Positions 1 to 64,000 of a stretch of 64,000 bases of DNA are shown in pieces; the first letter of the stretch is position 1; each line of letters starts with the position of its first letter. This stretch comes from Nitrospira defluvii. Its GTDB lineage: Bacteria; Nitrospirota; Nitrospiria; Nitrospirales; Nitrospiraceae. Both the position numbers and the translations under genes were made by a program. The notes below the pieces were generated by a model. The model was not told the origin of the DNA, searched no databases, and saw only the letters and a list, made by a program, of their open reading frames with translations. The stretch covers positions 1 to 64,000 of the forward strand of contig WYAX01000020.1 of the NCBI GenBank assembly GCA_011525625.1, read 5' to 3'.

Positions 1-270
1 CCTACGAGGTTTTGCTCCGGAATTTTTGATCCTGAATTTCACAAAAGCGAGCACGCCACTTTTTTCGTGATCGGCGAGATGTGCTTTGGGATTGCGTTCA
101 ACATCATCACTCCAAAGCCAGATGCCAGGTTTTCTGTGCTAATTGACGGTCTTGAGCAGAAAGAACGGTCTGTGAGTGTGCCGAACATTACATTTGGCAA
201 GAAGGAGCGGGGAGGCTGGTCCATTTGCCTCAGTGGCTCAGTTTGCACAGAGCATTGGACAATGAGATGA
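1..270 (+). CDS. 3' end of an unrecognised gene, cut by the window start
   Basis: Frame 1 is open from the first base to a stop at 268-270, giving about 89 residues with no start in the visible part that is clearly real. The residues include a plausible folded segment (FVIGEMCFGIAFNII) but no motif I recognise. The stretch is less GC-rich than the core genome to the right and lies in the accessory edge that ends at the tRNA-Val fragment. It could also be chance open frame; no function is proposed. Confidence 0.35.
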   Translation, partial: PTRFCSGIFDPEFHKSEHATFFVIGEMCFGIAFNIITPKPDARFSVLIDGLEQKERSVSVPNITFGKKERGGWSICLSGSVCTEHWTMR

Positions 271-390
271 AAGTCAATAAGGGGTCGATGAAAAGGGGTC
301 GGGAGTCTTTTTATAGCACGAGGTGTCGTACACTCACGAACCGGACAGTTACTCTTGCCTCTTCGCACTATGGCGCAAGACAGGGATCGA

Positions 391-810
391 CTAGCGGTGT
401 GTGAGCAGACGGGCAAACTCGGCGGCTGAAATAACCGGCACTCCGCTGTAGTGCGATGCCTCGAAGTCCTTATCTCCGGTGACGAAATATTGGGGCGGGG
501 GTGTGGTCGCCATGAGATCGAGGAACGGTCGATCCTGCGCATCACGCAAAGGAGTATTGGTGGGGTGGGGATCGACGAACTGCACTTCAGCTTGGATGGT
601 CGCCAGAAAGCTCGTGATGTTCACCCCGGCCCGAGTAAACGCTCGCTGGAGTTTTGGCCTCCGCAGGACGGCTACCAGTTCCGCGAAGGTCTCAGGGCTC
701 ATGACGGGGATGAGGCGACGCTGTAGGACGGCTTGGATGATCCGTGCAGGAGGCCCTGCGGCGGACAACAGACCGGACATGAAGATATTGGTATCAAGAA
801 CGACGCGCAC
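391..810 (-). CDS. PIN-domain ribonuclease toxin
   Basis: Predicted toxin of a type II toxin-antitoxin pair; PIN domains are Mg2+-dependent RNases. The domain fills the protein: it opens with VRVVLDTNIF (first catalytic Asp), has the helix ETFAEL with a conserved Glu, then DAQDRPFLDL and TGDKDF supplying the remaining acidic residues, so the active site looks intact. I chose GTG at 810 because it puts VRVVLDTN at the very N-terminus, as is usual; an ATG at 843 would add 11 residues of no family character. The start overlaps the end of the upstream antitoxin by 17 bp, typical of translational coupling in such pairs. Confidence 0.8.
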   Translation of the reverse strand: MRVVLDTNIFMSGLLSAAGPPARIIQAVLQRRLIPVMSPETFAELVAVLRRPKLQRAFTRAGVNITSFLATIQAEVQFVDPHPTNTPLRDAQDRPFLDLMATTPPPQYFVTGDKDFEASHYSGVPVISAAEFARLLTHR

Positions 811-1054
811 GCTCGCGCCGAACCGCTGCCACCTCAGCGGCAATTTGTTCAGGAGTGATGCTTAGCTCGCGTGCGGCACGGCGCACCTTGCCGACCATGC
901 GAGCCAGCTTCTTCCGACTGGCTGCTCTGGCCGGAGACTCCAAGATCAGCACGTCGGGGTCCCGGTGTGCCACCACAGCTTTCCCCCACCCCTTCATCCA
1001 GGAGGAGGGAATCACCACGCCTTCTTTGGTGTACTTCACGGCTTTCATTGGCAA
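794..1054 (-). CDS. Antitoxin of the PIN toxin, AbrB/MazE-like N-terminus
   Basis: An 86-residue basic protein immediately upstream of, and overlapping, the PIN toxin gene. The first half (KYTKEGVVIPSSWMKGWGK, then VLILES) reads like a swapped-hairpin AbrB/SpoVT DNA-binding fold; the second half is a charged helix rich in Arg and Ala (ITPEQIAAEVAAVRRER), likely the toxin-binding tail. A second possible start is the Met at 1048. Antitoxins of this class usually repress their own operon. The assignment rests on position and size more than on a strong family match. Confidence 0.6.
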   Translation of the reverse strand: MPMKAVKYTKEGVVIPSSWMKGWGKAVVAHRDPDVLILESPARAASRKKLARMVGKVRRAARELSITPEQIAAEVAAVRRERARRS

Positions 1055-1362
1055 CGCATCCAGTGTACCCGCAGGCAGTATACCATGGTGCTGCGGCTCT
1101 GTAGTCAGCGGTCGGCGATTTTGCGAGCCGCTCGACCGTCGTTCGTTGATACATGTCCGGACTGCCCAATTTCGACCATCCCTTGCCGGTTAACGATCTT
1201 GTCTTCCGAGGCCATTTCACTGTGGTCATTTTTGTGTCAGAAACTATCTAAAACCTCAAAATGCCCTGTACACAGTCGAAGCAATAGAAAGCTCTTAAAC
1301 GCCTGACTTGTAAGGCTTTTGTGGGGAAACCATTGCAACAGCGAACATTGTCAAAATCTAGC

Positions 1363-1415
1363 TTTTTGCCTTCACACGGAAGAGGCCACAGGTTCGATAC
1401 CTGTATCGCCCACCA
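1363..1415 (+). pseudogene. 3' fragment of tRNA-Val (anticodon CAC), possible attachment site
   Basis: The stretch ends like a tRNA: T-arm ACAGG-TTCGATA-CCTGT, acceptor 3' strand CGCCC, discriminator A and CCA. Before it lies an anticodon arm TTGCC-TTCACAC-GGAAG whose loop carries CAC (Val); that stem has one mismatch. No 5' half (acceptor GGGCG, D arm) is found upstream, so this is not a working tRNA. Integrating elements often use the 3' half of a tRNA gene as attachment site and leave such a copy at one end. The fragment separates the toxin-antitoxin edge from core genes. Confidence 0.65.
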
Positions 1416-1495
1416 TCCCCGTTCGGTTCCCCCTTTCACCGGCAACCTCTGAATTTCACTCGTCCTCCGGAACGACCGCCTGAGGCCCCCTCAAC

Positions 1496-1524
1496 TGGAC
1501 AGAATCACGACCCTGCGCTACACT
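1496..1524 (+). promoter_or_regulatory. Sigma-70-type promoter for the lipoprotein gene at 1587
   Basis: TGGACA (1496-1501) and TACACT (1519-1524) separated by 17 bp match the -35/-10 consensus at most positions. The expected transcription start is about 55 nt before the ATG at 1587. Confidence 0.5.
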
Positions 1525-1586
1525 TTTTTCACAAGGAACAGATTGCGTTGTGTCGCATGTTCCGACAGAAGAAAGAGAGGCACCGT

Positions 1587-1916
1587 ATGCGGGGAACCTT
1601 AGCCACGATCATGTTGGGATTACTGCTCACCACCGGTTGCTCAACCACCAACCAGGTGGCGACGCAGGATCAGAGCTACAATGCGCCGCTCAGCATCTAC
1701 AGTGCGATGGATAGCACCTCTCTGGTGTACTCCGATCCCATGGCCGCGTCACAGGCGAACGACAATCCCTATCGATGGCTGGGATTTGTGCTGCATCCGG
1801 TCGGTCACGTGGTGGATTACACCGTCAACCGCCCTCTGTATGCCATCGCCAAACATGCTCCGTATATCTTCGGGTACACCCCCGAAGACTCCATGATCGA
1901 CTCACAACGACGGTAA
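1587..1916 (+). CDS. Small lipoprotein, unknown function
   Basis: A 109-residue protein with a lipoprotein signal peptide: short basic start MRG, hydrophobic stretch, lipobox LLTTGC with Cys at residue 18. The mature part has no motif I recognise; it contains NPYRWLGFVLHPVGHVVDYTVNRPLYAIAKHAPYIF-type hydrophobic and aromatic segments suggesting peripheral association with the membrane. I chose ATG 1587 because AGAGAGG sits 7 bp upstream and the signal peptide then begins correctly; in-frame Met codons further upstream give an unlikely charged extension. It has its own promoter and is followed by another lipoprotein gene on the same strand. Confidence 0.75.
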   Translation: MRGTLATIMLGLLLTTGCSTTNQVATQDQSYNAPLSIYSAMDSTSLVYSDPMAASQANDNPYRWLGFVLHPVGHVVDYTVNRPLYAIAKHAPYIFGYTPEDSMIDSQRR

Positions 1917-2063
1917 CTCTGCTCGCCCCTCGCCGGCCGGGACTGCTTCCGGCGGCGGGGAGGTCCGTGTCCTTGCCCTTCTCTAGCCGGTCGCATCTTC
2001 ATCACCGTTCAGGTATGCTCTGCCTCACCCTGCGCCGCATTGAACTGAGGCATCGACCCGGCC

Positions 2064-3209
2064 ATGCACCGTCGGCTCCCACTGCTGCCCATCTTCCTCA
2101 CGACCTTCGCCCTGTGGACGGGATGCGAGACTCCCTCACCGCAACGCGCACCGCTTCCTCCCTCGGAAAGCGACCTCGATCTCCTGAAATCCACCAAACT
2201 CTGCGACTCTCGCCAGACATTCCTTGACAAACATCCCGGTATCGCGCCCCGGTCTCACGCGTGGGGCAGCGGCCAGGAAATCCGTATTCCAGCTGAGCAG
2301 AGCCCTTCCAAGGGCGAGGAGTCCTACTTTTTCGACGAGGACGGCACCTTGGTCGGAACATTGTTCTTATTTCGTTCAGGCCTCGATCTCGGTCCCTACA
2401 AGACACTCCGTTATACCCTGTCCAGGCTCAAGCCAAGCCTCGAGTTTTATCTCACCGTGGCAGAGCTGGCCGACCGACAGAATATGGCGTTCAGCACCCT
2501 CTATGACACGGGGGACGAAAAGACGACCACACGGTACCTGGTTCTGAGCGATCCCACCACTCCGCGCCTCCTGGCCGCCTCGTTCACCATCGATCCGTAC
2601 GTGAAATTGTTCTCCCCTTATCGCAAGGAGTTTCTCGAGCGCCTGCGAGAGACAACACCGCAGGGCGGGGGGCAGCATCTGGACGCTCAGGGAGCCGAAG
2701 ATAAGGAGCCCTTCGCATCGCTCCAGCAGTTTGCACGAGGACAAACCGCCCAACTGGCCTACTGCGGGACAAAAAACCAGCCCCTCGCCCTCGATGCGTA
2801 CCAGAAGGCCGATGTCTCGGGGTTCACCAGCACGGTGTGGCAAGCGGAACTCCACCATCGCCTCGGCGTCTCCTGGGAGGCAGCCGGCAATCTGGAAAAG
2901 GCCAAGAGCGAGCTTCTCGCCTCACTGGCGAAACGTCCCAACTCACCGGAAGTCGTCAACAATCTGGGGTACGTGTACAGCAAATTGGGCGAGAAGCAGA
3001 ATGCCCTTGCGTCATTCGAAAAAGCCGTGCTCATGCGTCCCAACTACGCGATTGCCCGATTTAACCTGGCCGAAGCGATCGCAGACACCAACCCCAAACG
3101 CGCCATTACGGAATACGAAACCTATTTGGCTCTTACCGAAGGAATCCCCGAAGAGGCAGATCGGGGCGCTCTCGCGCAAAACCGAGTCAAGGCCCTCAAG
3201 CACCAATAG
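2064..3209 (+). CDS. TPR-repeat lipoprotein
   Basis: A 381-residue exported protein. The signal peptide ends in a lipobox-like ALWTGC (Cys 21), so it is probably lipid-anchored. Residues about 30-230 form an unrecognised domain. Residues about 255-375 hold tetratricopeptide repeats, with the clearest unit around NSPEVVNNLGYVYSKLGEKQNALASFEKAV (split here: NSPEVVNNLGYVYSKL, then GEKQNALASFEKAV) followed by a second unit starting NYAIARFNLAEA. TPRs bind protein partners; the partner is not evident. The gene converges with the DksA-like gene on the other strand. Confidence 0.8.
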   Translation: MHRRLPLLPIFLTTFALWTGCETPSPQRAPLPPSESDLDLLKSTKLCDSRQTFLDKHPGIAPRSHAWGSGQEIRIPAEQSPSKGEESYFFDEDGTLVGTLFLFRSGLDLGPYKTLRYTLSRLKPSLEFYLTVAELADRQNMAFSTLYDTGDEKTTTRYLVLSDPTTPRLLAASFTIDPYVKLFSPYRKEFLERLRETTPQGGGQHLDAQGAEDKEPFASLQQFARGQTAQLAYCGTKNQPLALDAYQKADVSGFTSTVWQAELHHRLGVSWEAAGNLEKAKSELLASLAKRPNSPEVVNNLGYVYSKLGEKQNALASFEKAVLMRPNYAIARFNLAEAIADTNPKRAITEYETYLALTEGIPEEADRGALAQNRVKALKHQ

Positions 3210-3275
3210 CGAGGGAGGTGCGCTGCAAAGAAACGCTTCGGGGTATGAAGAGGAACGGGAACACAGGTTGAGGGC

Positions 3276-3683
3276 TCAACGGGGAGACTTCTCGGCTTCT
3301 TCCTGGCTCGTCTTACACTCGATGCACAAAGTGGTGACGGGACGCGCCTTCAAGCGCTTATAGGGGATGTCGCCCTGACACCCCTCGCAGATCCCGTACG
3401 TCTGCGCGACAAGCCGACCGATCGCCTCATCGATCTTTTTGAGCAGTTTTCGCTCTCGTTCGCGAATGCGGAACGAGAAATGTTGGTCGGCCTCGGCAGA
3501 TGCCTGATCGCTGACGTCAGGGAACACTTCCAAACCGGTGGGATTGGTCAGCACGACTCCGGCTTCGGCCAGGATCGCCGCGCGTTGACCTTCTAGATCA
3601 TGCAGGATGTCGGGGTACTTGATTCCGTTGGCCTTCGCAGGCTTCTTTCGAGGCGAGGTGGGTTTTTTCGCCGAAGTCTTCAT
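3276..3683 (-). CDS. DksA/TraR-family C4 zinc-finger protein
   Basis: A 135-residue protein of the DksA/TraR family, whose members bind RNA polymerase through the secondary channel and modulate transcription, often with ppGpp. The N-terminus is Lys/Pro-rich, the middle is a long helical hairpin (FRIRERERKLLKKIDEAIGRL), and the C-terminal zinc finger is CEGC...CIEC with all four Cys present and the typical IPYKRLKARP between them. Family members of this short type are widespread in Nitrospirota and Proteobacteria. It follows recR on the same strand after 159 bp and could be a separate unit. Confidence 0.85.
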   Translation of the reverse strand: MKTSAKKPTSPRKKPAKANGIKYPDILHDLEGQRAAILAEAGVVLTNPTGLEVFPDVSDQASAEADQHFSFRIRERERKLLKKIDEAIGRLVAQTYGICEGCQGDIPYKRLKARPVTTLCIECKTSQEEAEKSPR

Positions 3684-3842
3684 CGAATACTCGGTATCGT
3701 TACGCCGGTATCGTCGCCAGACCGTACAACGAATTCGGACTATAGCAGCCGCAAATCAGAGGGGTCAATCGGTTCCTTACGCCTTTCAAGAGGCCATGCC
3801 GCACATCCCGATTTGGTTGACGTTCCCCGATCAGGCCGCAGA

Positions 3843-4445
3843 TTACAAATCCCGACGGCCCTCAATCGATTTCACTAATGTGACTTCATCGGCATATTCG
3901 ATGTCCATCCCGACGGGGATGCCATAGGCGATCCGGGTCACGCGAACCTGGTGAGGCTTCAGCAACCGGGTGAGATAGATTGCGGTCGCCTCGCCCTCGA
4001 TCGTCGGGTTTGTGGCGACAATCACTTCCTCCACTCCGCCTGCCTTGACGCGCTCCAGCAACTCCTCGGCACGAATATCCGCCGGGCCGACACCGTCCAG
4101 TGGGGACAATACCCCGAGCAGCACATGATACAACCCTCGGTATCCCCCTGCGCGCTCGACCGCGTATAAGGTGCTCGGTTCCTCCACCACGAGGATTTTG
4201 CTGCGATCTCGCTTCGGGTCGCGGCAGAATTCACAGAGTTCGCCTTCGGCGATATTGCGACATTGGCGGCAAAACGACAGCCCGTCCTTCACGGCCTGAA
4301 TTGCCTCGGCGAGGCGCATGGCATCCTCTCGCTCCGCTTTGAGCAGATGAAATGCCAGCCGTTGCGCACTCTTCTGCCCAATTCCAGGCAAACGCACGAG
4401 CTCACGCACCAATTTCGCCAACAACCCTTGCTGATCAACACTCAT
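3843..4445 (-). CDS. recR: Recombination protein RecR
   Basis: RecR works with RecO and RecF to load RecA at gaps and stalled forks. The 200-residue length is standard. Visible features are the N-terminal helix-hairpin-helix (LVRLPGIGQKSAQRLAFHLL), the four-Cys zinc motif CRQC...CEFC, and the Toprim domain beginning ILVVEEPSTLYAVE. It is the third gene of the widespread dnaX-ybaB-recR block and is separated from ybaB by 76 bp. Confidence 0.97.
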   Translation of the reverse strand: MSVDQQGLLAKLVRELVRLPGIGQKSAQRLAFHLLKAEREDAMRLAEAIQAVKDGLSFCRQCRNIAEGELCEFCRDPKRDRSKILVVEEPSTLYAVERAGGYRGLYHVLLGVLSPLDGVGPADIRAEELLERVKAGGVEEVIVATNPTIEGEATAIYLTRLLKPHQVRVTRIAYGIPVGMDIEYADEVTLVKSIEGRRDL

Positions 4446-4521
4446 GGCACATCGTCACATCCAGAACAGACTTGAAGAAGGCCGGACACGCGCTCCCGCC
4501 TCGCCTACACTGCCAGCACGA

Positions 4522-4845
4522 TCAGAAGAGACCGGGGATTTTCATCCCGCCGGTGACGGATTTCATCTCCTCCGCCATCATGTCGCGGGATTTCTTTAGC
4601 GCATCATTGCTCGCCGCAACCACGAGATCCTGCAGCATGTCCACATCGCCGGCCTTCACCGCTTCTGGGTCGATCTTCACACTGAGCACATCCATGGCCC
4701 CGTTCACCGTGACGGTCACAATCCCGCCGCCTGCAGTCCCGGAGACCGTTTTACTCGCCGCCTGTTCCTGCACTCTGGCCATCTGTTCCTGCATGGCCTG
4801 GGCTTGCTTCAAAATATTGGACATGTTCCCAAATGGACTCTTCAT
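4522..4845 (-). CDS. ybaB: YbaB/EbfC-family nucleoid-associated protein
   Basis: A 107-residue DNA-binding protein of the YbaB/EbfC family, expected to dimerise and bind DNA without strong sequence specificity. It starts with the family-typical amphipathic segment FGNMSNILKQAQAMQEQMA and has the core strand pattern VTVTVNGAMDVLSVKIDPEAV. The start overlaps the dnaX stop by 4 bp (ATGA), so the two are translationally coupled. Confidence 0.95.
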   Translation of the reverse strand: MKSPFGNMSNILKQAQAMQEQMARVQEQAASKTVSGTAGGGIVTVTVNGAMDVLSVKIDPEAVKAGDVDMLQDLVVAASNDALKKSRDMMAEEMKSVTGGMKIPGLF

Positions 4846-6704
4846 TCCTGTACCTCCTGCGCCGGAAGGGTCGTTCGGACCTCCGCCAACTCTCCGCCGA
4901 ACATCTCTAACGCTTGCTTGACTAGGGGATGCGCCTTGGCCTGTTGGGTCAAGATCAACCGTTGCTCCTGTTCTTTCGCCACTCGCAGTTGCTTCATGGT
5001 GGGAGCCGCTCCTGCTTCCTGCTCCGCCTCGATCACGCGCACTCGTAAGGCACTCCCATAAAGACGCTCCCCCAGGGCCGCCAGGGCCTTGAGATTATCC
5101 TCCTTCTCCAACATCGCCCGCGCCACCGTCGCTTGCTTCCCAAAGCCCAGCGTCACGAGCCCACCCTCAATCTTCACCACCCGCCCCATTTCAAGGAAGG
5201 GCGCGATATTCGGATGATGAGCCGAGACCGCCTCCTGAAACTGCTCCCAATTCACCTCCACCGCGGAAGAGGCAGCCGTCGAAGCAGACGGGACCGTACA
5301 TTCCTGCGAGGCGGACTCAGGAGCCGCGGGCGCACTCACGGAAACGGTCGGAGCGACAACAGGAGTCGGCCCAGGGGCGGGCTTCGTCTCACGCGCACGG
5401 ACCGCAGGTGCGGGCTTTTGGGAAACCCCGCTTGACGAGATCTTCGGCGGCGGCTCAACGCTTGCCTTCGGTCGATCTGGCTGAGCTGAGGCAGAGGACA
5501 CTGATCTCTCGGGCTGAGGCGATGGACGAAGCTGCGCTCCACGATCGGGCACCGACTTCTCTTGTGGGGGATTCGTTCCGACCGATCGCGACGACCCCGC
5601 AGCGGTCTGTAACAGCCGCGTGGCACGAACGGCGGCCGTCTCCAACACAAATCGTGGATGGGCGCTCACTCGCAAACTATCTTCGGCTGACGTCCAGATG
5701 CGAAATAACTCTTGCAGCTGCTCAACGGTAAACCGCTCTGCATCGCGCGCCAGCTGTGCCAGATCGTCGTCGGTGGCCTCGACCAACCCCCGCAACTCCG
5801 GTCCCGACGGCACCACCGCCGCCACCAACATGTTCCGCACGTACTCCACCAGGTCGGCACAATAGGCGCGCACGTCGTGTCCCTGATCCAGCAAGCCCGC
5901 AATGACCTGCAGCGCCTTGGCGCTCTGCTGTTCGATCACGGCCTCGATGAGGGCCCGCACACGCTCCTGAGGCACCGCGCCGAGCAAGGCTTCGAGGTCC
6001 TGATGCCGAATCGTCTTGCCGCCGAATGCGATCACTTGATCCAGCAGACTCAGCCCATCGCGCATACTGCCCTCGCTGGCCCGCGCCAGCGCCAGCAAAC
6101 TACGATCTTCGATCGCCAATCCATCTTGATCGGCGACATGGCGCAGCCGCTGCACGATCTCGGCCTTGGAGATGCGGCGAAAATTGTAGTGTTGGCATCG
6201 TGAAAGGATCGTCGCGGGTATCTTGTGAATTTCCGTGGTGGCGAAGATGAACACCACATGAGCCGGGGGCTCTTCCAACGTTTTCAACAGGGCATTAAAC
6301 GCCGAGTTGGAGAGCATATGCACTTCGTCGATGATATAGACGCGGTACTGGCCCCGAAACGGCGTAAATTTGACGTTCTCGCGAATCTCCCGCACATCGT
6401 CCACGCTCGTGTTCGACGCGCCGTCGATTTCGACGACATCCACCGACGTACCCTGGGTGATTTCCTGACAATTCACACAGGTGTTGCAGGGCGACCCCGT
6501 CGGCCCCTGTTCGCAATTGAGCGCCTTCGCCAGAATGCGAGCGACCGTCGTCTTCCCCACGCCCCGCGTGCCGGAAAACAGGAACGCATGGGCAATCCGC
6601 TTAGTCCCGATGGCATTCATCAGCGTCTGGACGACGTGCGATTGTCCAACGACATCGTCGAAGGTTCCGGGCCGGTATTTTCGTGCGGAGACTTGATAAT
6701 CCAT
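4842..6704 (-). CDS. dnaX: DNA polymerase III subunit gamma/tau
   Basis: Clamp-loader ATPase of the replicative polymerase, about 620 residues. Walker A is GTRGVGKTT (residues 45-53), a zinc module is formed by Cys 64, 73, 76 and 79, Walker B is IIDEVH (124-129) and the sensor-1 SRC motif follows (ILSRCQ). After the AAA+ and lid domains comes a Pro/Ala/Ser-rich linker (about 380-490) and a C-terminal domain resembling the tau region that contacts the polymerase. I chose ATG 6704 (MDYQVSARKYRP) because family members begin here; an upstream in-frame ATG at 6746 adds 14 residues. I see no obvious A-run that would give a gamma frameshift product. Confidence 0.96.
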   Translation of the reverse strand: MDYQVSARKYRPGTFDDVVGQSHVVQTLMNAIGTKRIAHAFLFSGTRGVGKTTVARILAKALNCEQGPTGSPCNTCVNCQEITQGTSVDVVEIDGASNTSVDDVREIRENVKFTPFRGQYRVYIIDEVHMLSNSAFNALLKTLEEPPAHVVFIFATTEIHKIPATILSRCQHYNFRRISKAEIVQRLRHVADQDGLAIEDRSLLALARASEGSMRDGLSLLDQVIAFGGKTIRHQDLEALLGAVPQERVRALIEAVIEQQSAKALQVIAGLLDQGHDVRAYCADLVEYVRNMLVAAVVPSGPELRGLVEATDDDLAQLARDAERFTVEQLQELFRIWTSAEDSLRVSAHPRFVLETAAVRATRLLQTAAGSSRSVGTNPPQEKSVPDRGAQLRPSPQPERSVSSASAQPDRPKASVEPPPKISSSGVSQKPAPAVRARETKPAPGPTPVVAPTVSVSAPAAPESASQECTVPSASTAASSAVEVNWEQFQEAVSAHHPNIAPFLEMGRVVKIEGGLVTLGFGKQATVARAMLEKEDNLKALAALGERLYGSALRVRVIEAEQEAGAAPTMKQLRVAKEQEQRLILTQQAKAHPLVKQALEMFGGELAEVRTTLPAQEVQE

Positions 6705-6792
6705 GGGGCTGGATCGCTCTTCGTGAATCGGAATCCCGTTCCTCATGCGGACGCTTCACGAATGACGCACAGGCGACGTCATCGATGGAAGT

Positions 6793-6893
6793 GGGGCCAG
6801 GTGATCCTGCGGCACACAGAACGGACCGCTTACCGTTGCTTCCTTCCGGACCTGGCGGGGTTCACAGGGTTCTGTTGCACAGGGCCCGGCCCC
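6793..6893 (-). ncRNA. ffs: Signal recognition particle RNA (4.5S type)
   Basis: The minus strand carries the near-invariant SRP core CAGGTCCGGAAGGAAGCAAC around 6833-6855. Outer flanks pair: GGGGCC at the 5' end (6893) with GGCCCC at the 3' end (6793), giving a single long hairpin of about 101 nt, as in the short bacterial form without an Alu domain. The RNA binds Ffh and guides membrane proteins to SecYEG. It sits between tRNA-Ser and dnaX on the same strand, an arrangement seen in other bacteria. Confidence 0.93.
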
Positions 6894-7000
6894 GAGGGGC
6901 TCGTGAAGCAGCAGGGGCAACCTGGGACCCCGTGGCGGTGCAAGGCCACACCGCCAACAGCCCAGTCACATGTCACGCCTGCCGCGTCACACCTTACAAA

Positions 7001-7090
<90 letters not shown>

Positions 7091-7116
7091 ACGATCGGAC
7101 GACTTTAAGGGGTCGC

Positions 7117-7145
7117 ATCTTATCACGCAGGTGTGTGGGCGGCAA
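7117..7145 (-). promoter_or_regulatory. Sigma-70-type promoter for tRNA-Ser and SRP RNA
   Basis: On the minus strand TTGCCG (7145-7140) and TAAGAT (7122-7117) are 17 bp apart, a good -35/-10 pair, with the expected start about 20 nt before the tRNA. The tRNA, SRP RNA and perhaps the dnaX operon could be read from here. Confidence 0.6.
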
Positions 7146-7256
7146 GGCAAGCCCGCTCCCGGGCGATCCATCGAAATCGCACCTGATACGCTGCGGGGCA
7201 CCGGGGGAACCCCTGAGGGACGGCCGGAATCGGGCTTACGGCTTCATGTGCGACCA

Positions 7257-7285
7257 TTGACCGATTTCGCGCGCATTCCTATACT
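7257..7285 (+). promoter_or_regulatory. Sigma-70-type promoter for the AsmA-like gene
   Basis: TTGACC (7257-7262) and TATACT (7280-7285) are separated by exactly 17 bp, close to consensus. A GGAGG ribosome site follows at 7302-7306 before the ATG at 7313. It probably also drives mscS 18 bp downstream of the AsmA stop. Confidence 0.7.
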
Positions 7286-7312
7286 GCGGAACCATTTCAC
7301 CGGAGGTGTCTG

Positions 7313-9421
7313 ATGAAAGTGCTGGTCGGGATCGGCATCGTGATCCTGCTGCTGATGATCCTGATCATCGCGCTCCCGTTCCTGATCGATTTGAACCGAT
7401 ACCAGGACCGGTATCGCCCTCTGATCGAGGAGGCGCTGAACCGCAAGGTCCAACTCCAGGATATTCGCCTGACGGTCTGGCCGCGCATCGGCGCCCGGGT
7501 CGGCGGGTTTGTGGTTCAGGATGATCCCGCGTTCCGCACCGGGCCCTTTGCTTCCCTCTCCTCGCTGGATGTGGGTGTCAAGCTGCTGCCGCTGCTCCGC
7601 GGCCAGGTCGAGGTGGAAGAGATCACCTTGCGCGATCCGGTGATCATGGTGCTGAAAAACGCGCAAGGCCAACTCAATATCTCCACACTCGGCGCGAAAC
7701 CAACGGCTCCGCCTACGCCCTCAAAGCCAGAAGCCCCGACGCAACCGGCCGGCAGCCCGCTCCAAGCCTTAGCCCTGTTCGCGGTGGATCGCGTCTCCAT
7801 CGACGGCGGGACACTCACCTATCGCGACGAATCCTCGCCGAAACCGGTCGAATACACGGTCAACCAACTCGAATTCTTGCTGACGTCGGTCCATCTCGGC
7901 GACAGTCCTACCGTGCACATCGGCGCGACCGTTCACCCCTACAACCTTCCCGTGCAACTCGACGGCACATTCGGGCCACTCGTTGAAACCCTCGATGTGA
8001 AATCGTTCACCTTCAACCTGGGACTGGGCAAAATCGCCATTGGACTCAAAGGACGAGCGGTCGGCGGGAATGTAGATGCCACGGTCAATGCCCTGCAGAT
8101 CGACACGGCCGATATCCCCGTGGCCTTGCCGCTCACGAAGCCGATCCAAATCAAAGATCTCCACCTCACTGTCCACACGCCATACCCCGTGCCACCTGAC
8201 ATCAACCCCCTCACTCAACTCGATCTGACGGATCTTGGTCTGACGGTGACCATGGGTGGATCAGCCATCAATGTCAAAGGCACCGCCACCAAAGGGCTGG
8301 CGAATGTGACCGCTGCCTCGGCCAGCATCAACAGCTCGGACCTCCCCATCGCGCTCCCCCTGGCCAAACCGGTTGAACTCAAGGACCTGCATCTCAATCT
8401 CAAGGCCAAGTATCCACTCAAGGAAGGGGCTGCGCCGCTCGACCTCGCCGAGATTCCGAACCTCGGCCTGACCGTCGCCCTGGGAAGCTCGCGGATGGAG
8501 GTGAAAGGTTCGGTCCTCGGGGGCCTGGCGAAAGTGACGGCCAACGCTAAACTGGTGAATACCAGTGACGTGCCGTTCACGTTGCCCCTGAAAAAGCCGG
8601 TAGAGATCAAAGATCTCCAACTTGCAGCCGAAATGAACGGGCAAGACGTGCGGTTGACCACGCTCGCCCTGCAACTCTTCGGAGGCCTCCTGCGCGCACA
8701 GGGCACGCTGAGCCTAGGCACGACTGCCCCGCCGTTCAGCGGCACGGCGTCCCTTCAAGGTCTCCAGCTGGGACCGGCGTTGCAAGCGGTGGGCACGGAC
8801 CAGGTGTCCATGAGTGGCACGGCCACTGCCGATCTGACACTCAGCGGGCGCGGGTTTACCCATCCTGACCTGGTCAAGGCCCTCGCCGGCACCGGCCATG
8901 TCGCCGTGCGGGACGGCAGAATCGAAGGGATCAATCTCCTACAGCAAGCCGCGATGCTGCTCAAGGTGGTCGGCGTGCAATTGGACAACGTCAAAGCCAC
9001 GGCATTCTCCACTATCGAAAGCGACTTCGTCGTGAAACAAGGACTCGTGGCCGTGCAACGCCTGCTCATGGATAGTCATGATTTTCAGGCCGCCGGAAGC
9101 GGCACGATCGGGCTTGATCAATCGCTCGACATGAAACTGAATCTGAATCTCTCTCAAGCCTTGAGCCAGAAGATTGCAGCCGGCTCCCCCATTGCGCGGG
9201 TGGCGATGACCGGAGGACGCCTTTCCTTGCCGTTGCTGATCACCGGCAGCACCCAAGCCCCGTCGTATGGTCTCGACACGAAAATGTTCGCCGGGAAAGT
9301 GAAGGAGCAGGTGAAGGAAAAGGTCAAAGGCGCGGTCGGAGACCTCTTGAAAGGCACGGCCAAGCCGGAGGACCTGAAACAGCAGGGGAAAGATCTCCTG
9401 AAGGGGCTCTTCGGGCGCTGA
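7313..9421 (+). CDS. AsmA-family envelope protein with internal repeats
   Basis: A 702-residue protein of the AsmA family, now thought to act in lipid transport or outer-membrane assembly across the periplasm. An N-terminal membrane anchor (residues about 4-22, ILLLMILIIALPFLI) is followed by the AsmA start DLNRYQDRYRPLIEEAL. Residues about 267-480 contain three copies of a unit beginning DIPVALPLTKPIQIKDLHL, DLPIALPLAKPVELKDLHL and DVPFTLPLKKPVEIKDLQL, spaced exactly 76 residues. The C-terminal AsmA_2-type domain (about 480-660) has the family-typical GTGHVAVRDGRIEGINL. The tail is Lys-rich and amphipathic. Start supported by GGAGG 7 bp upstream. Confidence 0.88.
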   Translation: MKVLVGIGIVILLLMILIIALPFLIDLNRYQDRYRPLIEEALNRKVQLQDIRLTVWPRIGARVGGFVVQDDPAFRTGPFASLSSLDVGVKLLPLLRGQVEVEEITLRDPVIMVLKNAQGQLNISTLGAKPTAPPTPSKPEAPTQPAGSPLQALALFAVDRVSIDGGTLTYRDESSPKPVEYTVNQLEFLLTSVHLGDSPTVHIGATVHPYNLPVQLDGTFGPLVETLDVKSFTFNLGLGKIAIGLKGRAVGGNVDATVNALQIDTADIPVALPLTKPIQIKDLHLTVHTPYPVPPDINPLTQLDLTDLGLTVTMGGSAINVKGTATKGLANVTAASASINSSDLPIALPLAKPVELKDLHLNLKAKYPLKEGAAPLDLAEIPNLGLTVALGSSRMEVKGSVLGGLAKVTANAKLVNTSDVPFTLPLKKPVEIKDLQLAAEMNGQDVRLTTLALQLFGGLLRAQGTLSLGTTAPPFSGTASLQGLQLGPALQAVGTDQVSMSGTATADLTLSGRGFTHPDLVKALAGTGHVAVRDGRIEGINLLQQAAMLLKVVGVQLDNVKATAFSTIESDFVVKQGLVAVQRLLMDSHDFQAAGSGTIGLDQSLDMKLNLNLSQALSQKIAAGSPIARVAMTGGRLSLPLLITGSTQAPSYGLDTKMFAGKVKEQVKEKVKGAVGDLLKGTAKPEDLKQQGKDLLKGLFGR

Positions 9422-9439
9422 GATTCACGCGGAGGGAGC

Positions 9440-10240
9440 ATGTCGCTGGCAAACTTGGTCACACAGTACATCGTCCAATACGGTTTTCGAATCATGGGCG
9501 CGATCCTCGTTCTCGTCGCCGCCCTGTTCGTGGCCAAGTCGGTCGGCCGGCTCTTCGAGCACTGGTTGAACGAGCAGGACTTGGAGCCGCCCCTTCGCCT
9601 CCTGCTTCTCCGCCTCGTGAAGGCGCTGGTCGTGATCCTCGGGCTGCTCATTGCGCTGGATCAACTGGGCCTGCAAATCGCTCCGCTGGTCGCCGGACTC
9701 GGCGTCGCCGGACTCGGTGTCGGTCTGGCACTACAGGGAGTGCTCAGTAACATCGTGGCCGGGCTCTCGATCATCTTCACGAAACCGTACCGGGTGGGAG
9801 AACATGTCTCGCTGTTGGGCGTGCATGGCGATGTCGCCAAAATCGACATCTTCACCACCACGCTCGTGCACCCGGATCAGTCCCGCATCGTCATTCCGAA
9901 TCGGAAGGTCGTCGGGGAGATCCTGCACAACTTCGGAACCATCCGACAATTGGACCTGTCCATCGGAGTTTCGTACCGGACCGACATCGACTCGACGCTA
10001 CGAATGCTCCGCGACCTCGTCACCCGCCATCCGAAGGTGCTCCAGACACCTGCGCCCATCATCGGCATTGCGGCCTTCGCCGACTCCTCGATTACCCTGT
10101 CCATTCGGCCCTGGGTCGAGGTGGCGACGGTCGGCTCTGCTCACATCGAGCTGAACCAGGCAATCCTCCAACGATTACAGGCTGATGGCGTCGAGATCCC
10201 GTTCCCGCAGCGTGAGGTGCGTCTGCTCAATCCGTCTTAG
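9440..10240 (+). CDS. MscS-family mechanosensitive channel
   Basis: A 266-residue channel of the MscS family, which opens under membrane tension to release solutes during hypo-osmotic shock. There are three N-terminal membrane segments; TM3 has the pore-lining Gly/Ala pattern AGLGVAGLGVGLALQGVLSN (residues about 76-95), followed by the beta domain (VGEHVSLLGVHGDVAKIDIFTTTL split at IDIF) and the C-terminal alpha/beta domain. Length is close to E. coli MscS. GGAGGGAG lies just before the ATG. It is 18 bp downstream of the AsmA-like gene and so probably co-transcribed, and stands just before the GTPase/OmpA cluster. Confidence 0.93.
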   Translation: MSLANLVTQYIVQYGFRIMGAILVLVAALFVAKSVGRLFEHWLNEQDLEPPLRLLLLRLVKALVVILGLLIALDQLGLQIAPLVAGLGVAGLGVGLALQGVLSNIVAGLSIIFTKPYRVGEHVSLLGVHGDVAKIDIFTTTLVHPDQSRIVIPNRKVVGEILHNFGTIRQLDLSIGVSYRTDIDSTLRMLRDLVTRHPKVLQTPAPIIGIAAFADSSITLSIRPWVEVATVGSAHIELNQAILQRLQADGVEIPFPQREVRLLNPS

Positions 10241-10375
10241 AGCCTGCACAATGCCGCCGCCATTTGTACGTATTCTTTCTCTGCATAGACGCGGGCGTCA
10301 CTTGTTGCCCCTGATCGCAATATGCTACCCTGGCGCTCTTTCGATGCGGGGCGACAGCGACCAGGGAGACGACCC

Positions 10376-10990
10376 ATGAGCAGGCATACGAACCTCGATC
10401 GCACACGACGTTCAGAACACGCACCTGACACGCTTACCGCGGCGGAAGCGGACGCCTCGTTGACCGAAGACCATGCCGCCGGCAACAACCTCGACAAGAT
10501 CCGCGACATTCTCTTCGGCGCACAGGTACGGGATCACGAACGCCGGTTTACGAAACTTGAGGCCCAACTGCTCGCGGAGGCGGCCCAGTTGCGCACCGAC
10601 CTGAAAGACCGATTTGCCGCACTGGAACAATACATACGACACGAAGTCGAATCCGTGACGGGGCAGCTGAAGGCTGAGGAACAACAGCGCACCGATGCCG
10701 TGAGCCACCTGACCACGGAACTGCAGACACTGGCCGGCGTGCTCCAACAGACGGCTGCTCAGCTGCGAACGCAGAGTGAACAGGCCCACCGTGAGCTGCA
10801 GGATCAACTGCACCATCAAGCGACCACGCTCGCCGGTGACTTCACGCAACGACACACCGCACTCTCAGCCACGCTGGATGAGGCGGTTCGGCAATTGTCC
10901 CACCAAAAGACCGACCGGGTCTCCTTGGCGACGTTGTTCCAAGAACTCTCGCAGAGGCTCTCGCATGATCAGCCTCCCTCACGGACATAA
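10376..10990 (+). CDS. Cytoplasmic coiled-coil protein of the GTPase cluster
   Basis: A 204-residue protein without signal peptide, almost wholly helical. A short unstructured N-terminus is followed by a conserved-looking block DKIRDILFGAQVRDHERRF and then heptads running to about residue 185 (LEAQLLAEAAQLRTDLKDRF and similar). It ends KTDRVSLATLFQELSQRLS. I know of similar unnamed proteins beside OmpA/GTPase pairs in other bacteria but no assigned function. ATG 10376 has GGGAG 8 bp upstream. It is the first gene of the cluster with the OmpA-roadblock protein (116 bp downstream) and the small GTPase, so a scaffold or adaptor role is a guess. Confidence 0.75.
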   Translation: MSRHTNLDRTRRSEHAPDTLTAAEADASLTEDHAAGNNLDKIRDILFGAQVRDHERRFTKLEAQLLAEAAQLRTDLKDRFAALEQYIRHEVESVTGQLKAEEQQRTDAVSHLTTELQTLAGVLQQTAAQLRTQSEQAHRELQDQLHHQATTLAGDFTQRHTALSATLDEAVRQLSHQKTDRVSLATLFQELSQRLSHDQPPSRT

Positions 10991-11106
10991 CCCCCCACCT
11001 GTGGCTCAGCGGCTGCGGCGCGTGCTCAGCACGGCACGCAGCGCCTCTCCTCGCCCCATGTTGCTCGATCGAGAGTTTTTCCTGCACGCCGAACAGAGGA
11101 GACGCA

Positions 11107-12837
11107 ATGGCGCAGGCACCTAACGCCATTGAGCCGACCGGCGACGGCGACTACGCCGAGTTGCGCAGCCTCCTTCTGGCTCCAGAGCAATCGCGTCTGG
11201 AAGAACTCCAGGAGCAGGTCGAGCACATCGAGCTCAATGCCCAGAATATGAGTCGACTGCTTCCCGATGCGATCGCCCTGCGCGGCGAGCACGACCAGCG
11301 CTTGACCCGGGTGTTGACCCCGCACGTATCGGAAGCCCTGGGCACAGCCGTGCGCAAACAGCCGCAGACGATCGTCGACGCGATCGCACCGATCATGATG
11401 CCGGCTATCCGCCTGTCCATCACCAATGCCCTGCGAAGCATGGTGCAATCGCTCAATCAAACGATCGAGCATAGCCTCTCGTTCCGCAGCATGCAGTGGA
11501 GACTGGAAGCGCTACGCACCGGCCAACCGTTCGCAGAAATTGTGCTCCTGCACACCTTGTGTTATCGAGTCGAACAGGTCTTCCTCATTCACTCACAGAC
11601 CGGGTTGCTCCTGGCCCACGCGGCAGGCGACTCGGTCGCCGTCCAAGACGAGACCCTGGTCTCGGGCATGTTGTCGGCCATTCGGGCGTTTGTGCAGGAT
11701 TCGTTCGGCGCCGCACCGGACCAGGTCTTGAATACACTGCGGGTCGGCGACCTCACCGTGTGGATCGAACAGGGACCGGTCGCGATTCTCGCCGCGGTCA
11801 TTCGCGGCACACCACCCGAACACTTCCATATTCACCTTCAGGATACACTCACCCGGATCCATGCCGAACAGGCCGACGCTTTGGCCCGGTTCGAGGGAGA
11901 CGCCTCGACCTTGGCCGGCGTGAGACCGCTCCTCGAAGACTGCCTGCAGGCGCAGTTTGAGCCACGTCGGCGCGCCGTATCCCCGATGACATGGGCGTTG
12001 TTGGCCACACTCCTTCTGGGTGCGGCCTGGTGGGGAGCGTCGGTGTATCAGGAGCGCCACCGCTGGCAGGCTTTTCTGGCACGTCTCGGCGCAGAACCGG
12101 GACTCGTGCTCACGGCCGTTGAGACGGATGGAGGGCATTATCGACTCGCCGGGCTTCGCGACCCGTTGGCTGCGGACCCTGCGGCCCTGCTGCAAGAAAG
12201 CGGTCTGGATCCGGGGCACATCACAGCACAATGGAGCTCCTACTACGCGCTGGACGCGACATTCCTCCTCAAACGTGCCCGGCTCATCCTCTCGCCCCCA
12301 ACCACCGTTCAACTGGCCATGGAGGGGACGCGCCTGATCGCGGCGGGAACCGCGCCGGCACAATGGATCCGGGAAAGCCGAAGGCTCGCGCAGCTCCTAC
12401 CCGGCCTTGAGCACTACGACGACCGGGGTCTCACGCGACAGTCGCTCAACGTTGTAACCCAGGAGCTGGCACAGGCCTCGATCCTGTTCGAACAGGGGCG
12501 AGCGGACATTCGTTCATCGGAGCAACGTCACAGTCTGTCCCGCATTGCGACTCTTCTTGGTCAGATTGACGAGTTGGCTCGCCTATCCGGCACCACGCTG
12601 ACGATACGGATCAACGGCCAAACCGACATCGTCGGTGGCCTGGCGCAGAACCGGCGCTTGAGCGAGATCCGCGCCCAGTCGGCCCTTGATGCCATTCATC
12701 CCGCAACATTTCCCTCGATCAGGTTCGAAGCCCACGGAGTTACCCTGCCGCCTGAACCCCAAAGAGCTAGGGCCACAGCCGTACTGCCTGAAGATCGACG
12801 CGTGTCGTTTCAGGTGACTGTGCCCCAGGCTCCGTGA
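11107..12837 (+). CDS. Roadblock-like / transmembrane / OmpA-domain protein
   Basis: A 576-residue protein with an unusual domain order. Residues about 20-125 are helical. Residues about 143-255 read like a roadblock/LC7 domain (VEQVFLIHSQTGLLLAHAAG, then MLSAIRAFVQDSF), a fold that regulates small GTPases. One membrane helix follows (295-314, TWALLATLLLGAAWWGASVY). Beyond it residues about 318-365 resemble a BON domain and residues about 465-576 an OmpA domain with GQTDIVGGLAQNRRLSEIRA. There is no signal peptide, so the helix should leave the N-terminus in the cytoplasm and put OmpA in the periplasm, where it can bind peptidoglycan. The Ras-like GTPase gene begins 12 bp downstream. The roadblock call is from pattern and context and is the least certain part. 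Confidence 0.75.
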   Translation: MAQAPNAIEPTGDGDYAELRSLLLAPEQSRLEELQEQVEHIELNAQNMSRLLPDAIALRGEHDQRLTRVLTPHVSEALGTAVRKQPQTIVDAIAPIMMPAIRLSITNALRSMVQSLNQTIEHSLSFRSMQWRLEALRTGQPFAEIVLLHTLCYRVEQVFLIHSQTGLLLAHAAGDSVAVQDETLVSGMLSAIRAFVQDSFGAAPDQVLNTLRVGDLTVWIEQGPVAILAAVIRGTPPEHFHIHLQDTLTRIHAEQADALARFEGDASTLAGVRPLLEDCLQAQFEPRRRAVSPMTWALLATLLLGAAWWGASVYQERHRWQAFLARLGAEPGLVLTAVETDGGHYRLAGLRDPLAADPAALLQESGLDPGHITAQWSSYYALDATFLLKRARLILSPPTTVQLAMEGTRLIAAGTAPAQWIRESRRLAQLLPGLEHYDDRGLTRQSLNVVTQELAQASILFEQGRADIRSSEQRHSLSRIATLLGQIDELARLSGTTLTIRINGQTDIVGGLAQNRRLSEIRAQSALDAIHPATFPSIRFEAHGVTLPPEPQRARATAVLPEDRRVSFQVTVPQAP

Positions 12838-12849
12838 GAACCTCCTGCC

Positions 12850-13386
12850 ATGATCGAGAAGAAAATTTGCATGTTGGGGGCGTTTGCCGTCGGAAAAACC
12901 AGTCTGGTCCGGCGATTTGTCACCAGTTGTTTTTCCGAACAATATCAAACCACCATTGGGGTGACGGTCGACAAGAAATCCCTGACAGTGGACGGAACGG
13001 ACCTGACGCTTGTGGTTTGGGACCTGTATGGAGAAGACGAATTCCAAAAGCTTCGCCGCTCCTACCTGCGCGGCTCAGCGGGGTACCTCCTCGTCTTGGA
13101 CGGACTGCGTCGGGCCTCCTTGGACATCGCCTTGCGCATCCAAGAGAGTGTCACCGACGAACTCGGTCCGATACCCTTCGTGGCCCTGGTCAACAAACAC
13201 GACCGACGGGCAGAGTGGGAGCTCACTGATCACGACCTCGCAGAGCTGGCCCAACGCGGCTGGCCGGTCTTGATGAGCAGTGCCAAGACAGGGCAGGGGG
13301 TTGAAGACGCATTCACCACGCTGTCCCGCGCTCTCACGCAGGCGCCTCAACCATCATCACGAGCCGACCACCCCGATGGCGCCTAA
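12850..13386 (+). CDS. Ras-like small GTPase (Rab/MglA-type, bacterial)
   Basis: A 178-residue stand-alone GTPase of the Ras superfamily. G1 is GAFAVGKTS (residues 10-18), G2 Thr lies in QYQTTIGV, G3 is WDLYGEDEF (57-65), G4 is NKHD (115-118) and G5 is SSAK (143-146). The position of the Ras catalytic Gln61 holds Glu. There is no lipidation motif, and the C-terminal tail is short and polar. Its neighbour upstream supplies a roadblock-like domain, as MglB does for MglA; the next gene, a sigma-54 activator, starts inside its last 11 bp. I infer that GTP state is read by one of these two neighbours. Confidence 0.9.
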   Translation: MIEKKICMLGAFAVGKTSLVRRFVTSCFSEQYQTTIGVTVDKKSLTVDGTDLTLVVWDLYGEDEFQKLRRSYLRGSAGYLLVLDGLRRASLDIALRIQESVTDELGPIPFVALVNKHDRRAEWELTDHDLAELAQRGWPVLMSSAKTGQGVEDAFTTLSRALTQAPQPSSRADHPDGA

Positions 13387-15172
13387 CTCACACCCCTCCG
13401 TACCGGACACGTTCTACCGCGCACTGTTGGCACGATTCCTCATTGCGGTGCTCGAACACGTTGGCGAGACGCGCGTCCGTCTCATCGGGGAGCCGCCCCC
13501 CTGGCTGTTGCGTCTGTACCCGGAGGCCGAGCACCAGGCAGACTTTTCCATCGATACTCGCACCCCGGTGCTGCACAACTTTCTGCATGACGCAGCTGCA
13601 GCATGGGACGCGCAGAACAACCCCATCGCCCGGTCAGGGTTCTGGACCGATCACACCATGTTCGACGAACCCCGACACTTCGACGCCCTGGCGTTTCGAG
13701 AAGGCGATCAGCGCCTGCTCCTGGTCCAGCACCATACAGAAACGTATGATCAGCAGGCCGCCTTGCTGCAAGAGGCGCGTGAGCGCGCGCTTCGGCAACA
13801 TGAGCAGAACCGCGGGCACCAACGAACACACCAGGTCCTCACCACCAAGCTGGCAGATAGTGAACGGTCGCGAGATGATCTCGCGGCGATTCTGCAGCAA
13901 CTCGGACTCGCGACGCTGCTGGTCGACGGGAACGGGCACGTCCGGTTTCTCAGCGACTCAGCCGTCCGACTGCTGGAGGTGCCCCCGTCCTCCGCATCCA
14001 GGGACATGCATTGGGAAACGCTGTTGCCGTCCTCAAAACCGGACCGCCTGGCCCTGCAGACATTATTGCGCCAACCCGTTTCGCCACGGGAACGGGCACG
14101 ATGTCACATCGAAACGCCGACGGGACGACGCCTCTGGCTCGAAATTGAACTCCACGACGACCCGCGAGATTCGCGTCAGAGGATTGCGTTCCTGCACGAC
14201 ATGACCGATGTCTATCATCTTCGACGCCTGCTGGAGTTGAAGGCGCATTTCCATGATCTGATCGGTAAAAGCCGTGGCATGACTCAGGTCTATGAACAAA
14301 TCCACGACCTGGCCCGCGTCGATTCAACCGTCTTAATCGAAGGGGAAACCGGGACGGGGAAGGAACTGGTCGCGCGCGCCTTACATCAGGCCAGTGCCCG
14401 GCGTACCGGCCCGTTTATCGCCGCCAACTGCGCAGGCCTGACCGATTCATTGCTCGGCAGCCAGCTCTTCGGCCATAAAAAAGGGGCCTTTACCGGCGCC
14501 ATCGACGATCAGCCGGGACTCTTCGAAGCCGCGCAGAACGGCGTGCTCTTTCTGGATGAGATCGGCGATATCCCCCACACCGTTCAAACCCACCTGCTGC
14601 GTGTGCTGCAGGAAAAGGAGGTGACGCGACTCGGCGAGACCAAGCCGCGAAAAATCAACGTACGGGTTGTGACGGCGACGCATCACAATTTGAGCCAGGA
14701 CGTCGCCAAGGGAGTGTTTCGTGCCGACCTGCTCTATCGGATTCGAGTCGCCCGCCTCCAGCTTCCGCCGCTACGGGAGCGGAAGGAAGATATCCCGCTC
14801 TTGGTCACCTCATTCCTTACTGAGGGACGAGCCAGTATGGGGAAGACGATCCATCGGGCAAGCCCGGCGGCCATGGCGGCGTTCATGGACTATCACTGGC
14901 CCGGCAACGTACGGGAACTGAAGAGCACGATCGAGTGCGCCATGATTCACTGCAAAGGCGATACATTGGATGTCTCCGACCTGCCGTCCGAGATTCACCA
15001 GACGAATCCCGTTCCTCCCGCCGGACCGACACTCCCCACTGATGAACGCAGCCGGTTCGTGTTCGCCCTTGGACAAGCCCGGGGCAATCGCACCAAGGCT
15101 GCGCGGCTTCTGGGCATGAGCCGTGCCACCTTCTATCGCCGATTGACCGAGCTCGACCTCCCGCCTAGCTAG
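13376..15172 (+). CDS. PAS-containing sigma-54-dependent transcription activator
   Basis: A 598-residue enhancer-binding protein. Residues 1-120 are an unrecognised N-terminal domain, about 121-170 a coiled coil, about 171-280 a PAS-like domain, and about 290-530 the AAA+ domain with Walker A GETGTGKE (323-330), the sigma-54 contact loop GAFTGA (370-375) and Walker B VLFLDEIGD (390-398). A Fis-type helix-turn-helix ends the protein (NRTKAARLLGMSRATFYRRL). No receiver domain is present, so control is not by a phosphotransfer partner. ATG 13376 makes MAPNSHPSVPD the start and overlaps the GTPase gene by 11 bp; this coupling suggests the GTPase or PAS ligand controls it. Candidate binding sites lie just downstream at 15203-15252. 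Confidence 0.93.
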   Translation: MAPNSHPSVPDTFYRALLARFLIAVLEHVGETRVRLIGEPPPWLLRLYPEAEHQADFSIDTRTPVLHNFLHDAAAAWDAQNNPIARSGFWTDHTMFDEPRHFDALAFREGDQRLLLVQHHTETYDQQAALLQEARERALRQHEQNRGHQRTHQVLTTKLADSERSRDDLAAILQQLGLATLLVDGNGHVRFLSDSAVRLLEVPPSSASRDMHWETLLPSSKPDRLALQTLLRQPVSPRERARCHIETPTGRRLWLEIELHDDPRDSRQRIAFLHDMTDVYHLRRLLELKAHFHDLIGKSRGMTQVYEQIHDLARVDSTVLIEGETGTGKELVARALHQASARRTGPFIAANCAGLTDSLLGSQLFGHKKGAFTGAIDDQPGLFEAAQNGVLFLDEIGDIPHTVQTHLLRVLQEKEVTRLGETKPRKINVRVVTATHHNLSQDVAKGVFRADLLYRIRVARLQLPPLRERKEDIPLLVTSFLTEGRASMGKTIHRASPAAMAAFMDYHWPGNVRELKSTIECAMIHCKGDTLDVSDLPSEIHQTNPVPPAGPTLPTDERSRFVFALGQARGNRTKAARLLGMSRATFYRRLTELDLPPS

Positions 15173-15202
15173 CTCTCTCCTCCAACACAAACGTTCCGGC
15201 CC

Positions 15203-15252
15203 TGTCTCATAGCGTCTCACCCGAGACAGCACGAGACGATCTCCTGCGTCTC
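15203..15252. promoter_or_regulatory. Phased GTCTC/GAGAC half sites, candidate activator-binding site
   Basis: Hexamers TGTCTC (15203-15208), CGTCTC (15213-15218), GAGACA (15223-15228) and GAGACG (15233-15238) follow one another with exactly 4 bp between them, a 10-bp period. First and third, and second and fourth, are exact inverted partners with the same 14-bp spacer. A fifth CGTCTC lies at 15247-15252. The array is 31 bp past the activator stop and about 100 bp before a sigma-54-like promoter, the usual range for an upstream activator sequence. It is not followed by a T-run, so a terminator is less likely. Confidence 0.6.
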
Positions 15253-15336
15253 GCCGTTGCCCGACCACTCGACAGACCACTCACCTGTTGCACGACAAAC
15301 GCGGCATGGCCCTCGTGACCGCCACCGTCAATGCCG

Positions 15337-15353
15337 CAGGCACGGAGCTTGAT
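15337..15353 (+). promoter_or_regulatory. Sigma-54-like -24/-12 promoter for the LuxR-type gene
   Basis: AGGCACGGAGCTTGAT fits the consensus TGGCACG-N4-TTGC at GGCACG and TTG, with the -24 GG at 15339-15340; the -12 dinucleotide is GA instead of GC. The expected start is near 15364, about 70 nt before the ATG at 15436. The gene for a sigma-54 activator lies directly upstream. Confidence 0.5.
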
Positions 15354-15435
15354 AGACATCGCGGGAGAAACCACTGCGTGCTATCCCGTGTCATCGTCAG
15401 GCGACAGCGACCAGAAAGGAGCCAGTAACCTACCC

Positions 15436-15753
15436 ATGGACACCGTCGTCCCGTTTTCACACCCGCGGCCGGATCAACCGACTCCGCGCGAACGAGAGAT
15501 ACTCAACTTTATCTGGGCAGGGTTGACGAGCCAGGAAATTGCAGCCCGCCTGCGCGTCGCGCCGAAGACCGTGGAATCCCACCGCGCAAACCTGCTGAGA
15601 AAATTTCGCGCGGCCAACGCCGCGCAATTGCTTCGCTTCGCGCTCCTGGAGGGCCTGCTCGACGTACCGTCGCCCAACAGTGAAACGAACACGTCGCCGA
15701 AAACCCGCACACCCCGCAGCCCCACGGTGCGAAAATTGACGCCCCTCAAATGA
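15436..15753 (+). CDS. Short LuxR-type helix-turn-helix regulator
   Basis: A 105-residue protein that is little more than a GerE/LuxR DNA-binding domain: PTPREREILNFIWAGLTSQE (residues 15-34), IAARLRVAPKTVESHRANLL, KFRAANAAQLLRFAL. No receiver or ligand domain precedes it. A polar Thr/Pro/Lys-rich tail follows. The nearest good Shine-Dalgarno (AAAGGAG) is about 14 bp from the ATG, further than usual. The 5' leader shares 15 bp with that of the coiled-coil gene at 10376. It probably relays the sigma-54 activator's signal to a second set of genes. Confidence 0.8.
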   Translation: MDTVVPFSHPRPDQPTPREREILNFIWAGLTSQEIAARLRVAPKTVESHRANLLRKFRAANAAQLLRFALLEGLLDVPSPNSETNTSPKTRTPRSPTVRKLTPLK

Positions 15754-16015
15754 CCAGGCCCAATGTCACGAACACCCAGCCAGGTCGGTGCAATGCCCTA
15801 TCATTCAACGACACGACGCACCAGCGCGACACGCACTACCCATGCCTTCACTCTTTCCTCGTGCGTGGCAACGTCGCCGGGGCGCGCGGATGACACAACG
15901 GGGATCTGCGGGACACACTGTTGATCTCCTCCACGGAATCCAATATACAACACCAGAATTTCGACTCATCCGGCAACCGACACACCGTTGCCATTCGCAA
16001 GCCTAGGAGGATGGA

Positions 16016-17128
16016 ATGATGCGACGACTCGGAAGTTTCCTCTTCGCGCTGCTCCTCGTGGCGCTCACAGCCACGGGCGCGAGCGCTGAGTCCCAGGCCT
16101 CGCCGGATGCCCCACCGGCCTCGGCCACGCTCGACGCGGTCACGCTCAAAGACGGCACCGTCATTTATGGACGGGTCCTCGGTATGATCGCCGACGAGCT
16201 GCACATCAAAACCGCATTCGGCCCGACCGCCGGAAACGACATCGTCAAAATCATGTGGCCCAATGTGGCGAAGCTGGTCGTGAATCGTCCTATTCCCTTC
16301 AGCCTCAAGGAAGGCACGACGATCGTCGGCACGGCGCAGCCCGGCGAACCAGGCACGCTCAACGTACAGGCGGCGCCGATGGGCACGCCGATGGCCATTC
16401 CTCTGGATGCAGTCGTCGGCATGAACCAACCCGCCGTCATCTACACCGGCGCCCTTCAAGCCGGCTTTTCGCAAACCACTGGCAACAGCCACCTGCGAAA
16501 CGCCAGCCTGCTCGGAGAGTTGTCGGCCCGCAGCGAATCGCTACGCCTGACCATCCTGGGGCGATACATCTACGGAGACAATAGCGGCAATCTCATCGTG
16601 CGCAACAGCCGCGGGACCATCAAGCTTGACTTCTTTCTGACGAAGCGGTTGTATTGGTTCTCGTCAGCCTACTTCGAGCAGGACACCTTTCAGGACCTGA
16701 AACTGCGCACGGCGCTCGCAACCGGTCCCGGCTATCAATTCCTCGACCGTGGTGACCTGACAGGGTTCTTCAAAGACATGACGCTCTGGGCGGAAGCCGG
16801 TGCGGCGTACTTCAACGAGGATTTCAAAGTCGCCGACGACAAATCCAGCGCTCGTGGCCGATGGGCCGTCAAATGGAATTGGCCGCTCTGGGGTGGCGAT
16901 CAAGTCAGCCTGTACCACTTTCAGGAAGGCTTCCAATCACTCGCCAATTCCAAAGATCTTTACCTGACGGCCGATACCGGATTGCGGTTCAAAGTGTGGG
17001 GCGGCCTGGTCAGCGGATTCCAATGGACCATGCGGTACAACAAAAATCCGCCGCCGGGCGTGTCGGATACCGATAACCTCTACCTGATCACGCTGGGATA
17101 CAGCTTCGACACCAGTCGAAAACAATAG
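16016..17128 (+). CDS. DUF481-family outer-membrane protein
   Basis: A 370-residue exported protein. The signal peptide (residues 1-24) ends ATGASA. Residues about 38-140 form an N-terminal domain starting [16 protein letters not shown], often found before DUF481. Residues about 140-370 are a DUF481 beta-barrel-like region with alternating strands ([33 protein letters not shown]) and a C-terminal aromatic strand [13 protein letters not shown]. coli YdiY of this family is salt-induced. AGGAGG lies close upstream. MscL follows after 50 bp, so the two may share a transcript, which fits an osmotic role. Confidence 0.85.
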
Positions 17129-17133
17129 CATCC

Positions 17134-17160
17134 GAGACGGATTCGGGATGCAGTCGTCTC
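17134..17160. repeat. Inverted GAGACG / CGTCTC pair before mscL
   Basis: GAGACG (17134-17139) and CGTCTC (17155-17160) face each other across 15 bp between the DUF481 stop and the mscL ribosome site. The hexamers are the same as in the array at 15203-15252. It may be a hairpin in the message or another binding site. Confidence 0.4.
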
Positions 17161-17178
17161 ACACAAGGAGGTTACGCG

Positions 17179-17604
17179 ATGGGCATGATGAGTGAGTTCA
17201 AAGAATTTGCCGTGAAGGGGAACGTCCTCGACATGGCGGTGGGGGTCATCATCGGAGGAGCATTTGGCAAGATTGTGTCATCCGTCGTCAGTGACATTCT
17301 CATGCCTCCCATCGGCCTCCTCATGGGGCGCATGGACTTCTCCAGCCTCTTTATTCCGCTGAGCGAAGAGGCCAAAGGCAAATCCCTCGCTGCGGCCAAA
17401 GCCGCCGGCGCCGCCACGATCAACTATGGTGTGTTTCTGCAAACCCTGCTGGATTTTACGATCCTGGCGTTTGTCATTTTCATGGTGGTCAAACAAATGA
17501 ACCGTTTTAAGAAGGCCGCGCCTCCCGGACCACCACCGGCACCGCCCAAAGAGGAAGTCTTGCTGACGGAGATCCGTGATCTACTGAAAAATCAACGGCA
17601 CTAA
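17179..17604 (+). CDS. mscL: Large-conductance mechanosensitive channel
   Basis: MscL is the high-threshold safety valve that opens near membrane-lysis tension. The 141-residue length fits. The N-terminal helix and TM1 are canonical ([20 protein letters not shown], then [20 protein letters not shown]), the periplasmic loop includes [12 protein letters not shown]2 is [20 protein letters not shown], and the C-terminal helix is [20 protein letters not shown] is 7 bp upstream of the ATG. A second mechanosensitive channel, MscS, is encoded 7 kb upstream. Confidence 0.97.
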
Positions 17605-17671
17605 CCGTGGACCGTTGGACGGTGTTGCTCAGACATGTCCGGCGGCCTGACCGTTTTGTAAGGAGGAATGC

Positions 17672-18895
17672 ATGACACACGTTCGCGTAGTTCCCGTGCT
17701 GCTGAGCACCCTGCTGCTCGCGGCCTGCTCGTCCGCACCGTCTCCCAATGATTCGGCCAGTCGGGCTCTGAACGAGATGAAAGCGGTCGCCCGGCCCATT
17801 CCGCCCAAACCGGATCCGCGCGATCTCAAGATCGCCGATCTCGAACGGCAGAAGGCCGACCTCCAGCGAGAAAAGGCCGATCTCGAAGCAGAGTTGGCGA
17901 GACTCCGTTCCTCCGCCGCCGCCGACCTGGATCAGTCAAAAGCGCGCATTTCCGAACTGGAGAACCAGATCAACCAGCGCGACAGGGAATTAGCCGAGCT
18001 CCGGAACGCCGCCGGCGACAAAGATCGGCTGGCCAGCCAATTGTCCGACGCAGACCGGCAATTGTCCGCCAAAGATCAAGAACTGGCGTCTTTGAGGCAG
18101 AACGCCGGAGACAAGGACCGGCTCGCCGGAGAGCTGGTCGCATTGCACGCGTTGCTCGCCACGAAGGACCAGGAGCTCGCCGGTGTGAAAAGCCATGCCG
18201 GAGATCGAGACCGTCTGTCATCCGAGTTGGCACAGGCAAAACAACGGATCGCCGAGTTGGAACGCCAACTCAACGGCAAGGATCAAGAATTGTCAGCACT
18301 AAAAGGTGCCGCCGGCGACCGAGATCGCTTACTGGCGGATCTCGCCGCAGCCAAACAGCGGGCCACCGATCTCGAAAGCGAAATCACCCGCCGGGACCAC
18401 GAGATGGCCGGCCTTCGCGGTGCGCTTGATCAACAAAAGACCAGCCTCGCCGAGGCCAAAAACGATTTATCCAAACTCCTCCAGGCAGAGGTGGCCAAGG
18501 GCAATGTGACCATGAAACAATTGGGGGATCAGCTCACCCTCGGCCTGGCCACGACCTTGTTGTTCGATTCTGGAGAGTCCACTCTCAAGCCAGGCGGAGC
18601 AGACGTGTTGAGTCGTATCGGCAGCGTGCTCAAAAACTATCCCGACCGCTCGATCCATGTGGCCGGCCACACCGACAACGTGCCGATCAAGGGACGATTG
18701 GCGAAGCGATTCCCGACCAACACGGAACTCTCTCAAGCGCGCGCGGACAGTGCACGCCAGGCCCTGACGGAGGGTGGCATGTCAGCCGACAAGATCGACG
18801 CCAAAGGTCATGCCGACAGCCGACCGATCGCCAGCAATTCAACGGCCGAGGGGCGACAAAAAAATCGCCGCGTCGAAATCGTCGTCAGTCAATAA
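17672..18895 (+). CDS. OmpA-domain lipoprotein with coiled-coil repeats
   Basis: A 407-residue lipoprotein (lipobox LLLAAC, Cys near residue 16). A long coiled coil (about 45-270) is built of imperfect repeats carrying AGDKDRL or AGDRDRL followed by KDQE; the repeat length is about 31 residues in the first copies and about 38 in the later ones. The C-terminal OmpA domain (about 285-407) has LLFDSGESTLKPGG, VAGHTDNVPI and the peptidoglycan-binding signature GRQKNRRVEI. It should tether outer membrane to peptidoglycan with a rod-like spacer. TAAGGAGG precedes the ATG. A paralog follows at 19129. Confidence 0.9.
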   Translation: MTHVRVVPVLLSTLLLAACSSAPSPNDSASRALNEMKAVARPIPPKPDPRDLKIADLERQKADLQREKADLEAELARLRSSAAADLDQSKARISELENQINQRDRELAELRNAAGDKDRLASQLSDADRQLSAKDQELASLRQNAGDKDRLAGELVALHALLATKDQELAGVKSHAGDRDRLSSELAQAKQRIAELERQLNGKDQELSALKGAAGDRDRLLADLAAAKQRATDLESEITRRDHEMAGLRGALDQQKTSLAEAKNDLSKLLQAEVAKGNVTMKQLGDQLTLGLATTLLFDSGESTLKPGGADVLSRIGSVLKNYPDRSIHVAGHTDNVPIKGRLAKRFPTNTELSQARADSARQALTEGGMSADKIDAKGHADSRPIASNSTAEGRQKNRRVEIVVSQ

Positions 18896-19128
18896 CGATC
18901 AGGCACAGCGTCAGGACTACGTTGCATCTGCCCTGGGAACACGTTAGAGTACCGACGGGTTCTTGGGGCATGCACCTTCATCAGGTACCCAGTGCTCACA
19001 CCGGCTGATCCATATCTGTCAGCTCGGTCCCAGTCGTCTTCTTCTGCTGCCCGCATCGGATTCCCTCGGACGACTGTTGACCTCTTACCACCAGCACGTT
19101 CAGCCCATCGGCACGGAGAGGGAATCGT

Positions 19129-20610
19129 ATGAAACGAGCTGTCTGGGCACTCCTTGTTCTCAGTTCCCACATGACAGGGTGCGAATCCGTTCCCCAGCCC
19201 CAACCGCCACCTCCTGTGGCCTCATCGGGCGAGGCAAAACTCGTCGCGCTTCAGCAGGAACGTGAGCAGCTCCTCACGACGCTCGGTGAATTCCATGACA
19301 AGATTCGGGATCTTGAGAGCAGACTGGGCGATCGACAAACTCAACCCGCCAGTGCGTCGTATGACCAGTTGCTCGGCGCGAAAGAGGCGGAACTCGCTGA
19401 CTTGCGGCGGTTGGCTCCGGAACGCGATCGGTTGAGCAGTCAACTCACAATTACGACCAACGAACTTCTGCAAGCCCGCCAGCGTATCAGCGGACTCGAA
19501 CAAGAACTGGCTGCGCGCGACCAGAGCCTGGCCGCACTACAGAATCGCACGGTGGCGCTCGCTGATCTTGACGTGGCCAAACGCCGGATTGTCGAGTTGG
19601 AAGCGCAGGTGGTCCATCAGGAGCATGATCTTCGCACCGTTCGCGCCGGCAATGCGGAGCGAGACAGTCTCGCCGCTCAGCTGCAAACCGCCACTGCGAC
19701 CATCGATTCACTGAAGGCCCGTATCACTGCCCTGGACCAAAAGCTGAAAGAGCGCGAGCAGGCTTATGAAACCGTCCGCTCACGCCTGATGGAGCGAGAT
19801 AAGCTTGTGCCCCAATACAACGCAATGATTGCGGAAATCTATCAAGCGAGGCACCGGATCACTGCTCTTGAGCAACGATTGAACGACAAGTCCCGGGATC
19901 TTCCCCCGCGACAGAGAGGGACTTCGACACCTACACCCCAGCAAGGCTCAGAAACGGCAGCAACCAGAAATACGGCCTCCACGGGACCGGATTCAGGACG
20001 GACTGGGGCTTCCGCCCAGACCAACCCGAGCCGAACTGATGCGCGCACTTCAAGCATTGCAGTCCTCAGGGAAGCGCTGCGGAAGGCACTACCGGCGGAG
20101 GCCGAGCAGAAAGTTTTCACGGTCAGACAGGATGGAACCCGTTTGGTGATCGCACTGGCCGGTAATTGGCTCTTCACATCTGCCGATGCGGCGCTGACCG
20201 CTGATGGCATCATCCTGCTGAAGCGAATCGGCACGGTGCTGGGCCCTTTATCAGACACCTTCGTGCAAGTCGCTGGCCATACGGACAACCTCGCCCTCAG
20301 TAAAGCCCTTCAAAAAATCTATGCCGATAACAAAGCCCTTTCTTGGGCCCGCGCTGATAATGCCCGTCAAGCCATGGTCAGCGGAGGGATCCCTCCTGAA
20401 CGGATCAAGGCAATCGGCCTTGCGGACTCCCGACCGGTCGCCTCAAATGCCACCGAACAGGGTCGTCAGAAAAACCGCCGGCTTGAATTAATTATTGCGT
20501 CGCGCCCTACCGTCGCATCGGCAGCTGGGGTGTTGGATGCTCCGCCCCGCGTTATGGCGCTCGAGGCCACCCACCGGCAGCGAGTCGCCCAGGGGGCGAT
20601 TTACAACTGA
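19129..20610 (+). CDS. OmpA-domain lipoprotein, paralog of the preceding gene
   Basis: A 493-residue lipoprotein (lipobox-like SHMTGC, Cys 21). A Pro-rich spacer leads into a coiled coil (about 40-265) with motifs such as RRLAPERDRLSSQL and RITALEQRLNDK that parallel its neighbour. A Thr/Ser/Pro-rich linker (about 265-310) and an OmpA domain follow (VAGHTDNLALSKAL, GRQKNRRLELI). The tail runs about 35 residues beyond the OmpA domain. The stop overlaps the end of the convergent substrate-binding gene by 10 bp. The 233-bp spacer from the first paralog suggests its own promoter, which I could not place. Confidence 0.88.
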   Translation: MKRAVWALLVLSSHMTGCESVPQPQPPPPVASSGEAKLVALQQEREQLLTTLGEFHDKIRDLESRLGDRQTQPASASYDQLLGAKEAELADLRRLAPERDRLSSQLTITTNELLQARQRISGLEQELAARDQSLAALQNRTVALADLDVAKRRIVELEAQVVHQEHDLRTVRAGNAERDSLAAQLQTATATIDSLKARITALDQKLKEREQAYETVRSRLMERDKLVPQYNAMIAEIYQARHRITALEQRLNDKSRDLPPRQRGTSTPTPQQGSETAATRNTASTGPDSGRTGASAQTNPSRTDARTSSIAVLREALRKALPAEAEQKVFTVRQDGTRLVIALAGNWLFTSADAALTADGIILLKRIGTVLGPLSDTFVQVAGHTDNLALSKALQKIYADNKALSWARADNARQAMVSGGIPPERIKAIGLADSRPVASNATEQGRQKNRRLELIIASRPTVASAAGVLDAPPRVMALEATHRQRVAQGAIYN

Positions 20611-21845
20611 CACTGACCGGCTTCAGGCCCTGGAGTGAAGCGCTCTCCCGGAACCGTCGCGAGAATCTTATAGTGCCCGAGGCCAAGCTCTTTCCCGTAC
20701 GCTTCCCCGACTAGCACATCTTGCACATGCTGGTGGTCCGAAGCCCGGAAATAGGACCGACCCTTTTTGAGACCATCAAACTCATGTCCCTCCAACGCTT
20801 TTATGAGTGCGAGCGTCTCAGTCGAACCCACTCGCTGTATGGCCTCGAGGATCTGGGTCATGGCCGCATAGCCGAGATAACAACGCGAGGTGGGAGTGTG
20901 ATTGTATTTCTCGACCACGCTTTGAATAAATCGCCTCGACCCCTCTGTGTTGACTTTAGGGTCCCAAATGAGGCCCCAAATCCCGGCGTTGTGGGCGTAT
21001 CCGAGCGGCCGACCAATCTGCTCCCCCGAAATGAGGCCGCCTACACCAATCTGCGCCTTCGCCAACTCCGCCTTCCCATACGCCTTCAAGGCATGCACTA
21101 AGTCCCATCCATAAAGATTGAAGACCACCAACGTCGGATGCTTCTCTTCGGCTGCGGCCAACGCCGCGGTAAAGTCCGTGGAGCCGAACGGCATCAGCAT
21201 CTCACCCACAAATTCCACTCCATGGGGCTGGCCGGCCGTCACGACTGCTTGAGCCATGGCTTTGCCATCGAACGAACTGGTCGTGACCATGAACCAACGA
21301 GTGCCGAATGCCTTGATCCACTGCGGAACGACCGCCTGCGCCAACATCGAAGCGTTCGGCATAAACACAAAGGTGTGGGAGTTACAGGCCCCCCCGGTGA
21401 GCTCCGGAAGATGCGCCCCTGTCACGAGAAACAGTTTGTTCTCCTTTTTGGCAAACTCCGACACGACGAGCGCGCAGTCGGCATTAAACGTTCCCATCAG
21501 AACATCCACACGATCGTCATGAACCAACTTGGTGACAGCCTTGAGCGCGGTCTCTGGGAGCGAAGCATCATCGGCCTCGAGAATTGTCACTGGCCGGCCC
21601 AACACCCCGCCTTGCTTGTTGAACAGATCCACCGCTACATTGGCGCCGTGCACATCATGGATCGACGACGTCTTATAGGGGCTCGATAGCGGATCCACAA
21701 TGCCGATCTTAATGGGCTCTGCCGCATGAGCCGGTGAGCCTGGAAACGGCGATCGCAGCGTGCGGTCGGTCCAATTCGACAAGAGTAGTGTCCCGCCGGT
21801 CACGGCCGACAGTTGTAAGAATCGTCTACGCGATATCGTTCCCAT
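20601..21845 (-). CDS. Tat-exported substrate-binding protein, urea/amide/amino-acid type
   Basis: A 414-residue periplasmic binding protein of the branched-chain amino acid/urea/amide family. The signal peptide has a twin-arginine motif (SRRRFLQLSA), so it is probably folded before export. The mature start AEPIKIGIVDPLSSPYKTSS and the segments QGGVLGRPVTILEADDAS and LVHDDRVDVLMGTFNADCAL are typical of UrtA/AmiC-like proteins. ATG 21845 is supported by GAGGAG upstream and by the signal peptide. No permease or ATPase genes lie nearby, so it is an orphan component or a receptor for a distant system. Confidence 0.85.
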   Translation of the reverse strand: MGTISRRRFLQLSAVTGGTLLLSNWTDRTLRSPFPGSPAHAAEPIKIGIVDPLSSPYKTSSIHDVHGANVAVDLFNKQGGVLGRPVTILEADDASLPETALKAVTKLVHDDRVDVLMGTFNADCALVVSEFAKKENKLFLVTGAHLPELTGGACNSHTFVFMPNASMLAQAVVPQWIKAFGTRWFMVTTSSFDGKAMAQAVVTAGQPHGVEFVGEMLMPFGSTDFTAALAAAEEKHPTLVVFNLYGWDLVHALKAYGKAELAKAQIGVGGLISGEQIGRPLGYAHNAGIWGLIWDPKVNTEGSRRFIQSVVEKYNHTPTSRCYLGYAAMTQILEAIQRVGSTETLALIKALEGHEFDGLKKGRSYFRASDHQHVQDVLVGEAYGKELGLGHYKILATVPGERFTPGPEAGQCQL

Positions 21846-22154
21846 AGGCTTGCTCCTCGCGTTTATCCGACCCCCTTCTGCAGTCACTCGGTTTGCCAGT
21901 GCACACACTTTAGGCACGGCGACGGAATACCTTCTGAGCAAACTCGCCAGCGCTTTCTGGTTTTAAAATGTTCGAGCCGTCGGACGCATCCGCTTCCGGC
22001 TACCTGAAGAGGTCTCGCCCCTGGACCTGCAGTCGCCTCACTCCGGGACGTGACACGGACGAGGAGAGACGATACCAAAACCGATGCTCACATCGCCCTC
22101 CCCAACCTTGCCGATAGTGAGAACCCCTTCACGAGGGCCATAGTTGGGCCTCAA
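21846..22154. other. Intergenic region without a visible gene
   Basis: About 310 bp between two minus-strand genes. It must contain the promoter of the substrate-binding gene, which I cannot place with confidence. A short inverted repeat ATAGTTG/CAACTAT (22140-22158) covers the stop of the HEAT gene; it has no T-run on the minus strand and is a weak terminator candidate. Confidence 0.4.
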
Positions 22155-23243
22155 CTATCCGGCCGATGAATCCTCAGTATATACCTGCTTGATGGACCAG
22201 AATACCGCCTCCTTCAGCTTCTTGATCTGCGGATCGGGAGGATCATTTCGAATTTTTTGCAACTTTCTGTCGAGGGCAAAAAGCGGTTCGATGGATCGCC
22301 GATCCGGCACGCGTCCCAAAGCCCACGCGATTTCGGTCTGGACGGCAATATCAATACCAGGGGCGTCCAGCATCTCAAGAAGCAGAGGAACAATTCGTGA
22401 ATCACTGTGGACGTTCCCGAGATCTCCCAAGCCTTTCGCGGCGGCGGCCTGCACATCGGGGTGCTTGGATGACTTCAACAATTCGAGGAGGACCGGAATA
22501 CCTTCCGTCCCCATATTTCCTAACGCCACAGCCGCTTGCTTGGCCAGCTCTTTATCCTTCAAGGCTTTGGTGAGATGAGGCAGCGCTTCATCCGCCGCCA
22601 TTTCCCCCAATAGCGAAATGACCCGTAGCTTCCTGAGCTGGTTGGTTTCCGATGAATCCAGCAACTTCAACAAGCGATCGGGCTGTCCCCATTCGGCGGT
22701 GAGAAGAAGTGGGAAGTCGTTGGTCTCCAACGCATCACGAAGGGCGCTCATCGCGAAGGCACCTGGATCAGCCGCGCCTGCGGCATGAGCCGCTTGGGCG
22801 GCATCCGCAAATTCCGTATGAACCTCCTTTTGCCATTTTACCTTGAGACTTCCCAACGCATAGGTCACCTGACAGGCAGGCCCCTTCCACAAGCGGGACG
22901 GCGCATCCGGCAGGTCATTGTCTCCACCGGCCGCAGCCGTTCCTTCCCACGTCTTCTTTTGTTCACACTTCACTCGTACAACAACGTCATGAGGGGCGCC
23001 CTGATCGGAACTTACGACATACCCCAATTCACTCATGCGTCGACGAACAACGTCCCGAATGCCATCGGCATTGCCGGTGCCTCTCTCGGTCAACGCTAAG
23101 GCCTCGACCAGCACGCTACGGATGTTCGCCAACTCGGTTTTTTGAGCCTCAGTAAAGTAATCTCGATAGGCCGAGCCGGAGGAGGCGAGACCGAACAGGA
23201 GAACGAGGAATCCAGCTGCGGCAGTCAACCCGCTGCGTGTCAT
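22155..23243 (-). CDS. Exported HEAT-repeat protein
   Basis: A 362-residue protein with a signal peptide (residues 1-28, LVLLFGLASSGSA). Residues about 30-165 are an unrecognised domain with TERGTGNADGIRDVVRRRM. Residues about 185-345 contain HEAT-type helical repeats: LRKLRVISLLGEMAADEALP, LTKALKDKELAKQAAVALGN and VQAAAAKGLGDLGNV. These repeats bind proteins or lipids. ATG 23243 has AGGGAGGA close upstream. A second exported HEAT protein lies at 28388. Function unknown. Confidence 0.8.
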   Translation of the reverse strand: MTRSGLTAAAGFLVLLFGLASSGSAYRDYFTEAQKTELANIRSVLVEALALTERGTGNADGIRDVVRRRMSELGYVVSSDQGAPHDVVVRVKCEQKKTWEGTAAAGGDNDLPDAPSRLWKGPACQVTYALGSLKVKWQKEVHTEFADAAQAAHAAGAADPGAFAMSALRDALETNDFPLLLTAEWGQPDRLLKLLDSSETNQLRKLRVISLLGEMAADEALPHLTKALKDKELAKQAAVALGNMGTEGIPVLLELLKSSKHPDVQAAAAKGLGDLGNVHSDSRIVPLLLEMLDAPGIDIAVQTEIAWALGRVPDRRSIEPLFALDRKLQKIRNDPPDPQIKKLKEAVFWSIKQVYTEDSSAG

Positions 23244-23572
23244 AACGTATTCCTCCCTTCCTTCAACATGAAGCCAAGAAGCCTCTGGCACGACGAGCTA
23301 TGCCAGTTATTATAACGCGCGCGCGCATACCGAATGCGAGGAATCTGCTCGGGAAATAGAGTGTCGTCAACCATACCCTGGCTTCCACCTCATACACGGC
23401 CCTCGACACCATCGGCAGCTCGGCAAGCGCTCTCTATACGCCGCCCCCACCTGCGTATGGGTTGACAGGCAGACTAGATCGACGGTACAAAACGTCATTA
23501 TTCATCGTGTCTTTCCGCACACAGGCACTTTCCTTTTGCCGTATCAGCAGGTACCCTAGCACTCAGCGTCGC
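23244..23572. other. Divergent intergenic region between HEAT gene and tRNA-Leu
   Basis: About 330 bp. On the minus strand TATAAT (23314-23309) is a good -10 for the HEAT gene, though no clear -35 is seen. Directly beside it lies an alternating CG run (about 23315-23326). On the plus strand the tRNA-Leu promoter must lie before 23573; only a weak -10 candidate TACCCT is visible. Confidence 0.4.
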
Positions 23573-23655
23573 GCGAGAGTGGCGGAACTGGCAGACGCGC
23601 GAGACTTAGGATCTCGTGGGCAACCGTGGGGGTTCAAGTCCCCCCTCTCGCACCA
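23573..23655 (+). tRNA. tRNA-Leu (anticodon TAG)
   Basis: A complete class II tRNA: acceptor GCGAGAG/CTCTCGC with discriminator A and encoded CCA, anticodon arm CGAGA-CTTAGGA-TCTCG carrying TAG, a long variable arm, and T-arm TTCAAGT. It lies 64 bp before the trigger-factor gene. Confidence 0.96.
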
Positions 23656-23719
23656 CCTCATCAACAACCTTGCGTGACGCATATAACTTTCTTCGGACTC
23701 GGAGGACGCGAACAGACTT

Positions 23720-25045
23720 ATGAAAATGGAAATGACTGAACTCGGCCCCATGAAGCGAGCACTCAAAATTGAGGTTCCGGCGGACGAGGTGAACTTACGA
23801 TTTGCGCAGGCTTACTCAGAACTCAATCGTCAGGTTCGCATTCCCGGATTTCGCCCGGGAAAAGCTCCGCTCCCATTGCTGGAGAAACGATACGCCAAAA
23901 CGATAGAAGAAGACGTGATTCGCAGCCTTGTCCCCGATTTCTACGACCGAGCGGTTCGCGAGGCCGGGATTGTACCGGTACTGGTGGAAATACCGCCGTT
24001 GGAACGGGTCAAGGTAAAGAAAGACGCGCCCTTCAGCTTTACTGCCACTGTCGAAATCAAACCGACAATCGAGCTTCGAGATTACAAGGCCCCAAATCCC
24101 ATTTCGCTTAAGCAAGACCAACGAACCGTTACGGACGAGCAAGTCCAAAAAGCCTTGGAAGTCCTTCGTGAGCAGATGGCCCAGCTGCATCCCGCTCCAG
24201 CCGGTGCCGCATTGGCAGAGGGAGACTATGCGGTCTTGGACATTGAGGGAACACTGAACAACGGTCCTTTGGACGGTACCACCAAGACAGGACATCTGCA
24301 CAAAATGGGTTCTCGTGCCTCCGTGCTAGGGGTCGAGGTTGAGCCCCATCTGATCGGTAGGAAGGAAGGGGAAGTGATCGCCATTCCTCAAGCCTATCCG
24401 GCATCTCACCCTGATGCGAGAGTTGCTGGTCAGACCGTGACCTTCACGTGTACTGTCAAGTCGATCAAGCAGAAGCAACTTCCCGCCCTGGATGATGAAT
24501 TTGCAAAGGATTGCGGCCCGTACCAGTCGCTGCAGGAAATCCGGGAGAAGCTTCGCGCTGAAATGGAGCGGGCACTGAAGAAGGACATCGAAGACTCCTA
24601 CAAGAACACGATCCTGAAACGGTTGGCGGAGACTCATCATTTTGACCTTCCCGGCACACTCGTCGAGCGTGAGTTGTCCGCCATGGTTCGGCAACAGTTA
24701 CAGTCTCGTCAACGGAAGACTGGAGACGGCGCTGACCCTTCTCCTGCCATGACCCAATCTGACGAGGCCAAGCAACTCCAGGACGAGTATCGCCCCGAGG
24801 CAGAGCGGCGCGTGAAGGTCGGCCTTATCCTGGAAGCAGTTGCGGTCAAGGAGGGACTCACCGTAACCAATGAGGATCTCAGCAATGAAATTACGAGGCT
24901 GGCCTCAGAAGTCAAACTTTCTGTCGAGGAAGTGACCCGGATGATTCGGGCCGGTGGACAGGAAACGCTGGACGACCTTCGCTCGAGAATCTTAGCCGAT
25001 AAAGCGTTGGATTTCGTCTACAGGCACGCAATGATCCAGGGATAG
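23720..25045 (+). CDS. tig: Trigger factor
   Basis: Ribosome-bound chaperone and prolyl isomerase that meets nascent chains at the exit tunnel. At 441 residues the length is standard. The N-terminal domain carries the ribosome-docking signature region (IPGFRPGKAPLPLLEKRYAK), the middle is an FKBP-type isomerase domain (about 155-245, DYAVLDIEGT, VGQ-like RKEGEVIAIP) and the C-terminal helices form the chaperone cradle. A second in-frame ATG at 23726 is possible. The gene heads the classic tig-clpP-clpX group. Confidence 0.97.
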   Translation: MKMEMTELGPMKRALKIEVPADEVNLRFAQAYSELNRQVRIPGFRPGKAPLPLLEKRYAKTIEEDVIRSLVPDFYDRAVREAGIVPVLVEIPPLERVKVKKDAPFSFTATVEIKPTIELRDYKAPNPISLKQDQRTVTDEQVQKALEVLREQMAQLHPAPAGAALAEGDYAVLDIEGTLNNGPLDGTTKTGHLHKMGSRASVLGVEVEPHLIGRKEGEVIAIPQAYPASHPDARVAGQTVTFTCTVKSIKQKQLPALDDEFAKDCGPYQSLQEIREKLRAEMERALKKDIEDSYKNTILKRLAETHHFDLPGTLVERELSAMVRQQLQSRQRKTGDGADPSPAMTQSDEAKQLQDEYRPEAERRVKVGLILEAVAVKEGLTVTNEDLSNEITRLASEVKLSVEEVTRMIRAGGQETLDDLRSRILADKALDFVYRHAMIQG

Positions 25046-25170
25046 TTCGCTCGACTGCCTCCAGTTTCGGCACTGAAGGTCGCGCGGTGATCACCCCATC
25101 CCGACGAGATGAGTATGGTAAACTAAGGAGGTTTCACGCGTCAGACCTCTAGCGGAAAGGATTCAGCTGA

Positions 25171-25806
25171 ATGCTAGTTCCGATTGTTGTCGAACAAACC
25201 AACCGCGGCGAACGTGCCTATGACATTTATTCTCGACTGCTTAAAGACCGCATCATCTTTCTCGGTGCACCAATCGATGACGTCTTCGCAAACCTGATCA
25301 TCGCCCAACTATTGTTCCTTGAGGCCGAAGACCCGGAAAAGGACATCAATCTGTACATCAACTCCCCGGGCGGCAGTGTCACGGCCGGACTCGGCATCTA
25401 TGACACCATGCAATATGTGAAACCATCAATTAACACTATTTGCCTGGGTCAGGCCGCAAGCATGGGGGCCTTTCTTTTGACTGCCGGCACAAAGGGCAAA
25501 CGCTACGCCCTTCCCAATGCCCGCGTCATGATCCACCAACCCATGGGGGGCTTCCAAGGCCAGGCCACCGAGATTGATATCCACGCGAGGGAAATCCTAA
25601 AAATCCGCGAACGCCTGAACGAAATCATGGCTAAACATACGGGCCAGCCCCTAGACAAAATTTCCCAAGACACCGAACGTGATTATTTCATGTCGAGCGA
25701 AGAAGCCAAACGTTATGGGCTGATCGACGAAGTCATCACACGCCCCCTGAAAAGTCTCAAACCCTTGGGAACGACCGACTCGGGCAAGGACGGCGGCAAG
25801 AGCTAG
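25171..25806 (+). CDS. clpP: ATP-dependent Clp protease proteolytic subunit
   Basis: Serine protease barrel that degrades substrates delivered by ClpX or ClpA. The 211-residue protein shows the catalytic Ser in [13 protein letters not shown], His in [10 protein letters not shown] and the family block [25 protein letters not shown] is close to the ATG. clpX follows after 26 bp, so the two are co-transcribed. Confidence 0.98.
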
Positions 25807-25832
25807 TTGACCTTTGGTGTACAGGAGGCAGC

Positions 25833-27089
25833 ATGGCTAAACAGGAAAAGATCGATCGGCACCTGCGATGCTCATTTTGCGGGAAAAGCCGAGACGAAGT
25901 ACGTAAGCTCATCGCCGGTCCAACCGTCTACATCTGCGACGAATGCGTGAACCTCTGTAACGACATCATTGCGGAGGATTGGGAAGAGGCTAAGGAAGAA
26001 ATCTCCTCGAAGCTGAAAAAGCCAGCTGAAATTAAACATCACCTCGATCAATATGTGGTTGGCCAGGACCGTGCAAAACGAATCCTTTCCGTGGCCGTGC
26101 ATAATCACTATAAGCGCATCTCCGCCAAAGACAAAGACGTCGATGACGTGGAACTCCAAAAAGGCAACATCCTCGTCATCGGACCCACCGGTACCGGAAA
26201 GACCCTCCTTGCTCAAACGTTAGCAAAGTTTCTGGATGTCCCCTTTACTCTGGCAGACGCCACGACACTGACGGAGGCGGGATACGTCGGCGAAGACGTC
26301 GAGAACATCATTCTCAAGCTACTTCAAGCCGCCGACTACGATGTCGAACGAGCCGAGCGCGGTATCGTATATATTGACGAAATCGACAAGATCAGCAGGA
26401 AGAGCGACAGTCCCTCGATCACCCGAGACGTCTCTGGTGAAGGTGTTCAACAGGCGCTGCTCAAGCTCATTGAGGGCACGGTTGCGAATGTTCCGCCTCA
26501 AGGCGGACGTAAGCACCCGCATCAAGAGTTCATTCAGGTGAACACGTCCAACATCCTGTTCATCTGCGGAGGTGCCTTCGTCGGATTGGAACATATCATT
26601 GAACAACGTTTGAACCGGAAAGCCATGGGCTTCGGAGCCGATGTCCGTGGCCGCAACGACATTCGATTGGGCGAATTGTTACCCCATGTCCAGCCCGAGG
26701 ATCTCCTGAAGTTCGGCTTGATTCCTGAGTTTATCGGGCGCTTACCAGTCGTCGCGACCCTGGACGAACTGGATGAGCAAGCGCTCATTCGTATCCTCAC
26801 CGAGCCAAGAAATGCGCTCACTAAGCAATACGAGAAGCTGCTGTCTTTTGAAAAGGTGAAACTTCGGTTCACAGAAGGCGCCTTGAGCGCCGTGGCCCGA
26901 AAGGCTTTCACCCAGAAGACCGGCGCCCGAGGATTGCGGGCGATCCTTGAGGAGGCCATGCTCGATGTAATGTACGACGCTCCCTCTCAGAAGCAAATCA
27001 AGGAAGTCGTCATTACCGAAGACTCCATCAGCGGTAAACACGCACCGATTCGAATCTTCGAGCAAGACAAGGACGTCAAAAGCGCCTAA
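25833..27089 (+). CDS. clpX: Clp protease ATP-binding subunit ClpX
   Basis: AAA+ unfoldase that recognises substrates and feeds them to ClpP. The 418-residue protein has the N-terminal zinc-binding domain (CSFC...CDEC), Walker A GPTGTGKT, Walker [10 protein letters not shown], the pore loop GYVGEDVE, and sensor motifs. The ClpP-docking loop, usually IGF, reads MGF here (KAMGFGADV). A strong terminator follows at 27132. Confidence 0.98.
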
Positions 27090-27131
27090 CCTCTTGCAAA
27101 TGCGTGACTGTTCCTAGCCAGAACCCTCGTC

Positions 27132-27160
27132 GAGAGGGGGCGCTCGCCCCCTCTCTTATC
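27132..27160 (+). terminator. Rho-independent terminator after clpX
   Basis: GAGAGGGGGC (27132-27141) pairs perfectly with GCCCCCTCTC (27146-27155) around a 4-nt loop, followed by TTAT. It lies 43 bp past the clpX stop. The T-tract is short. Confidence 0.75.
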
Positions 27161-27219
27161 CCTCGCTTCAGAGTAAAAGCTCGACGCTTTCCCTACGGCG
27201 ACTCCACAATCCTAGGTTT

Positions 27220-27250
27220 TTGTCGACAAGTTAGATCCGTGCGCTATACT
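27220..27250 (+). promoter_or_regulatory. Possible promoter for the PilZ pair
   Basis: TTGTCG (27220-27225) and TATACT (27245-27250) stand 19 bp apart; the -10 is good but the spacing is long. It lies after the clpX terminator and about 50 bp before the first PilZ gene. Confidence 0.4.
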
Positions 27251-27302
27251 TGCGAAGGATAGTTGCTGTAAGGACCTGCGCAATTTTCATAGGTCGACAC
27301 TC

Positions 27303-27827
27303 GTGAAATATCCCGTTGTTTCAAGCACCAGGCACAAGGGCAAGACGCTCGAAATCGATTCCTCCAAGGAAATGATCACGCTGGTCGGAATCAACGGCGA
27401 GCCGATGGGAAGCCTCGCTTGGGACTTTCTCGTCGATCAAATCCTCACCTACCGAAAGCCGCAGCAGTCACGTGAGGCCAGATCTGAGCCGAGAATTTCG
27501 CTCTCGATTCGTGTCAAGTATCAGACGCCCGAAGGGACACACTTCGAAAGTCGAGCTGGCGGAATCGGCGGAGGCGGACTGTTCATTGAAAGCTCCTCCC
27601 CATTGGCCGTCGGAACGAAACTCGCCATGGAATTTACGCTACCTGAATCCCCCAACGAGTGGCTTTCGGCAAAAGGGATGATTGCCTGGGTCTGTCCCAA
27701 AGCAGACCAGTATACATTTAGCCCTGGAATGGGCGTACGCTTTACAGACATCACCCCAGACACTCGGAATCGGGTACTCGCCCTTGTGCATTCGGTGAAA
27801 GGCGTTCCCCAAGGTGATCCGCTGTAA
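27303..27827 (+). CDS. PilZ-type domain protein, first of a tandem pair
   Basis: A 174-residue cytoplasmic protein starting at GTG. Residues about 1-55 are a short N-terminal module; about 60-165 form a PilZ domain (EPRISLSIRVKYQT, then PGMGVRFTDITPDTR). PilZ domains usually bind cyclic di-GMP through an RxxxR arm and a D/NxSxxG loop. Here the loop reads GGIGGGGLFIES, so the Asn/Asp and Ser are missing and binding is doubtful. A paralog follows after 67 bp. Confidence 0.82.
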   Translation: MKYPVVSSTRHKGKTLEIDSSKEMITLVGINGEPMGSLAWDFLVDQILTYRKPQQSREARSEPRISLSIRVKYQTPEGTHFESRAGGIGGGGLFIESSSPLAVGTKLAMEFTLPESPNEWLSAKGMIAWVCPKADQYTFSPGMGVRFTDITPDTRNRVLALVHSVKGVPQGDPL

Positions 27828-27894
27828 CCGGCTACAAGCCCAAGGCTGATCACCAATACATCTGCGCTTCCCACGCACCTTCCGAGAACCAGAG

Positions 27895-28413
27895 ATGAAG
27901 CTTCCCGTCACAGCCACTCGTGAATATCAGGGGAAGACGCTCGACATCGACTGTGAGCAAGAAACCGTCTCCCTGCTTGATGGCAAGGGCCAACGCCTCA
28001 GCACATTGGGTTGGGGGACATTGATCGAGCACATGCTTTCGCTCGATGAGGACACACGCTTTGCACACAGCCGGACCTACCCACGCGCGCCACTCGCAGT
28101 GAAAGTCCGCTGCAGCACAACCGATGGAAAGACCTTTGACAGCTTAACCAGCGGAATCGGTGGTGGAGGATTGTTCATTGAGAGTGGCGCGCCGCTGGCA
28201 CCAGGGACGGAGCTGAAAGTAGAGTTTGCGCTACCGGATCGTCCGAATCAGACATTTGAAACACATGCAAAGGTGGCTTGGACACGCAAAAAACCTGAGC
28301 GGTACCTGCTCTTCCCCGGAATGGGCGTCCAATTCACCGAGATTACCCCTGAGACCCAAGCACGGCTGATTGAACTGGTCGAATCCCTCAATCGGACCCG
28401 CGCGACGACGTAA
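27895..28413 (+). CDS. PilZ-type domain protein, second of a tandem pair
   Basis: A 172-residue paralog of the preceding protein with the same two-part layout: an N-terminal module beginning MKLPVTATREYQGKTLDIDC and a PilZ domain (YPRAPLAVKVRC, then PGMGVQFTEITPETQ). The ligand loop again is altered (SGIGGGGLFIES), the same change as in its neighbour. The gene end overlaps the convergent HEAT lipoprotein gene by 26 bp. Confidence 0.82.
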   Translation: MKLPVTATREYQGKTLDIDCEQETVSLLDGKGQRLSTLGWGTLIEHMLSLDEDTRFAHSRTYPRAPLAVKVRCSTTDGKTFDSLTSGIGGGGLFIESGAPLAPGTELKVEFALPDRPNQTFETHAKVAWTRKKPERYLLFPGMGVQFTEITPETQARLIELVESLNRTRATT

Positions 28414-29176
28414 TTTGTTTCACGGCCCAGCGTGCCCAAACACGAGTTATCGGGTCAGTATCCGCCTGAGCAGTCCCAGTCAACTCTCGCAAGACACTTG
28501 TACCGCCAAGTTTCCCCAGACGAAATGCTGCCTCAGAACGCACCCCCGCGCTGGAATCATTTTTGAGGAGACGCACCAGATACAGGATGGCTCTCCCGTC
28601 CCCCGTTTCGCCAAGAGCGGCAACCACGCCCTGTCGTACCCGTGCGTCAGGATCTTGAAGCGCTCCGACAAGTTCCCCTCTAAACCGGACGATGTCCTGC
28701 CCCCCCAAGGCACGGGTAGCCGCCAATCGCACAGCAGCGTCCTGGTGGTGCAGCATCCTAAGGGACTCGGCCTCGGAAGACGCGGAACTTTCAATCTCAG
28801 AAAGGGCCAAGGCCGATGCCACCCGAACGGCCTCGGATGAATCTGCTAAACGCCCGGCCAACAGAACCCCGCTCGCTCCATCACCCAAATTGCCGAGCGA
28901 ACGAGCCGCAGCCGCACGTACCCGCGGGTCATGGTCTTTCAAGGCAGCAAGGAGTCCATGGCGAGCGGACCGCTCTCCAATTTTCCCCAACGACTCAGCT
29001 GCAGTGCGCCGAACATCCGGGTCCGAATCCGTCAGAAGTTCGGTTAAGCGCATGGACACCTCGACCGGACCGCCCGGCGGGACATCAACGTAACAGCCGG
29101 CAATCAGGCAGTTGGCGCTCAGCAGGGAGACGAGGCAGGAGAGAAGGCGAACCCTCCCATATCGACGCATGCTCAT
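28388..29176 (-). CDS. HEAT-repeat lipoprotein
   Basis: A 262-residue lipoprotein (lipobox CLIAGC, Cys 28). Nearly all the mature part is HEAT/PBS-lyase-type repeats of about 31 residues: LTDSDPDVRRTAAESLGKIG, LKDHDPRVRAAAARSLGNLG, LQDPDARVRQGVVAALGETG and others. These form a solenoid that binds other proteins. An ATG at 29170 is an alternative start. Facing PilZ genes may be unrelated. Confidence 0.85.
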   Translation of the reverse strand: MSMRRYGRVRLLSCLVSLLSANCLIAGCYVDVPPGGPVEVSMRLTELLTDSDPDVRRTAAESLGKIGERSARHGLLAALKDHDPRVRAAAARSLGNLGDGASGVLLAGRLADSSEAVRVASALALSEIESSASSEAESLRMLHHQDAAVRLAATRALGGQDIVRFRGELVGALQDPDARVRQGVVAALGETGDGRAILYLVRLLKNDSSAGVRSEAAFRLGKLGGTSVLRELTGTAQADTDPITRVWARWAVKQITSSRGSD

Positions 29177-29360
29177 GTCTGATCAATGTGCCCGTGAGTC
29201 GAATCCAGGTAATACTCTAAAGAAGGCTCACTACTGAGGCATGGAGGCACTCAAATTGGAAGGGCCTGCAGCTGCCACGTGATCATCTCCTCACACCACA
29301 TCTTGCCCCTTGAGGCCAGAGATGACCGCTGGCAGACAAGAGGAGCGGCGGAAACAACCA

Positions 29361-30212
29361 CTATGAAAGAGGTTTGGCCGGAGCCTCTTCTTCTACCACC
29401 GGAGCCTGCTTGGCCGCTTCAATCGACTGCTCAAGCTCCTTCTGGGCAGAGTCCATTTCTGCTCGAATCGTTCGCATCTGGGGGTCAACTGAACTCCGCA
29501 CATCCGCCACGGCTTGACGAAACGTCCGCACCGCCTCTCCTAGCCCCTCACCTAAACCCTGCATGTCCTGGGGCGAAAGCCCGCCCGGCTGGGCCTGCGC
29601 GGCCTTGGCCTTCATGGCGGCTTGGGCCGCCTGCACACGAGCCACCGCATCCTTATTCACAATGGCAGACGGGCGCTTGGCCGCAGGCTTACTTTGAGCC
29701 GCAGCAGGAAGCGGCGGATATTGTGCCCGCATGACCGGCGCGGGTGTGGCCATCCGATCTTCCATCGTCGGGGGCTGATGGCTTTGTGCAACCACCGACC
29801 CCGGCGCAGCCTGGCCTGGTGCCACGGCGGCGACCCTCGGCTTGACCGGTTGAGCGGACTGGGGACCTTGGGGAGCTGCCGAAGCCATCAAGGCAGCCGT
29901 GGTACCAGGTGTCAGCTCCGGACCGGGGGTATAGGGAGCCGTGGCTTTTGGGGCGGAAGGAGTCTGAGCTACCGTGGCAGGCTGTCCGGCTTGGGCCAGC
30001 TCTGGTACCGGTTGCACCTGAGCAGACACTGTTGTTGAATCGGATGTGTCTGCGGCGGGGTCGGGAGCAGGAATGTCGTTCACTTCCTTCTTGAATCCCC
30101 TCAACGCCTTGCCCACACCTTCACCGATCTGCGGAAGTTTCCCGGCCCCAAAAATAATCAGGACGATTATCAGGATAATAATCAGTTCGGAAAATCCCAT
30201 AGTGCCAAACAT
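29361..30212 (-). CDS. TatA-like translocase protein with long C-terminal tail
   Basis: The first 47 residues are a complete TatA: FGTMGFSELIIILIIVLIIF, hinge GAGKLPQIG, amphipathic helix GEGVGKALRGFKKEV. TatA assembles the pore for folded proteins with TatC. Most TatA proteins are 60-100 residues; this one has 283. The extension is Ala/Pro/Gln-rich and, near the end (residues 219-240), carries GLGEGLGEAVRTFRQAVADV, which resembles the first amphipathic helix, followed by a short coiled coil. GAGGAAGGA precedes the ATG. No tatC is nearby. A Tat-dependent binding protein is encoded in the window at 20601. Confidence 0.88.
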   Translation of the reverse strand: MFGTMGFSELIIILIIVLIIFGAGKLPQIGEGVGKALRGFKKEVNDIPAPDPAADTSDSTTVSAQVQPVPELAQAGQPATVAQTPSAPKATAPYTPGPELTPGTTAALMASAAPQGPQSAQPVKPRVAAVAPGQAAPGSVVAQSHQPPTMEDRMATPAPVMRAQYPPLPAAAQSKPAAKRPSAIVNKDAVARVQAAQAAMKAKAAQAQPGGLSPQDMQGLGEGLGEAVRTFRQAVADVRSSVDPQMRTIRAEMDSAQKELEQSIEAAKQAPVVEEEAPAKPLS

Positions 30213-30354
30213 GTTCGATATCCTTCCTCGGCAAATAGGAGCGACGTGGGCACAACAGGCCCGCTTCGGCGAAATGACACCTCACGATAGCTGCCCGATG
30301 CAAAGAGTGTCAAGAAAGGGCGGGACCAGAGGAACGGAGAGGGAATGGCACCAT

Positions 30355-31572
30355 TTACCTGGCAGCAGGGAAGATCGCAATAAGTTCAGTTTGCACCGGT
30401 TGGCCGTACACGATTGCATCGCACGCCGACAGGTACACATCGAGTTCGCTTCGGATTCCAAATTCATCGCGCAAATAGATACCCGGTTCGATGGAGAAGC
30501 AGGTGCCAGGCAGCAACCGACGCGCATCCTGTGTTTCCAAGTTATCGATATTCGCTCCGTTTCCATGCACCTCTTCGCCGATCGAATGACCGGTACGATG
30601 GAGGAAATACTTTTCGTACCCCGCGTCGCACACCACCTGACGGCAAACATCGTCCACTTCCCATCCAAAGGGAAACGCCCCGTCCCGCACACGCCCTTGC
30701 ACAAAACCGACCGCCGCATCCCGAGCACGCCGGACAATCTGAAAAATCTCTTGATGCCGTACCGGCACCGTCCGGCCGACAAACCCTGTCCACGTGATGT
30801 CAGCATAGACAGCCCCCGCGCATGGCTGCTTGGCCCAGAGATCGATCAGCACAAGGTCCCCGGTACGGATAGGAGCAGATCCCTCCGGGGGCGGCCCATA
30901 GTGCGGATCTGCGCTATGCGCGTTGACGGCGGCAATCGGCGGACTCGACGTCACCAGGCCATGAGCCTGCATGCGGGTGAGGATGTATTGCTGCAAGCCG
31001 TACTCGGTCAAAGCACGCCCAGCAGCAAGCGAGGTTCCGACAAATCCGAACGCCTCATCCACAATGGCCCGCAACCCTTCCGCCGCGACTTGATGCGACA
31101 CTAACTGGCTCTCAGTCCAGACGGCCTCAAATTGCTGGACCAAGTCGGCAGACGTCACCACCTCCACACCGAAGCCACGGATCAGCTCAATGGTCCCCGC
31201 ATCTACGCGGGAGAGGTAGGGGATGGCATTCATCGGCGAGTATTGCATCGCAATCCGCTTGGCTGATCGAAGGAGAGACTTGAGCACCGCGTGCTGCTCC
31301 CTCCACGAGACATACCACTGCAGTTCCCCCGGTAGCCGCTCCAACACCTGGGGCTCAATGCGATGTTGGACTTTGACCGGCGTGCCCACTGCCGGAACCC
31401 AGTAGTACCATCTCCGCGTCACATGGAGCGATGGATCTAACAACAGCACCCGATAGGCAATGGGATCCAGGTGACGAAAGTCGTAAAAGAGCCATCCATC
31501 CAGTCCCGGCTGCTCGCGGATAGATTGTTGAATCCGGCTCACCTGCGCGTGGGATAACGAATGTGTATCCAT
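30355..31572 (-). CDS. M24-family metallopeptidase (Xaa-Pro peptidase type)
   Basis: A 405-residue cytosolic peptidase of the M24 family, which cleaves Xaa-Pro bonds with two metal ions. The C-terminal pita-bread domain shows the metal ligands: Asp in VLIDLWAK, Asp in VYADITWTG, His in HRTGHSIGEEVHG, Glu in FSIEPGIYL and Glu in GIRSELDVYL. The N-terminal creatinase-like domain starts QPGLDGWLFYDFRHLDPIAY. Start taken at ATG 31572; an ATG at 31584 is in frame and cannot be excluded. Confidence 0.9.
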   Translation of the reverse strand: MDTHSLSHAQVSRIQQSIREQPGLDGWLFYDFRHLDPIAYRVLLLDPSLHVTRRWYYWVPAVGTPVKVQHRIEPQVLERLPGELQWYVSWREQHAVLKSLLRSAKRIAMQYSPMNAIPYLSRVDAGTIELIRGFGVEVVTSADLVQQFEAVWTESQLVSHQVAAEGLRAIVDEAFGFVGTSLAAGRALTEYGLQQYILTRMQAHGLVTSSPPIAAVNAHSADPHYGPPPEGSAPIRTGDLVLIDLWAKQPCAGAVYADITWTGFVGRTVPVRHQEIFQIVRRARDAAVGFVQGRVRDGAFPFGWEVDDVCRQVVCDAGYEKYFLHRTGHSIGEEVHGNGANIDNLETQDARRLLPGTCFSIEPGIYLRDEFGIRSELDVYLSACDAIVYGQPVQTELIAIFPAAR

Positions 31573-31666
31573 ACGCCACATCATAACTGCATTTTCACAT
31601 CGTTACTACTGGACCATTCGTGTGTGCGCATCTGCCGCCGCAGTGATACAATGCTCCTCATTCACC

Positions 31667-32128
31667 ATGGCTATTCCACCTCCGGCAGATCTCGCACAAT
31701 ACCGCGTCACATTCTTCTTTGGACCGGAACCGGTTGAGAGTCGACCGGACCGTCTGCGCTGCGTCTTCAACGTCAAGAAGCGCAGCTGGAAGGGCGGTGT
31801 CCAGGTTGGAGTCGACTTGGCGCACGCTCACCTCGATCAGGCACGTGAACACATCGGGTTTGCTTCCTGGCTGCAAAACCTCCTGCGCGACATGGAGCAA
31901 GAGGAGCGAGTTGCAACCACGCAGCGGGCCGACGATCTCTTCATCCAGTCGCTCTGCACCTGCGCACTGAACCTGGCACTCCACGCTGGGATTGAACAAC
32001 AGAACCAGGTCATCGAGGCCTCAGCGTTTGCCGCCGAGCTAGAGCTTCTGATGCGGAAAGCTCCGACAGAAGTCACCGACCGCATAAGGCTCGAACTAGA
32101 CCTCTCAGAGCCGTCCGATCTCGCATGA
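31667..32128 (+). CDS. Conserved-looking hypothetical protein
   Basis: A 153-residue soluble acidic protein that I do not recognise. The first part is likely beta (QYRVTFFFGPEPV, RLRCVFNVKKRSWKGGVQVG), the rest helical (AHLDQAREHIGFASWLQNLL). ATG 31667 gives MAIPPPADL; an earlier GTG at 31622 would add an unlikely Cys/Ala-rich start. It stands alone between a divergent peptidase gene and a small exported protein. Confidence 0.55.
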   Translation: MAIPPPADLAQYRVTFFFGPEPVESRPDRLRCVFNVKKRSWKGGVQVGVDLAHAHLDQAREHIGFASWLQNLLRDMEQEERVATTQRADDLFIQSLCTCALNLALHAGIEQQNQVIEASAFAAELELLMRKAPTEVTDRIRLELDLSEPSDLA

Positions 32129-32278
32129 GGAGCAGAGCCTACAGCAAACCCGGAAGGGGTTTGAAAATGAAGATGAATTTGCTATAACGACAAAGGAGCA
32201 CTCTGAATTGCGGAGCGCTCGTCAGCACTCATCTTGTTTCGCTCATCCCAGAACTTCAGCCCCAAGGAGGCACTCAAC

Positions 32279-32749
32279 GTGAACGTCTCTGTCAATCTGA
32301 CCTTCAAAAGACGCCGCAGCCTCTGGTCGCACGCCCTAATCCTTGGCGTGGTGGCACTCTGCTCCCTCGCGATCCTCGTGGTGCCGGTATCGGCACAGGA
32401 ATCGGGTGGCTCCAATGTCCCTGTGTCATCCAATGATGCCAGCGCGTCCGGCGTCGGCATTCAAGCCGGATCCGCGCTCGCCACCATTGTGTACTTTCCC
32501 CTTAAGCTCGCATTTGCCATCGGCGGAGGAGTGGTCGGTGGCCTAGCGTATGGCTTCTCCGGAGGGAGTGAGCAGACAGCAAAGAACATCTGGGTTCCCA
32601 GCATATACGGCACCTACATCATTACCCCGGATCACTTGAAGGGTGACAAGCCCATTCGGTTTCTCGGCGTATCAGGCGAACCTGTCCGAGAAGCTGGCGA
32701 CTACAGCTCTCAAGAACCGCTTCCTCTGCCCTTGGAACCGATCAAGTAG
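32279..32749 (+). CDS. Small exported or membrane protein, unknown
   Basis: A 156-residue protein. A basic start and hydrophobic segment (HALILGVVALCSLAILVVPVSA) form a signal peptide ending VSA-QE. A second hydrophobic, Gly-rich stretch (AFAIGGGVVGGLAYGFSGGS) follows near residue 85, and the C-terminus is polar and Pro-rich. GTG 32279 is chosen as start because AAGGAGG lies 8 bp before it. The next gene starts one base after its stop, so they are co-transcribed. Confidence 0.65.
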   Translation: MNVSVNLTFKRRRSLWSHALILGVVALCSLAILVVPVSAQESGGSNVPVSSNDASASGVGIQAGSALATIVYFPLKLAFAIGGGVVGGLAYGFSGGSEQTAKNIWVPSIYGTYIITPDHLKGDKPIRFLGVSGEPVREAGDYSSQEPLPLPLEPIK

Positions 32750-32750
32750 C

Positions 32751-33527
32751 ATGAAACCGGTCATCGGAGTCACGCCCGACTTCAATGCCGGCGATCGCAA
32801 GGAATGGGGCGGCAAGGAGCCCACATATTTTCTTCGGGCTCGGTACATCCGCGCCGTTGAAGAACTAGGCGGTGTGCCGGTGATCCTGCCCCTTGTCGCG
32901 GACCGTGCGGCACGGCGGCGTCTCCTCCAAGGCATCGACGGATTGCTGCTCACGGGCAGCGGCCCGGACCTGGACCCGACCCTGTACGGGGAATCACAGC
33001 GATACCGCTTTCCGATCGTCGCCGAACGGCGTTCCAGCTTTGAGCTCGACTTGGTCCTCCTCGCCATCCGCAGACAGATTCCGACTCTCGCCATTTGCGG
33101 GGGCATGCAGACCATGAACGTCGCCTGTGGAGGCACGCTCTACCAGGATCTCACCGCCCAAGTGAACGATGTTCTCCGGCACCGACAACAAACACCGGCC
33201 GTGCAGGTGTCTCATAGCATCACCATCACACCGGGCAGCCTGCTCGACCGCATCGTGAAACGCACGCGCATGAACGTGAATAGCTCACATCATCAATCAG
33301 TGAAAAGTGTCGGGCGCACGTTGGTCGCCAGTGCTGCCGCCCCAGACGGAATCGTTGAGGCCATCGAACACCCACGACACCCATTCTTCCTCGGCATCCA
33401 ATGGCATCCGGAATTTTTGTACGAACGCCACCTGTTACACCGGCGACTGTTTCAGACATTCTTACGAGCCGCCTCGCGTCGCGCGTCATCCCAACCCTCG
33501 CCGGCAATTCGCGGGACCAACTCCTGA
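32751..33527 (+). CDS. Class I glutamine amidotransferase-like hydrolase (peptidase C26)
   Basis: A 258-residue enzyme of the gamma-glutamyl-GABA hydrolase (PuuD-like) family, which cleaves gamma-glutamyl amides. The nucleophile is Cys in LAICGGMQTMNVACGG, and the His-x-Glu pair is in GIQWHPEF. ATG 32751 gives the family-typical start MKPVIGVTPDF. The amino-acid permease gene downstream fits a role in taking up and breaking down an amine or glutamyl compound. Confidence 0.9.
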   Translation: MKPVIGVTPDFNAGDRKEWGGKEPTYFLRARYIRAVEELGGVPVILPLVADRAARRRLLQGIDGLLLTGSGPDLDPTLYGESQRYRFPIVAERRSSFELDLVLLAIRRQIPTLAICGGMQTMNVACGGTLYQDLTAQVNDVLRHRQQTPAVQVSHSITITPGSLLDRIVKRTRMNVNSSHHQSVKSVGRTLVASAAAPDGIVEAIEHPRHPFFLGIQWHPEFLYERHLLHRRLFQTFLRAASRRASSQPSPAIRGTNS

Positions 33528-33591
33528 CACGTGGCTCACCCAGCCAGCAGAAACGATCTGAACGTGACGCCACCGGAGAGAGGACACTTGC

Positions 33592-35031
33592 GTGGGCAAT
33601 CCACTGTTTCGCACCAAATCCATCGAACAAATCCTTGTTGATTCCGACGCCCCCGAACATCGCCTGAAACGGAGCCTCACGGCCTGGGATCTGACCGGAC
33701 TTGGCATCGGCGCCATCATCGGGACCGGCATCTTTGTCCTGATCGGCACGGCCATCGTCGGGGATGCACACCGCCCCGGAGCCGGGCCTGGCATCATCCT
33801 GTCGTTTATCCTCTCAGGCATCACCTGCGCGCTAGCTGCCCTCTGTTATGCCGAATTTGCGGCGATGATTCCGGTAGCAGGCAGTGCCTACACATACTCC
33901 TACGCCACATTGGGAGAGTTCTTAGCCTGGCTGACCGGCTGGAACCTCATCTTGGAGTATGGCGTAGCCTGCGTGGCAGTCGCGATCGGCTGGTCCGGCT
34001 ACTTCAACAATATCCTCACACTCTGCGGCCTCGAACTTCCTTATTGGGCCACGCATCCTCCAGGGGCGGATGGAGGGATCGCGAATATCCCGGCCGCAAT
34101 CATCGTCCTCCTCGTCACGGGCATCCTCATCGTCGGTGTGAAGGAAAGCGCTCGGGCTACCTGCGGGATTGTGCTGGTCAAACTGGCCGTCATTGTGTTC
34201 TTCATTGCCGTCGGCAGTTCTTCCGTCGACACGGCGAACTGGTCACCGTTCATGCCATTCGGGTTTTCAGGGGTCGGTGCGGCTGCCGCGATCGTCTTCT
34301 TTGCCTATATCGGCTTCGATGCCGTCTCAACCACCGCAGAAGAAGCCAAGAATCCCCAACGGGACCTTCCCATCGGCATCTTCGCTTCCCTGGCCATTTG
34401 CACACTCCTCTACATTTCAGTCGCCGCGGTCCTGACGGGGTTGGTGCCCTTTTCGAAAATCGACATCCACGCACCCGTGGCAGAAGGGCTTCGCGTCGTT
34501 GGATTCAAGTGGGGTGCTGCGCTCGTGGCCGTGGGGGCAGTGGCGGGAATTACGAGCGTCCTGGTGGTGATGATGTTAGGCCAGATTCGCGTTTTTTTTG
34601 CCATGTCTCGAGATGGGCTGCTCGGTCCCTGGCTCTCCGGCGTCCACCCCAAATTTCGAACGCCGCATCACGCGACCTATTTGACCGGCGTAGCCGTCGC
34701 CATTATGGCGGCATTGATTCCCATCGGCGAAGCGGCGGATATGACGAACATCGGCACACTGTTCGCCTTTGTCCTCGTCTGTATCGGCATCATTGTGCTT
34801 CGGTATACCAACCCGAACCATCCTCGGCCATTTCGCATGCCCTTCATGCCGGCCATCCCCGTATTGGGCGTCCTAGCCTGCCTGGGCCTGATGTATTTCC
34901 TACCCTGGATGACCTGGATCCGGTTTTTTGTCTGGACGGTCATCGGCATCGTCGTCTACGCAACGTATGGGATACACCGGAGCAAACTCGCCCGGCGTCC
35001 TGTTGCTGTGGAATCAGGCACGACAGAGTAG
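33592..35031 (+). CDS. APC-family amino-acid permease
   Basis: A 479-residue inner-membrane transporter with about 12 membrane segments, closest in pattern to cationic amino-acid transporters. TM1 has the substrate-binding motif GLGIGAIIGTGIFVL; TM6 has FFAYIGFDAVSTTAEEAKNP. It starts at GTG with AGAGAGGA upstream. The C-terminus is short. Substrate cannot be read from sequence. It follows the C26 hydrolase gene after 64 bp. Confidence 0.92.
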   Translation: MGNPLFRTKSIEQILVDSDAPEHRLKRSLTAWDLTGLGIGAIIGTGIFVLIGTAIVGDAHRPGAGPGIILSFILSGITCALAALCYAEFAAMIPVAGSAYTYSYATLGEFLAWLTGWNLILEYGVACVAVAIGWSGYFNNILTLCGLELPYWATHPPGADGGIANIPAAIIVLLVTGILIVGVKESARATCGIVLVKLAVIVFFIAVGSSSVDTANWSPFMPFGFSGVGAAAAIVFFAYIGFDAVSTTAEEAKNPQRDLPIGIFASLAICTLLYISVAAVLTGLVPFSKIDIHAPVAEGLRVVGFKWGAALVAVGAVAGITSVLVVMMLGQIRVFFAMSRDGLLGPWLSGVHPKFRTPHHATYLTGVAVAIMAALIPIGEAADMTNIGTLFAFVLVCIGIIVLRYTNPNHPRPFRMPFMPAIPVLGVLACLGLMYFLPWMTWIRFFVWTVIGIVVYATYGIHRSKLARRPVAVESGTTE

Positions 35032-35070
35032 CTTGATCGGTGACTGAACTGATTCAGCGAGACGGAGGAG

Positions 35071-35535
35071 TTAGGACGAAGTTTCGGCTGGGGCAACCGG
35101 TGACGTCTTGGGCTCTGCCGCAGCAGGGGCGGGAGCTTGCGCAACCGGTTTCGCGGCAGACGCAGGAGATGCCGGCGCTGTGTTCGTGGCTCCGGCAGCA
35201 GCTGGAGCAGCCGTGGCTGTAGCCGGTGCCACCGCAGGCTTCGGAGGAGCGGCGGGCTTCGGCGGGGCGGGACGTTCCGGCTTAATCCCACCTTCCCATG
35301 AAGGGCCTGAATACATATCCGCAGCCAGCCCCTTGCCTTTCCATTTTTCTTCGAAATCCGCAGCGGCTTTGTTCGGAGTTTCCCCCGCACCCACCACATC
35401 ATTCCACGGATAGGCGCGTGGCCCGATCTGGCATCCGGTATCCGTCCGCCTCAAATACAAGGCAATCGGATTCCCTCGGTAGGGCCCGAGATAGATATGC
35501 ACCGAACCCACATATTCAAGCAATGTGGCCACCAT
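35071..35535 (-). CDS. Hypothetical protein with Pro/Ala-rich tail
   Basis: A 154-residue protein that I do not recognise. Residues 1-85 look folded (LLEYVGSVHIYLGPYRGNPI, ALYLRRTDTGCQIGPRAYPW). Residues about 87-154 are a low-complexity Ala/Pro tail. ATG 35535 has GGAGG about 8 bp upstream and removes an implausible 57-residue extension. The C-terminus faces the permease gene. Confidence 0.6.
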   Translation of the reverse strand: MVATLLEYVGSVHIYLGPYRGNPIALYLRRTDTGCQIGPRAYPWNDVVGAGETPNKAAADFEEKWKGKGLAADMYSGPSWEGGIKPERPAPPKPAAPPKPAVAPATATAAPAAAGATNTAPASPASAAKPVAQAPAPAAAEPKTSPVAPAETSS

Positions 35536-35754
35536 GCCTCCAAGAGGAGGTGCATGATGCCATAAGAGGCACAGAGAGGGCAAGAAGGACCTAGTCCCCC
35601 CTGCTTTTTGGGGTAGCCCACGATGACAGACGATGGGGTGCTTTCGGAGCCCCCTGGCCACACAGCTACTCCCCAAGCAGCTGACCAGCAGGCGCGAGGA
35701 GCCCAAATTGGGGAAGAACTCACGTCACCGCAGGAGAGACACCCTAGTGGGAGC

Positions 35755-36135
35755 TTATGCCTCTCCGGCCGGACCTGTCGGCATGGGAAAATCCTCTCGA
35801 GGCTGACCGAATCGTAGTCCATGCACTGCGCCGGCTGTGATGAGATGCCCACAACAGTCGATCCCCTGAAAGCCGGCTCCACCGTCCATCACCATGAGTC
35901 GTAGGCCGCAAGAGTCTGAAAACTGCCGATTCTCCTCCAGCATGGCGCCTGGAAGGAGGGTGCCGCGCTTGCGGCCTCTCGACGGCAGGATCTCAGGGAC
36001 CAGATCTTCTTCCGTCAACTCATGACCGCAACAGAAAATCTTTTGGAATCCCTGACCGCCCCCCGCGCACTTCACGACCAACCCGCAGGAGTCGGGGAAA
36101 CGTTTGCGCTCATCGAGAATGTCACCTTTCTTCAT
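35755..36135 (-). CDS. Duplicated Cys-rich protein resembling desulforedoxin
   Basis: A 126-residue protein made of two copies of a unit of about 32 residues, 59 residues apart: FPDSCGLVVKCAGGGQGF-QKIFCCGHEL (about 13-40) and FSDSCGLRLMVMDGGAGF-QGIDCCGHLI (about 72-99). Desulforedoxin has CxxCG...CCG, binding one iron with four Cys; here the first Cys of each pair is absent but CG...CCGH is kept. Metal binding with three Cys and a His is possible. ATG 36135 chosen. nagZ lies 46 bp past its upstream end on the same strand. Confidence 0.6.
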   Translation of the reverse strand: MKKGDILDERKRFPDSCGLVVKCAGGGQGFQKIFCCGHELTEEDLVPEILPSRGRKRGTLLPGAMLEENRQFSDSCGLRLMVMDGGAGFQGIDCCGHLITAGAVHGLRFGQPREDFPMPTGPAGEA

Positions 36136-36181
36136 CACCACACCTCGTTAGGCCTTGAATCAGGAAAAGCCGCCGAATGGC

Positions 36182-37327
36182 TCAGACATGCGTCACGGGC
36201 GAATCGGACACCGCCTGAACGTGCTCCGGCGTTTTCGGCTGAGGAACACGGGCATAGGCCTTGTGCCACGATTCCAGCAACATCTTGTGCGTGCGACATC
36301 CAACAACCAGGCGGGCATCGGAAATGGTAACCGGCTTGTAGGGAGACAGATATCGCGACTTGAGCCGCACCACGCGGGCCAAGGACTGCTCCAGACGTCC
36401 CTGAGTGATCCGGCCATCTCGTACCGCGCGCTCCATCGCCTCCATCGCGGTCTGAACCCGATCCTGATCCTTGCAGATCAATAAGACGTCGCACCCGGCC
36501 ACGAAGGACCGCACCGCCGCCTCGCCGATCCCATCATGATCGATAATGGCATGCATCTCCAAGTCATCCGTAAAGACGACGCCGTCATAACGAAATTCTT
36601 CCCGCAGCAACCGCTGAATGACCGCCGACGAGAGGGTCGCCGGGGCATCGGGATCCAAGACTCGATACAACACATGCGCCGTCATCAGGCTGGCCACCCC
36701 GGACCGAATCGCGTGCTGAAAAGGGGGAAACTCCGTGTCCCGGAGCCGCTGAAGTCCCGCATCCACCACAGGAAGTTCCTTGTGCGAGTCGGTCGAAGTG
36801 TCTCCATGGCCGGGGAAATGCTTGCCACAGGCCACGACCATATTGTCCTGCAGGCCGCCGATGGTGGCTTGTCCTAGCTCAGCGACAAGCTCGGGATCAG
36901 CACCAAAGGCCCGATCACCGATCACCGGATTCTCCGGGTTACTGTTCACATCGAGCACAGGAGCCATGTTCATATTGACACCCACGGCTCGCAACTCCTT
37001 GGCGATCGTTGCCGCGGCCGAATAGGCCAGCTCGCTGGAGTTGCACTGTCCCAATTGGGCACAGGGAGGGAAGATGGTAAATTCAGCGGGGAGACGGGAC
37101 ACGCGTCCCCCCTCCTGATCGATCGCGATCAACAGGGGCGACGCGGGCGACAGCTTTTGCAACCCGTTCGTCAGATCGACGATCTGCTGGACCGATTCGA
37201 GATTGCGTCGAAAAAAGATCACCCCGCCCGGCGTGTAGGCTTTCATAAACGAGGCCAGATCCTTGCTGACCGTGGTCCCCGTGAACCCCATCATGAAGAG
37301 CTGACCGATTTGCTCGCGTAACGTCAT
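36182..37327 (-). CDS. nagZ: Beta-N-acetylhexosaminidase
   Basis: Family 3 glycoside hydrolase of peptidoglycan recycling; removes GlcNAc from anhydro-muropeptides in the cytoplasm. No signal peptide is present. The NagZ signature KHFPGHGDTSTDSH is intact, including the catalytic His/Asp pair, and the nucleophile lies in VVFTDDLEMHAI. The 381-residue length slightly exceeds E. coli NagZ because of a C-terminal extension of about 40 residues. pepA lies upstream on the same strand. Confidence 0.95.
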   Translation of the reverse strand: MTLREQIGQLFMMGFTGTTVSKDLASFMKAYTPGGVIFFRRNLESVQQIVDLTNGLQKLSPASPLLIAIDQEGGRVSRLPAEFTIFPPCAQLGQCNSSELAYSAAATIAKELRAVGVNMNMAPVLDVNSNPENPVIGDRAFGADPELVAELGQATIGGLQDNMVVACGKHFPGHGDTSTDSHKELPVVDAGLQRLRDTEFPPFQHAIRSGVASLMTAHVLYRVLDPDAPATLSSAVIQRLLREEFRYDGVVFTDDLEMHAIIDHDGIGEAAVRSFVAGCDVLLICKDQDRVQTAMEAMERAVRDGRITQGRLEQSLARVVRLKSRYLSPYKPVTISDARLVVGCRTHKMLLESWHKAYARVPQPKTPEHVQAVSDSPVTHV

Positions 37328-37396
37328 AGGACCCTACTCCGAGGAACTGGTGAGAAGCGACTGATGGATGTAGACCGGTCGACCGCCACCCTGCCC

Positions 37397-38917
37397 CTAG
37401 GGCAAGGTGCGGTCGAGCAGGAACTGAATCAGCAGGCGCGTACCAATGCCGGTGGGCCCCTTCGGCAGATAGGCCCGTTCACGCTCGCTCCAATCCGTGC
37501 TGGCGATATCCAAGTGGATCCACGGACAGTCGCCCACAAACTTGCTCAGGAACAGCGCGGCGGTGATCATGCCTCCCCCACGGCCGCCGATGTTCCGCAT
37601 ATCCGCCACGTCGCTCCGGAGCTGCTCGAAATATTCTTCCCACAGCGGCATCTCCCACACTCGCTCACCGGCCCGCATCCCGGCGTTGCGAACCTGCTCC
37701 TTCAACTGATCGTTGTTGCCGAACATTCCGATCGCGAACTGGCCGAGTGCGACGACACAGGCACCGGTCAAGGTCGCGATATCGAGTAACACCGCCGGCT
37801 TATATCGAGTGGCATAGGCCAAGGCATCCGAAAGAATCAGCCGCCCTTCAGCATCCGTGTTCTGGACCTCGACGGTCTTGCCGGACAGCGTCTTCACCAC
37901 GTCGCCCGGTCGCATCGCGCGTCCGCCCGGCATATTCTCTGCCACCGGCAGGATACTCACGAGGTGGAGGGGCAACTTGAGCCGTGCCGCAGCCCGCATC
38001 GTAGCCAGGACCTCGGCCCCGCCGGTCATATCAGCCTTCATGTGCTCCATGTTTTCGGCCGGCTTGAGCGAAATTCCGCCCGTATCGAACGTGATGGTTT
38101 TGCCGACCAGCACCACCGGCGGATCACCCTTCTTGGCCTTTGCGCCCTTGTATTCCAGAATAATGAACTTCGGCGGTTCGTGACTGCCGCGAGCCACGCC
38201 GAGCAGCGCCCCCATGCCGAGCTGTTCCATATCCTTCTGCTCGAGCACCTTGAGCCGCACGCCCGACTCTTTCGCCACCGCCTTCGCTTCTTGCACGATG
38301 CGCGTCGGCGTCATCACATTGGCCGGATGGTTACAGAGGTCCCGCACCAGAACCGTCGCCTCGGCAGTCGCCACCCCACGCCGAATGCCCTCGTTGATCT
38401 GGGGAAGCACCGACGCTTGTGCAGTGTAGATTGTCAGTCGTTCGACATCGACCGGCTTGCTCCCATTGGGGCTGCGGTAGGCCGTGAATTGGTAATTCCC
38501 AAGGATGGCCCCTTCGGTCATGGCTTGCGCGACATCCTGAACGGGGATCTCCTCCAACAGAGCTCCGGGCAGCACCACACCAAACGAGGACACCTTGGCC
38601 TGACGGACACGTTTGACCGCCGCCCCCAACGCCTGGCGGAACGCATCCAAGCGCAGGTCCTTGGCCTTGCCCAGCCCGGCCAACAACAGACGTTTTGCCT
38701 TGGCCTTACCTTGGGTATGAACCATCAAGCCTTCACCAAGTTTGCCCTCAAATTCTCCTCGTTGGATCAGCGCGGCGAGCTGCCCCCCGAGTTGGGCATT
38801 GATGGCGGCTGTTTCCTGCGCAAGGTCTGAGGCGCCCTCACAACAGAGCAGCACCAGCACCTCCGTGACCTCGTTCTCCGCCCGTCCGACCTGTGCTTGA
38901 ACATGGATCTTCTTCAT
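37397..38917 (-). CDS. pepA: Leucyl aminopeptidase, M17 family
   Basis: Two-zinc aminopeptidase that releases N-terminal residues in the cytoplasm; some family members also bind DNA. The C-terminal catalytic domain has the M17 signature NTDAEGRLILSDALAYA and metal-binding segments VGKTITFDTGGISLKP and MKADMTGGAEVLA. The N-terminal half is the regulatory M17_N domain. ATG 38917 (MKKIHVQAQ) is chosen over a TTG one codon earlier. Length of 506 residues is standard. Confidence 0.96.
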   Translation of the reverse strand: MKKIHVQAQVGRAENEVTEVLVLLCCEGASDLAQETAAINAQLGGQLAALIQRGEFEGKLGEGLMVHTQGKAKAKRLLLAGLGKAKDLRLDAFRQALGAAVKRVRQAKVSSFGVVLPGALLEEIPVQDVAQAMTEGAILGNYQFTAYRSPNGSKPVDVERLTIYTAQASVLPQINEGIRRGVATAEATVLVRDLCNHPANVMTPTRIVQEAKAVAKESGVRLKVLEQKDMEQLGMGALLGVARGSHEPPKFIILEYKGAKAKKGDPPVVLVGKTITFDTGGISLKPAENMEHMKADMTGGAEVLATMRAAARLKLPLHLVSILPVAENMPGGRAMRPGDVVKTLSGKTVEVQNTDAEGRLILSDALAYATRYKPAVLLDIATLTGACVVALGQFAIGMFGNNDQLKEQVRNAGMRAGERVWEMPLWEEYFEQLRSDVADMRNIGGRGGGMITAALFLSKFVGDCPWIHLDIASTDWSERERAYLPKGPTGIGTRLLIQFLLDRTLP

Positions 38918-38954
38918 CAATCCTCCCCTGGTTCGTACCGTTCACCGGCGGCGC

Positions 38955-39593
38955 CTACACCCCGCGCATGTCCGGCGCCCACACATGCTTGTGCAGCTGC
39001 AACTGGAACCGCACGGGTAACCGATCGGCCAACACCCACTCCGCCAATTGCCGCGCATCCGTCTCACCAAAAACCGGGCTCACGAGTACTGTGCACCGAG
39101 CGGCCAGGTCTCGACTGCGAATCACCTCGCGCGCCCATTCATAATCGCCCCGATCCTTGATCACAAACTTCACTTCGTCGTGAGAGGCTAATCGCTGTAG
39201 GTTCGGCCAGTGCATCCGTTCAGCCATCCCGCTCCCTGGACATTTCACGTCGAGCACCACATGAACCCGCCGATCAACTCCAGCGGTATCAAGAGCGCCG
39301 CTCGTCTCCAACAGCACCTCGAACCCTTCGTCACAGAGCCGAGTCAGGAGCGGACACGCATCCGGTTGACTAAGAGGTTCTCCTCCCGTCACCTCGACAA
39401 GCGGACACCCGAAAGCACGCACCTGCGCGATCACATCGTCTTCAGTCAGATCACGGCCACCGTAAAACGCATAAGCCGTATCACACCAGGTGCACCGAAG
39501 CGGGCATCCGGTCAGACGAATAAACACGCACGGCCTGCCGGCATGCGTAGATTCGCCTTGAATGCTATGGAAGATTTCCGTGACTTTGAGCAT
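38955..39593 (-). CDS. queE: 7-carboxy-7-deazaguanine synthase
   Basis: Radical-SAM enzyme that makes the 7-deazaguanine core of queuosine and related modified bases. The 212-residue protein has the start KVTEIFHSIQGESTHAGRP and the Cys triad in GCPLRCTWCDTAYAF. VEVTGGEPL is the SAM-binding GGE motif. The other queuosine genes (queC, queD, queF) are not in the window. It lies between pepA and a HAD phosphatase on the same strand. Confidence 0.94.
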   Translation of the reverse strand: MLKVTEIFHSIQGESTHAGRPCVFIRLTGCPLRCTWCDTAYAFYGGRDLTEDDVIAQVRAFGCPLVEVTGGEPLSQPDACPLLTRLCDEGFEVLLETSGALDTAGVDRRVHVVLDVKCPGSGMAERMHWPNLQRLASHDEVKFVIKDRGDYEWAREVIRSRDLAARCTVLVSPVFGETDARQLAEWVLADRLPVRFQLQLHKHVWAPDMRGV

Positions 39594-39645
39594 GATCGAT
39601 CACATCAGCCACGAGCCCTATGAGGACTCCGCAGGACGTTTCTCC

Positions 39646-40338
39646 TCAAGTCCAGGTGGTCGTCGGCCATCCATTTCGTTGCGCGATCCGGCCCATGCCA
39701 CGAATCGGGTTCACGACGAGTGGATGCCCCACCATCGCCAGCAATTCGACATCGCCGGGGCTGTCGCCATAAGCAAAGGACTGTGCCAGGTCAATGCCGG
39801 AGTCCTGCGTCAGTTGCGTGATCAATTCGCGCTTGCCCGGTCCATAGGGGAGCGGTGCGCACACGCGGCCGGTGAAGTGATGTTGCTGTTGTTCCAGACG
39901 AGCGGCCAACAAGGTCGGGACCTCCAGCAGCGTAGCGAGCGGTGCGATCAGGAAATCAAGGGATCCGGTCACCATCACGATATGGTGCCCGGCCCGACGA
40001 TGGTCGTCCATGCAGGACAGCCCTTGCCTCGACACACGTGGAAACAGGTCAGACCGGCAAAACTCCTCGGCCAACGCACGCACATCGGCGGCCGTTTTCC
40101 CGGCCAGGTAAAGTTTTCGTTCGCGCAGCGGATGCAATGACACCGGAGGCGCGCTCCGCAACACCCAGCCGATGCTGTCCCGAACCTCTCGCCACCCGAC
40201 CAGTCCTCGCTTCCAGAGAAACCTAAAAAAACGCACCTCGCTCGCTTCTCCCGGAAGCAGTGTGTTATCGACGTCAAAGAGCGCAGCGATGCGAGTCTGC
40301 CGGCCGGACGAAATATGAGGGGGTGAGAGAGGCGTCAT
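39646..40338 (-). CDS. HAD-IB family phosphatase
   Basis: A 230-residue hydrolase of the SerB/CicA-like HAD-IB group. Motif I is FDVDNTLLPG with the nucleophile Asp, motif II is VMVTGSLDF, and motif III/IV is YGDSPGDVELLAMVG. A helical cap lies between motifs I and II. Substrate is unknown; phosphoserine or a lipid phosphate are possibilities for this group. It is probably transcribed with queE (52 bp apart). Confidence 0.88.
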   Translation of the reverse strand: MTPLSPPHISSGRQTRIAALFDVDNTLLPGEASEVRFFRFLWKRGLVGWREVRDSIGWVLRSAPPVSLHPLRERKLYLAGKTAADVRALAEEFCRSDLFPRVSRQGLSCMDDHRRAGHHIVMVTGSLDFLIAPLATLLEVPTLLAARLEQQQHHFTGRVCAPLPYGPGKRELITQLTQDSGIDLAQSFAYGDSPGDVELLAMVGHPLVVNPIRGMGRIAQRNGWPTTTWT

Positions 40339-40429
40339 CTCAAACGTGAGCCCGTCGATCGCTGTGATGGGAAAGGATGTGCGACGTGTCCCCGAAGCCC
40401 GCGTCAGATTCTACCGGACAACTAGTTGA

Positions 40430-40459
40430 TTGACAAGCATTTTGGACCACTTCTATAAT
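40430..40459 (+). promoter_or_regulatory. Near-perfect sigma-70 promoter before tRNA-Leu
   Basis: TTGACA (40430-40435) and TATAAT (40454-40459) are both exact consensus, spaced by 18 bp. The tRNA begins about 100 nt after the expected transcription start, so the primary transcript has a long leader that must be trimmed. Confidence 0.8.
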
Positions 40460-40565
40460 GCGCTTCCCCTGAGGGCCTGCACCAGCGTCGCACAGCGGAC
40501 CAGCGACGGTCTACCATGCGTGCGCAGAGAGCGGGCCTGATGTTCCGACGAAGACAGCCTCGGTT

Positions 40566-40649
40566 GCCGAAGTGGTGGAATGGCAGACACGCACGTTTGA
40601 GGGGCGTGTGGCGCAAGCCGTGCGGGTTCAAGTCCCGCCTTCGGCACCA
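40566..40649 (+). tRNA. tRNA-Leu (anticodon GAG)
   Basis: A complete class II tRNA: acceptor GCCGAAG/CTTCGGC with A and encoded CCA, anticodon arm CACGT-TTGAGGG-GCGTG carrying GAG, a long variable arm and T-arm GCGGG-TTCAAGT-CCCGC. Confidence 0.96.
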
Positions 40650-41059
40650 AACCCGACAGTCCAGTCATGAGCTCAGGACGCAGCACACATCGAGCACTGA
40701 TCTGAACCTCTGGGCCATCCCTTTCGCCCCAACCACCCAATCCCCCCAGCTCCTGCTCTCCTCACATCAGCCGTTTCACCGAAGACCTTCGTCCTCGCAC
40801 AAGAACGTGAATCGCTGACATTGGGCTGCTCCATTTTACGTAGATAAACGGCCCTACTGCACTAGGGCCCAATTCCATTGCCAAATGTCAATCATCTCTA
40901 ACCGCCGGCGCGACCTTGGTGGTATCATGCCAGTCTCGTGGGCTCATGCGGCGTCGTGAAGACTGGCGTTGGGCGCCCGATGAGCAACCGGCGTGGTACC
41001 TCTGGGGATCACCGGAGTGTCAAGCCCCAGGCCATACCACACAGACGAAGGAGCCAGCT
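40650..41059 (+). other. Intergenic leader before the histidine kinase gene
   Basis: About 410 bp without a convincing gene. It holds a hairpin at 40850-40869. A reading frame runs through its right end into the kinase, but the first good ribosome site is AAGGAG at 41048, so I treat the preceding codons as untranslated. Confidence 0.45.
40850..40869 (+). terminator. Hairpin after tRNA-Leu, possible terminator
   Basis: GGCCCTA (40850-40856) pairs with TAGGGCC (40863-40869) around a 6-nt loop. The following bases (CAATTCCATT) are only weakly T-rich, so termination is uncertain. Confidence 0.35.
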
Positions 41060-42652
41060 GTGAGTGCCGAAGACCTGCCCGCGACGTTTCCGTACATCGG
41101 AGATTCTCCTTTGCTTGAAGCCTTGATCCAAACCCTCGCCAACCAAGCCTCAGTCGGCATCTTTCTCGCGGACGCCCAGGGTCAGACGCTGTATGTGAAC
41201 GAGCGACTACGCCGCATCGCCGGCCTGCCCGGCCCACCAGACGCAGGAACCTGCTGGTTGAACGCCCTCGTCCCGGAAGACCAGGACCTCATTGCCACCG
41301 AATGGGCCGCGGCCATCGCGCAGGATCGAAGTTTCTCGCGTGAGTTTCGCTTTCAACGGCCCGACGGCTCTGTGCGCTGGGTGATGGCGGAAGCCTTCCC
41401 GCTTCGCACCGGCGAGGAGCCTTCCCGCGGATATGCGGGTATGGTCCGCGATATCACCCCAAGGCAACTGGCCCTCGACGCCCTGCATGCCTGCGAAGAA
41501 CGATATCGAAGCCTGGCAACGCTTACCCCACACCCGGTCTTCGTATACGCCGACGAGACCCTGCTGTTCATGAATCAGGCGGGCGCGAAACTGTTCACCC
41601 TCCCGGCGACACCCCCGCTCGAAGGCCGTGCGTTGTCAGACTGTTTCGCCCAGGAGTTCCTCCAGGATCTCCCATTGTCTCCCCCCGCTGCTCCGGTTGA
41701 GCGGCAATGCACGCGACACGATGGAACCATCATCGACGTGGAACTGGTCGCAAGCCCCGTCCTGTTCGACGGCCATCCGGCCATTCAGGTACTGGCCACC
41801 GACCTCACCGAACAGAAGCAACTCGCGGCACAGGTGCGTCGCGCACAAAAAACGGCAGCCGTAGCCACACTGGCCGGGGGCATGGCCCATGAGTTCAATA
41901 ACTGCCTCACGGCCATCATGGGATTCTCCGACTTAGCCTTACCGCTCCTCGCCCCGGACAGTCGGGCCCATGGACATCTGCAACAGGTACTCCTCGCATC
42001 GAGACGGGCTCGGGACCTGGTCACGCAGATGCTCATGTTCGGCCGCCAGGCAGACGGGGCCAAGCAACCGGTCTCCCTGGATATCTTGCTCAAAGAAACA
42101 TTGCGGATGCTGAAAAACCGACTGCCAAGCGGCATCAGTCTCCGCGAGTGGATTCCCGGGGCCACACATCCGGTCTTTGCCGACCCGACCCAAGTCCATC
42201 AAGTCTGCGTCAAACTCCTCGCCCATGCTGAACGAGCGATGAGCGCGACCGGGGGGGTCCTAGAGGTGCGCCTGGACAATGTGGACTTGAGCAGCGTGAT
42301 GGATGGACATGAACTTCCTCTTCGGCCGGGTCAGTATGTACGCCTCACGGTCTCGGATACCGGCAATGATATGGGCGTAGCGGACCAGCTCCGGAAACTG
42401 GGCCCGCTCTTCGCGCACCTTCCCGCGGGAGCTCAGTCGGGAGCAGAACTCGGAACCGCGCAGCAGATTGTCAGCGAACAAGGAGGGACACTTCGTGCCA
42501 CCAGTTCAGTCGGTCACGGCACCACGATCGAAGTCTACCTGCCGGCTATGATTCCTCCCGGCACGGTCGTCGCGGCCGAACCGGACCGAAACAAAGCCCC
42601 ACAGCTCACGGAACAGAGGGAATCTCTTGCTGAGCGCGACAAAGAACGATAG
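41060..42652 (+). CDS. PAS histidine kinase-like protein with degenerate ATPase domain
   Basis: A 530-residue soluble protein. Two PAS domains (about 15-145, with GIFLADAQGQTLYVNERLRR, and about 150-255) precede a HisKA-type helix with the phospho-acceptor His in GGMAHEFNNCLTAIMGF (His 277). The ATPase domain is recognisable by its frame but key residues are changed: the N-box reads KLLAHAERAM instead of NLxxNAxxAM, G1 reads DTGND instead of DTGxG, and the G2 lid reads GAELGT instead of GTGLGL. ATP binding is therefore doubtful. GTG 41060 is chosen because AAGGAG lies 6 bp upstream. A stand-alone receiver gene follows after about 107 bp. Confidence 0.85.
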   Translation: MSAEDLPATFPYIGDSPLLEALIQTLANQASVGIFLADAQGQTLYVNERLRRIAGLPGPPDAGTCWLNALVPEDQDLIATEWAAAIAQDRSFSREFRFQRPDGSVRWVMAEAFPLRTGEEPSRGYAGMVRDITPRQLALDALHACEERYRSLATLTPHPVFVYADETLLFMNQAGAKLFTLPATPPLEGRALSDCFAQEFLQDLPLSPPAAPVERQCTRHDGTIIDVELVASPVLFDGHPAIQVLATDLTEQKQLAAQVRRAQKTAAVATLAGGMAHEFNNCLTAIMGFSDLALPLLAPDSRAHGHLQQVLLASRRARDLVTQMLMFGRQADGAKQPVSLDILLKETLRMLKNRLPSGISLREWIPGATHPVFADPTQVHQVCVKLLAHAERAMSATGGVLEVRLDNVDLSSVMDGHELPLRPGQYVRLTVSDTGNDMGVADQLRKLGPLFAHLPAGAQSGAELGTAQQIVSEQGGTLRATSSVGHGTTIEVYLPAMIPPGTVVAAEPDRNKAPQLTEQRESLAERDKER

Positions 42653-42759
42653 AGTCATACTGCTGGTGAAGCGGCCCGGTCACGCCGGAATCAGCCGTCT
42701 CATCACCTCCGCACACCAACCACACGATTTCACCGAACAGCATTTCTGCGAGGAATGAT

Positions 42760-43131
42760 ATGCCATCGGTCTTGATTGTCGACGACGAAGAAGCGATTCG
42801 CCAGCTCATCCGCAACACGCTGGAACAGGCGGGGTATCAGGTTCAAGAAGCAGCGAATGGAAAACAGGGCTTATCGCAATACCGCGAGTCGCCTGCGGAT
42901 CTCGTGATTATGGATATTCTCATGCCGGATCAAGACGGCTTGGAAAGCATTCTGACCTTACGTCGTGAATTCCCGAATGCGAAGATCATGGCCATCACCG
43001 GCGGTAGCGACATGATCGGCATTTTAAACTTCCTGGATGTGGCCCGTATGCTCGGCGCCCGCCGTACGCTCCAGAAGCCCTTCGAAATGCAGCAGCTACT
43101 GGACGCCGTTCAAACCGAGATTGCCGGCTGA
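42760..43131 (+). CDS. Single-domain response regulator (CheY-like)
   Basis: A 123-residue receiver domain without output domain. It has the acidic pair in VLIVDDEEAIRQLI, the phospho-acceptor Asp in DLVIMDILMPDQDG, Thr in IMAITGG and Lys in TLQKPFEM. It is next to the kinase-like protein at 41060 and may accept or donate phosphate to its His, or be phosphorylated by another kinase. Confidence 0.93.
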   Translation: MPSVLIVDDEEAIRQLIRNTLEQAGYQVQEAANGKQGLSQYRESPADLVIMDILMPDQDGLESILTLRREFPNAKIMAITGGSDMIGILNFLDVARMLGARRTLQKPFEMQQLLDAVQTEIAG

Positions 43132-43251
43132 CCGTTGGACGGGGCAGCGGATTCATCACGTCACCCACGTCACCAGATTGACTTCCTGCCAAGCGATCCG
43201 CACACTACGCGCACTTTCGTGCCCCATTCATACGACCAAGAGACCGGAAGA

Positions 43252-43680
43252 ATGGCCTGGTGGACGCCTCAATTACACGCGGTGCTCGGCGGCATTGTCA
43301 TCGCCATCGGCATCGTCGTCATGTGGGAGCAAGCCGTTCTGCTCTGGGCACTGCTTGTCGGCACCATCGCCACCGCCTTTCTCCTCTGGAAGGGACGGAG
43401 CATCGGAACCGTCTGGGCATGGACCACCTTGGGACTCGGCGCGGAAAGCATGACATGGCCGATCGTGACCATGGTGCAGATGCGGATGGGAGGCAGTCAG
43501 CCGACCGAGGAACAGATGGGCGCCATCCTGAACGCTGTTATCTTCGGACTGTTCACCTCGGTCTTCTGGGTCACCTTCGCCTTCGGCCTCTTTAAGCGCC
43601 TCAAGGAGCAACAGACGCCCCCAGCCCCCGCGATAGCGTCCCCCCCGAACCGGAACAAAAAAAATCGGACACGGTCCTAA
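43252..43680 (+). CDS. Small membrane protein, unknown
   Basis: A 142-residue protein with about four hydrophobic segments: LHAVLGGIVIAIGIVVMW, AVLLWALLVGTIATAFLLW, VWAWTTLGLGAESMTWPIV and AVIFGLFTSVFWVTFAFGLF. The C-terminus is Pro-rich and basic. I do not recognise a family. ATG 43252 has GGAAGA upstream and begins just before the first segment. The stop lies 6 bp from the end of the convergent priA. Confidence 0.6.
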   Translation: MAWWTPQLHAVLGGIVIAIGIVVMWEQAVLLWALLVGTIATAFLLWKGRSIGTVWAWTTLGLGAESMTWPIVTMVQMRMGGSQPTEEQMGAILNAVIFGLFTSVFWVTFAFGLFKRLKEQQTPPAPAIASPPNRNKKNRTRS

Positions 43681-43686
43681 TCGGCA

Positions 43687-46050
43687 TCACGCCATCGAAA
43701 CCGGATCTACATCAATATCGAACCGGAGCCCACCCCGGCGCGACTCCCGCTCCAGCTCCTCACGAGTTCGCAAGACCGCAGCCGTTCCGACCTCGGACGC
43801 ATCGGATTTCACGAGGATCTGCCAACAGTATCGATTGCGGACCATGGCATGGGGCGCCGGGGAGGGGCCGAGAATGAAAGGCTGGCGCGACTCCCCCGCC
43901 ACACCGGCGGAGCCTCCTGGCCGGGACACGCCATGACCGCCACTGAGAGGTGCGCCCTGGGCAGAGAAGACTTGCCCTCGTAACAGCGCCACCCAGCGAT
44001 GAGCAGCCCGCGCCACCGCCGGCTCTGCTGTCCCGGACACATCCAACCGAATCAGTGATGTCCAGGGCGGATACTGGAGCAGTTGCCGAAAGGCCTGTTC
44101 TTGCGCCACGAACATTTCCTCATTCCCGGACGCAAGCGCCAGAATCGCGTGGTGATCGGGGAGCCGAGTCTGCACAAGTAGGCGGCCGCCGGCGGCCGCC
44201 GGAAGGGCCAAGGCAGCTGCATCCACCAGACCGTGATACATCCGTTCCGCTGAACGGAAATCAGGCACGTGCAATCCGGCATCGGCGTCCGGAACGGCCA
44301 CGAAGGCAGCCCTCGCCGGCAACGCCAACCGGAACAACATCTGGGTGCCGATCACGATATCGAGTTCGCCCGCATCCATCAGCCGGCTGACTGCCCGAGC
44401 GTCACCCGGTCGTCGGATCGTCTCGCCATCCACGCGCCCCACACGGGCCATGGGGAACATCCGCCGAACCGCCTCTTCGATCCGTTCCGTGCCGGCCCCA
44501 ACAGGTTCCAGTTTCAAGGATTGGCACCGAGGACACTGCTCCGGGACAGGCTTGGAGCGTCCGCAGTAGTGACACCGCACCTGGTTGCTGCGCCTGAAAA
44601 AGGTCAGTGCAACGCTGCACACATCGCATTGCGGGTTCACTCCGCAATCCGCGCAATGCAGCACACTCGCAAATCCTTTACGATTGAGAAACAGTATCGC
44701 CAACGATCGCCGCTGCAGAGCATCGCGAATCCCTTCGCACAAGTCCGGCGTGAGCACCGTTCCGGCAGAGGAGTCTCTGCCGTACGCCTTCAGGTCGATC
44801 ACCTGAATCTTGGGACCCTGTGTGGGGTTGCGGTACACACAGGCCATCATCAGGCCCTGCTGAACTGCCGCCCAACTTTCCAGCGAGGGATGGTTCGACG
44901 CCAGTACTAACACCGCGTTCTCGCGACGGGCCCGTTCGTGCGCGACCTCTCGAGCATGGTAACGCGGCACCTGTTCCTCCTTGAGGGACGTATCATCCTC
45001 TCCTTCCACCCACACCAGTCCGAGTCGGTCGATCGGAGCAAATGCGGCCATGCGGGTGCCGATCACGATCGTAGACGACGCCCCTCGGGCCTCATACCAC
45101 GCCGCCTCGCGCTCCTTCACAGGGAGGCTGCTGTGCAGGAGCGTCGCCTGCTCGCCGGCCGCCGCAAAGAGTCCGGCCAATCGATCGGCATTTTCGACGT
45201 CCCCCGTGATGACCAGAACTCGCCGACCGCGGCGAAGCGTGGCTTGCGCAGCCTGCACAAGACACCAGTGACGAGTAGCACGTTCCCCTTCAAGCAAAAG
45301 AGCCGCATACCCGTCCGCCGCCACCTGCTTGTCGATCATCATCAGCCACGACTGGGCTTCCGCCGGCGGGGGCGGTGAAGCCTCACCGGCTTCTCCAATC
45401 GGAAGGGCAGACGCCGTGGTTAGCGCATGTGCCTTTCCCCTGCGAGTCCGCTTCGGAGCGGCCGCCTCATCACGCTGCTCCACCAACCCGCGTTTGATCA
45501 GCGCCCGCAATGCCGGCATTGCACCGGACTTCTCGCCCCGCAGGAGCGTGCTCTCCATGATGCCGTTCGGACGTCGACGAAGCCGTGCAAGGAGCCGCAG
45601 CTCGGCCTCGCCCATCCCATCACGTGAGGAGGGCTCGGCCAGGCCTTGTGCCGTGAGCAGATATCGAGTGTGAGGCCGACGAGGCTGATCGACAGGTGGC
45701 AACACGAGTTTGATGCATTGCCCCCAAGGTGCGGCATATCGTTCCGCAACCCAGCGGCTCAATTCAACCTGAGCAGGTGTCAGCACATGGTCTCGAGAGG
45801 TCTCCCCGCACGAACGCAGCGATTTGAGTCCTGCCTCCGGTGCTCCTGACGGTGGCCGGTGATGAAGCGCAATGACCAGCCCTTGCAGATCCTGCGTCCC
45901 AAAGGGCACGAGCACAGACTGACCGATGACGATGCGTCCCCGGAGTTCCGCCGGGACAACATAGGTAAACGATCGGTGCAGTCGACGAGGCAACACCACA
46001 TCGACATAGCCGGGGAGAGGTGCAGCCGCCTGCACAGGTTGGTCTCGCAT
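43687..46050 (-). CDS. priA: Primosomal protein N' with degenerate helicase motifs
   Basis: PriA restarts replication at stalled forks by binding the fork and loading the primosome. The 787-residue protein has the N-terminal DNA-binding domain (YVDVVLPRRLHRSFTYVVP) and an intact Zn module (CADCGVNPQCDVC ... CHYCG ... CPRC). The helicase core is altered: the Walker A position reads LEGERATRHW (residues 253-262) with no GSGKT, Walker B reads VEGEDD in place of DEEHD, and the GSATPS motif reads ASNHPS. Other segments (GTRMAAFAPIDRLGLV, RYHAREVA) are kept. It is probably not an active ATPase. Start MRDQPVQ at 46050. Confidence 0.9.
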   Translation of the reverse strand: MRDQPVQAAAPLPGYVDVVLPRRLHRSFTYVVPAELRGRIVIGQSVLVPFGTQDLQGLVIALHHRPPSGAPEAGLKSLRSCGETSRDHVLTPAQVELSRWVAERYAAPWGQCIKLVLPPVDQPRRPHTRYLLTAQGLAEPSSRDGMGEAELRLLARLRRRPNGIMESTLLRGEKSGAMPALRALIKRGLVEQRDEAAAPKRTRRGKAHALTTASALPIGEAGEASPPPPAEAQSWLMMIDKQVAADGYAALLLEGERATRHWCLVQAAQATLRRGRRVLVITGDVENADRLAGLFAAAGEQATLLHSSLPVKEREAAWYEARGASSTIVIGTRMAAFAPIDRLGLVWVEGEDDTSLKEEQVPRYHAREVAHERARRENAVLVLASNHPSLESWAAVQQGLMMACVYRNPTQGPKIQVIDLKAYGRDSSAGTVLTPDLCEGIRDALQRRSLAILFLNRKGFASVLHCADCGVNPQCDVCSVALTFFRRSNQVRCHYCGRSKPVPEQCPRCQSLKLEPVGAGTERIEEAVRRMFPMARVGRVDGETIRRPGDARAVSRLMDAGELDIVIGTQMLFRLALPARAAFVAVPDADAGLHVPDFRSAERMYHGLVDAAALALPAAAGGRLLVQTRLPDHHAILALASGNEEMFVAQEQAFRQLLQYPPWTSLIRLDVSGTAEPAVARAAHRWVALLRGQVFSAQGAPLSGGHGVSRPGGSAGVAGESRQPFILGPSPAPHAMVRNRYCWQILVKSDASEVGTAAVLRTREELERESRRGGLRFDIDVDPVSMA

Positions 46051-46177
46051 GCGGCATTCTAACAACAGCGGACTGGAGCAACAATGACAGTCGACCAAGG
46101 AATCGGGTAGGGAGAGACAATGGGAAAGGACAACGCGGCGAGCGGCTTACATGAGGCAAGCCGGCCGCCGTTAGGGA

Positions 46178-47728
46178 CTATGAACCTGAAGTGGGTGGAG
46201 GCGTGCCTGCATCCGCAGGCGTAACCGGGACGATGACATCCGGGACCGCAGGCGCTCGATCAGCCGGCACCTCGGACGAAGTCGCCACAGGCTGAATGGC
46301 AGATGCGGCTGGTAGGCCATCGCCGGTGGCGAATGCCGAGCCCAGTTGATTGTCGCTATACTGCGCCGGCCCCGCCTCTCCTTCGGTGACGGGCACCTTC
46401 ACCGATTGAGGCAGTGCGCCGCTTTCCGGCGACTCGAGCACGATTTCAATGCGGCGATTTTTCTTTCTTCCGGCCTCGGTACCGTTGCTCGCAACCGGTC
46501 GGCTCGCCCCATACCCTACCGCCGACAGTTTTGCGGAATCCATTCCGCCCTTTTCGACCAAATAGCGTACGATTTCCCCCGCTCGTGCTTTGGATAACTC
46601 CCAGTTCGTAGGAAAGGCCCCCTTCAACGACGGTCCGATCTCCATATTGTCGGAATGACCTTCAACACGCACCTGCTGGGAGCCTGCCGCAGTCGTCAAA
46701 TATTCCGCCACCTGTTCCAGGATAGGCATACCCGCGGACTTGATCTTCACCTCACCCGACTCATATTCCAACTGATCAGCCAAATCATCAAGATTCAACC
46801 GTATTCCACCGCGCAGGCGTTCGTCACCCGCCTTGTTCGCGGCCCGAGGCTCCTGCTGAGCGGAGGCGGTGGAGTGGCTGTTCGCAACCGTGACCGGTTG
46901 GAACGTTGCGGCAGGAAGGTCCTCTTCCCTCTGGTCCGATTGCAGCGCCTGTTGGACAGGTGACACATGTTTGGGGCGAAGGCGGTCGCCGATGAGGACC
47001 CGGGCCACAGCTTTCGATATGACCGCAGCGGCGGTATGAGCCTCGGTAGAAAGGACTTTGACCTCGCCCATCTTTCGTTCAGGAAGACCGCCGCCCGTGC
47101 GGAACACTTCAAGGCAATCTCCGGCGTGCAGACCGTCAGCCTGGCCTTTATCGAGATAGACGATGTTGCCTTGGGCCACGAGAGACATGTGCTTGTCGGA
47201 CTGCAATTCAACGATCATGGCCTCGACATCACTGCCGGTTGAGGCCGACTCAACGATCTCCTCGGCGGCAGGAGGCGTAAACCGCGCGACCGGATCACCG
47301 GTTGAGATCGGCGCGTACGAGCGCACGACTTGCACACCGACCAGCAGCGGATCGACCTGAACCACCTTGACCACACCCACCCGGTTGATGACATAACCGA
47401 GATACTGCTTGGTAATGGGATGAAACACCTTGCGAGCCCGCCGATATACCGTATAGAGGTCCCCAAGAGCCGCCTCGCCGGGCTTATTCAATTTGAGATA
47501 GAGCCTGTCAGTCCCCGACCAGCCCAACATCATGCGGTTGCCCGCCAATTGATTGTCACCAGTAATCGCATTGACCACGCCTTCCACGGGCATGTCCTGT
47601 CGAATCGACCCGGCCGCATAGGTCAGCGCGGCTTGGCCCAAGCGTACGCTTTGGGCCTCCTGGGCATAAATGGGAGCGGCTGTGTTGGCCATGAGAATGC
47701 AGGACAGGATGGTCAGGCTGGCGCGCAT
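46178..47728 (-). CDS. Exported OmpA-domain protein
   Basis: A 516-residue protein with a cleavable signal peptide (MRASLTILSCILMANTAAPIYA). Residues about 25-260 are an unrecognised region with SH3-like features (GNIVYLDKGQADGLHAGDCL). A low-complexity linker leads to an OmpA domain (about 320-430) with VRVEGHSDNMEIGPSLKG and the peptidoglycan-binding GRKKNRRIEIVLE. An Ala/Pro/Val-rich tail follows. ATG 47728 is chosen because AGGA lies 8 bp upstream; an in-frame ATG at 47743 is an alternative. Confidence 0.85.
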   Translation of the reverse strand: MRASLTILSCILMANTAAPIYAQEAQSVRLGQAALTYAAGSIRQDMPVEGVVNAITGDNQLAGNRMMLGWSGTDRLYLKLNKPGEAALGDLYTVYRRARKVFHPITKQYLGYVINRVGVVKVVQVDPLLVGVQVVRSYAPISTGDPVARFTPPAAEEIVESASTGSDVEAMIVELQSDKHMSLVAQGNIVYLDKGQADGLHAGDCLEVFRTGGGLPERKMGEVKVLSTEAHTAAAVISKAVARVLIGDRLRPKHVSPVQQALQSDQREEDLPAATFQPVTVANSHSTASAQQEPRAANKAGDERLRGGIRLNLDDLADQLEYESGEVKIKSAGMPILEQVAEYLTTAAGSQQVRVEGHSDNMEIGPSLKGAFPTNWELSKARAGEIVRYLVEKGGMDSAKLSAVGYGASRPVASNGTEAGRKKNRRIEIVLESPESGALPQSVKVPVTEGEAGPAQYSDNQLGSAFATGDGLPAASAIQPVATSSEVPADRAPAVPDVIVPVTPADAGTPPPTSGS

Positions 47729-47776
47729 AGATAATATCCTCATCTTACTCACACTTTAGGAGGGTTGCCTGTAGCA

Positions 47777-47804
47777 AACTTAGCAAAGAGCGGGGGGTTG
47801 TCAA
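47777..47804 (-). promoter_or_regulatory. Possible promoter for the OmpA gene
   Basis: On the minus strand TTGACA (47804-47799) is an exact -35; the -10 candidate TAAGTT (47782-47777) at 16 bp is weaker. The start would be about 40 nt before the ATG at 47728. Confidence 0.45.
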
Positions 47805-48306
47805 GAGGCAGGACGGTGCCTTGTGGTTTGATTCAGCTCGCGGTGGATGTTATCGTGAGCCGGCCGTTGGAACCACTTTACAAATTGAGCTACCTGAGAC
47901 ACCACATGGGCACCGAGATCCGTCGCATCAATACCCAAGTCCCACGCAGAACAAAAGTGCAACCCGCGACGCCCATGGAATCGGAGTGGGACATCAGCAC
48001 CGGAATTCCACCGAACGGATTGCGAACGCCGGCCAATAAAATGATCGCCGCCACAGGGAAGAGTCCGGCTTCGACGCGCGACAGCTCGGATTCGCATGAG
48101 GAGGTTGCAAGGAAACCCGATTTATAATCACCTCCGATGATCATCTCTCTCCTGCCTCCTAACTGCTCGACAGTATTCACTTTCTAGGACTTTCGGGACA
48201 AAGGACCTAGGTCCTTTGTGCGCTTGCTATTAAAAATAACCAGGGGCTAAGATTCCGACCTCTTACAGAGCCTTAGAAGCCCTCAAACTTGTTGAGGTTC
48301 GAGTCA
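47805..48306. other. Divergent intergenic region before the nuo operon
   Basis: About 500 bp between the OmpA gene and nuoA. Open frames on both strands (for example minus strand 48097-47801) lack ribosome sites and family character; an eroded gene is possible but not shown. The main feature is the palindrome at 48198-48219. The nuo promoter must lie here, but no convincing -35/-10 pair was found. Confidence 0.45.
48198..48219. promoter_or_regulatory. Perfect 22-bp palindrome upstream of nuoA
   Basis: The half ACAAAGGACCT is followed at once by its exact reverse complement, so the site is fully symmetric with no spacer. It ends 87 bp before the nuoA ATG. No T-run follows, so an operator for a dimeric regulator is likelier than a terminator. 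Confidence 0.6.
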
Positions 48307-48690
48307 ATGGCCGGTTCCGAACTCCTCTTAGAGTACCTAAGCCGATACTTTCCCGTATTGGTCTTCGTGTTCGTTGCCCTTGCTTTCGGTGCAGGCACGT
48401 TACTGATCAGCTATTTCGTTCAACCGAAGTACCCGGAACCTGAGAAGCTATCCACGTATGAGTGCGGATCTGAACCCTTTTCCGATGCCAGAATGCCGTT
48501 TCCCGTGCGGTATTACATCTTTGCCATGCTGTTCGTCATTTTCGACGTAGAAGTGATCTTTCTGTATCCCTGGGCCATTGTCTTCAACAAAATCGGCCTC
48601 ATCGGCCTGGTGGAAATGCTGGTCTTTATCGGACTTTTCCTCGTCGCCTATGTCTATGCATGGCGAAAAGGAGCTTTGGAATGGGACTAA
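48307..48690 (+). CDS. nuoA: NADH-quinone oxidoreductase subunit A
   Basis: Membrane subunit of complex I with three helices that helps shape the quinone site. The 127-residue protein has the family block [20 protein letters not shown] and [19 protein letters not shown], including conserved acidic residues. ATG 48307 is chosen over an upstream TTG at 48289. It overlaps nuoB by 10 bp. Confidence 0.96.
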
Positions 48691-49208
48691 TTCAACTGGG
48701 CGGCCACGAGAAGGACGGCTCCCCCGACGTCATCACCCTCACGGTAGAAAAAGCCGTGAATTGGGCCAGGAAAGGGTCCTTGTGGCCCATGACATTCGGA
48801 CTCGCCTGCTGCGCTATCGAAATGATCGCGGCGGTCTCATCCCGGTATGACATGGATCGCTATGGAGCAGGGGTCTTCCGAGCTTCCCCCCGCCAATCGG
48901 ACCTGATGATCGTCGCGGGAACGGTGTGCCGCCGGATGGCCCCGGTGATCCGAAAAATCTACGACCAAATGCCCGAACCAAAGTACGTGATTGCCATGGG
49001 CTCTTGCGCCACCTCGGGAAACATCTACGACAGTTATAGTGTGGTGCAGGGAGTCGATCGATTCGTGCCGGTCGATATTTATGTGCCCGGATGTCCGCCG
49101 ACTCCTGAAGCTCTATTCGATGGCATCCTGAAATTGCAGGAGCGCATCATGCAAAAGCGTGTGTTCCTCTCGCAACCGAAGGAAGTCAAGGACGCACTGA
49201 AGGTCTAA
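48681..49208 (+). CDS. nuoB: NADH-quinone oxidoreductase subunit B
   Basis: Carries cluster N2, the last electron donor to quinone. Ligands are visible: the adjacent Cys pair in GLACCAIEM, Cys in MGSCATSG and Cys in [13 protein letters not shown] 48681 has AAAGGAG 7 bp upstream, giving 175 residues, the family's usual size. Confidence 0.97.
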
Positions 49209-49226
49209 CGGACAGAAGCCGACCTC

Positions 49227-49724
49227 ATGAATCACCTAACAAAACGCATCGAGGATACCTTTCCCGGCGCCTGCACAAAAGTGGTGGAGTGGCGCGGAGA
49301 CCTCGCCGTCACGGTGAAGCCAGAGACTCTGCGGGATGTGGCCCGGTTTCTGCGAGACGATCCCGCCATGCGATTCGATTATATCGTCCATGTCAGCTCA
49401 GTCGATTGGCCTGACGATGAAGAACGGTTTGAAGTCGTATACGAAGTCTATTCAATTCGCACGCGACAACGGATCCGTCTGAAAACTCGGGTGCCTGAAT
49501 CAGACTGTATTGTTGATTCCCTGACCGATATTTGGAAGGGCGCCGACTTCATGGAGCGCGAGGTCTACGACATGATGGGTATCCGGTTCCGGAACCATCC
49601 CGATCTTCGCCGCATTCTTATGCCGGACGAATACGACGAAGGTTATCCGCTGCGCAAAGACTTTCCGCTCCGTGGAAAGGGCTGGCGTGACACGTTCGAA
49701 TTTTTAGATGAACCGACCCGGTAA
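49227..49724 (+). CDS. nuoC: NADH-quinone oxidoreductase subunit C
   Basis: Peripheral-arm subunit of 165 residues, separate from NuoD. It has the typical block FDYIVHVSSVDWPDDEERFE and the C-terminal signature AVFMEREVYDMMGIRF-like KGADFMEREVYDMMGIRFRN (start at K). It ends near PLRGKGWRDTFEF. It sits between nuoB and nuoD with short gaps. Confidence 0.95.
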   Translation: MNHLTKRIEDTFPGACTKVVEWRGDLAVTVKPETLRDVARFLRDDPAMRFDYIVHVSSVDWPDDEERFEVVYEVYSIRTRQRIRLKTRVPESDCIVDSLTDIWKGADFMEREVYDMMGIRFRNHPDLRRILMPDEYDEGYPLRKDFPLRGKGWRDTFEFLDEPTR

Positions 49725-49753
49725 CGACAGCCTGGTAGGACGATTACACGATC

Positions 49754-51001
49754 ATGGCGCAGTTCGAAGATCAACGAACAACCGTTTATAAAGTCGATCC
49801 CGAACATCCGGAGAGCGAGACGCTCCCGACACTGAGGACCGAAGAACTCCTCCTCAACATGGGACCGCAACATCCGAGCACGCACGGGGTGCTGAAAGTC
49901 ATCCTTGAGTTGGAAGGTGAGCGGCTGGTCAAATCAACCCCGGTCATGGGCTTTCTCCATCGAGGAGTAGAAAAACTAGCCGAGGAGGGAACCTATCATC
50001 AATTCATCCCGCACACTGATCGCCTCGACTATGTGTGCGCGATGTATAACAACTTCGCTTACTGCAGGGCGGTTGAAAAATTGATGAACATCACGGTACC
50101 GGACCGAGCCGAGTATCTGCGCACCATCGTGGCGGAGGTTCAGCGCATCATCGGCCATCAGTTCTGGCTGGGCACTCAGGCACTCGACATTGGGGCGATG
50201 ACTGTCTTTTTTTACTGCTTCAGAGACCGTGAAATTCTGCTGGACTGGTTTGACGAGCTGTGCGGCGCACGACTCACCACCAGCTGGTATCGCATCGGGG
50301 GCGTTGAACGGGACTTCACACCATCCTTGTTCGCCAAGTTGAAGCAATTCCTCGATTACTTCCCGCCGAAAATCGACGAGTACGTGATCTTCTTGGAGAA
50401 GAACCGCATCTGGCTCGCGCGAACCAAGGGCGTGGCCGTGATCTCGGCCGAGGACGCATTAAGCTTCGGGTTGAGCGGACCGACCCTGCGCGGCTCCGGC
50501 GTCGACTACGACCTTCGCAAATACGAACCCTATTCGGCCTATCCGAAGTGTGAATTCAGCGTCCCCGTCGGCAAGAACGGCGACACCTATGATCGGTATT
50601 GGATTCGCGTGCAGGAGATGTACGAAAGCGTCAAGATCATCCACCAGTGTCTTGAACAAATCCAGGACGGGCCGATCATGGCCGACGTGCCCAGCGTGAC
50701 CCTGCCTCCCAAAGAGCGCGTGTTCACCAACCTGGAGTCCATGATTCAGCAGTTCAAACTTTTTTCACAAGGGTTCAACGCGCCTCCCGGAGAAATCTAT
50801 TGTGGGACCGAGGCACATAAGGGCGAGTTGGGCTTTTACATCGTGAGTACGGGCGGCGGAAAGCCGTACCGACTCAAAATTCGCGCGCCGTCATTCATTC
50901 ATATGGGCGCGTTCGATCATATGTCGAAAGGCTACATGATCGCCGATGCCGTGACGATTTTCGGAACCTACGACATCGTCATGGGCGAATGTGACCGTTG
51001 A
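49754..51001 (+). CDS. nuoD: NADH-quinone oxidoreductase subunit D
   Basis: Quinone-site subunit of the peripheral arm, related to the large subunit of NiFe hydrogenases but without the metal. The 415 residues contain the quinone-site HPSTHG motif near the start (NMGPQHPSTHGVLK) and the usual C-terminus DIVMGECDR. LDYVCAMYNNFAYCRAVEKL marks the family core. Confidence 0.97.
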   Translation: MAQFEDQRTTVYKVDPEHPESETLPTLRTEELLLNMGPQHPSTHGVLKVILELEGERLVKSTPVMGFLHRGVEKLAEEGTYHQFIPHTDRLDYVCAMYNNFAYCRAVEKLMNITVPDRAEYLRTIVAEVQRIIGHQFWLGTQALDIGAMTVFFYCFRDREILLDWFDELCGARLTTSWYRIGGVERDFTPSLFAKLKQFLDYFPPKIDEYVIFLEKNRIWLARTKGVAVISAEDALSFGLSGPTLRGSGVDYDLRKYEPYSAYPKCEFSVPVGKNGDTYDRYWIRVQEMYESVKIIHQCLEQIQDGPIMADVPSVTLPPKERVFTNLESMIQQFKLFSQGFNAPPGEIYCGTEAHKGELGFYIVSTGGGKPYRLKIRAPSFIHMGAFDHMSKGYMIADAVTIFGTYDIVMGECDR

Positions 51002-51078
51002 CGCATGGAGTGATCTCACCGAATGACGACCCTGTCGTTCGAAGGATCGCCGAATCGATAAATCGTAGTTGAGGAACC

Positions 51079-53787
51079 ATGGGCCTGAAACCAGCTACCA
51101 ATCCCGACGTCGAAGCCGCTACCATCGAACTGTCTATTGATGGACGAACGGTATCGGCAAAGGACGGCGTCTCGCTCTACGACGTCATTGCCAGCACAGG
51201 CAAGATCATCCCTGCCATGTGCTACCACTATACCTTCGATCCTTTCGGATCTTGCGGCATGTGCCTGGTGATGCAAGAAGGCAAGAAGGCTCCGGTTCGC
51301 TCCTGTACCGCAAAGGCCGCAGCCGGCATGGTGATCCGAACCGAGGGCGACGATCTGTTCGCGGCGCGCAAGAAAGCGGTTGAAAAACACCTTTCCGTCC
51401 ACCCCCTGGATTGTCCGGTCTGCGATGCCGACGGACATTGCGAGCTCCAGGACATGGCGTTCCAGCATGGCGTCACCAATCTCGCCAACGCCAAGCAAAA
51501 ATTCATTCCTGAGGACACGCGAAGTCTGGTGCTGGACTTCAACATGAATCGCTGCATCGCGTGCGCAGAATGCATCAACGTCTGCAAAGACGTGCTGATG
51601 ATCGACGCGCTGCAATTCATGAAAAAAGGCGGTTTCAACCAAGTCGTGGCCAAGGGCGACCAGCCGCTGGCCTGTGAATTCTGCGGAGACTGCCTGGCGG
51701 TCTGTCCCGTCGGTGCCATCACGAACAAATACTCCAAGTATTTGTACAAGCCCTGGCAAATGAAGAAGACTACGACCACGTGCAACTATTGCGGTGACGG
51801 CTGCCAGATGCACCTAGAGACCAAGGACACCGAAGTCGTCCGCGTTACCTCGCCGCTCTCCTGGAAGAATAAATGGGGGGATCGCTCCGAAACCGCCAAG
51901 GGGCACGGCGGGCTCTGCGTCCGGGGTCGATTCGGCTTTCAGTACATCGACAGCGAGCAGCGGCTTCGACAGCCCCTGGTCAGAAGTGGTGACACCTTGA
52001 CGGAAACGCCTTGGCTCGACACCATGCAAACGGTTATCGACCGACTCTCCGACATTCACCGCAAGCATGGTCCTGAATCCATCGCCGGACTCATCACCGC
52101 CCGCTGCACGAACGAAGAGCTGTATTTGTTCCAAAAGCTCATGCGGGCCGGGCTCAGAACCAACCAACTCGACAGTAGCGCGCGGTACGGTCATCTGAAT
52201 TACGTGCATGCCGTTCGACATGCCGTCGGCATCGGTCGGCCGCTGAATGATTGGGAAGATCTCACCAAAGCCAAGGCCATCCTTGTGATCGGCTCGAACA
52301 TCACCGAAACCAACCCGTTGACGGCCGTCCGCATCAAGGAAGCCATCCGCGTCTATCACTCACAAGTGATCGTCGTCGACTCGGCTACAACCAACATCGC
52401 CCAACTCGCTTCGCATCCGCTCTTGGTGAAACCCGGGACTGAACCACTGCTGATCGATGGACTTGTCAAAGCCGTCATTGAGCAAGATCTCGTAGATGAC
52501 ACAAGTACGGCGCAGCACCCGCAGGCGTTTGCGGCGCTCAAGGAGGCGGTCGCCCAGGTTTCACTCGACCAGGTTTCCGCCCAGACCGGCATCCCGATCG
52601 CTCAGATCCGCGAGGTGGCGACCATATTCGCCGAAGCCCCGCGTGCCATTGCGTTGTGCGCTGAAGGCATCGTTCGTCGGTCGAATGGCTACCAGAATGT
52701 CCTCAAGTTGATCGACCTCGCCTGGGTGACAGGGAAACTGGGACAGCCGGGATCCGGCGTGACGACCGTTACCGAGGAGGGCAATGAACAGGGCGCCATC
52801 GACATGGGTGTTGCGCCTGAATTTCTGCCCGGACAGGCTCGCTTCGATGATCCAGGCGCGCGTGAACGCTTCGGCAAAGCTTGGGAAGTCACCCTGCCCG
52901 CAACCGGGACTGGTGCCAACCTGCTTGAGATTCTGGCGCGCATTCACAGCGGCCAAATCAAAGCTCTCTACGCAATCGGAGAAAACCCGTTAGCCACTTT
53001 GCCCGCCTCGATGAACGTGAAGGGCGCCCTCCAAAAGCTGCAACTCCTGATTGTCCAGGATCCGTTCCTGACCGAAACCGCCCAAATGGCGCACGTCGTG
53101 CTGCCCGCAGCCACCTATGCCGAAAAAGACGGTACCTTCACCAACCTTGAGGGGAAAGTCTTGCGCGTCCGACAGGCCCTCGATCATGTCGGCGAAAGCC
53201 TGCCGGATTGGCACATCATGACCGCACTGGCCAACGGCCTTGGCTACGAGTGGCCCTACCAATCCCCTCAGGACGTGCAAAACGAGATCATGAAGCTGCT
53301 GCCCGGTTACTACAACCTCGGCCAGCCCCGGCGGATCTCGCCGTCGCCAGACGCCTATCTCTCGAACGGCTATGCAGCCGAGGTCCCCAAACGTTATCGT
53401 CGCCCTGCAGCAGAAGTTTCTCCAGGTGAGGATGTCCGGCCATTTGTCCTGACGATGGGGCAAGTGCTTTATCACTCAGGGAAAATGTCCACCCAGGCTT
53501 CGGGACTCATCAACATCGAGCCCAACAACGGACGGATACGAATGAATCCGGCCGACGTGGAGAAACTCGGCCTCACCGAGCAGTCCACCGTTCGACTGAC
53601 GTCTCGACAAGGCTCCGTGCAGGCGGGGGTGAAGGCCGACCCGGACATTCAGGCCGGGTCCTGTTTCTTCCCCGAACATTTCAACCAACCGCCGGTGAAA
53701 GATTTGATGACCACGGAGGCCGATCCAGTGACCGGTGTGCCATATTTCAAATCGACTCGTGTAACGATTGAAAAGGTTGGTGCGTAA
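51079..53787 (+). CDS. nuoG: NADH-quinone oxidoreductase subunit G, molybdopterin-type
   Basis: A 902-residue iron-sulfur subunit. Visible clusters are 2Fe-2S (Cys 48, 59, 62, 76), the His-Cys3 cluster (His 108, Cys 112, 115, 121), two ferredoxin-type 4Fe-4S sets (Cys 159, 162, 165, 169 and 199, 202, 205, 209) and the molybdopterin-oxidoreductase cluster (Cys 235, 238, 242, 280). The large C-terminal domain has the formate dehydrogenase fold, but the position of the catalytic Cys/Sec reads ARYGH (Gly 371), so formate oxidation is not expected. The two full ferredoxin sets resemble those of formate dehydrogenases and hydrogenases. With no nuoE or nuoF nearby, the electron partner may be ferredoxin. 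Confidence 0.93.
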   Translation: MGLKPATNPDVEAATIELSIDGRTVSAKDGVSLYDVIASTGKIIPAMCYHYTFDPFGSCGMCLVMQEGKKAPVRSCTAKAAAGMVIRTEGDDLFAARKKAVEKHLSVHPLDCPVCDADGHCELQDMAFQHGVTNLANAKQKFIPEDTRSLVLDFNMNRCIACAECINVCKDVLMIDALQFMKKGGFNQVVAKGDQPLACEFCGDCLAVCPVGAITNKYSKYLYKPWQMKKTTTTCNYCGDGCQMHLETKDTEVVRVTSPLSWKNKWGDRSETAKGHGGLCVRGRFGFQYIDSEQRLRQPLVRSGDTLTETPWLDTMQTVIDRLSDIHRKHGPESIAGLITARCTNEELYLFQKLMRAGLRTNQLDSSARYGHLNYVHAVRHAVGIGRPLNDWEDLTKAKAILVIGSNITETNPLTAVRIKEAIRVYHSQVIVVDSATTNIAQLASHPLLVKPGTEPLLIDGLVKAVIEQDLVDDTSTAQHPQAFAALKEAVAQVSLDQVSAQTGIPIAQIREVATIFAEAPRAIALCAEGIVRRSNGYQNVLKLIDLAWVTGKLGQPGSGVTTVTEEGNEQGAIDMGVAPEFLPGQARFDDPGARERFGKAWEVTLPATGTGANLLEILARIHSGQIKALYAIGENPLATLPASMNVKGALQKLQLLIVQDPFLTETAQMAHVVLPAATYAEKDGTFTNLEGKVLRVRQALDHVGESLPDWHIMTALANGLGYEWPYQSPQDVQNEIMKLLPGYYNLGQPRRISPSPDAYLSNGYAAEVPKRYRRPAAEVSPGEDVRPFVLTMGQVLYHSGKMSTQASGLINIEPNNGRIRMNPADVEKLGLTEQSTVRLTSRQGSVQAGVKADPDIQAGSCFFPEHFNQPPVKDLMTTEADPVTGVPYFKSTRVTIEKVGA

Positions 53788-53831
53788 GAGTAAGCTCGTC
53801 CGTCTTTTTGTTGTCGTTAGAGGTGGTGAGA

Positions 53832-54419
53832 ATGAGTGTCGGGGCGTTGACCAAAAAACTTCTTCATGCGGCGTTGTTCTATGAAATATGGGACGCCATG
53901 AAGGTGACGTTCAAACATATGTTTCACCGCCCCATCACCTTCCAGTACCCTCGCGAGCAACGCACGATTCCTGATGGTCACCGCGGCGCACTCGGGCTGC
54001 TTCGTTATGCCGACGGTCGTGACCGTTGCGTCGGCTGCGATCTTTGTGAGGCAGCCTGTCCGTCCCGTTGTATCAAGGTCATCAGCCAGGAAGACCCAGA
54101 ACGGCCCTTACAACGATTCGCGAGTGAGTTCTATATCGATATCACCAAATGCGTGTTTTGTGGCTATTGCGTGGAGGCCTGTCCGGTCAATGCACTGGCC
54201 ATGACCAAGATGTACGAATTCTCCACTCACGACAAACGAACCCTCCTTTTCGACAAAAAGCGGCTCTACGAGGTCGGCGCACGCCATCTCGACGACGCTA
54301 AAAAATATCTCTATACGCACAACCAAGAAACAAACTCGGACGAGAGTCGAGAGTATCGCTATTACTTTCCACAATCAGTCCTCAAACCTACACAGTCACA
54401 ACCCAAACATTTGAGCTAA
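53832..54419 (+). CDS. nuoI: NADH-quinone oxidoreductase subunit I
   Basis: Carries two 4Fe-4S clusters (N6a, N6b) that pass electrons to NuoB. The motifs are CVGCDLCEAACPSRCI and CVFCGYCVEACPVNAL, both complete. ATG 53832 has GAGGTGGTGAGA before it. The 195-residue protein has a somewhat long C-terminus. nuoH, which usually comes between nuoG and nuoI, is missing. Confidence 0.96.
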   Translation: MSVGALTKKLLHAALFYEIWDAMKVTFKHMFHRPITFQYPREQRTIPDGHRGALGLLRYADGRDRCVGCDLCEAACPSRCIKVISQEDPERPLQRFASEFYIDITKCVFCGYCVEACPVNALAMTKMYEFSTHDKRTLLFDKKRLYEVGARHLDDAKKYLYTHNQETNSDESREYRYYFPQSVLKPTQSQPKHLS

Positions 54420-54430
54420 ACCGTACCGTT

Positions 54431-54955
54431 ATGGCTTTCCTGTTTTTCGCGTATTTCGCAGTGGTCAGTATTGTCGCCGGCATTCTGACCGTGTCGCTGA
54501 AGAACCCAGTCCAGTGCGGCCTCGCCCTCCTGGCCCTGCTCCTTCACGTCTCAGGCCTGTTCGTTATGCTCAACGCCGAATTTCTCTGGGCGGTCCAAGT
54601 CATCGTCTACGCCGGAGCAATCTTGGTGCTCTACCTGTTCGTCCTCATGCTGTTGAACCTCAAAACCGACGACAGGTACTTCCACGCCAAGACTCCCTAT
54701 CTGCTGGCTCCCGCTGCGATCGGCTTGGCCTATCTCGTGTTCCTGCTGGTCCGCTCTCCGTTTAGTGGTTCACGCGGCGACGCGTCAACGGCTGCCATTC
54801 TCCTCAACGGAGACGCCCATGCCGTCGGCATCAAGATGTTCAGCGACTATCTCCTCCAGTTTGAAATCATCGGGGTCTTTCTAACAGGGGCCATTGTCGG
54901 CGCGATTGTGTTGGCCAAGACTCCCAAATCAGTCGAAACAAGGCGGGACGCATGA
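54431..54955 (+). CDS. nuoJ: NADH-quinone oxidoreductase subunit J
   Basis: Membrane subunit with five helices. The conserved TM3 segment is AVQVIVYAGAILVLYLFVLM, which holds the pi-bulge region important for coupling. The 174-residue length is usual. The stop overlaps the nuoK start by 4 bp. Confidence 0.95.
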   Translation: MAFLFFAYFAVVSIVAGILTVSLKNPVQCGLALLALLLHVSGLFVMLNAEFLWAVQVIVYAGAILVLYLFVLMLLNLKTDDRYFHAKTPYLLAPAAIGLAYLVFLLVRSPFSGSRGDASTAAILLNGDAHAVGIKMFSDYLLQFEIIGVFLTGAIVGAIVLAKTPKSVETRRDA

Positions 54956-55254
54956 TTCCCTTATCCGCCTATGTCGTGGTCAGTGCCATCCTGTTTACAA
55001 CAGGTCTCCTCGGCGTGCTCATCCGTCGCAACTTCATTATCGTGTTGATGTCCGTCGAGATCATGCTGAACGCGGCCACGATCAACCTGGTCGCCTTTTC
55101 GCACTATCTCGAATCCATGCAAGGACAAATCGTCGCCTTGTTTATCATCGCCATTGCGGCGGGGGAGGCGGCCATCGGGCTCGCGATCATCATTGTGGTG
55201 TTCCGCGGAAAAATTTCCACCAACGTCGACGAAATGAATCTGTTGAAGTGGTAA
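54952..55254 (+). CDS. nuoK: NADH-quinone oxidoreductase subunit K
   Basis: A 100-residue antiporter-like (MrpC-type) subunit with three helices. Both key membrane Glu residues are kept: in VLMSVEIMLNAATINLVAF and in IAAGEAAIGLAIII. It overlaps nuoJ by ATGA, and nuoL begins at GTG 2 bp after its stop. Confidence 0.96.
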   Translation: MIPLSAYVVVSAILFTTGLLGVLIRRNFIIVLMSVEIMLNAATINLVAFSHYLESMQGQIVALFIIAIAAGEAAIGLAIIIVVFRGKISTNVDEMNLLKW

Positions 55255-55255
55255 C

Positions 55256-57259
55256 GTGTCTGACTCTATCGATCTGATCGTCAAATTGATTCCCCTGTTT
55301 CCGCTGATGGCTGTCATTGTCAACGGCCTCTTCGGACACCGCTACTCGCACGACCTTGCGCATCGCTTCGCGTGGGGATCGGTCCTCATGTCCTTTCTCT
55401 GCGTCTTGGCGGTGTTTACGGAAACCCTCCGCACGGGCGCGGCGCGTGAAGTCATCGCCTATAAATGGATCTTCGGCGGCGACCTCACCATCAACCTCGC
55501 CTATCTGATCGACCCGCTTACCTGCATCATGCTGCTGGTCATCACCGGCGTCGGCTTCCTCATTCACGTCTATTCCGTGGGTTATATGCACGGGGAAGCG
55601 GGGTTCACGCGTTTCTTCGTGTATATGAATCTCTTCATGGTGTCGATGCTGCTCCTGGTCATGGGCAACAACTACGTGGTGTTGTTCATCGGCTGGGAGG
55701 GAGTGGGCCTTTGCTCCTATCTGCTGATCGGCTACTACTACGACAAAGTGTCTGCCGCCAAGGCCGCCACAAAGGCCTTTGTGGTGAATCGGATCGGCGA
55801 CGCAGGCTTCCTCCTGGCTATTTTCCTCGTCTTCGTGAACTTCCGGACACTCGATTACACGCAAGTCATGCAGAACGCCGCCAAGCTCTCGCCCGAAATG
55901 GCGACAGCCATCGCCCTCTGCCTTCTCGTCGGTGCCGTCGGAAAATCCGCACAACTTCCCCTCTACACTTGGTTGCCTGATGCGATGGAAGGCCCCACGC
56001 CGGTCAGCGCGCTGATTCACGCCGCCACCATGGTCACCGCCGGCGTCTACATGATCGTTCGTAACCACGCCATTTTCGACCTGGCGCCCATCGCCATGAC
56101 CACCGTCGCCTGGATTGGGGGGCTGACGGCCCTGTTCGCCGCCACCATAGGGCTCGTCCAAACCGATATCAAACGAGTCCTGGCCTATTCCACGGTCAGC
56201 CAGCTCGGGTATATGTTCCTTGGTTGCGGTCTCGGTGCCTACACCGCCGCCGTGTTCCACCTCATGACCCACGCATTCTTCAAGGCCTTATTGTTCCTGT
56301 CGGCCGGATCCGTGATCCACGCGCTCTCGGGCGAGCAGGACATCCGGAAGATGGGCGCCCTGAAGTCCAAGATTCCTTGGACGCATACCCTCTTTCTGAT
56401 CGGCACGATCGCGATCGCGGGTATTCCACCGCTGGCGGGATTCTGGAGCAAGGACGAAATCATGGGCCATGCGTTCGTCCACCACCATTACCTGCTCTAC
56501 GGTATGGCGGCAATCGGCGCATTCCTGACATCGTTTTATATGTTCCGCCTCACCTACCTGACGTTTTATGGGACTTCCCGGCTGGATCATCACACGGCCG
56601 AACATGTTCATGAATCACCCATGGTCATGATCGGGCCATTGATCGTCCTTGCCACCCTTTCGGTCATCGGAGGTTTCCCCGGTGTGCCGCCTGAGAACGG
56701 CTGGTTCCACCATTTTCTCCATTCTGTCGCCGGAGTGGCCGGCGAGGAACATGCGACACCTCCCGCACTCATGTTCGGCCTGATGGGTACGGCTACCGTC
56801 ATCGGGCTTCTCGGGTGGGGCCTCGCACATTATTTCTATAGCGGCCCCTCGACTGCGGCCGCAACCCTCGCCGACCGCATGCCCGGCGCCTACACCACGC
56901 TGCTCAACAAGTATTATGTCGACGAACTGTACGATACCCTCTTCGTCGAGCCCACCAAGCAGTTGGGAAAACTCTGCGATTGGTTCGATCGCACCATTAT
57001 CGACGGACTTGTCCGCGGTATCGACCGCGGCACGGACCTCAGCTCCGCCGCGATCACCTGGACGGAAAAACACGTCGTCTATGCCGGTCTCAATATTATC
57101 GGCTACGGGAATCACCTCCTGGCGCGCTCGTGGCGCCGACTCCAAACCGGCATGGTACATCAATATGCAGCCATCATCGTGGCGGGACTCTTCATCCTCG
57201 TCCACCTCATCTTGTTAATCTGGACCGGAGGCGGGTCCACCGGGTATTCAGCACGCTGA
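55256..57259 (+). CDS. nuoL: NADH-quinone oxidoreductase subunit L
   Basis: The distal proton-pumping subunit, 667 residues against about 613 in E. coli. Pump residues are kept: Glu in FIGWEGVGLCSYLLI, Lys in GKSAQLPLYTWLPDAMEGP. The C-terminal lateral helix region runs from VDELYDTLFVEP (residue 555) to LQTGMVHQYA (629), roughly 74 residues, where I count about 50 in ordinary NuoL of the same type. A longer lateral arm would suit a complex with an additional NuoM. Starts at GTG 55256. Confidence 0.96.
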   Translation: MSDSIDLIVKLIPLFPLMAVIVNGLFGHRYSHDLAHRFAWGSVLMSFLCVLAVFTETLRTGAAREVIAYKWIFGGDLTINLAYLIDPLTCIMLLVITGVGFLIHVYSVGYMHGEAGFTRFFVYMNLFMVSMLLLVMGNNYVVLFIGWEGVGLCSYLLIGYYYDKVSAAKAATKAFVVNRIGDAGFLLAIFLVFVNFRTLDYTQVMQNAAKLSPEMATAIALCLLVGAVGKSAQLPLYTWLPDAMEGPTPVSALIHAATMVTAGVYMIVRNHAIFDLAPIAMTTVAWIGGLTALFAATIGLVQTDIKRVLAYSTVSQLGYMFLGCGLGAYTAAVFHLMTHAFFKALLFLSAGSVIHALSGEQDIRKMGALKSKIPWTHTLFLIGTIAIAGIPPLAGFWSKDEIMGHAFVHHHYLLYGMAAIGAFLTSFYMFRLTYLTFYGTSRLDHHTAEHVHESPMVMIGPLIVLATLSVIGGFPGVPPENGWFHHFLHSVAGVAGEEHATPPALMFGLMGTATVIGLLGWGLAHYFYSGPSTAAATLADRMPGAYTTLLNKYYVDELYDTLFVEPTKQLGKLCDWFDRTIIDGLVRGIDRGTDLSSAAITWTEKHVVYAGLNIIGYGNHLLARSWRRLQTGMVHQYAAIIVAGLFILVHLILLIWTGGGSTGYSAR

Positions 57260-57283
57260 CGCGGCAGATTGTTTGGATTTACG

Positions 57284-58843
57284 ATGCTTGAAGAGTTTAC
57301 TTTCGGGTTCCCCATCCTCTCATACCTGATCTTCCTCCCCCTGGTCGGAGCGGCGGTTCTCTGGCTAATCGAGGACGAGGATCTGCTCAAATCCACGACA
57401 TTACTTATTACCCTCGTTGAATTGGCACTAGCCTGCTTCGTACTGATGCGTTTCGTCCCCGATTCCGCAGCCATGCAGTTTGCAGAACATGCGCGATGGC
57501 TCCCAGCCCTCGGCATCGGCTATCACCTCGCCGTCGACGGCATCAGCGTGCTCTTCGTCGGGTTGACCGCGTTTCTTTCCGTCTTGGTGGTAATTTACTC
57601 CTGGGACACGATCCGCCACCAAGTGCGCCTCTATTTTATGGCGCTCCTGGCACTGGAAACCACGACCATCGGCATCTTCGTGTCAATAGACCTCATCTTA
57701 TTTTTTGTGTTCTGGGAACTCATGCTGATCCCCAGCTATTTCCTGATCAAGCTTTGGGGAGGCGGGGCCGATCGCCATTATGCCGCCCTCAAGTACGTAC
57801 TCTATACGTTGTTGGGCAGCGTCTTCATGCTGGTCGGCATCGCACTGCTCGACATCAACTATCACCAATGGGCCGTCACGCATCATCTTGACCATGTCTA
57901 TTCTTTCGATCTTCTTGAACTGTTGTCGGTGCCCATTCCGTTCTCTCAGCAGATCCTGATCTTTTGGCTTATGTTCATGGGATTCGCCTTTAAGGCCCCT
58001 GTTTTCCCCTTCCACACTTGGCTTCCGGATGCCTTGGTCGAAGGGCCCATAGGAATGGCCGTCATGTTGGCAGGGATGAAGCTCGGCACCTACGGATTCC
58101 TTCGATTCACGTTCCCGCTGGTTCCTGAGGCCTCGAAAAATGAGGGGGTGATCGCCATCGTCATGGTGTTGGCCCTCACCGCAATTCTGTATGGGGCGGT
58201 CGTGGCGTTGGTCCAACTCGACTTCAAACGGCTACTTGCCTTCAGCAGCATCAGCCACCTTGGATTCGTGGTGGTCGGGCTCTTCGCTTTGAATTTCCAG
58301 GGACTCCAAGGCAGCCTGTTGACCATGATCAACCTCGGCTTCAGTACGGCAGGACTCTTCTTCATGGCTGGCTTCCTCTCGACTCGGCAACAAAGTTCCC
58401 ACCTCGGCTCCTTCGGGGGATTTGCCAAACAAGCGCCGCTCTTAGCCACCTTTCTCCTCCTGATCGGCATGGCGTCCATCGGATTACCGGGCACCAACGG
58501 ATTCGTCGGAGAATTCCTGATCCTCCTAGGAGCCTTCAAAGCCAAATGGTGGTTCGGTGCGGTAGCCGTCCTCGGTGTGATCTTCGGTGCAGCCTATTTC
58601 CTCTGGTACTACGAACGCTCCATGCTGGGACCTGTCGGCAAACACGTCTCTGCCGCCATCAAGGACCTCCACATGCGGGAAATTACCATCGCGCTTTCGC
58701 TCTCTATTATGATTTTATGGATCGGCCTCTACCCATCTCCCTTCCTGAGGATGATGAACGGCTCAATCCAGGCCCTCGTCGACCGACTGGATCGCGCCAA
58801 AGTGGCGTCCGTAAACACTGTGACTCACGTGCCCTCGAAGTAA
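57284..58843 (+). CDS. nuoM: NADH-quinone oxidoreductase subunit M, first copy
   Basis: A 519-residue antiporter-like proton-pumping subunit. The pump residues look complete: Glu 145 in FWELMLIPSYFLI, Lys 237 in FAFKAPVFPFHTWLPDA, Lys 266 in LAGMKLGTYGFLRF and Glu in GTNGFVGEFLILLG. ATG 57284 (MLEEFTFG) is chosen over an upstream TTG. A second, divergent nuoM follows 4 bp after its stop. Confidence 0.95.
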   Translation: MLEEFTFGFPILSYLIFLPLVGAAVLWLIEDEDLLKSTTLLITLVELALACFVLMRFVPDSAAMQFAEHARWLPALGIGYHLAVDGISVLFVGLTAFLSVLVVIYSWDTIRHQVRLYFMALLALETTTIGIFVSIDLILFFVFWELMLIPSYFLIKLWGGGADRHYAALKYVLYTLLGSVFMLVGIALLDINYHQWAVTHHLDHVYSFDLLELLSVPIPFSQQILIFWLMFMGFAFKAPVFPFHTWLPDALVEGPIGMAVMLAGMKLGTYGFLRFTFPLVPEASKNEGVIAIVMVLALTAILYGAVVALVQLDFKRLLAFSSISHLGFVVVGLFALNFQGLQGSLLTMINLGFSTAGLFFMAGFLSTRQQSSHLGSFGGFAKQAPLLATFLLLIGMASIGLPGTNGFVGEFLILLGAFKAKWWFGAVAVLGVIFGAAYFLWYYERSMLGPVGKHVSAAIKDLHMREITIALSLSIMILWIGLYPSPFLRMMNGSIQALVDRLDRAKVASVNTVTHVPSK

Positions 58844-58847
58844 GACC

Positions 58848-60503
58848 ATGGCTGAATACACGCTCCTCATCATCTTATTCGCCCCATTCGTCGGCGCACT
58901 CGCGCTCATCTTCGTCTCAAACCGCCAGGTGTCGCTGGTGCGCGGTGTGGCGGCCGGCTCAGCCTTCGTCACACTGGTGGCGTCCGTCTACCTGTTTTAT
59001 GCCTACGACCCGGTCAAAGGCGGCTATCAGTTCATCCAGCGCATTGAGTGGTCCCGACAACTGGGCATCTCACTCCACCTGGGAGTCGATGGCATCGGCA
59101 CGCCGCTGGTGCTTGCCTCGGGTATCCTGCTCTTCGCAGGGATATTCGTGTCCTGGCACATCAAAGACCGGATGAAAGAGTTCTACATCTGGATATTGAT
59201 TCTCGCTGCCGCCACGATCGGCGTCTTCATGTCGCTCGACCTGTTCTTCCTCTATTTCTTCTATGAAATGTCCGTGATTCCCATGTACTTGCTTTTGGGG
59301 ATGTGGGGCAGTCACACGAAGAAGTACCTTGAAATGACCGACCCGGAAGGCTTGAAACTACGGGACTCCGTCGGCTTCATCTTCAACTTCGGCGCCAACA
59401 GCAAAGAATACGCGGCCATGAAATTGGTCCTCTTCCTCTCTGCGTTCGCCGTCGCCGCACTCATGGGCATCTTGCTCATCTATAAATTCTCCGGGCTCAA
59501 TACGTTTGATATCCTGGTGCTCCGCGAAAAGGCCCATTTCTCCGGACCATTGGCCACGCTCATCTGGTTACTCATCTTTTTCGGGTTTGCGTCCATCGCT
59601 CCGATCTGGCCCTTACATTCCTGGTCTCCCGTCGGACACGCAGCGGCACCGGCCGCGACCAGCATGCTGCACGCTGGCGTGCTGATGAAACTCGGGCACT
59701 TCTCCATCATTCGCGTGGCCTTTGAAATTCTGCCAGAGACGACCCGTGAACTGATGCCGATCGCCGCAGTTCTGTGCATTTTCAGCATCATTTATGGCGG
59801 CCTCGTCGCCTACTACGCTAAGGACACCAAGTACGTCATCGGCTACTCCAGCTCCAGCCACATGGGCTACGTCTTCCTGGGCATGGCGGCCTTGGATTAC
59901 ATCAGCCTCAGCGGTGCCGTGATTTATATGTTCGCTCACGCCATGGCCACCGGCATGCTCTTCGCTATGGCAGGTTGGGTCTATGACCAAACACACACTC
60001 GGGACATTCCGTCCCTCGGCGGCCTGTCCAACCGGATGCCGTTCATCTCCGCTGCCTTCGTCATCGGCTGCATGGCCTCTATCGGGATGCCAGGGACCGT
60101 CAACTTCATTGCCGAAGTCATGATCATTGTCGGTAGCTGGAACAAGTATCCGTTCCAAGTCGTCGTCGCCGTCCTCGGCATTGTGCTGACCATGGCCTAT
60201 CTCTTCAAGATGATGCGCGGTCTCTTCTATGGGTCGATGGCGGAGAAATACAGTCACTCCCACGACGCCGTCGCCGTCGTGGATCGGATGCCGCTCCTCC
60301 TTATGATTATGGTCAGCGTAAGCTTTGGCATCTTCCCCGGTCACCTCTACTCGGTCGTCCGATCGGGCGTCGACCCGCTGATCGCCCGAATCACGAGAGT
60401 CGTGCCGGTCGCGGAGCAGCCGACTCACATTCCACTTGCCAGTTCGCCCATTGCGCCGGTGTCGGCTTCGCATAAGGCGATCGCGAAGGTGACCCCGCGA
60501 TGA
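58848..60503 (+). CDS. nuoM: NADH-quinone oxidoreductase subunit M, second copy
   Basis: A 551-residue paralog. Glu 140 (FYEMSVIPMYLLLG), Lys 281 (HAGVLMKLGHFSIIRV) and the late Glu (GTVNFIAEVMIIVG) are kept, but the TM7 lysine is replaced by Ile 250: FASIAPIWPLHSWSP stands where other copies have FAFKAPVFPFHTWLP. The WLPDA signature is also changed to WSPVG. An insertion near residues 157-185 lengthens the loop after TM5. The C-terminus is hydrophilic. It overlaps nuoN by 4 bp. A second NuoM between L and the first M would add a fifth pumping unit; whether it pumps without this Lys is open. Confidence 0.93.
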   Translation: MAEYTLLIILFAPFVGALALIFVSNRQVSLVRGVAAGSAFVTLVASVYLFYAYDPVKGGYQFIQRIEWSRQLGISLHLGVDGIGTPLVLASGILLFAGIFVSWHIKDRMKEFYIWILILAAATIGVFMSLDLFFLYFFYEMSVIPMYLLLGMWGSHTKKYLEMTDPEGLKLRDSVGFIFNFGANSKEYAAMKLVLFLSAFAVAALMGILLIYKFSGLNTFDILVLREKAHFSGPLATLIWLLIFFGFASIAPIWPLHSWSPVGHAAAPAATSMLHAGVLMKLGHFSIIRVAFEILPETTRELMPIAAVLCIFSIIYGGLVAYYAKDTKYVIGYSSSSHMGYVFLGMAALDYISLSGAVIYMFAHAMATGMLFAMAGWVYDQTHTRDIPSLGGLSNRMPFISAAFVIGCMASIGMPGTVNFIAEVMIIVGSWNKYPFQVVVAVLGIVLTMAYLFKMMRGLFYGSMAEKYSHSHDAVAVVDRMPLLLMIMVSVSFGIFPGHLYSVVRSGVDPLIARITRVVPVAEQPTHIPLASSPIAPVSASHKAIAKVTPR

Positions 60504-61996
60504 CTTTCTCCCTGACGCTTTCCGCCAGTGACCTCTTGCTCCTCCTTCCGGAACTGTTTCTGACCGTCTGGCTGTGCGTGGTGTTGGCGGTAGATTTCTC
60601 GTTCAAACGAATCGTGCAAGAGCAGTTGGCATACCTGACTATCCTCGGTCTCATGATGACCCTGGCCTGCCTGGCATGGTTCGACATGACCGGCATCACC
60701 GGAACACTCTTCGCCAAGATGTTCGTGGTCGATCGCATGGCCATCTTCTTCAAGGTCATGATTCTGCTGGCGACTATTTTGGTTATTCTGCTCTCCATCG
60801 ACTATGTGCACCGGTTTTCGTTTTTCCGGGGGGAATACTATTTCCTCGTCGCCATGTCGGCGCTGGGCATGATGTTTATGGCCTCTGCCAACGATCTCCT
60901 GTCACTCTTCGTGACGCTGGAGTTTGCTACCTTTGGCTTTTACGTCCTTGTCTCCTACCTGCGGGACGACATGGCCTCTAACGAGGCGGGCCTCAAATTC
61001 TTCATTCTCGGCGTGTTTGCTGCAGGATTGCTTGGATATGGGATCAGCCTCGTCTACGGAGAAACCGGAAAGCTCGTCTTTTCTGACATGACCGGCGCCA
61101 ATCCGACCACCGGACTGGTTATCGGCTTCCTACTCATCTTCGCCGCATTAGGCTTTAAAATCGGCGCGGTACCCTTCCACTCCTGGATTCCCGACACCTA
61201 TCACGGTGCCCCGACTCCTGTGACGGCGTTCTTGTCCATTGCGCCGAAAGTCGCGGCCTTCGCCATCCTCTTGCGCCTCTTCCTCGTCGCGCTCGCGACC
61301 TTCAAGCCGGCCTGGGCGTTGCTCATTGTCGCGGCTTCGATCCTCTCCATGACCTACGGCAACATTGTGGCCATTGCGCAACGAAACATTAAGCGGCTCT
61401 TGGCCTATTCCGGTATCGCACAGGTGGGGAACGTTCTCATCGGTCTGGCTGCCGGCACCAAAATGGGCACGGACTCCATCTTGTTTTACCTGTTGACCTA
61501 TCTCTTCGCGAATCTTGGCGCCTTCGCCGTCATCATGGCGATCAGCAATTCGCTGGGCAGCGATGAGATCGAGGACTACCGCGGATTAAACAGAAGGTCC
61601 CCGTTCCTTGCGTTTGCCATGCTGATCTTCCTGCTTTCGTTGGCCGGCGTCCCCCCGCTCGCCGGATTCATTGGAAAGCTCTATATCTTTGTCGCCGCGA
61701 TCAAAGAGGGTCTCTATACGCTGATTACCGTAGGGCTCGTCAATATCGTGGTGTCGATGTACTACTACTTGATCGTGGTCAAGAAGATGTACATCAACGA
61801 ACCCCTTGATTCTTCTCCCATCAAGACTACAGGGCCGCTGCGTGCGGTAATCTATGTCGGACTCGCTGGAACGCTGGTCATCGGCATTTATCCCCAACCG
61901 TTCCTCGACTGGGCCGTATCCGCAACCCTGATGTTCTCCAATCTCCTGGGTCCGGCGGCATCCATCCCTCCTCCGACGGCGCCCTTCGGAGGCTAG
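60500..61996 (+). CDS. nuoN: NADH-quinone oxidoreductase subunit N
   Basis: Third type of antiporter-like subunit, 498 residues. It keeps Glu in FVTLEFATFGFYVLVSYL and Lys in GFKIGAVPFHSWIPDTYHGA, and the central Lys in IAPKVAAFAILLRLF. It ends the operon; no terminator was recognised in the 150 bp after the stop. Confidence 0.95.
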   Translation: MTFSLTLSASDLLLLLPELFLTVWLCVVLAVDFSFKRIVQEQLAYLTILGLMMTLACLAWFDMTGITGTLFAKMFVVDRMAIFFKVMILLATILVILLSIDYVHRFSFFRGEYYFLVAMSALGMMFMASANDLLSLFVTLEFATFGFYVLVSYLRDDMASNEAGLKFFILGVFAAGLLGYGISLVYGETGKLVFSDMTGANPTTGLVIGFLLIFAALGFKIGAVPFHSWIPDTYHGAPTPVTAFLSIAPKVAAFAILLRLFLVALATFKPAWALLIVAASILSMTYGNIVAIAQRNIKRLLAYSGIAQVGNVLIGLAAGTKMGTDSILFYLLTYLFANLGAFAVIMAISNSLGSDEIEDYRGLNRRSPFLAFAMLIFLLSLAGVPPLAGFIGKLYIFVAAIKEGLYTLITVGLVNIVVSMYYYLIVVKKMYINEPLDSSPIKTTGPLRAVIYVGLAGTLVIGIYPQPFLDWAVSATLMFSNLLGPAASIPPPTAPFGG

Positions 61997-62149
61997 GGAC
62001 TTCACCCCGGTCGCTGCTTCAGGTTTCCATCAAATCCCTTCGCGCATCAAGGCCTTCTGCTACAATACTGACTGCGGTCCACGAACTGCACACAAGGCCG
62101 CCTCGTACGACCCGCACCTCTCCTCTGGCGAAGCCACAGGGCTTTCTTG

Positions 62150-63649
62150 ATGAGCACGGACGAACCGAATCAGCAACAGACTCTCGATACTGGGGTGGAT
62201 GCCGCTCTTCCCCCCCCGCAACCGGGCTCACAAGCCGCGACGCCGCGCTCGTTTATCACTTCGGCCCTTCGAAGCGTACAGCAACGCTCGATAGAACAGC
62301 GTGTCCTGGCAGGTTTCGGCCTGGTCTTTGCGGGCATCTTGGTCATTTCCGTCATTTCCTATCGCAACATGACCGTCCTCATCCGAAACGGCCAGCAAGA
62401 CCAGCGGAGTCACGAGTTCATCCAGCTGCTCGGTGCGATGGGAGCTGCCATGGATGACGCAGAAAATGGCCACCGGCGCTTCCTTGTCACCGGAGATGAG
62501 AGTTATCTCGCGGCCTACCACACGCTGCAAGAACGTGCGCCGGAATTCGCCCGCTACCTGCGAGAGCTTACGAACCCCGACAGCAGTCAAGGCGCTCACG
62601 TCACTCACCTCGCACAACTCATCACCCAACAACTGCAGGACGAACACAACGCCATCGAATTGCGGAAGCAAACAGGGTACGAAGCTGTTCGAGGCATGGC
62701 ATTAGCCGGTGTCGCGAAGGCCTCACTCGATGCGGCGCGGAAACTCCAAGCGCAAATGGAGCAGGAAGAGAACAACGCTCTCGCCCAACGGGTGATCGAA
62801 TCGACAAGCACGACACGCTCCAGCATCATCCTTCTCAGCATCGGCGCCCTCCTATTGTTCGTCTTGCTCGCCGTCGTGTATTACCTGATCCGACATGACA
62901 TCACCGCGCGACGACGCATCGCCGAAGAGCTTCATCGCCGCGGAGAACTCCTTGAGGCGGCCAATAAGGAATTGGAGGCGTTCAGTTATTCCGTCTCCCA
63001 CGACTTACGCGCACCGCTTCGGCACATCGATGGATACGCCTCCCTGCTGGCGAAGGCCACCGCCGTCTCGCTCGACGACAAAGCCAAGCGCTACCTCCAC
63101 ACGATCTCGGAAGCCGCCACTCGGATGGGCCAACTCATCGACGATCTGCTGGTCTTTTCTCGCATGGGCCGGCAGGAAATGCTGCGCGGCACGGTGAATC
63201 TAGATCAATTGATCGCAGCGGTGTTGCACGATCTTCGACATGACTTGCAAGATCGGGCCATCTCATGGAAAATCGCTCAACTCCCTGACGTCACTGGGGA
63301 CGCTGCCATGCTTCGACAGGTGTTTGTGAATCTGATCGCCAACGCCATTAAATTCACCAGCACGCAGCCGAACGCCACCATCGAAATCGGCAGCCGACGC
63401 GATGGCCCCAACGATGCAGTATTATTCGTGCGCGACAATGGAGTAGGATTCGATATGCAGTATGCGAACAAGCTGTTCGGAGTCTTCCAACGACTCCATC
63501 GCGCAGACGAATTCGAAGGAACGGGCATCGGGTTGGCCAATGTCCGACGTATTATCCACCGACATGGGGGGAAGACCTGGGCGGAAGGAACGCTCGGCAA
63601 CGGCGCGACCTTTTACGTCAGCCTTCCTCTAGCGAGGCCCTCCACATGA
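62150..63649 (+). CDS. CHASE3-type membrane sensor histidine kinase
   Basis: A 499-residue kinase. One membrane helix (about 51-71, VLAGFGLVFAGILVISVIS) is followed by a CHASE3-like helical sensor (DAENGHRRFLVTGDESYLAAY) and a second helix (IILLSIGALLLFVLLAVVYY). The HisKA domain has the His in FSYSVSHDLRAPLRHIDGYA; the ATPase domain is complete, with N-box VFVNLIANAIKF, G1 DNGVGFD and G2 GTGIGLANV. The pattern is that of Cph1-type kinases whose partners are Rcp1-like receivers, and such a gene overlaps its stop. ATG 62150 chosen over TTG 62147. Confidence 0.94.
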   Translation: MSTDEPNQQQTLDTGVDAALPPPQPGSQAATPRSFITSALRSVQQRSIEQRVLAGFGLVFAGILVISVISYRNMTVLIRNGQQDQRSHEFIQLLGAMGAAMDDAENGHRRFLVTGDESYLAAYHTLQERAPEFARYLRELTNPDSSQGAHVTHLAQLITQQLQDEHNAIELRKQTGYEAVRGMALAGVAKASLDAARKLQAQMEQEENNALAQRVIESTSTTRSSIILLSIGALLLFVLLAVVYYLIRHDITARRRIAEELHRRGELLEAANKELEAFSYSVSHDLRAPLRHIDGYASLLAKATAVSLDDKAKRYLHTISEAATRMGQLIDDLLVFSRMGRQEMLRGTVNLDQLIAAVLHDLRHDLQDRAISWKIAQLPDVTGDAAMLRQVFVNLIANAIKFTSTQPNATIEIGSRRDGPNDAVLFVRDNGVGFDMQYANKLFGVFQRLHRADEFEGTGIGLANVRRIIHRHGGKTWAEGTLGNGATFYVSLPLARPST

Positions 63650-64000
63650 CGCTCTCCAAACCCATTGTGCTGGCCGAAGATAATCCGCGCGACGCCGAGC
63701 TGACGCTCGCAGCCATGGAAGAGCATCAACTGGCCGACAAGGTCATCCTGTGTCATGACGGGGCCGAAGTCCTGGATTACCTGTATTGTCGCGGCTCCTT
63801 CAAGACGAGGCTCCAGGGCAATCCGGCCGTCGTCCTCCTCGACTTGAAAATGCCGAAAGTCGACGGCCTTGAAGTGTTGCGTACCATCAAGAACGATGCC
63901 GACCTGCGACCGATCCCCGTCGTGATGCTCACATCCTCCCGGGAAGAACGGGACCTAGCCGAAAGTTATGCCCTTGGTGCCAATGCCTACGTGGTCAAAC
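63646..64000 (+). CDS. Rcp1-type response regulator, cut by the window end
   Basis: About 118 residues are visible, with no stop before the window ends. It has the acidic pair in VLAEDNPRDAELTL, Asp in VVLLDLKMPKVDGLEVL, Thr/Ser in VVMLTSSREERD and Lys in NAYVVK at the very edge. This matches the single-domain receivers paired with phytochrome-like kinases. Its ATG overlaps the stop of the kinase gene (ATGA), so they are translationally coupled partners. Confidence 0.92.
   Translation, partial: MTLSKPIVLAEDNPRDAELTLAAMEEHQLADKVILCHDGAEVLDYLYCRGSFKTRLQGNPAVVLLDLKMPKVDGLEVLRTIKNDADLRPIPVVMLTSSREERDLAESYALGANAYVVK

Follow-up and report, generated by a model that had tools for sequence, protein, structure and literature searches.

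A candidate TGTCTCA enhancer and sigma-54 promoter downstream of the NtrC-family activator gene in a Ras-like GTPase operon of Nitrospira

Relation to NtrC and Rup GTPase systems

Enhancers of sigma-54 activators (bEBPs) usually lie 80–150 bp upstream, and the NtrC site of the glnA type is TGCACC-(A/T)4-TGGTGCA (PMC4987338). The Nitrospira defluvii locus described here, found in a 64-kb window (the whole stretch of DNA that was analysed), resembles NtrC/glnA in combining an activator that carries a GAFTGA AAA+ domain and a Fis-type HTH with TGnnnCA dyad half-sites ~100 bp upstream of a -24/-12 promoter (PMC4987338), and the NtrC half-site TGCACC fits the TGnnnCA frame common to TGTCTCA. Unlike NtrC/glnA, the Nitrospira locus has the half-site TGTCTCA, present as five half-sites at 10/10/10/14 bp, a -12 element reading TTGW, and an activator without a receiver domain and with, apparently, a single dedicated target. 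The sequence holds the features that define an NtrC-family bEBP system, namely the GAFTGA AAA+ domain with Fis-type HTH, the -24/-12 promoter, half-sites ~80–150 bp upstream, and sigma-54 itself, encoded by one rpoN in the genome (RpoN box ARRTVAKYR). The interpretation of TGTCTCA as a new half-site, within a bEBP enhancer and sigma-54 promoter of known type, is well supported at the sequence level.

The activator gene itself sits in a less familiar setting. Group 1 Rup systems are sets comprising a coiled-coil protein, an OmpA-domain protein, a GTPase and an output gene (Wuichet and Sogaard-Andersen 2014, PMC4316618). Typical outputs are a cyclase/phosphodiesterase or histidine kinase, the output protein has a conserved N-terminal region with an invariant Gln, and as of 2014 the Rup-like GTPase family had no experimentally characterised member (PMC4316618). 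The Nitrospira operon appears to resemble these systems: its four genes encode a coiled-coil protein, a protein ending in an OmpA domain, a Ras-like GTPase and, as output, the activator, and the GTPase G3 motif lacks the catalytic Gln (DLYG[ED][ED] in 19 loci). Clear homology links the operon to a Mesorhizobium plasmid set (GTPase 50%, OmpA protein ~41% and coiled-coil protein 30% identity), whose output is a nucleotide cyclase. In Nitrospira that place is taken by a sigma-54 activator for which a candidate target promoter is identified, a difference that also separates it from the outputs typical of Group 1 Rup systems. Similarity between the N-termini of the activator and the Mesorhizobium output was not significant, while Gln 131 of the activator (counted from 13379), which follows the PAS-like domain, is invariant in 38 activators.

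The activator, whose start ATG at 13376 overlaps the GTPase stop codon, consists of an N-terminal PAS-like region, a PAS domain, an AAA+ domain with GAFTGA, an AAA lid and a Fis-type HTH with the sequence SRATFYRR; the PAS-like fold of the N-terminus is a tentative assignment, as it comes from a structure model of pLDDT 74 with a best Foldseek E of 0.004. For the cytoplasmic domain of the OmpA protein, considered as a Roadblock-like fold, the structure model was poor (pLDDT 43). The family-wide gene order is mscS, coiled-coil protein, OmpA protein, GTPase, activator, array and promoter, regulator, DUF481, mscL and ompA genes, with variation in the identity of the regulator and with mscS not found in some loci. 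The mscS, mscL, OmpA-type and DUF481 genes that flank the GTPase-activator set (9440–20610) suggest an envelope or osmotic theme.

The array and promoter downstream of the activator gene

Half-sites of the form YGTCTC/GAGACR occupy the region between the activator gene and a LuxR-type regulator gene (Table 1). We read them as the upstream activating sequence, or enhancer, for the adjoining NtrC-family activator, feeding a sigma-54 promoter of the LuxR-type gene, and put the probability of this reading, as judged from sequence, at roughly nine in ten.

Table 1. Coordinates of the proposed circuit and its neighbours, in window positions; information contents are means per base
Feature	Position	Strand	Evidence and remarks
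Coiled-coil protein, first gene of GTPase set	10322–10990	+	synteny; similarity to Mesorhizobium equivalent (see text)
Protein ending in an OmpA-like domain, with a cytoplasmic domain and a probable membrane helix	11107–12837	+	weak OmpA matches; synteny
Ras-like small GTPase	12850–13386	+	Pfam Ras 1.6e-28; G3 motif DLYGED, no catalytic Gln
Sigma-54 activator (bEBP)	13376–15172	+	Pfam Sigma54_activat 6.9e-67, HTH_8 2.7e-9
Half-site A, TGTCTC	15203–15208	+	1.86 bits, 24 genomes
Half-site B, CGTCTC	15213–15218	+	1.33 bits, 24 genomes; first base C/T
Half-site C, GAGACA	15223–15228	-	1.78 bits, 24 genomes; inward partner B; inward dyad in other genera too
Half-site D, GAGACG	15233–15238	-	1.70 bits, 24 genomes
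Half-site E, CGTCTC	15247–15252	+	1.83 bits, 24 genomes; outward partner D
Sigma-54 (-24/-12) promoter, GGCACGGAGCTTGA	15339–15352	+	no variation in GGCA or TTG across 24 Nitrospira genomes; predicted start ~15364
Start region and early leader, GGAGAAACCACTGCGTGCTATCCCGTG	15363–15390	+	imperfect CCAC..GTGG palindrome; many columns 1.5–2 bits
LuxR-type HTH regulator, 105 aa, proposed target gene	15436–15753	+	Pfam GerE 3e-17
Separate sigma-70-like promoter of DUF481 gene, TTGATC-N17-TATACA	15921–15949	+	kept in 23 aligned Nitrospira genomes

Four of the hexamers (A to D) and the promoter string GGCACGGAGCTTG at 15339 had been placed exactly to the base by a first-pass annotation, from which half-site E, a member of the same array, was missing. 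The 10-bp steps from A to D, followed by 13–14 bp between D and E, recur in most of the 24 aligned Nitrospira genomes, the D-to-E distance being 12 bp in most other genera. The earlier pairing of A with C and of B with D across 14-bp spacers describes spacers that are indeed present in this sequence, but the pairing is not conserved: the outer bases of B (C/T) and D (A/G) vary independently, with no covariation, and other genera instead carry an inward dyad, TGTCTCA-N0-3-TGAGACA (2–5 bp between hexamers), together with an outward pair.

The textbook -12 box is TTGC. Across this lineage its C is replaced by A or T (TTGA/TTGT), so that the -24/-12 promoter proposed by the first-pass annotation stands as GGCAY-N5-NTG[AT], present in all 38 orthologous regions, and its TTGC does not. 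A weaker -12 box, with GTG, ATG or CTG for TTG, occurs in two genomes of one genus (g10) and in a further genome (L079). The leader region just downstream of the promoter is present in most Nitrospira genomes and absent in two (L030 and L033); its palindrome may be a leader element or an operator, through which the LuxR product could conceivably regulate its own gene.

Conservation and the recognition helix

All 38 assessable orthologous activators, from four genera, are followed by the array and promoter, including those where the next gene differs. The 38 regions contain 162 TGTCTCA half-sites against 24 expected, the maximum of 200 shuffles being 38, and the half-sites lie at -65 to -138 bp relative to the -24 GG. 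In the three further genera, where the orthologous activators share 49–57% identity, 3–5 TGTCTCA/TGAGACA half-sites and a GGCAY-N5-NTG[AT] promoter are found downstream. The gene that follows may be a LuxR solo, a response regulator or an unknown protein, and array and promoter persist throughout; since the next gene differs between genera, the array travels with the activator rather than with the target. Conversely, no half-site cluster was found in eight genomes of the family that have DUF481 without an adjoining activator or GTPase. Three of the loci with no activator by DUF481 (L159, L160 and L163) carry GGCATC-type sigma-54-like strings (GGCATCGAGCTTGC, GGCATCGACTTTGC and GGCATCAGCATTGC) ~170–220 bp before DUF481.

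A natural internal deletion in one genome (G016; L057, L153, L158) has removed the OmpA, GTPase and activator genes. Its array keeps 16 of 17 invariant columns and its promoter is altered at two of seven otherwise invariant bases, which would fit the loss of its activator; as DUF481 is also broken there, carrying stops, and only a single genome is concerned, the promoter decay may be general decay. Outside the family, a related GTPase-activator pair in G201 is followed directly by DUF481, with no TGTCTCA array, so not every such pair has the circuit.

The same genomes encode a second, paralogous activator with 61–65% identity from the AAA+ domain through the HTH and a receiver domain in place of the PAS-like N-terminus. 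Downstream of it (L107–L125, L034–L036) lies its own half-site cluster, TGTGYCA, with a sigma-54 promoter, GGCAYGATCYTTGA. The paralog regions (n = 22) hold 54 TGTGYCA and 5 TGTCTCA, whereas the regions of the SRATFYRR activator (n = 38) hold 68 TGTCTCA and 3 TGTGYCA. The consistent difference in the HTH is SRATFYRR in the activator against SRRTFYRR in the paralog, which also differs at C-terminal residues other than this Ala to Arg exchange; the Ala is residue 584 of the activator when the Met at 13376 is taken as 1. Because half-sites and recognition helix change together, the motif is tied to the activator's Fis-type domain, and we consider this co-change the strongest sequence evidence that this domain reads the array. 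Along with the absence of the cluster where the activator is absent, it favours the suggestion of the first-pass annotation that the motif is a candidate binding site for the activator encoded at 13376.

If another protein were to bind the array, whether the LuxR-type product autoregulating its own gene or a general regulator, the array would merely happen to lie between the two genes. Additional binders are compatible with the data, and the conserved leader palindrome could be an operator of the LuxR product; as the explanation of the array, however, such a protein is improbable, given that the array persists in front of downstream genes other than this LuxR, is absent from the eight genomes with no activator near DUF481 and has half-sites that follow the activator's recognition helix. 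Less probable still is a role of the inverted repeats at the RNA level, as a hairpin or terminator ending the activator transcript. B and C, and likewise D and E, can pair in folded RNA, but the folding is unremarkable (z = -1.3), a search for a terminator-like site found none at the array, several genomes lose one partner or alter order or spacing, and the half-sites stay at a fixed spacing from the sigma-54 motif. On the folding, the terminator search and the changed order and spacing across genomes, we rejected this candidate. Chance repetition of hexamers beside a functionless promoter-like string, for which the chance-level frequency of simple pairs and lone promoter-like strings in the window might speak, is already refuted, as far as sequence allows, by conservation in 38 of 38 regions over four genera while the flanking intergenic DNA diverged.

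The corresponding counts locate where the signal lies. Simple GTCTC..GAGAC pairs occur at chance level both in the window (3 observed, 3.3 expected) and genome-wide (7, against 5 in the control), so that significance rests on the cluster and its conservation. The array is the sole place in the window with at least three half-sites within 60 bp. The pattern YGTCTC-N4-YGTCTC-N3-5-GASACA has one match in the 4.6-Mb genome and none in the reversed control. Similarly, lone strings resembling GGCAC-N5-TTG(C) are no more frequent than expected in the window (67 two-mismatch matches, 67 expected), yet the GGCAC-N5-TTG promoter string is kept in every ortholog. When the intergenic region between the activator and LuxR-type genes is aligned across 24 Nitrospira genomes, columns of the array and promoter average 1.72 bits and the remaining intergenic columns 0.62 (Mann-Whitney p = 1e-18, a value that is only indicative because the aligned sequences and species are related).

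Proposed target, mechanism and GTPase input

A genome scan for GTCTC-N14-GAGAC pairs near -24/-12 promoters, as the first-pass annotation had proposed, revealed no wider regulon: the five other places with this pair all overlap open frames and none has a sigma-54 promoter. Three further places with YGTCTCA-N0-4-TGAGACR likewise have no suitable promoter. Across 29 genomes, TGTCTCA-N70-100-GGCAY-N5-TTG matched the array locus in 10; of the 13 remaining matches, 12 run across open frames and not one has an array; no recurrent second target was found in these genomes. We therefore rejected a genome-wide regulon. Neither a further array nor a dyad beside a suitable sigma-54 promoter emerged from these scans, so the activator seems to act on a single promoter. 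An outward GAGACG..CGTCTC pair also lies between DUF481 and mscL (17134–17160), with no sigma-54-like string beside it.

Since a sigma-70-like promoter, conserved although it scores below the threshold of a consensus scan, is available to DUF481 itself, the LuxR-type gene is the most likely target of the sigma-54 promoter, and inclusion of DUF481-mscL in the sigma-54 unit is less likely. In the mechanism we propose for the activator-bound array, dimers of the Fis-type HTH would bind the TGTCTCA half-sites and gather an oligomer, whose AAA+ ring would contact sigma-54 RNA polymerase waiting at GGCACGGAGCTTGA, ~90–135 bp downstream, through looping or close contact. ATP hydrolysis would then open the promoter, so that regulation would be positive and the LuxR-type gene at 15436 would be transcribed from the predicted start. 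The enhancer appears dedicated to this promoter only.

The more unusual part is the hypothetical link of enhancer and promoter to the Rup-like GTPase set. From gene order we infer that the GTPase controls the activator, whose upstream signal would probably come from its operon partners, the GTPase and the OmpA protein. Taken together, a module built around a Ras-like GTPase of Rup Group 1-like type, with an OmpA protein that may use its OmpA domain as an anchor in the cell wall, may be wired directly to transcription. It would control a sigma-54 activator dedicated to one promoter, acting there from a TGTCTCA enhancer, and one helix residue (Ala to Arg) would separate TGTCTCA from TGTGYCA recognition in two activators of the same cell. 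We advance this combined picture tentatively, at slightly less than even odds.

For Nitrospira, a sigma-54 activator gains a concrete candidate DNA motif and target, from sequence alone and across 38 genomes, and the two activators offer a natural pair for testing the recognition code of the Fis-type domain. The Rup-like GTPase set, in turn, would gain a readable output promoter, and reporter assays of the set's input signal would become possible.

Follow-up and report, generated by a model that had tools for sequence, protein, structure and literature searches.

A probable histidine pseudokinase with PAS sensor domains beside a nearly invariant receiver in Nitrospira

What can a histidine kinase homologue still do when it has kept its H-box histidine and lost the motifs by which such enzymes bind ATP? 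This question is raised by a gene of Nitrospira defluvii lying in contig WYAX01000020.1 (assembly GCA_011525625.1), in a stretch of 64,000 nucleotides that was analysed as a whole and is called here the window. The gene is located upstream of a gene encoding a single-domain receiver. Its features are as follows.

41060..42652, + strand: degenerate sensor histidine kinase of 530 amino acids, PAS-PAS-HisKA (DHp)-HATPase_c (CA), from the open reading frame, its translation, Pfam and start evidence
41123..41473, + strand: first PAS domain (approximate limits), from Pfam PAS_9/PAS/PAS_4 and NCBIfam sensory_box, long-frame residues 70-186
41864..41926, + strand: H-box ATLAGGMAHEFNNCLTAIMGF, with His277 (codon 41888-41890), Glu278 and Asn281 (H+4)
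42176..42241, + strand: degenerate N-box FADPTQVHQVCVKLLAHAERAM, with Lys385 and His389 where Asn is expected
42356..42373, + strand: degenerate G1 box DTGNDM, with Asp433 retained and Asp437 in place of the second Gly
42440..42457, + strand: degenerate G2 box or ATP lid, GAELGT

By descent the protein is a sensor kinase, as it matches both HisKA (31.2 bits for a cut-off of 26.9) and HATPase_c (36.9 bits for a cut-off of 26.4; E 5.6e-9, long-frame residues 423-544) in Pfam. The long frame of the gene opens with TTG at 40916, and the GTG at 41060 is supported as the start of the 530-residue protein by an AAGGAG found a few bases 5' of it and by the ortholog of locus L018, whose frame opens with PVSAQDL. 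With this start, the number 277 that the first-pass annotation had given to the histidine holds. That annotation had given its observation the range 42180-42480, which encodes the CA domain, the H-box being located upstream of it. Its reading of the motifs is the one found in the translation: the H-box GGMAHEFNN is intact, Lys (codon 42212-42214) and His (codon 42224-42226) stand in the N-box VKLLAHAERAM where NLxxNA is expected, G1 reads DTGND and the lid GAELGT. The second Asn of the N-box is a Mg ligand. Where an active kinase has the N-box Asn, DxGxG and a GxGxG lid, this protein has KLLAHA, DTGND and GAELGT, so that all three nucleotide motifs are changed, as had been claimed. The nucleotide site is not altered throughout, since D433, an Asp of the adenine pocket, is retained along with the GTTIEVYLP end. 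The protein shares with histidine phosphotransferases a DHp domain with an invariant His and an acidic neighbour, combined with a CA domain that is devoid of ATP motifs or, in relatives, missing; it also carries, with Asn281, the T or N found at H+4 in HisKA phosphatases. The chain stops after the CA domain and a tail of about 35 residues, with no C-terminal receiver domain of the CckA type.

Is the loss peculiar to this gene? All 72 HATPase_c matches of the own genome were translated and their N-boxes read by eye. The second Asn is present in 71 of them, the window protein being the sole exception, and a genome-wide loss of the N-box is thereby rejected. Decay of any kinase placed at that location is also rejected, because the upstream neighbour, a HisKA_3 kinase, keeps its N-box Asn in 10/10 loci (those with a readable frame, a subset of all loci). 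These include G116 and G117, in which the CA domain of the second kinase is missing. Decay is thus a property of the degenerate kinase gene, and neither of the place nor of the genomes. In locus L070, the G1 Asp of the HisKA_3 kinase is replaced by Glu.

The gene is present in 29/29 genomes of the window genus. Of the 19 loci obtained by scanning named genomes, 17 come from Nitrospira or uncultured Nitrospira (including Ca. N. defluvii), one comes from Nitrospiraceae/uncultured and one is a distant archaeal match. None of the 28 genus orthologs with a readable N-box has the second Asn, His, Arg or Gln standing in its place, which rejects a sequencing error or a private decay; 21 of these 28 have lost the first Asn as well, and Asp or Glu replaces the second Gly of G1 in 13 of 29 readable rows. 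In the H-box, H, E and N(+4) are retained in 28/28. Outside the genus, the motifs (NN, DxGxG, F-box and GMGL) are intact in the ortholog of the outgroup genus g9 (G039) and in ten g15 orthologs of that alignment set. It had been proposed that orthologs could have the same losses, and that intact ones would point to recent decay. The answer is mixed. The loss is shared throughout the genus, and intact N-boxes are found beyond it, in one g9 row and 19 of 56 g15 rows. Since no readable ortholog of the genus itself has one, the loss of the Asn is at least as old as the genus ancestor and is not a recent decay.

As for the order of events, three members of the genus (G016, G020 and G021) lack both N-box Asn, yet show canonical-looking G1, F and G2 boxes, which suggests that the N-box may have been lost first and the lid afterwards, an order on which the moderate support of the deepest forks in the genus comparison bears. 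Individual orthologs are also rearranged. In G008 (L084 8032), the ortholog is split, one frame encoding PAS1 and a second, overlapping one PAS2-DHp-CA, perhaps through gene fission. In G004 (L091), it is without the first PAS, truncated, 45% identical and devoid of the G1 Asp too, next to a receiver that is 88% identical. The frame of the ortholog is broken in G102.

A wider range of states is found at the same locus in the sister genus g15. The gene beside the receiver encodes there either (i) large hybrid kinases with intact motifs and a C-terminal receiver domain, (ii) shorter kinases with intact N-boxes, (iii) shorter kinases whose N-box Asn has become His, Ser, Asp or Gly, or (iv) proteins from which the CA domain and the following receiver domain are deleted, the chain stopping 83-87 residues past the His, or else (v) the kinase gene is absent beside the receiver. 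Among the 56 g15 rows used for the tree described below, 19 keep the second Asn, 19 have it replaced and 18 are without the whole CA domain, PAS domains and the DHp hairpin being left. The genes of the CA-less proteins retain a 23-base overlap with the start of the receiver gene, and in the three such proteins scanned with Pfam, each had PAS domains, a weak HisKA match below cut-off and no HATPase_c match. One g15 subgroup (L209 and L230-L234, from G101, G100, G098, G096, G095 and G099) has frames of 408-468 amino acids, with HEANN or HEVNN in the H-box and Asp in place of the second N-box Asn; the N347D change of EnvZ is reportedly of the same kind.

How many times the domain was affected was estimated on a tree made from the DHp and receiver parts (193 columns), with 85 rows, 28 from the window genus, one from g9 and 56 from g15. 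The second Asn is present in 20 rows, replaced by another residue in 47 and missing together with the domain in 18. Under parsimony, at least seven changes are required, a count that carries no direction and may shift, as 22 of the 81 inner branches are open. Because Asn is the rule in the superfamily, we infer that the direction is that of loss, and that ATPase function was probably lost repeatedly at one locus, by point change or by domain deletion. The HExNN motif is found in every readable adjacent gene, a result in which the choice of the g15 and g9 rows by an HE.NN pattern favours rows with the His. Among 85 loci scanned (a set different from the 85 tree rows), no adjacent kinase-like frame with a DHp domain but without the His was found, the frames devoid of the pattern being NarL-type receivers, other genes and pieces of broken or cut genes. 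Columns lying outside the selection pattern, namely T(+7), G(+11) and H(+29), are invariant in 85/85 rows. The last one is a second His, in DHp helix 2 (residue 306 of the 530-residue protein, 41975-41977 region). Several loci are outside the tree: G024 (gene cut by contig ends), G102 (broken frame), G109 and G130 (contig ends), G052 and G084 (CA-less, with receiver matches of 38% and 28%), G124 and G088 (matched, with a sequence outside the set, partial for G088), and those with no adjacent kinase frame (G121, G062, G063 and G080 of g15, and 18 loci of other genera). The locus set omits about 20 further genomes with a receiver match.

Could such a gene simply be decaying, its kinase activity having become useless, with selection relaxed and the gene leaving each lineage? 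The rearrangements point that way, with a split gene in G008, a broken one in G102, a truncated and very divergent one in G004 and none beside the receiver in several g15 genomes. They also count against the reading proposed below, as they indicate that the gene is not essential everywhere. However, the frame is open in most genomes, the loss is as old as the genus, and dN/dS stays far below 1 in almost every pair and domain, so that a decaying gene appears quite improbable to us. The dN of the H-box is zero in 11/11 ortholog pairs, and the dN/dS of the DHp domain ranges from 0.02 to 0.17 in ten pairs and is 0.50 in one. In the CA-less proteins, H, E, N and N of the DHp hairpin are retained in 19/19 distinct rows, and the dN/dS of the hairpin is at most 0.27 in 9 pairs. 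The degenerate kinase gene is under purifying selection, and so is the DHp part of the CA-less proteins. The CA domain has a dN/dS of 0.05-0.10 in the window's own clade (4 pairs), which still guards this domain despite the loss of its ATP motifs. In some pairs outside this clade the value is 0.35-0.79, the maximum being that of one genus pair, and relaxed constraint accounts for part of the signal there.

The receiver and the genes that follow it are listed below.

42760..43131, + strand: single-domain response regulator of 123 amino acids, Pfam Response_reg E 2.2e-27, with D8, D9, D52, T80 and K106 intact
43252..43680, + strand: small hydrophobic protein, from tblastn synteny, the ATG start being a judgement
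43687..46098, - strand: frame that we take, from its sequence type, to be a PriA-like helicase, used as a synteny marker (open reading frame, synteny)

The receiver gene lies 107 bases 3' of the degenerate kinase gene. Receiver orthologs were found in 129 of 175 family genomes (E <= 1e-42), D8, D9, D52 and K106 are kept in 85/85 rows and T80 in 84, and dN/dS is between 0 and 0.061. In most family loci examined, the receiver is followed by the small hydrophobic gene and then by PriA on the opposite strand. The small hydrophobic protein, for which Pfam gave no match, may be the output or the target of the receiver. As the receiver is also encountered with no adjacent kinase, in 18 loci of other genera and four of g15, it has, or can have, another source of phosphate. 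No partner kinase could be named from the NarL-type receiver found upstream in other genera, whose relatives in the own genome (contig C32) reach at most 49% identity. In two loci, L188 (G052) and L199 (G061), the receiver beside a CA-less protein is just 38% and 60% identical, and is possibly decayed or replaced.

What, then, could the protein do? The proposal that it is a pseudokinase is well supported, by losses that are genus-wide (28/28 readable orthologs), by purifying selection and by recurrent loss in g15 (the 18 tree rows without the domain). Since the Asn that holds Mg is gone and, in the window clade, the G1 and lid motifs as well, His277 should no longer be loaded from ATP. In CrdS, the N-box substitution N482K gives a kinase-deficient protein, and the same position is described as required for CA function in CckA and EnvZ (PMC3510030). 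The phosphate handled by a protein that would not load its His from ATP, yet retains this His, the acidic residue next to it and the Asn of phosphatases beside an intact receiver, most likely comes from elsewhere. We consider it probable that the window protein is a kinase-dead, PAS-gated DHp partner of the receiver, which handles phosphate independently of ATP through phosphoryl exchange. A kinase encoded elsewhere would phosphorylate the receiver; the DHp bundle of the two-PAS sensor, itself kinase-dead, would be its working part; and the PAS domains would gate the ATP-independent exchange of phosphoryl groups on the adjoining receiver.

The receiver is designated as the partner on account of its adjacency, which is no proof. 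An invariant His encoded next to an intact, extremely conserved receiver makes phosphotransfer between the two plausible; the sequence would fit a phosphatase, or a role without catalysis, almost as well. With regard to direction, phosphate might be taken off the phosphorylated receiver, by phosphatase activity or by reverse transfer via His277, a possibility that we put forward tentatively. A relay of phosphate between the adjoining receiver and another one, by analogy with ChpT and PhyT, seems to us slightly less likely. In CrdS, the T or N at H+4 is required for phosphatase activity only, and the Glu next to the His is needed for kinase activity only (PMC3510030). The conservation of Asn281 thus argues for a phosphatase. 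The Glu, dispensable for a pure phosphatase, is nevertheless retained in CA-less proteins; this is a point against our main reading and suggests that more than a phosphatase is guarded, for instance phosphotransfer through the His. At the level of the Nitrospira family, the chances seem to us a little short of even that a histidine kinase was converted at one locus, on at least seven occasions, into a phosphotransferase or phosphatase that is independent of ATP and gated by PAS domains. The route would be either the loss of the Asn that binds Mg or a clean removal of the ATPase domain, and the outcome a sensor-plus-DHp class whose sensory domain would itself gate the exchange of phosphoryl groups, through the His, with a nearly frozen receiver.

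The fold model bears on two other explanations. The full-length model was built from 17 sequences, and its low scores (mean pLDDT 68.3, below 50 for lid residues 437-461, and pTM 0.36) are the reason why only the order of the elements and the fold match are used. The element order predicted for the CA part is that of a Bergerat domain, and this part matches the CA domains of kinases, such as NtrB (Z 16.0, rmsd 2.6 over 131 residues), as well as chains of RetS (Z 15.6) and DivL (Z 14.3) among many active kinases; ChpT and Spo0B are absent among the 50 rows of the comparison, which excludes nothing. The nearest solved sequence is that of CckA (5IDJ), with an E value of 1.3e-17 over residues 309-544. 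One might thus imagine an unconventional active kinase that would bind ATP in another mode, via the predicted Bergerat fold and the retained Asp433, which is invariant in the alignment of 17 sequences. Such an enzyme is very hard to reconcile with an Asn replaced by residues as unrelated as His, Arg, Gln, Ser, Asp and Gly, a lid that varies freely and sister proteins that are without the whole domain, and we regard it as highly improbable.

The resemblance of the modelled CA part to RetS and DivL could instead point to a non-catalytic regulator of this kind, binding the receiver or pairing with an intact kinase, His277 being kept only as part of a docking helix. The purifying selection acting on a CA domain without ATP motifs in the window clade suggests a structural role, and a CA-less ChrS acts without needing its His (PMC9491836). 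However, H, E and N(+4) occur in every readable adjacent gene, the His standing where DivL has a Tyr (PMC4211667), and with 18 rows devoid of a CA domain, scaffolding by this domain cannot be shared across the family. A purely non-catalytic role appears unlikely to us, and the reading as a kinase-dead, PAS-gated DHp protein exchanging phosphate with the receiver is retained.

Phosphotransferases derived from kinases, and pseudokinases, are already known (ChpT, Spo0B, PhyT, DivL, ChrS). The apparent novelty lies in losses that recur at a single locus and of which all stages are found in living relatives, together with a PAS-DHp form without CA domain. Text searches of the open-licence literature listed no description of this locus, which is not a claim that none is in print. 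While ChpT and Spo0B are known as finished products, living relatives of the window protein display an intact kinase, a lost N-box, a lost lid, a deleted domain and an absent gene, so that the route from kinase to phosphotransferase or phosphatase, and the order of residue losses, become directly testable. The locus also bears on the wiring of a hardly changing receiver in nitrite-oxidising Nitrospira, organisms of the nitrogen cycle and of wastewater treatment.

CckA, an active kinase/phosphatase, has the same DHp-CA architecture, but its ATP motifs are intact and 5IDJ was crystallised with ADP/Mg. ChpT and Spo0B are not known to have sensor domains, whereas PAS domains precede the DHp domain here and the proteins of the sister genus may miss the CA domain entirely. 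Like the window protein, both have a DHp hairpin with the His kept and a CA-like domain that makes no use of ATP (PMC3433190 for ChpT; Spo0B as cited there and in PMC5898713). DivL of Caulobacter is also a PAS-bearing pseudo-histidine kinase acting on a single-domain receiver, and its ATP binding is reported as weak (PMC4211667); unlike its Tyr, the residue found here is an invariant His, His277 in the window protein. In ChrS_CA-fs of Corynebacterium glutamicum, loss of the CA domain also led to a new signalling effect dependent on DHp, but this is a laboratory-evolved frameshift in which the His is dispensable (PMC9491836), whereas the losses described here are natural, old and recurrent, with the His kept. 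PhyT (formerly PhyP) of Sphingomonas melonis likewise has a degenerate ATPase domain, keeps its His and is encoded in the locus of its receiver (PMC5898713). It differs by its anchoring in the membrane, its periplasmic sensor, its HRxxN motif and its link to PhyR of the general stress response, whereas the window protein looks cytosolic, has two PAS domains and HExNN, and is accompanied by a single-domain receiver. PhyT was first taken as a phosphatase and later found to be a phosphotransferase between receivers (PMC5898713), a history that warns against choosing too early between these two activities.
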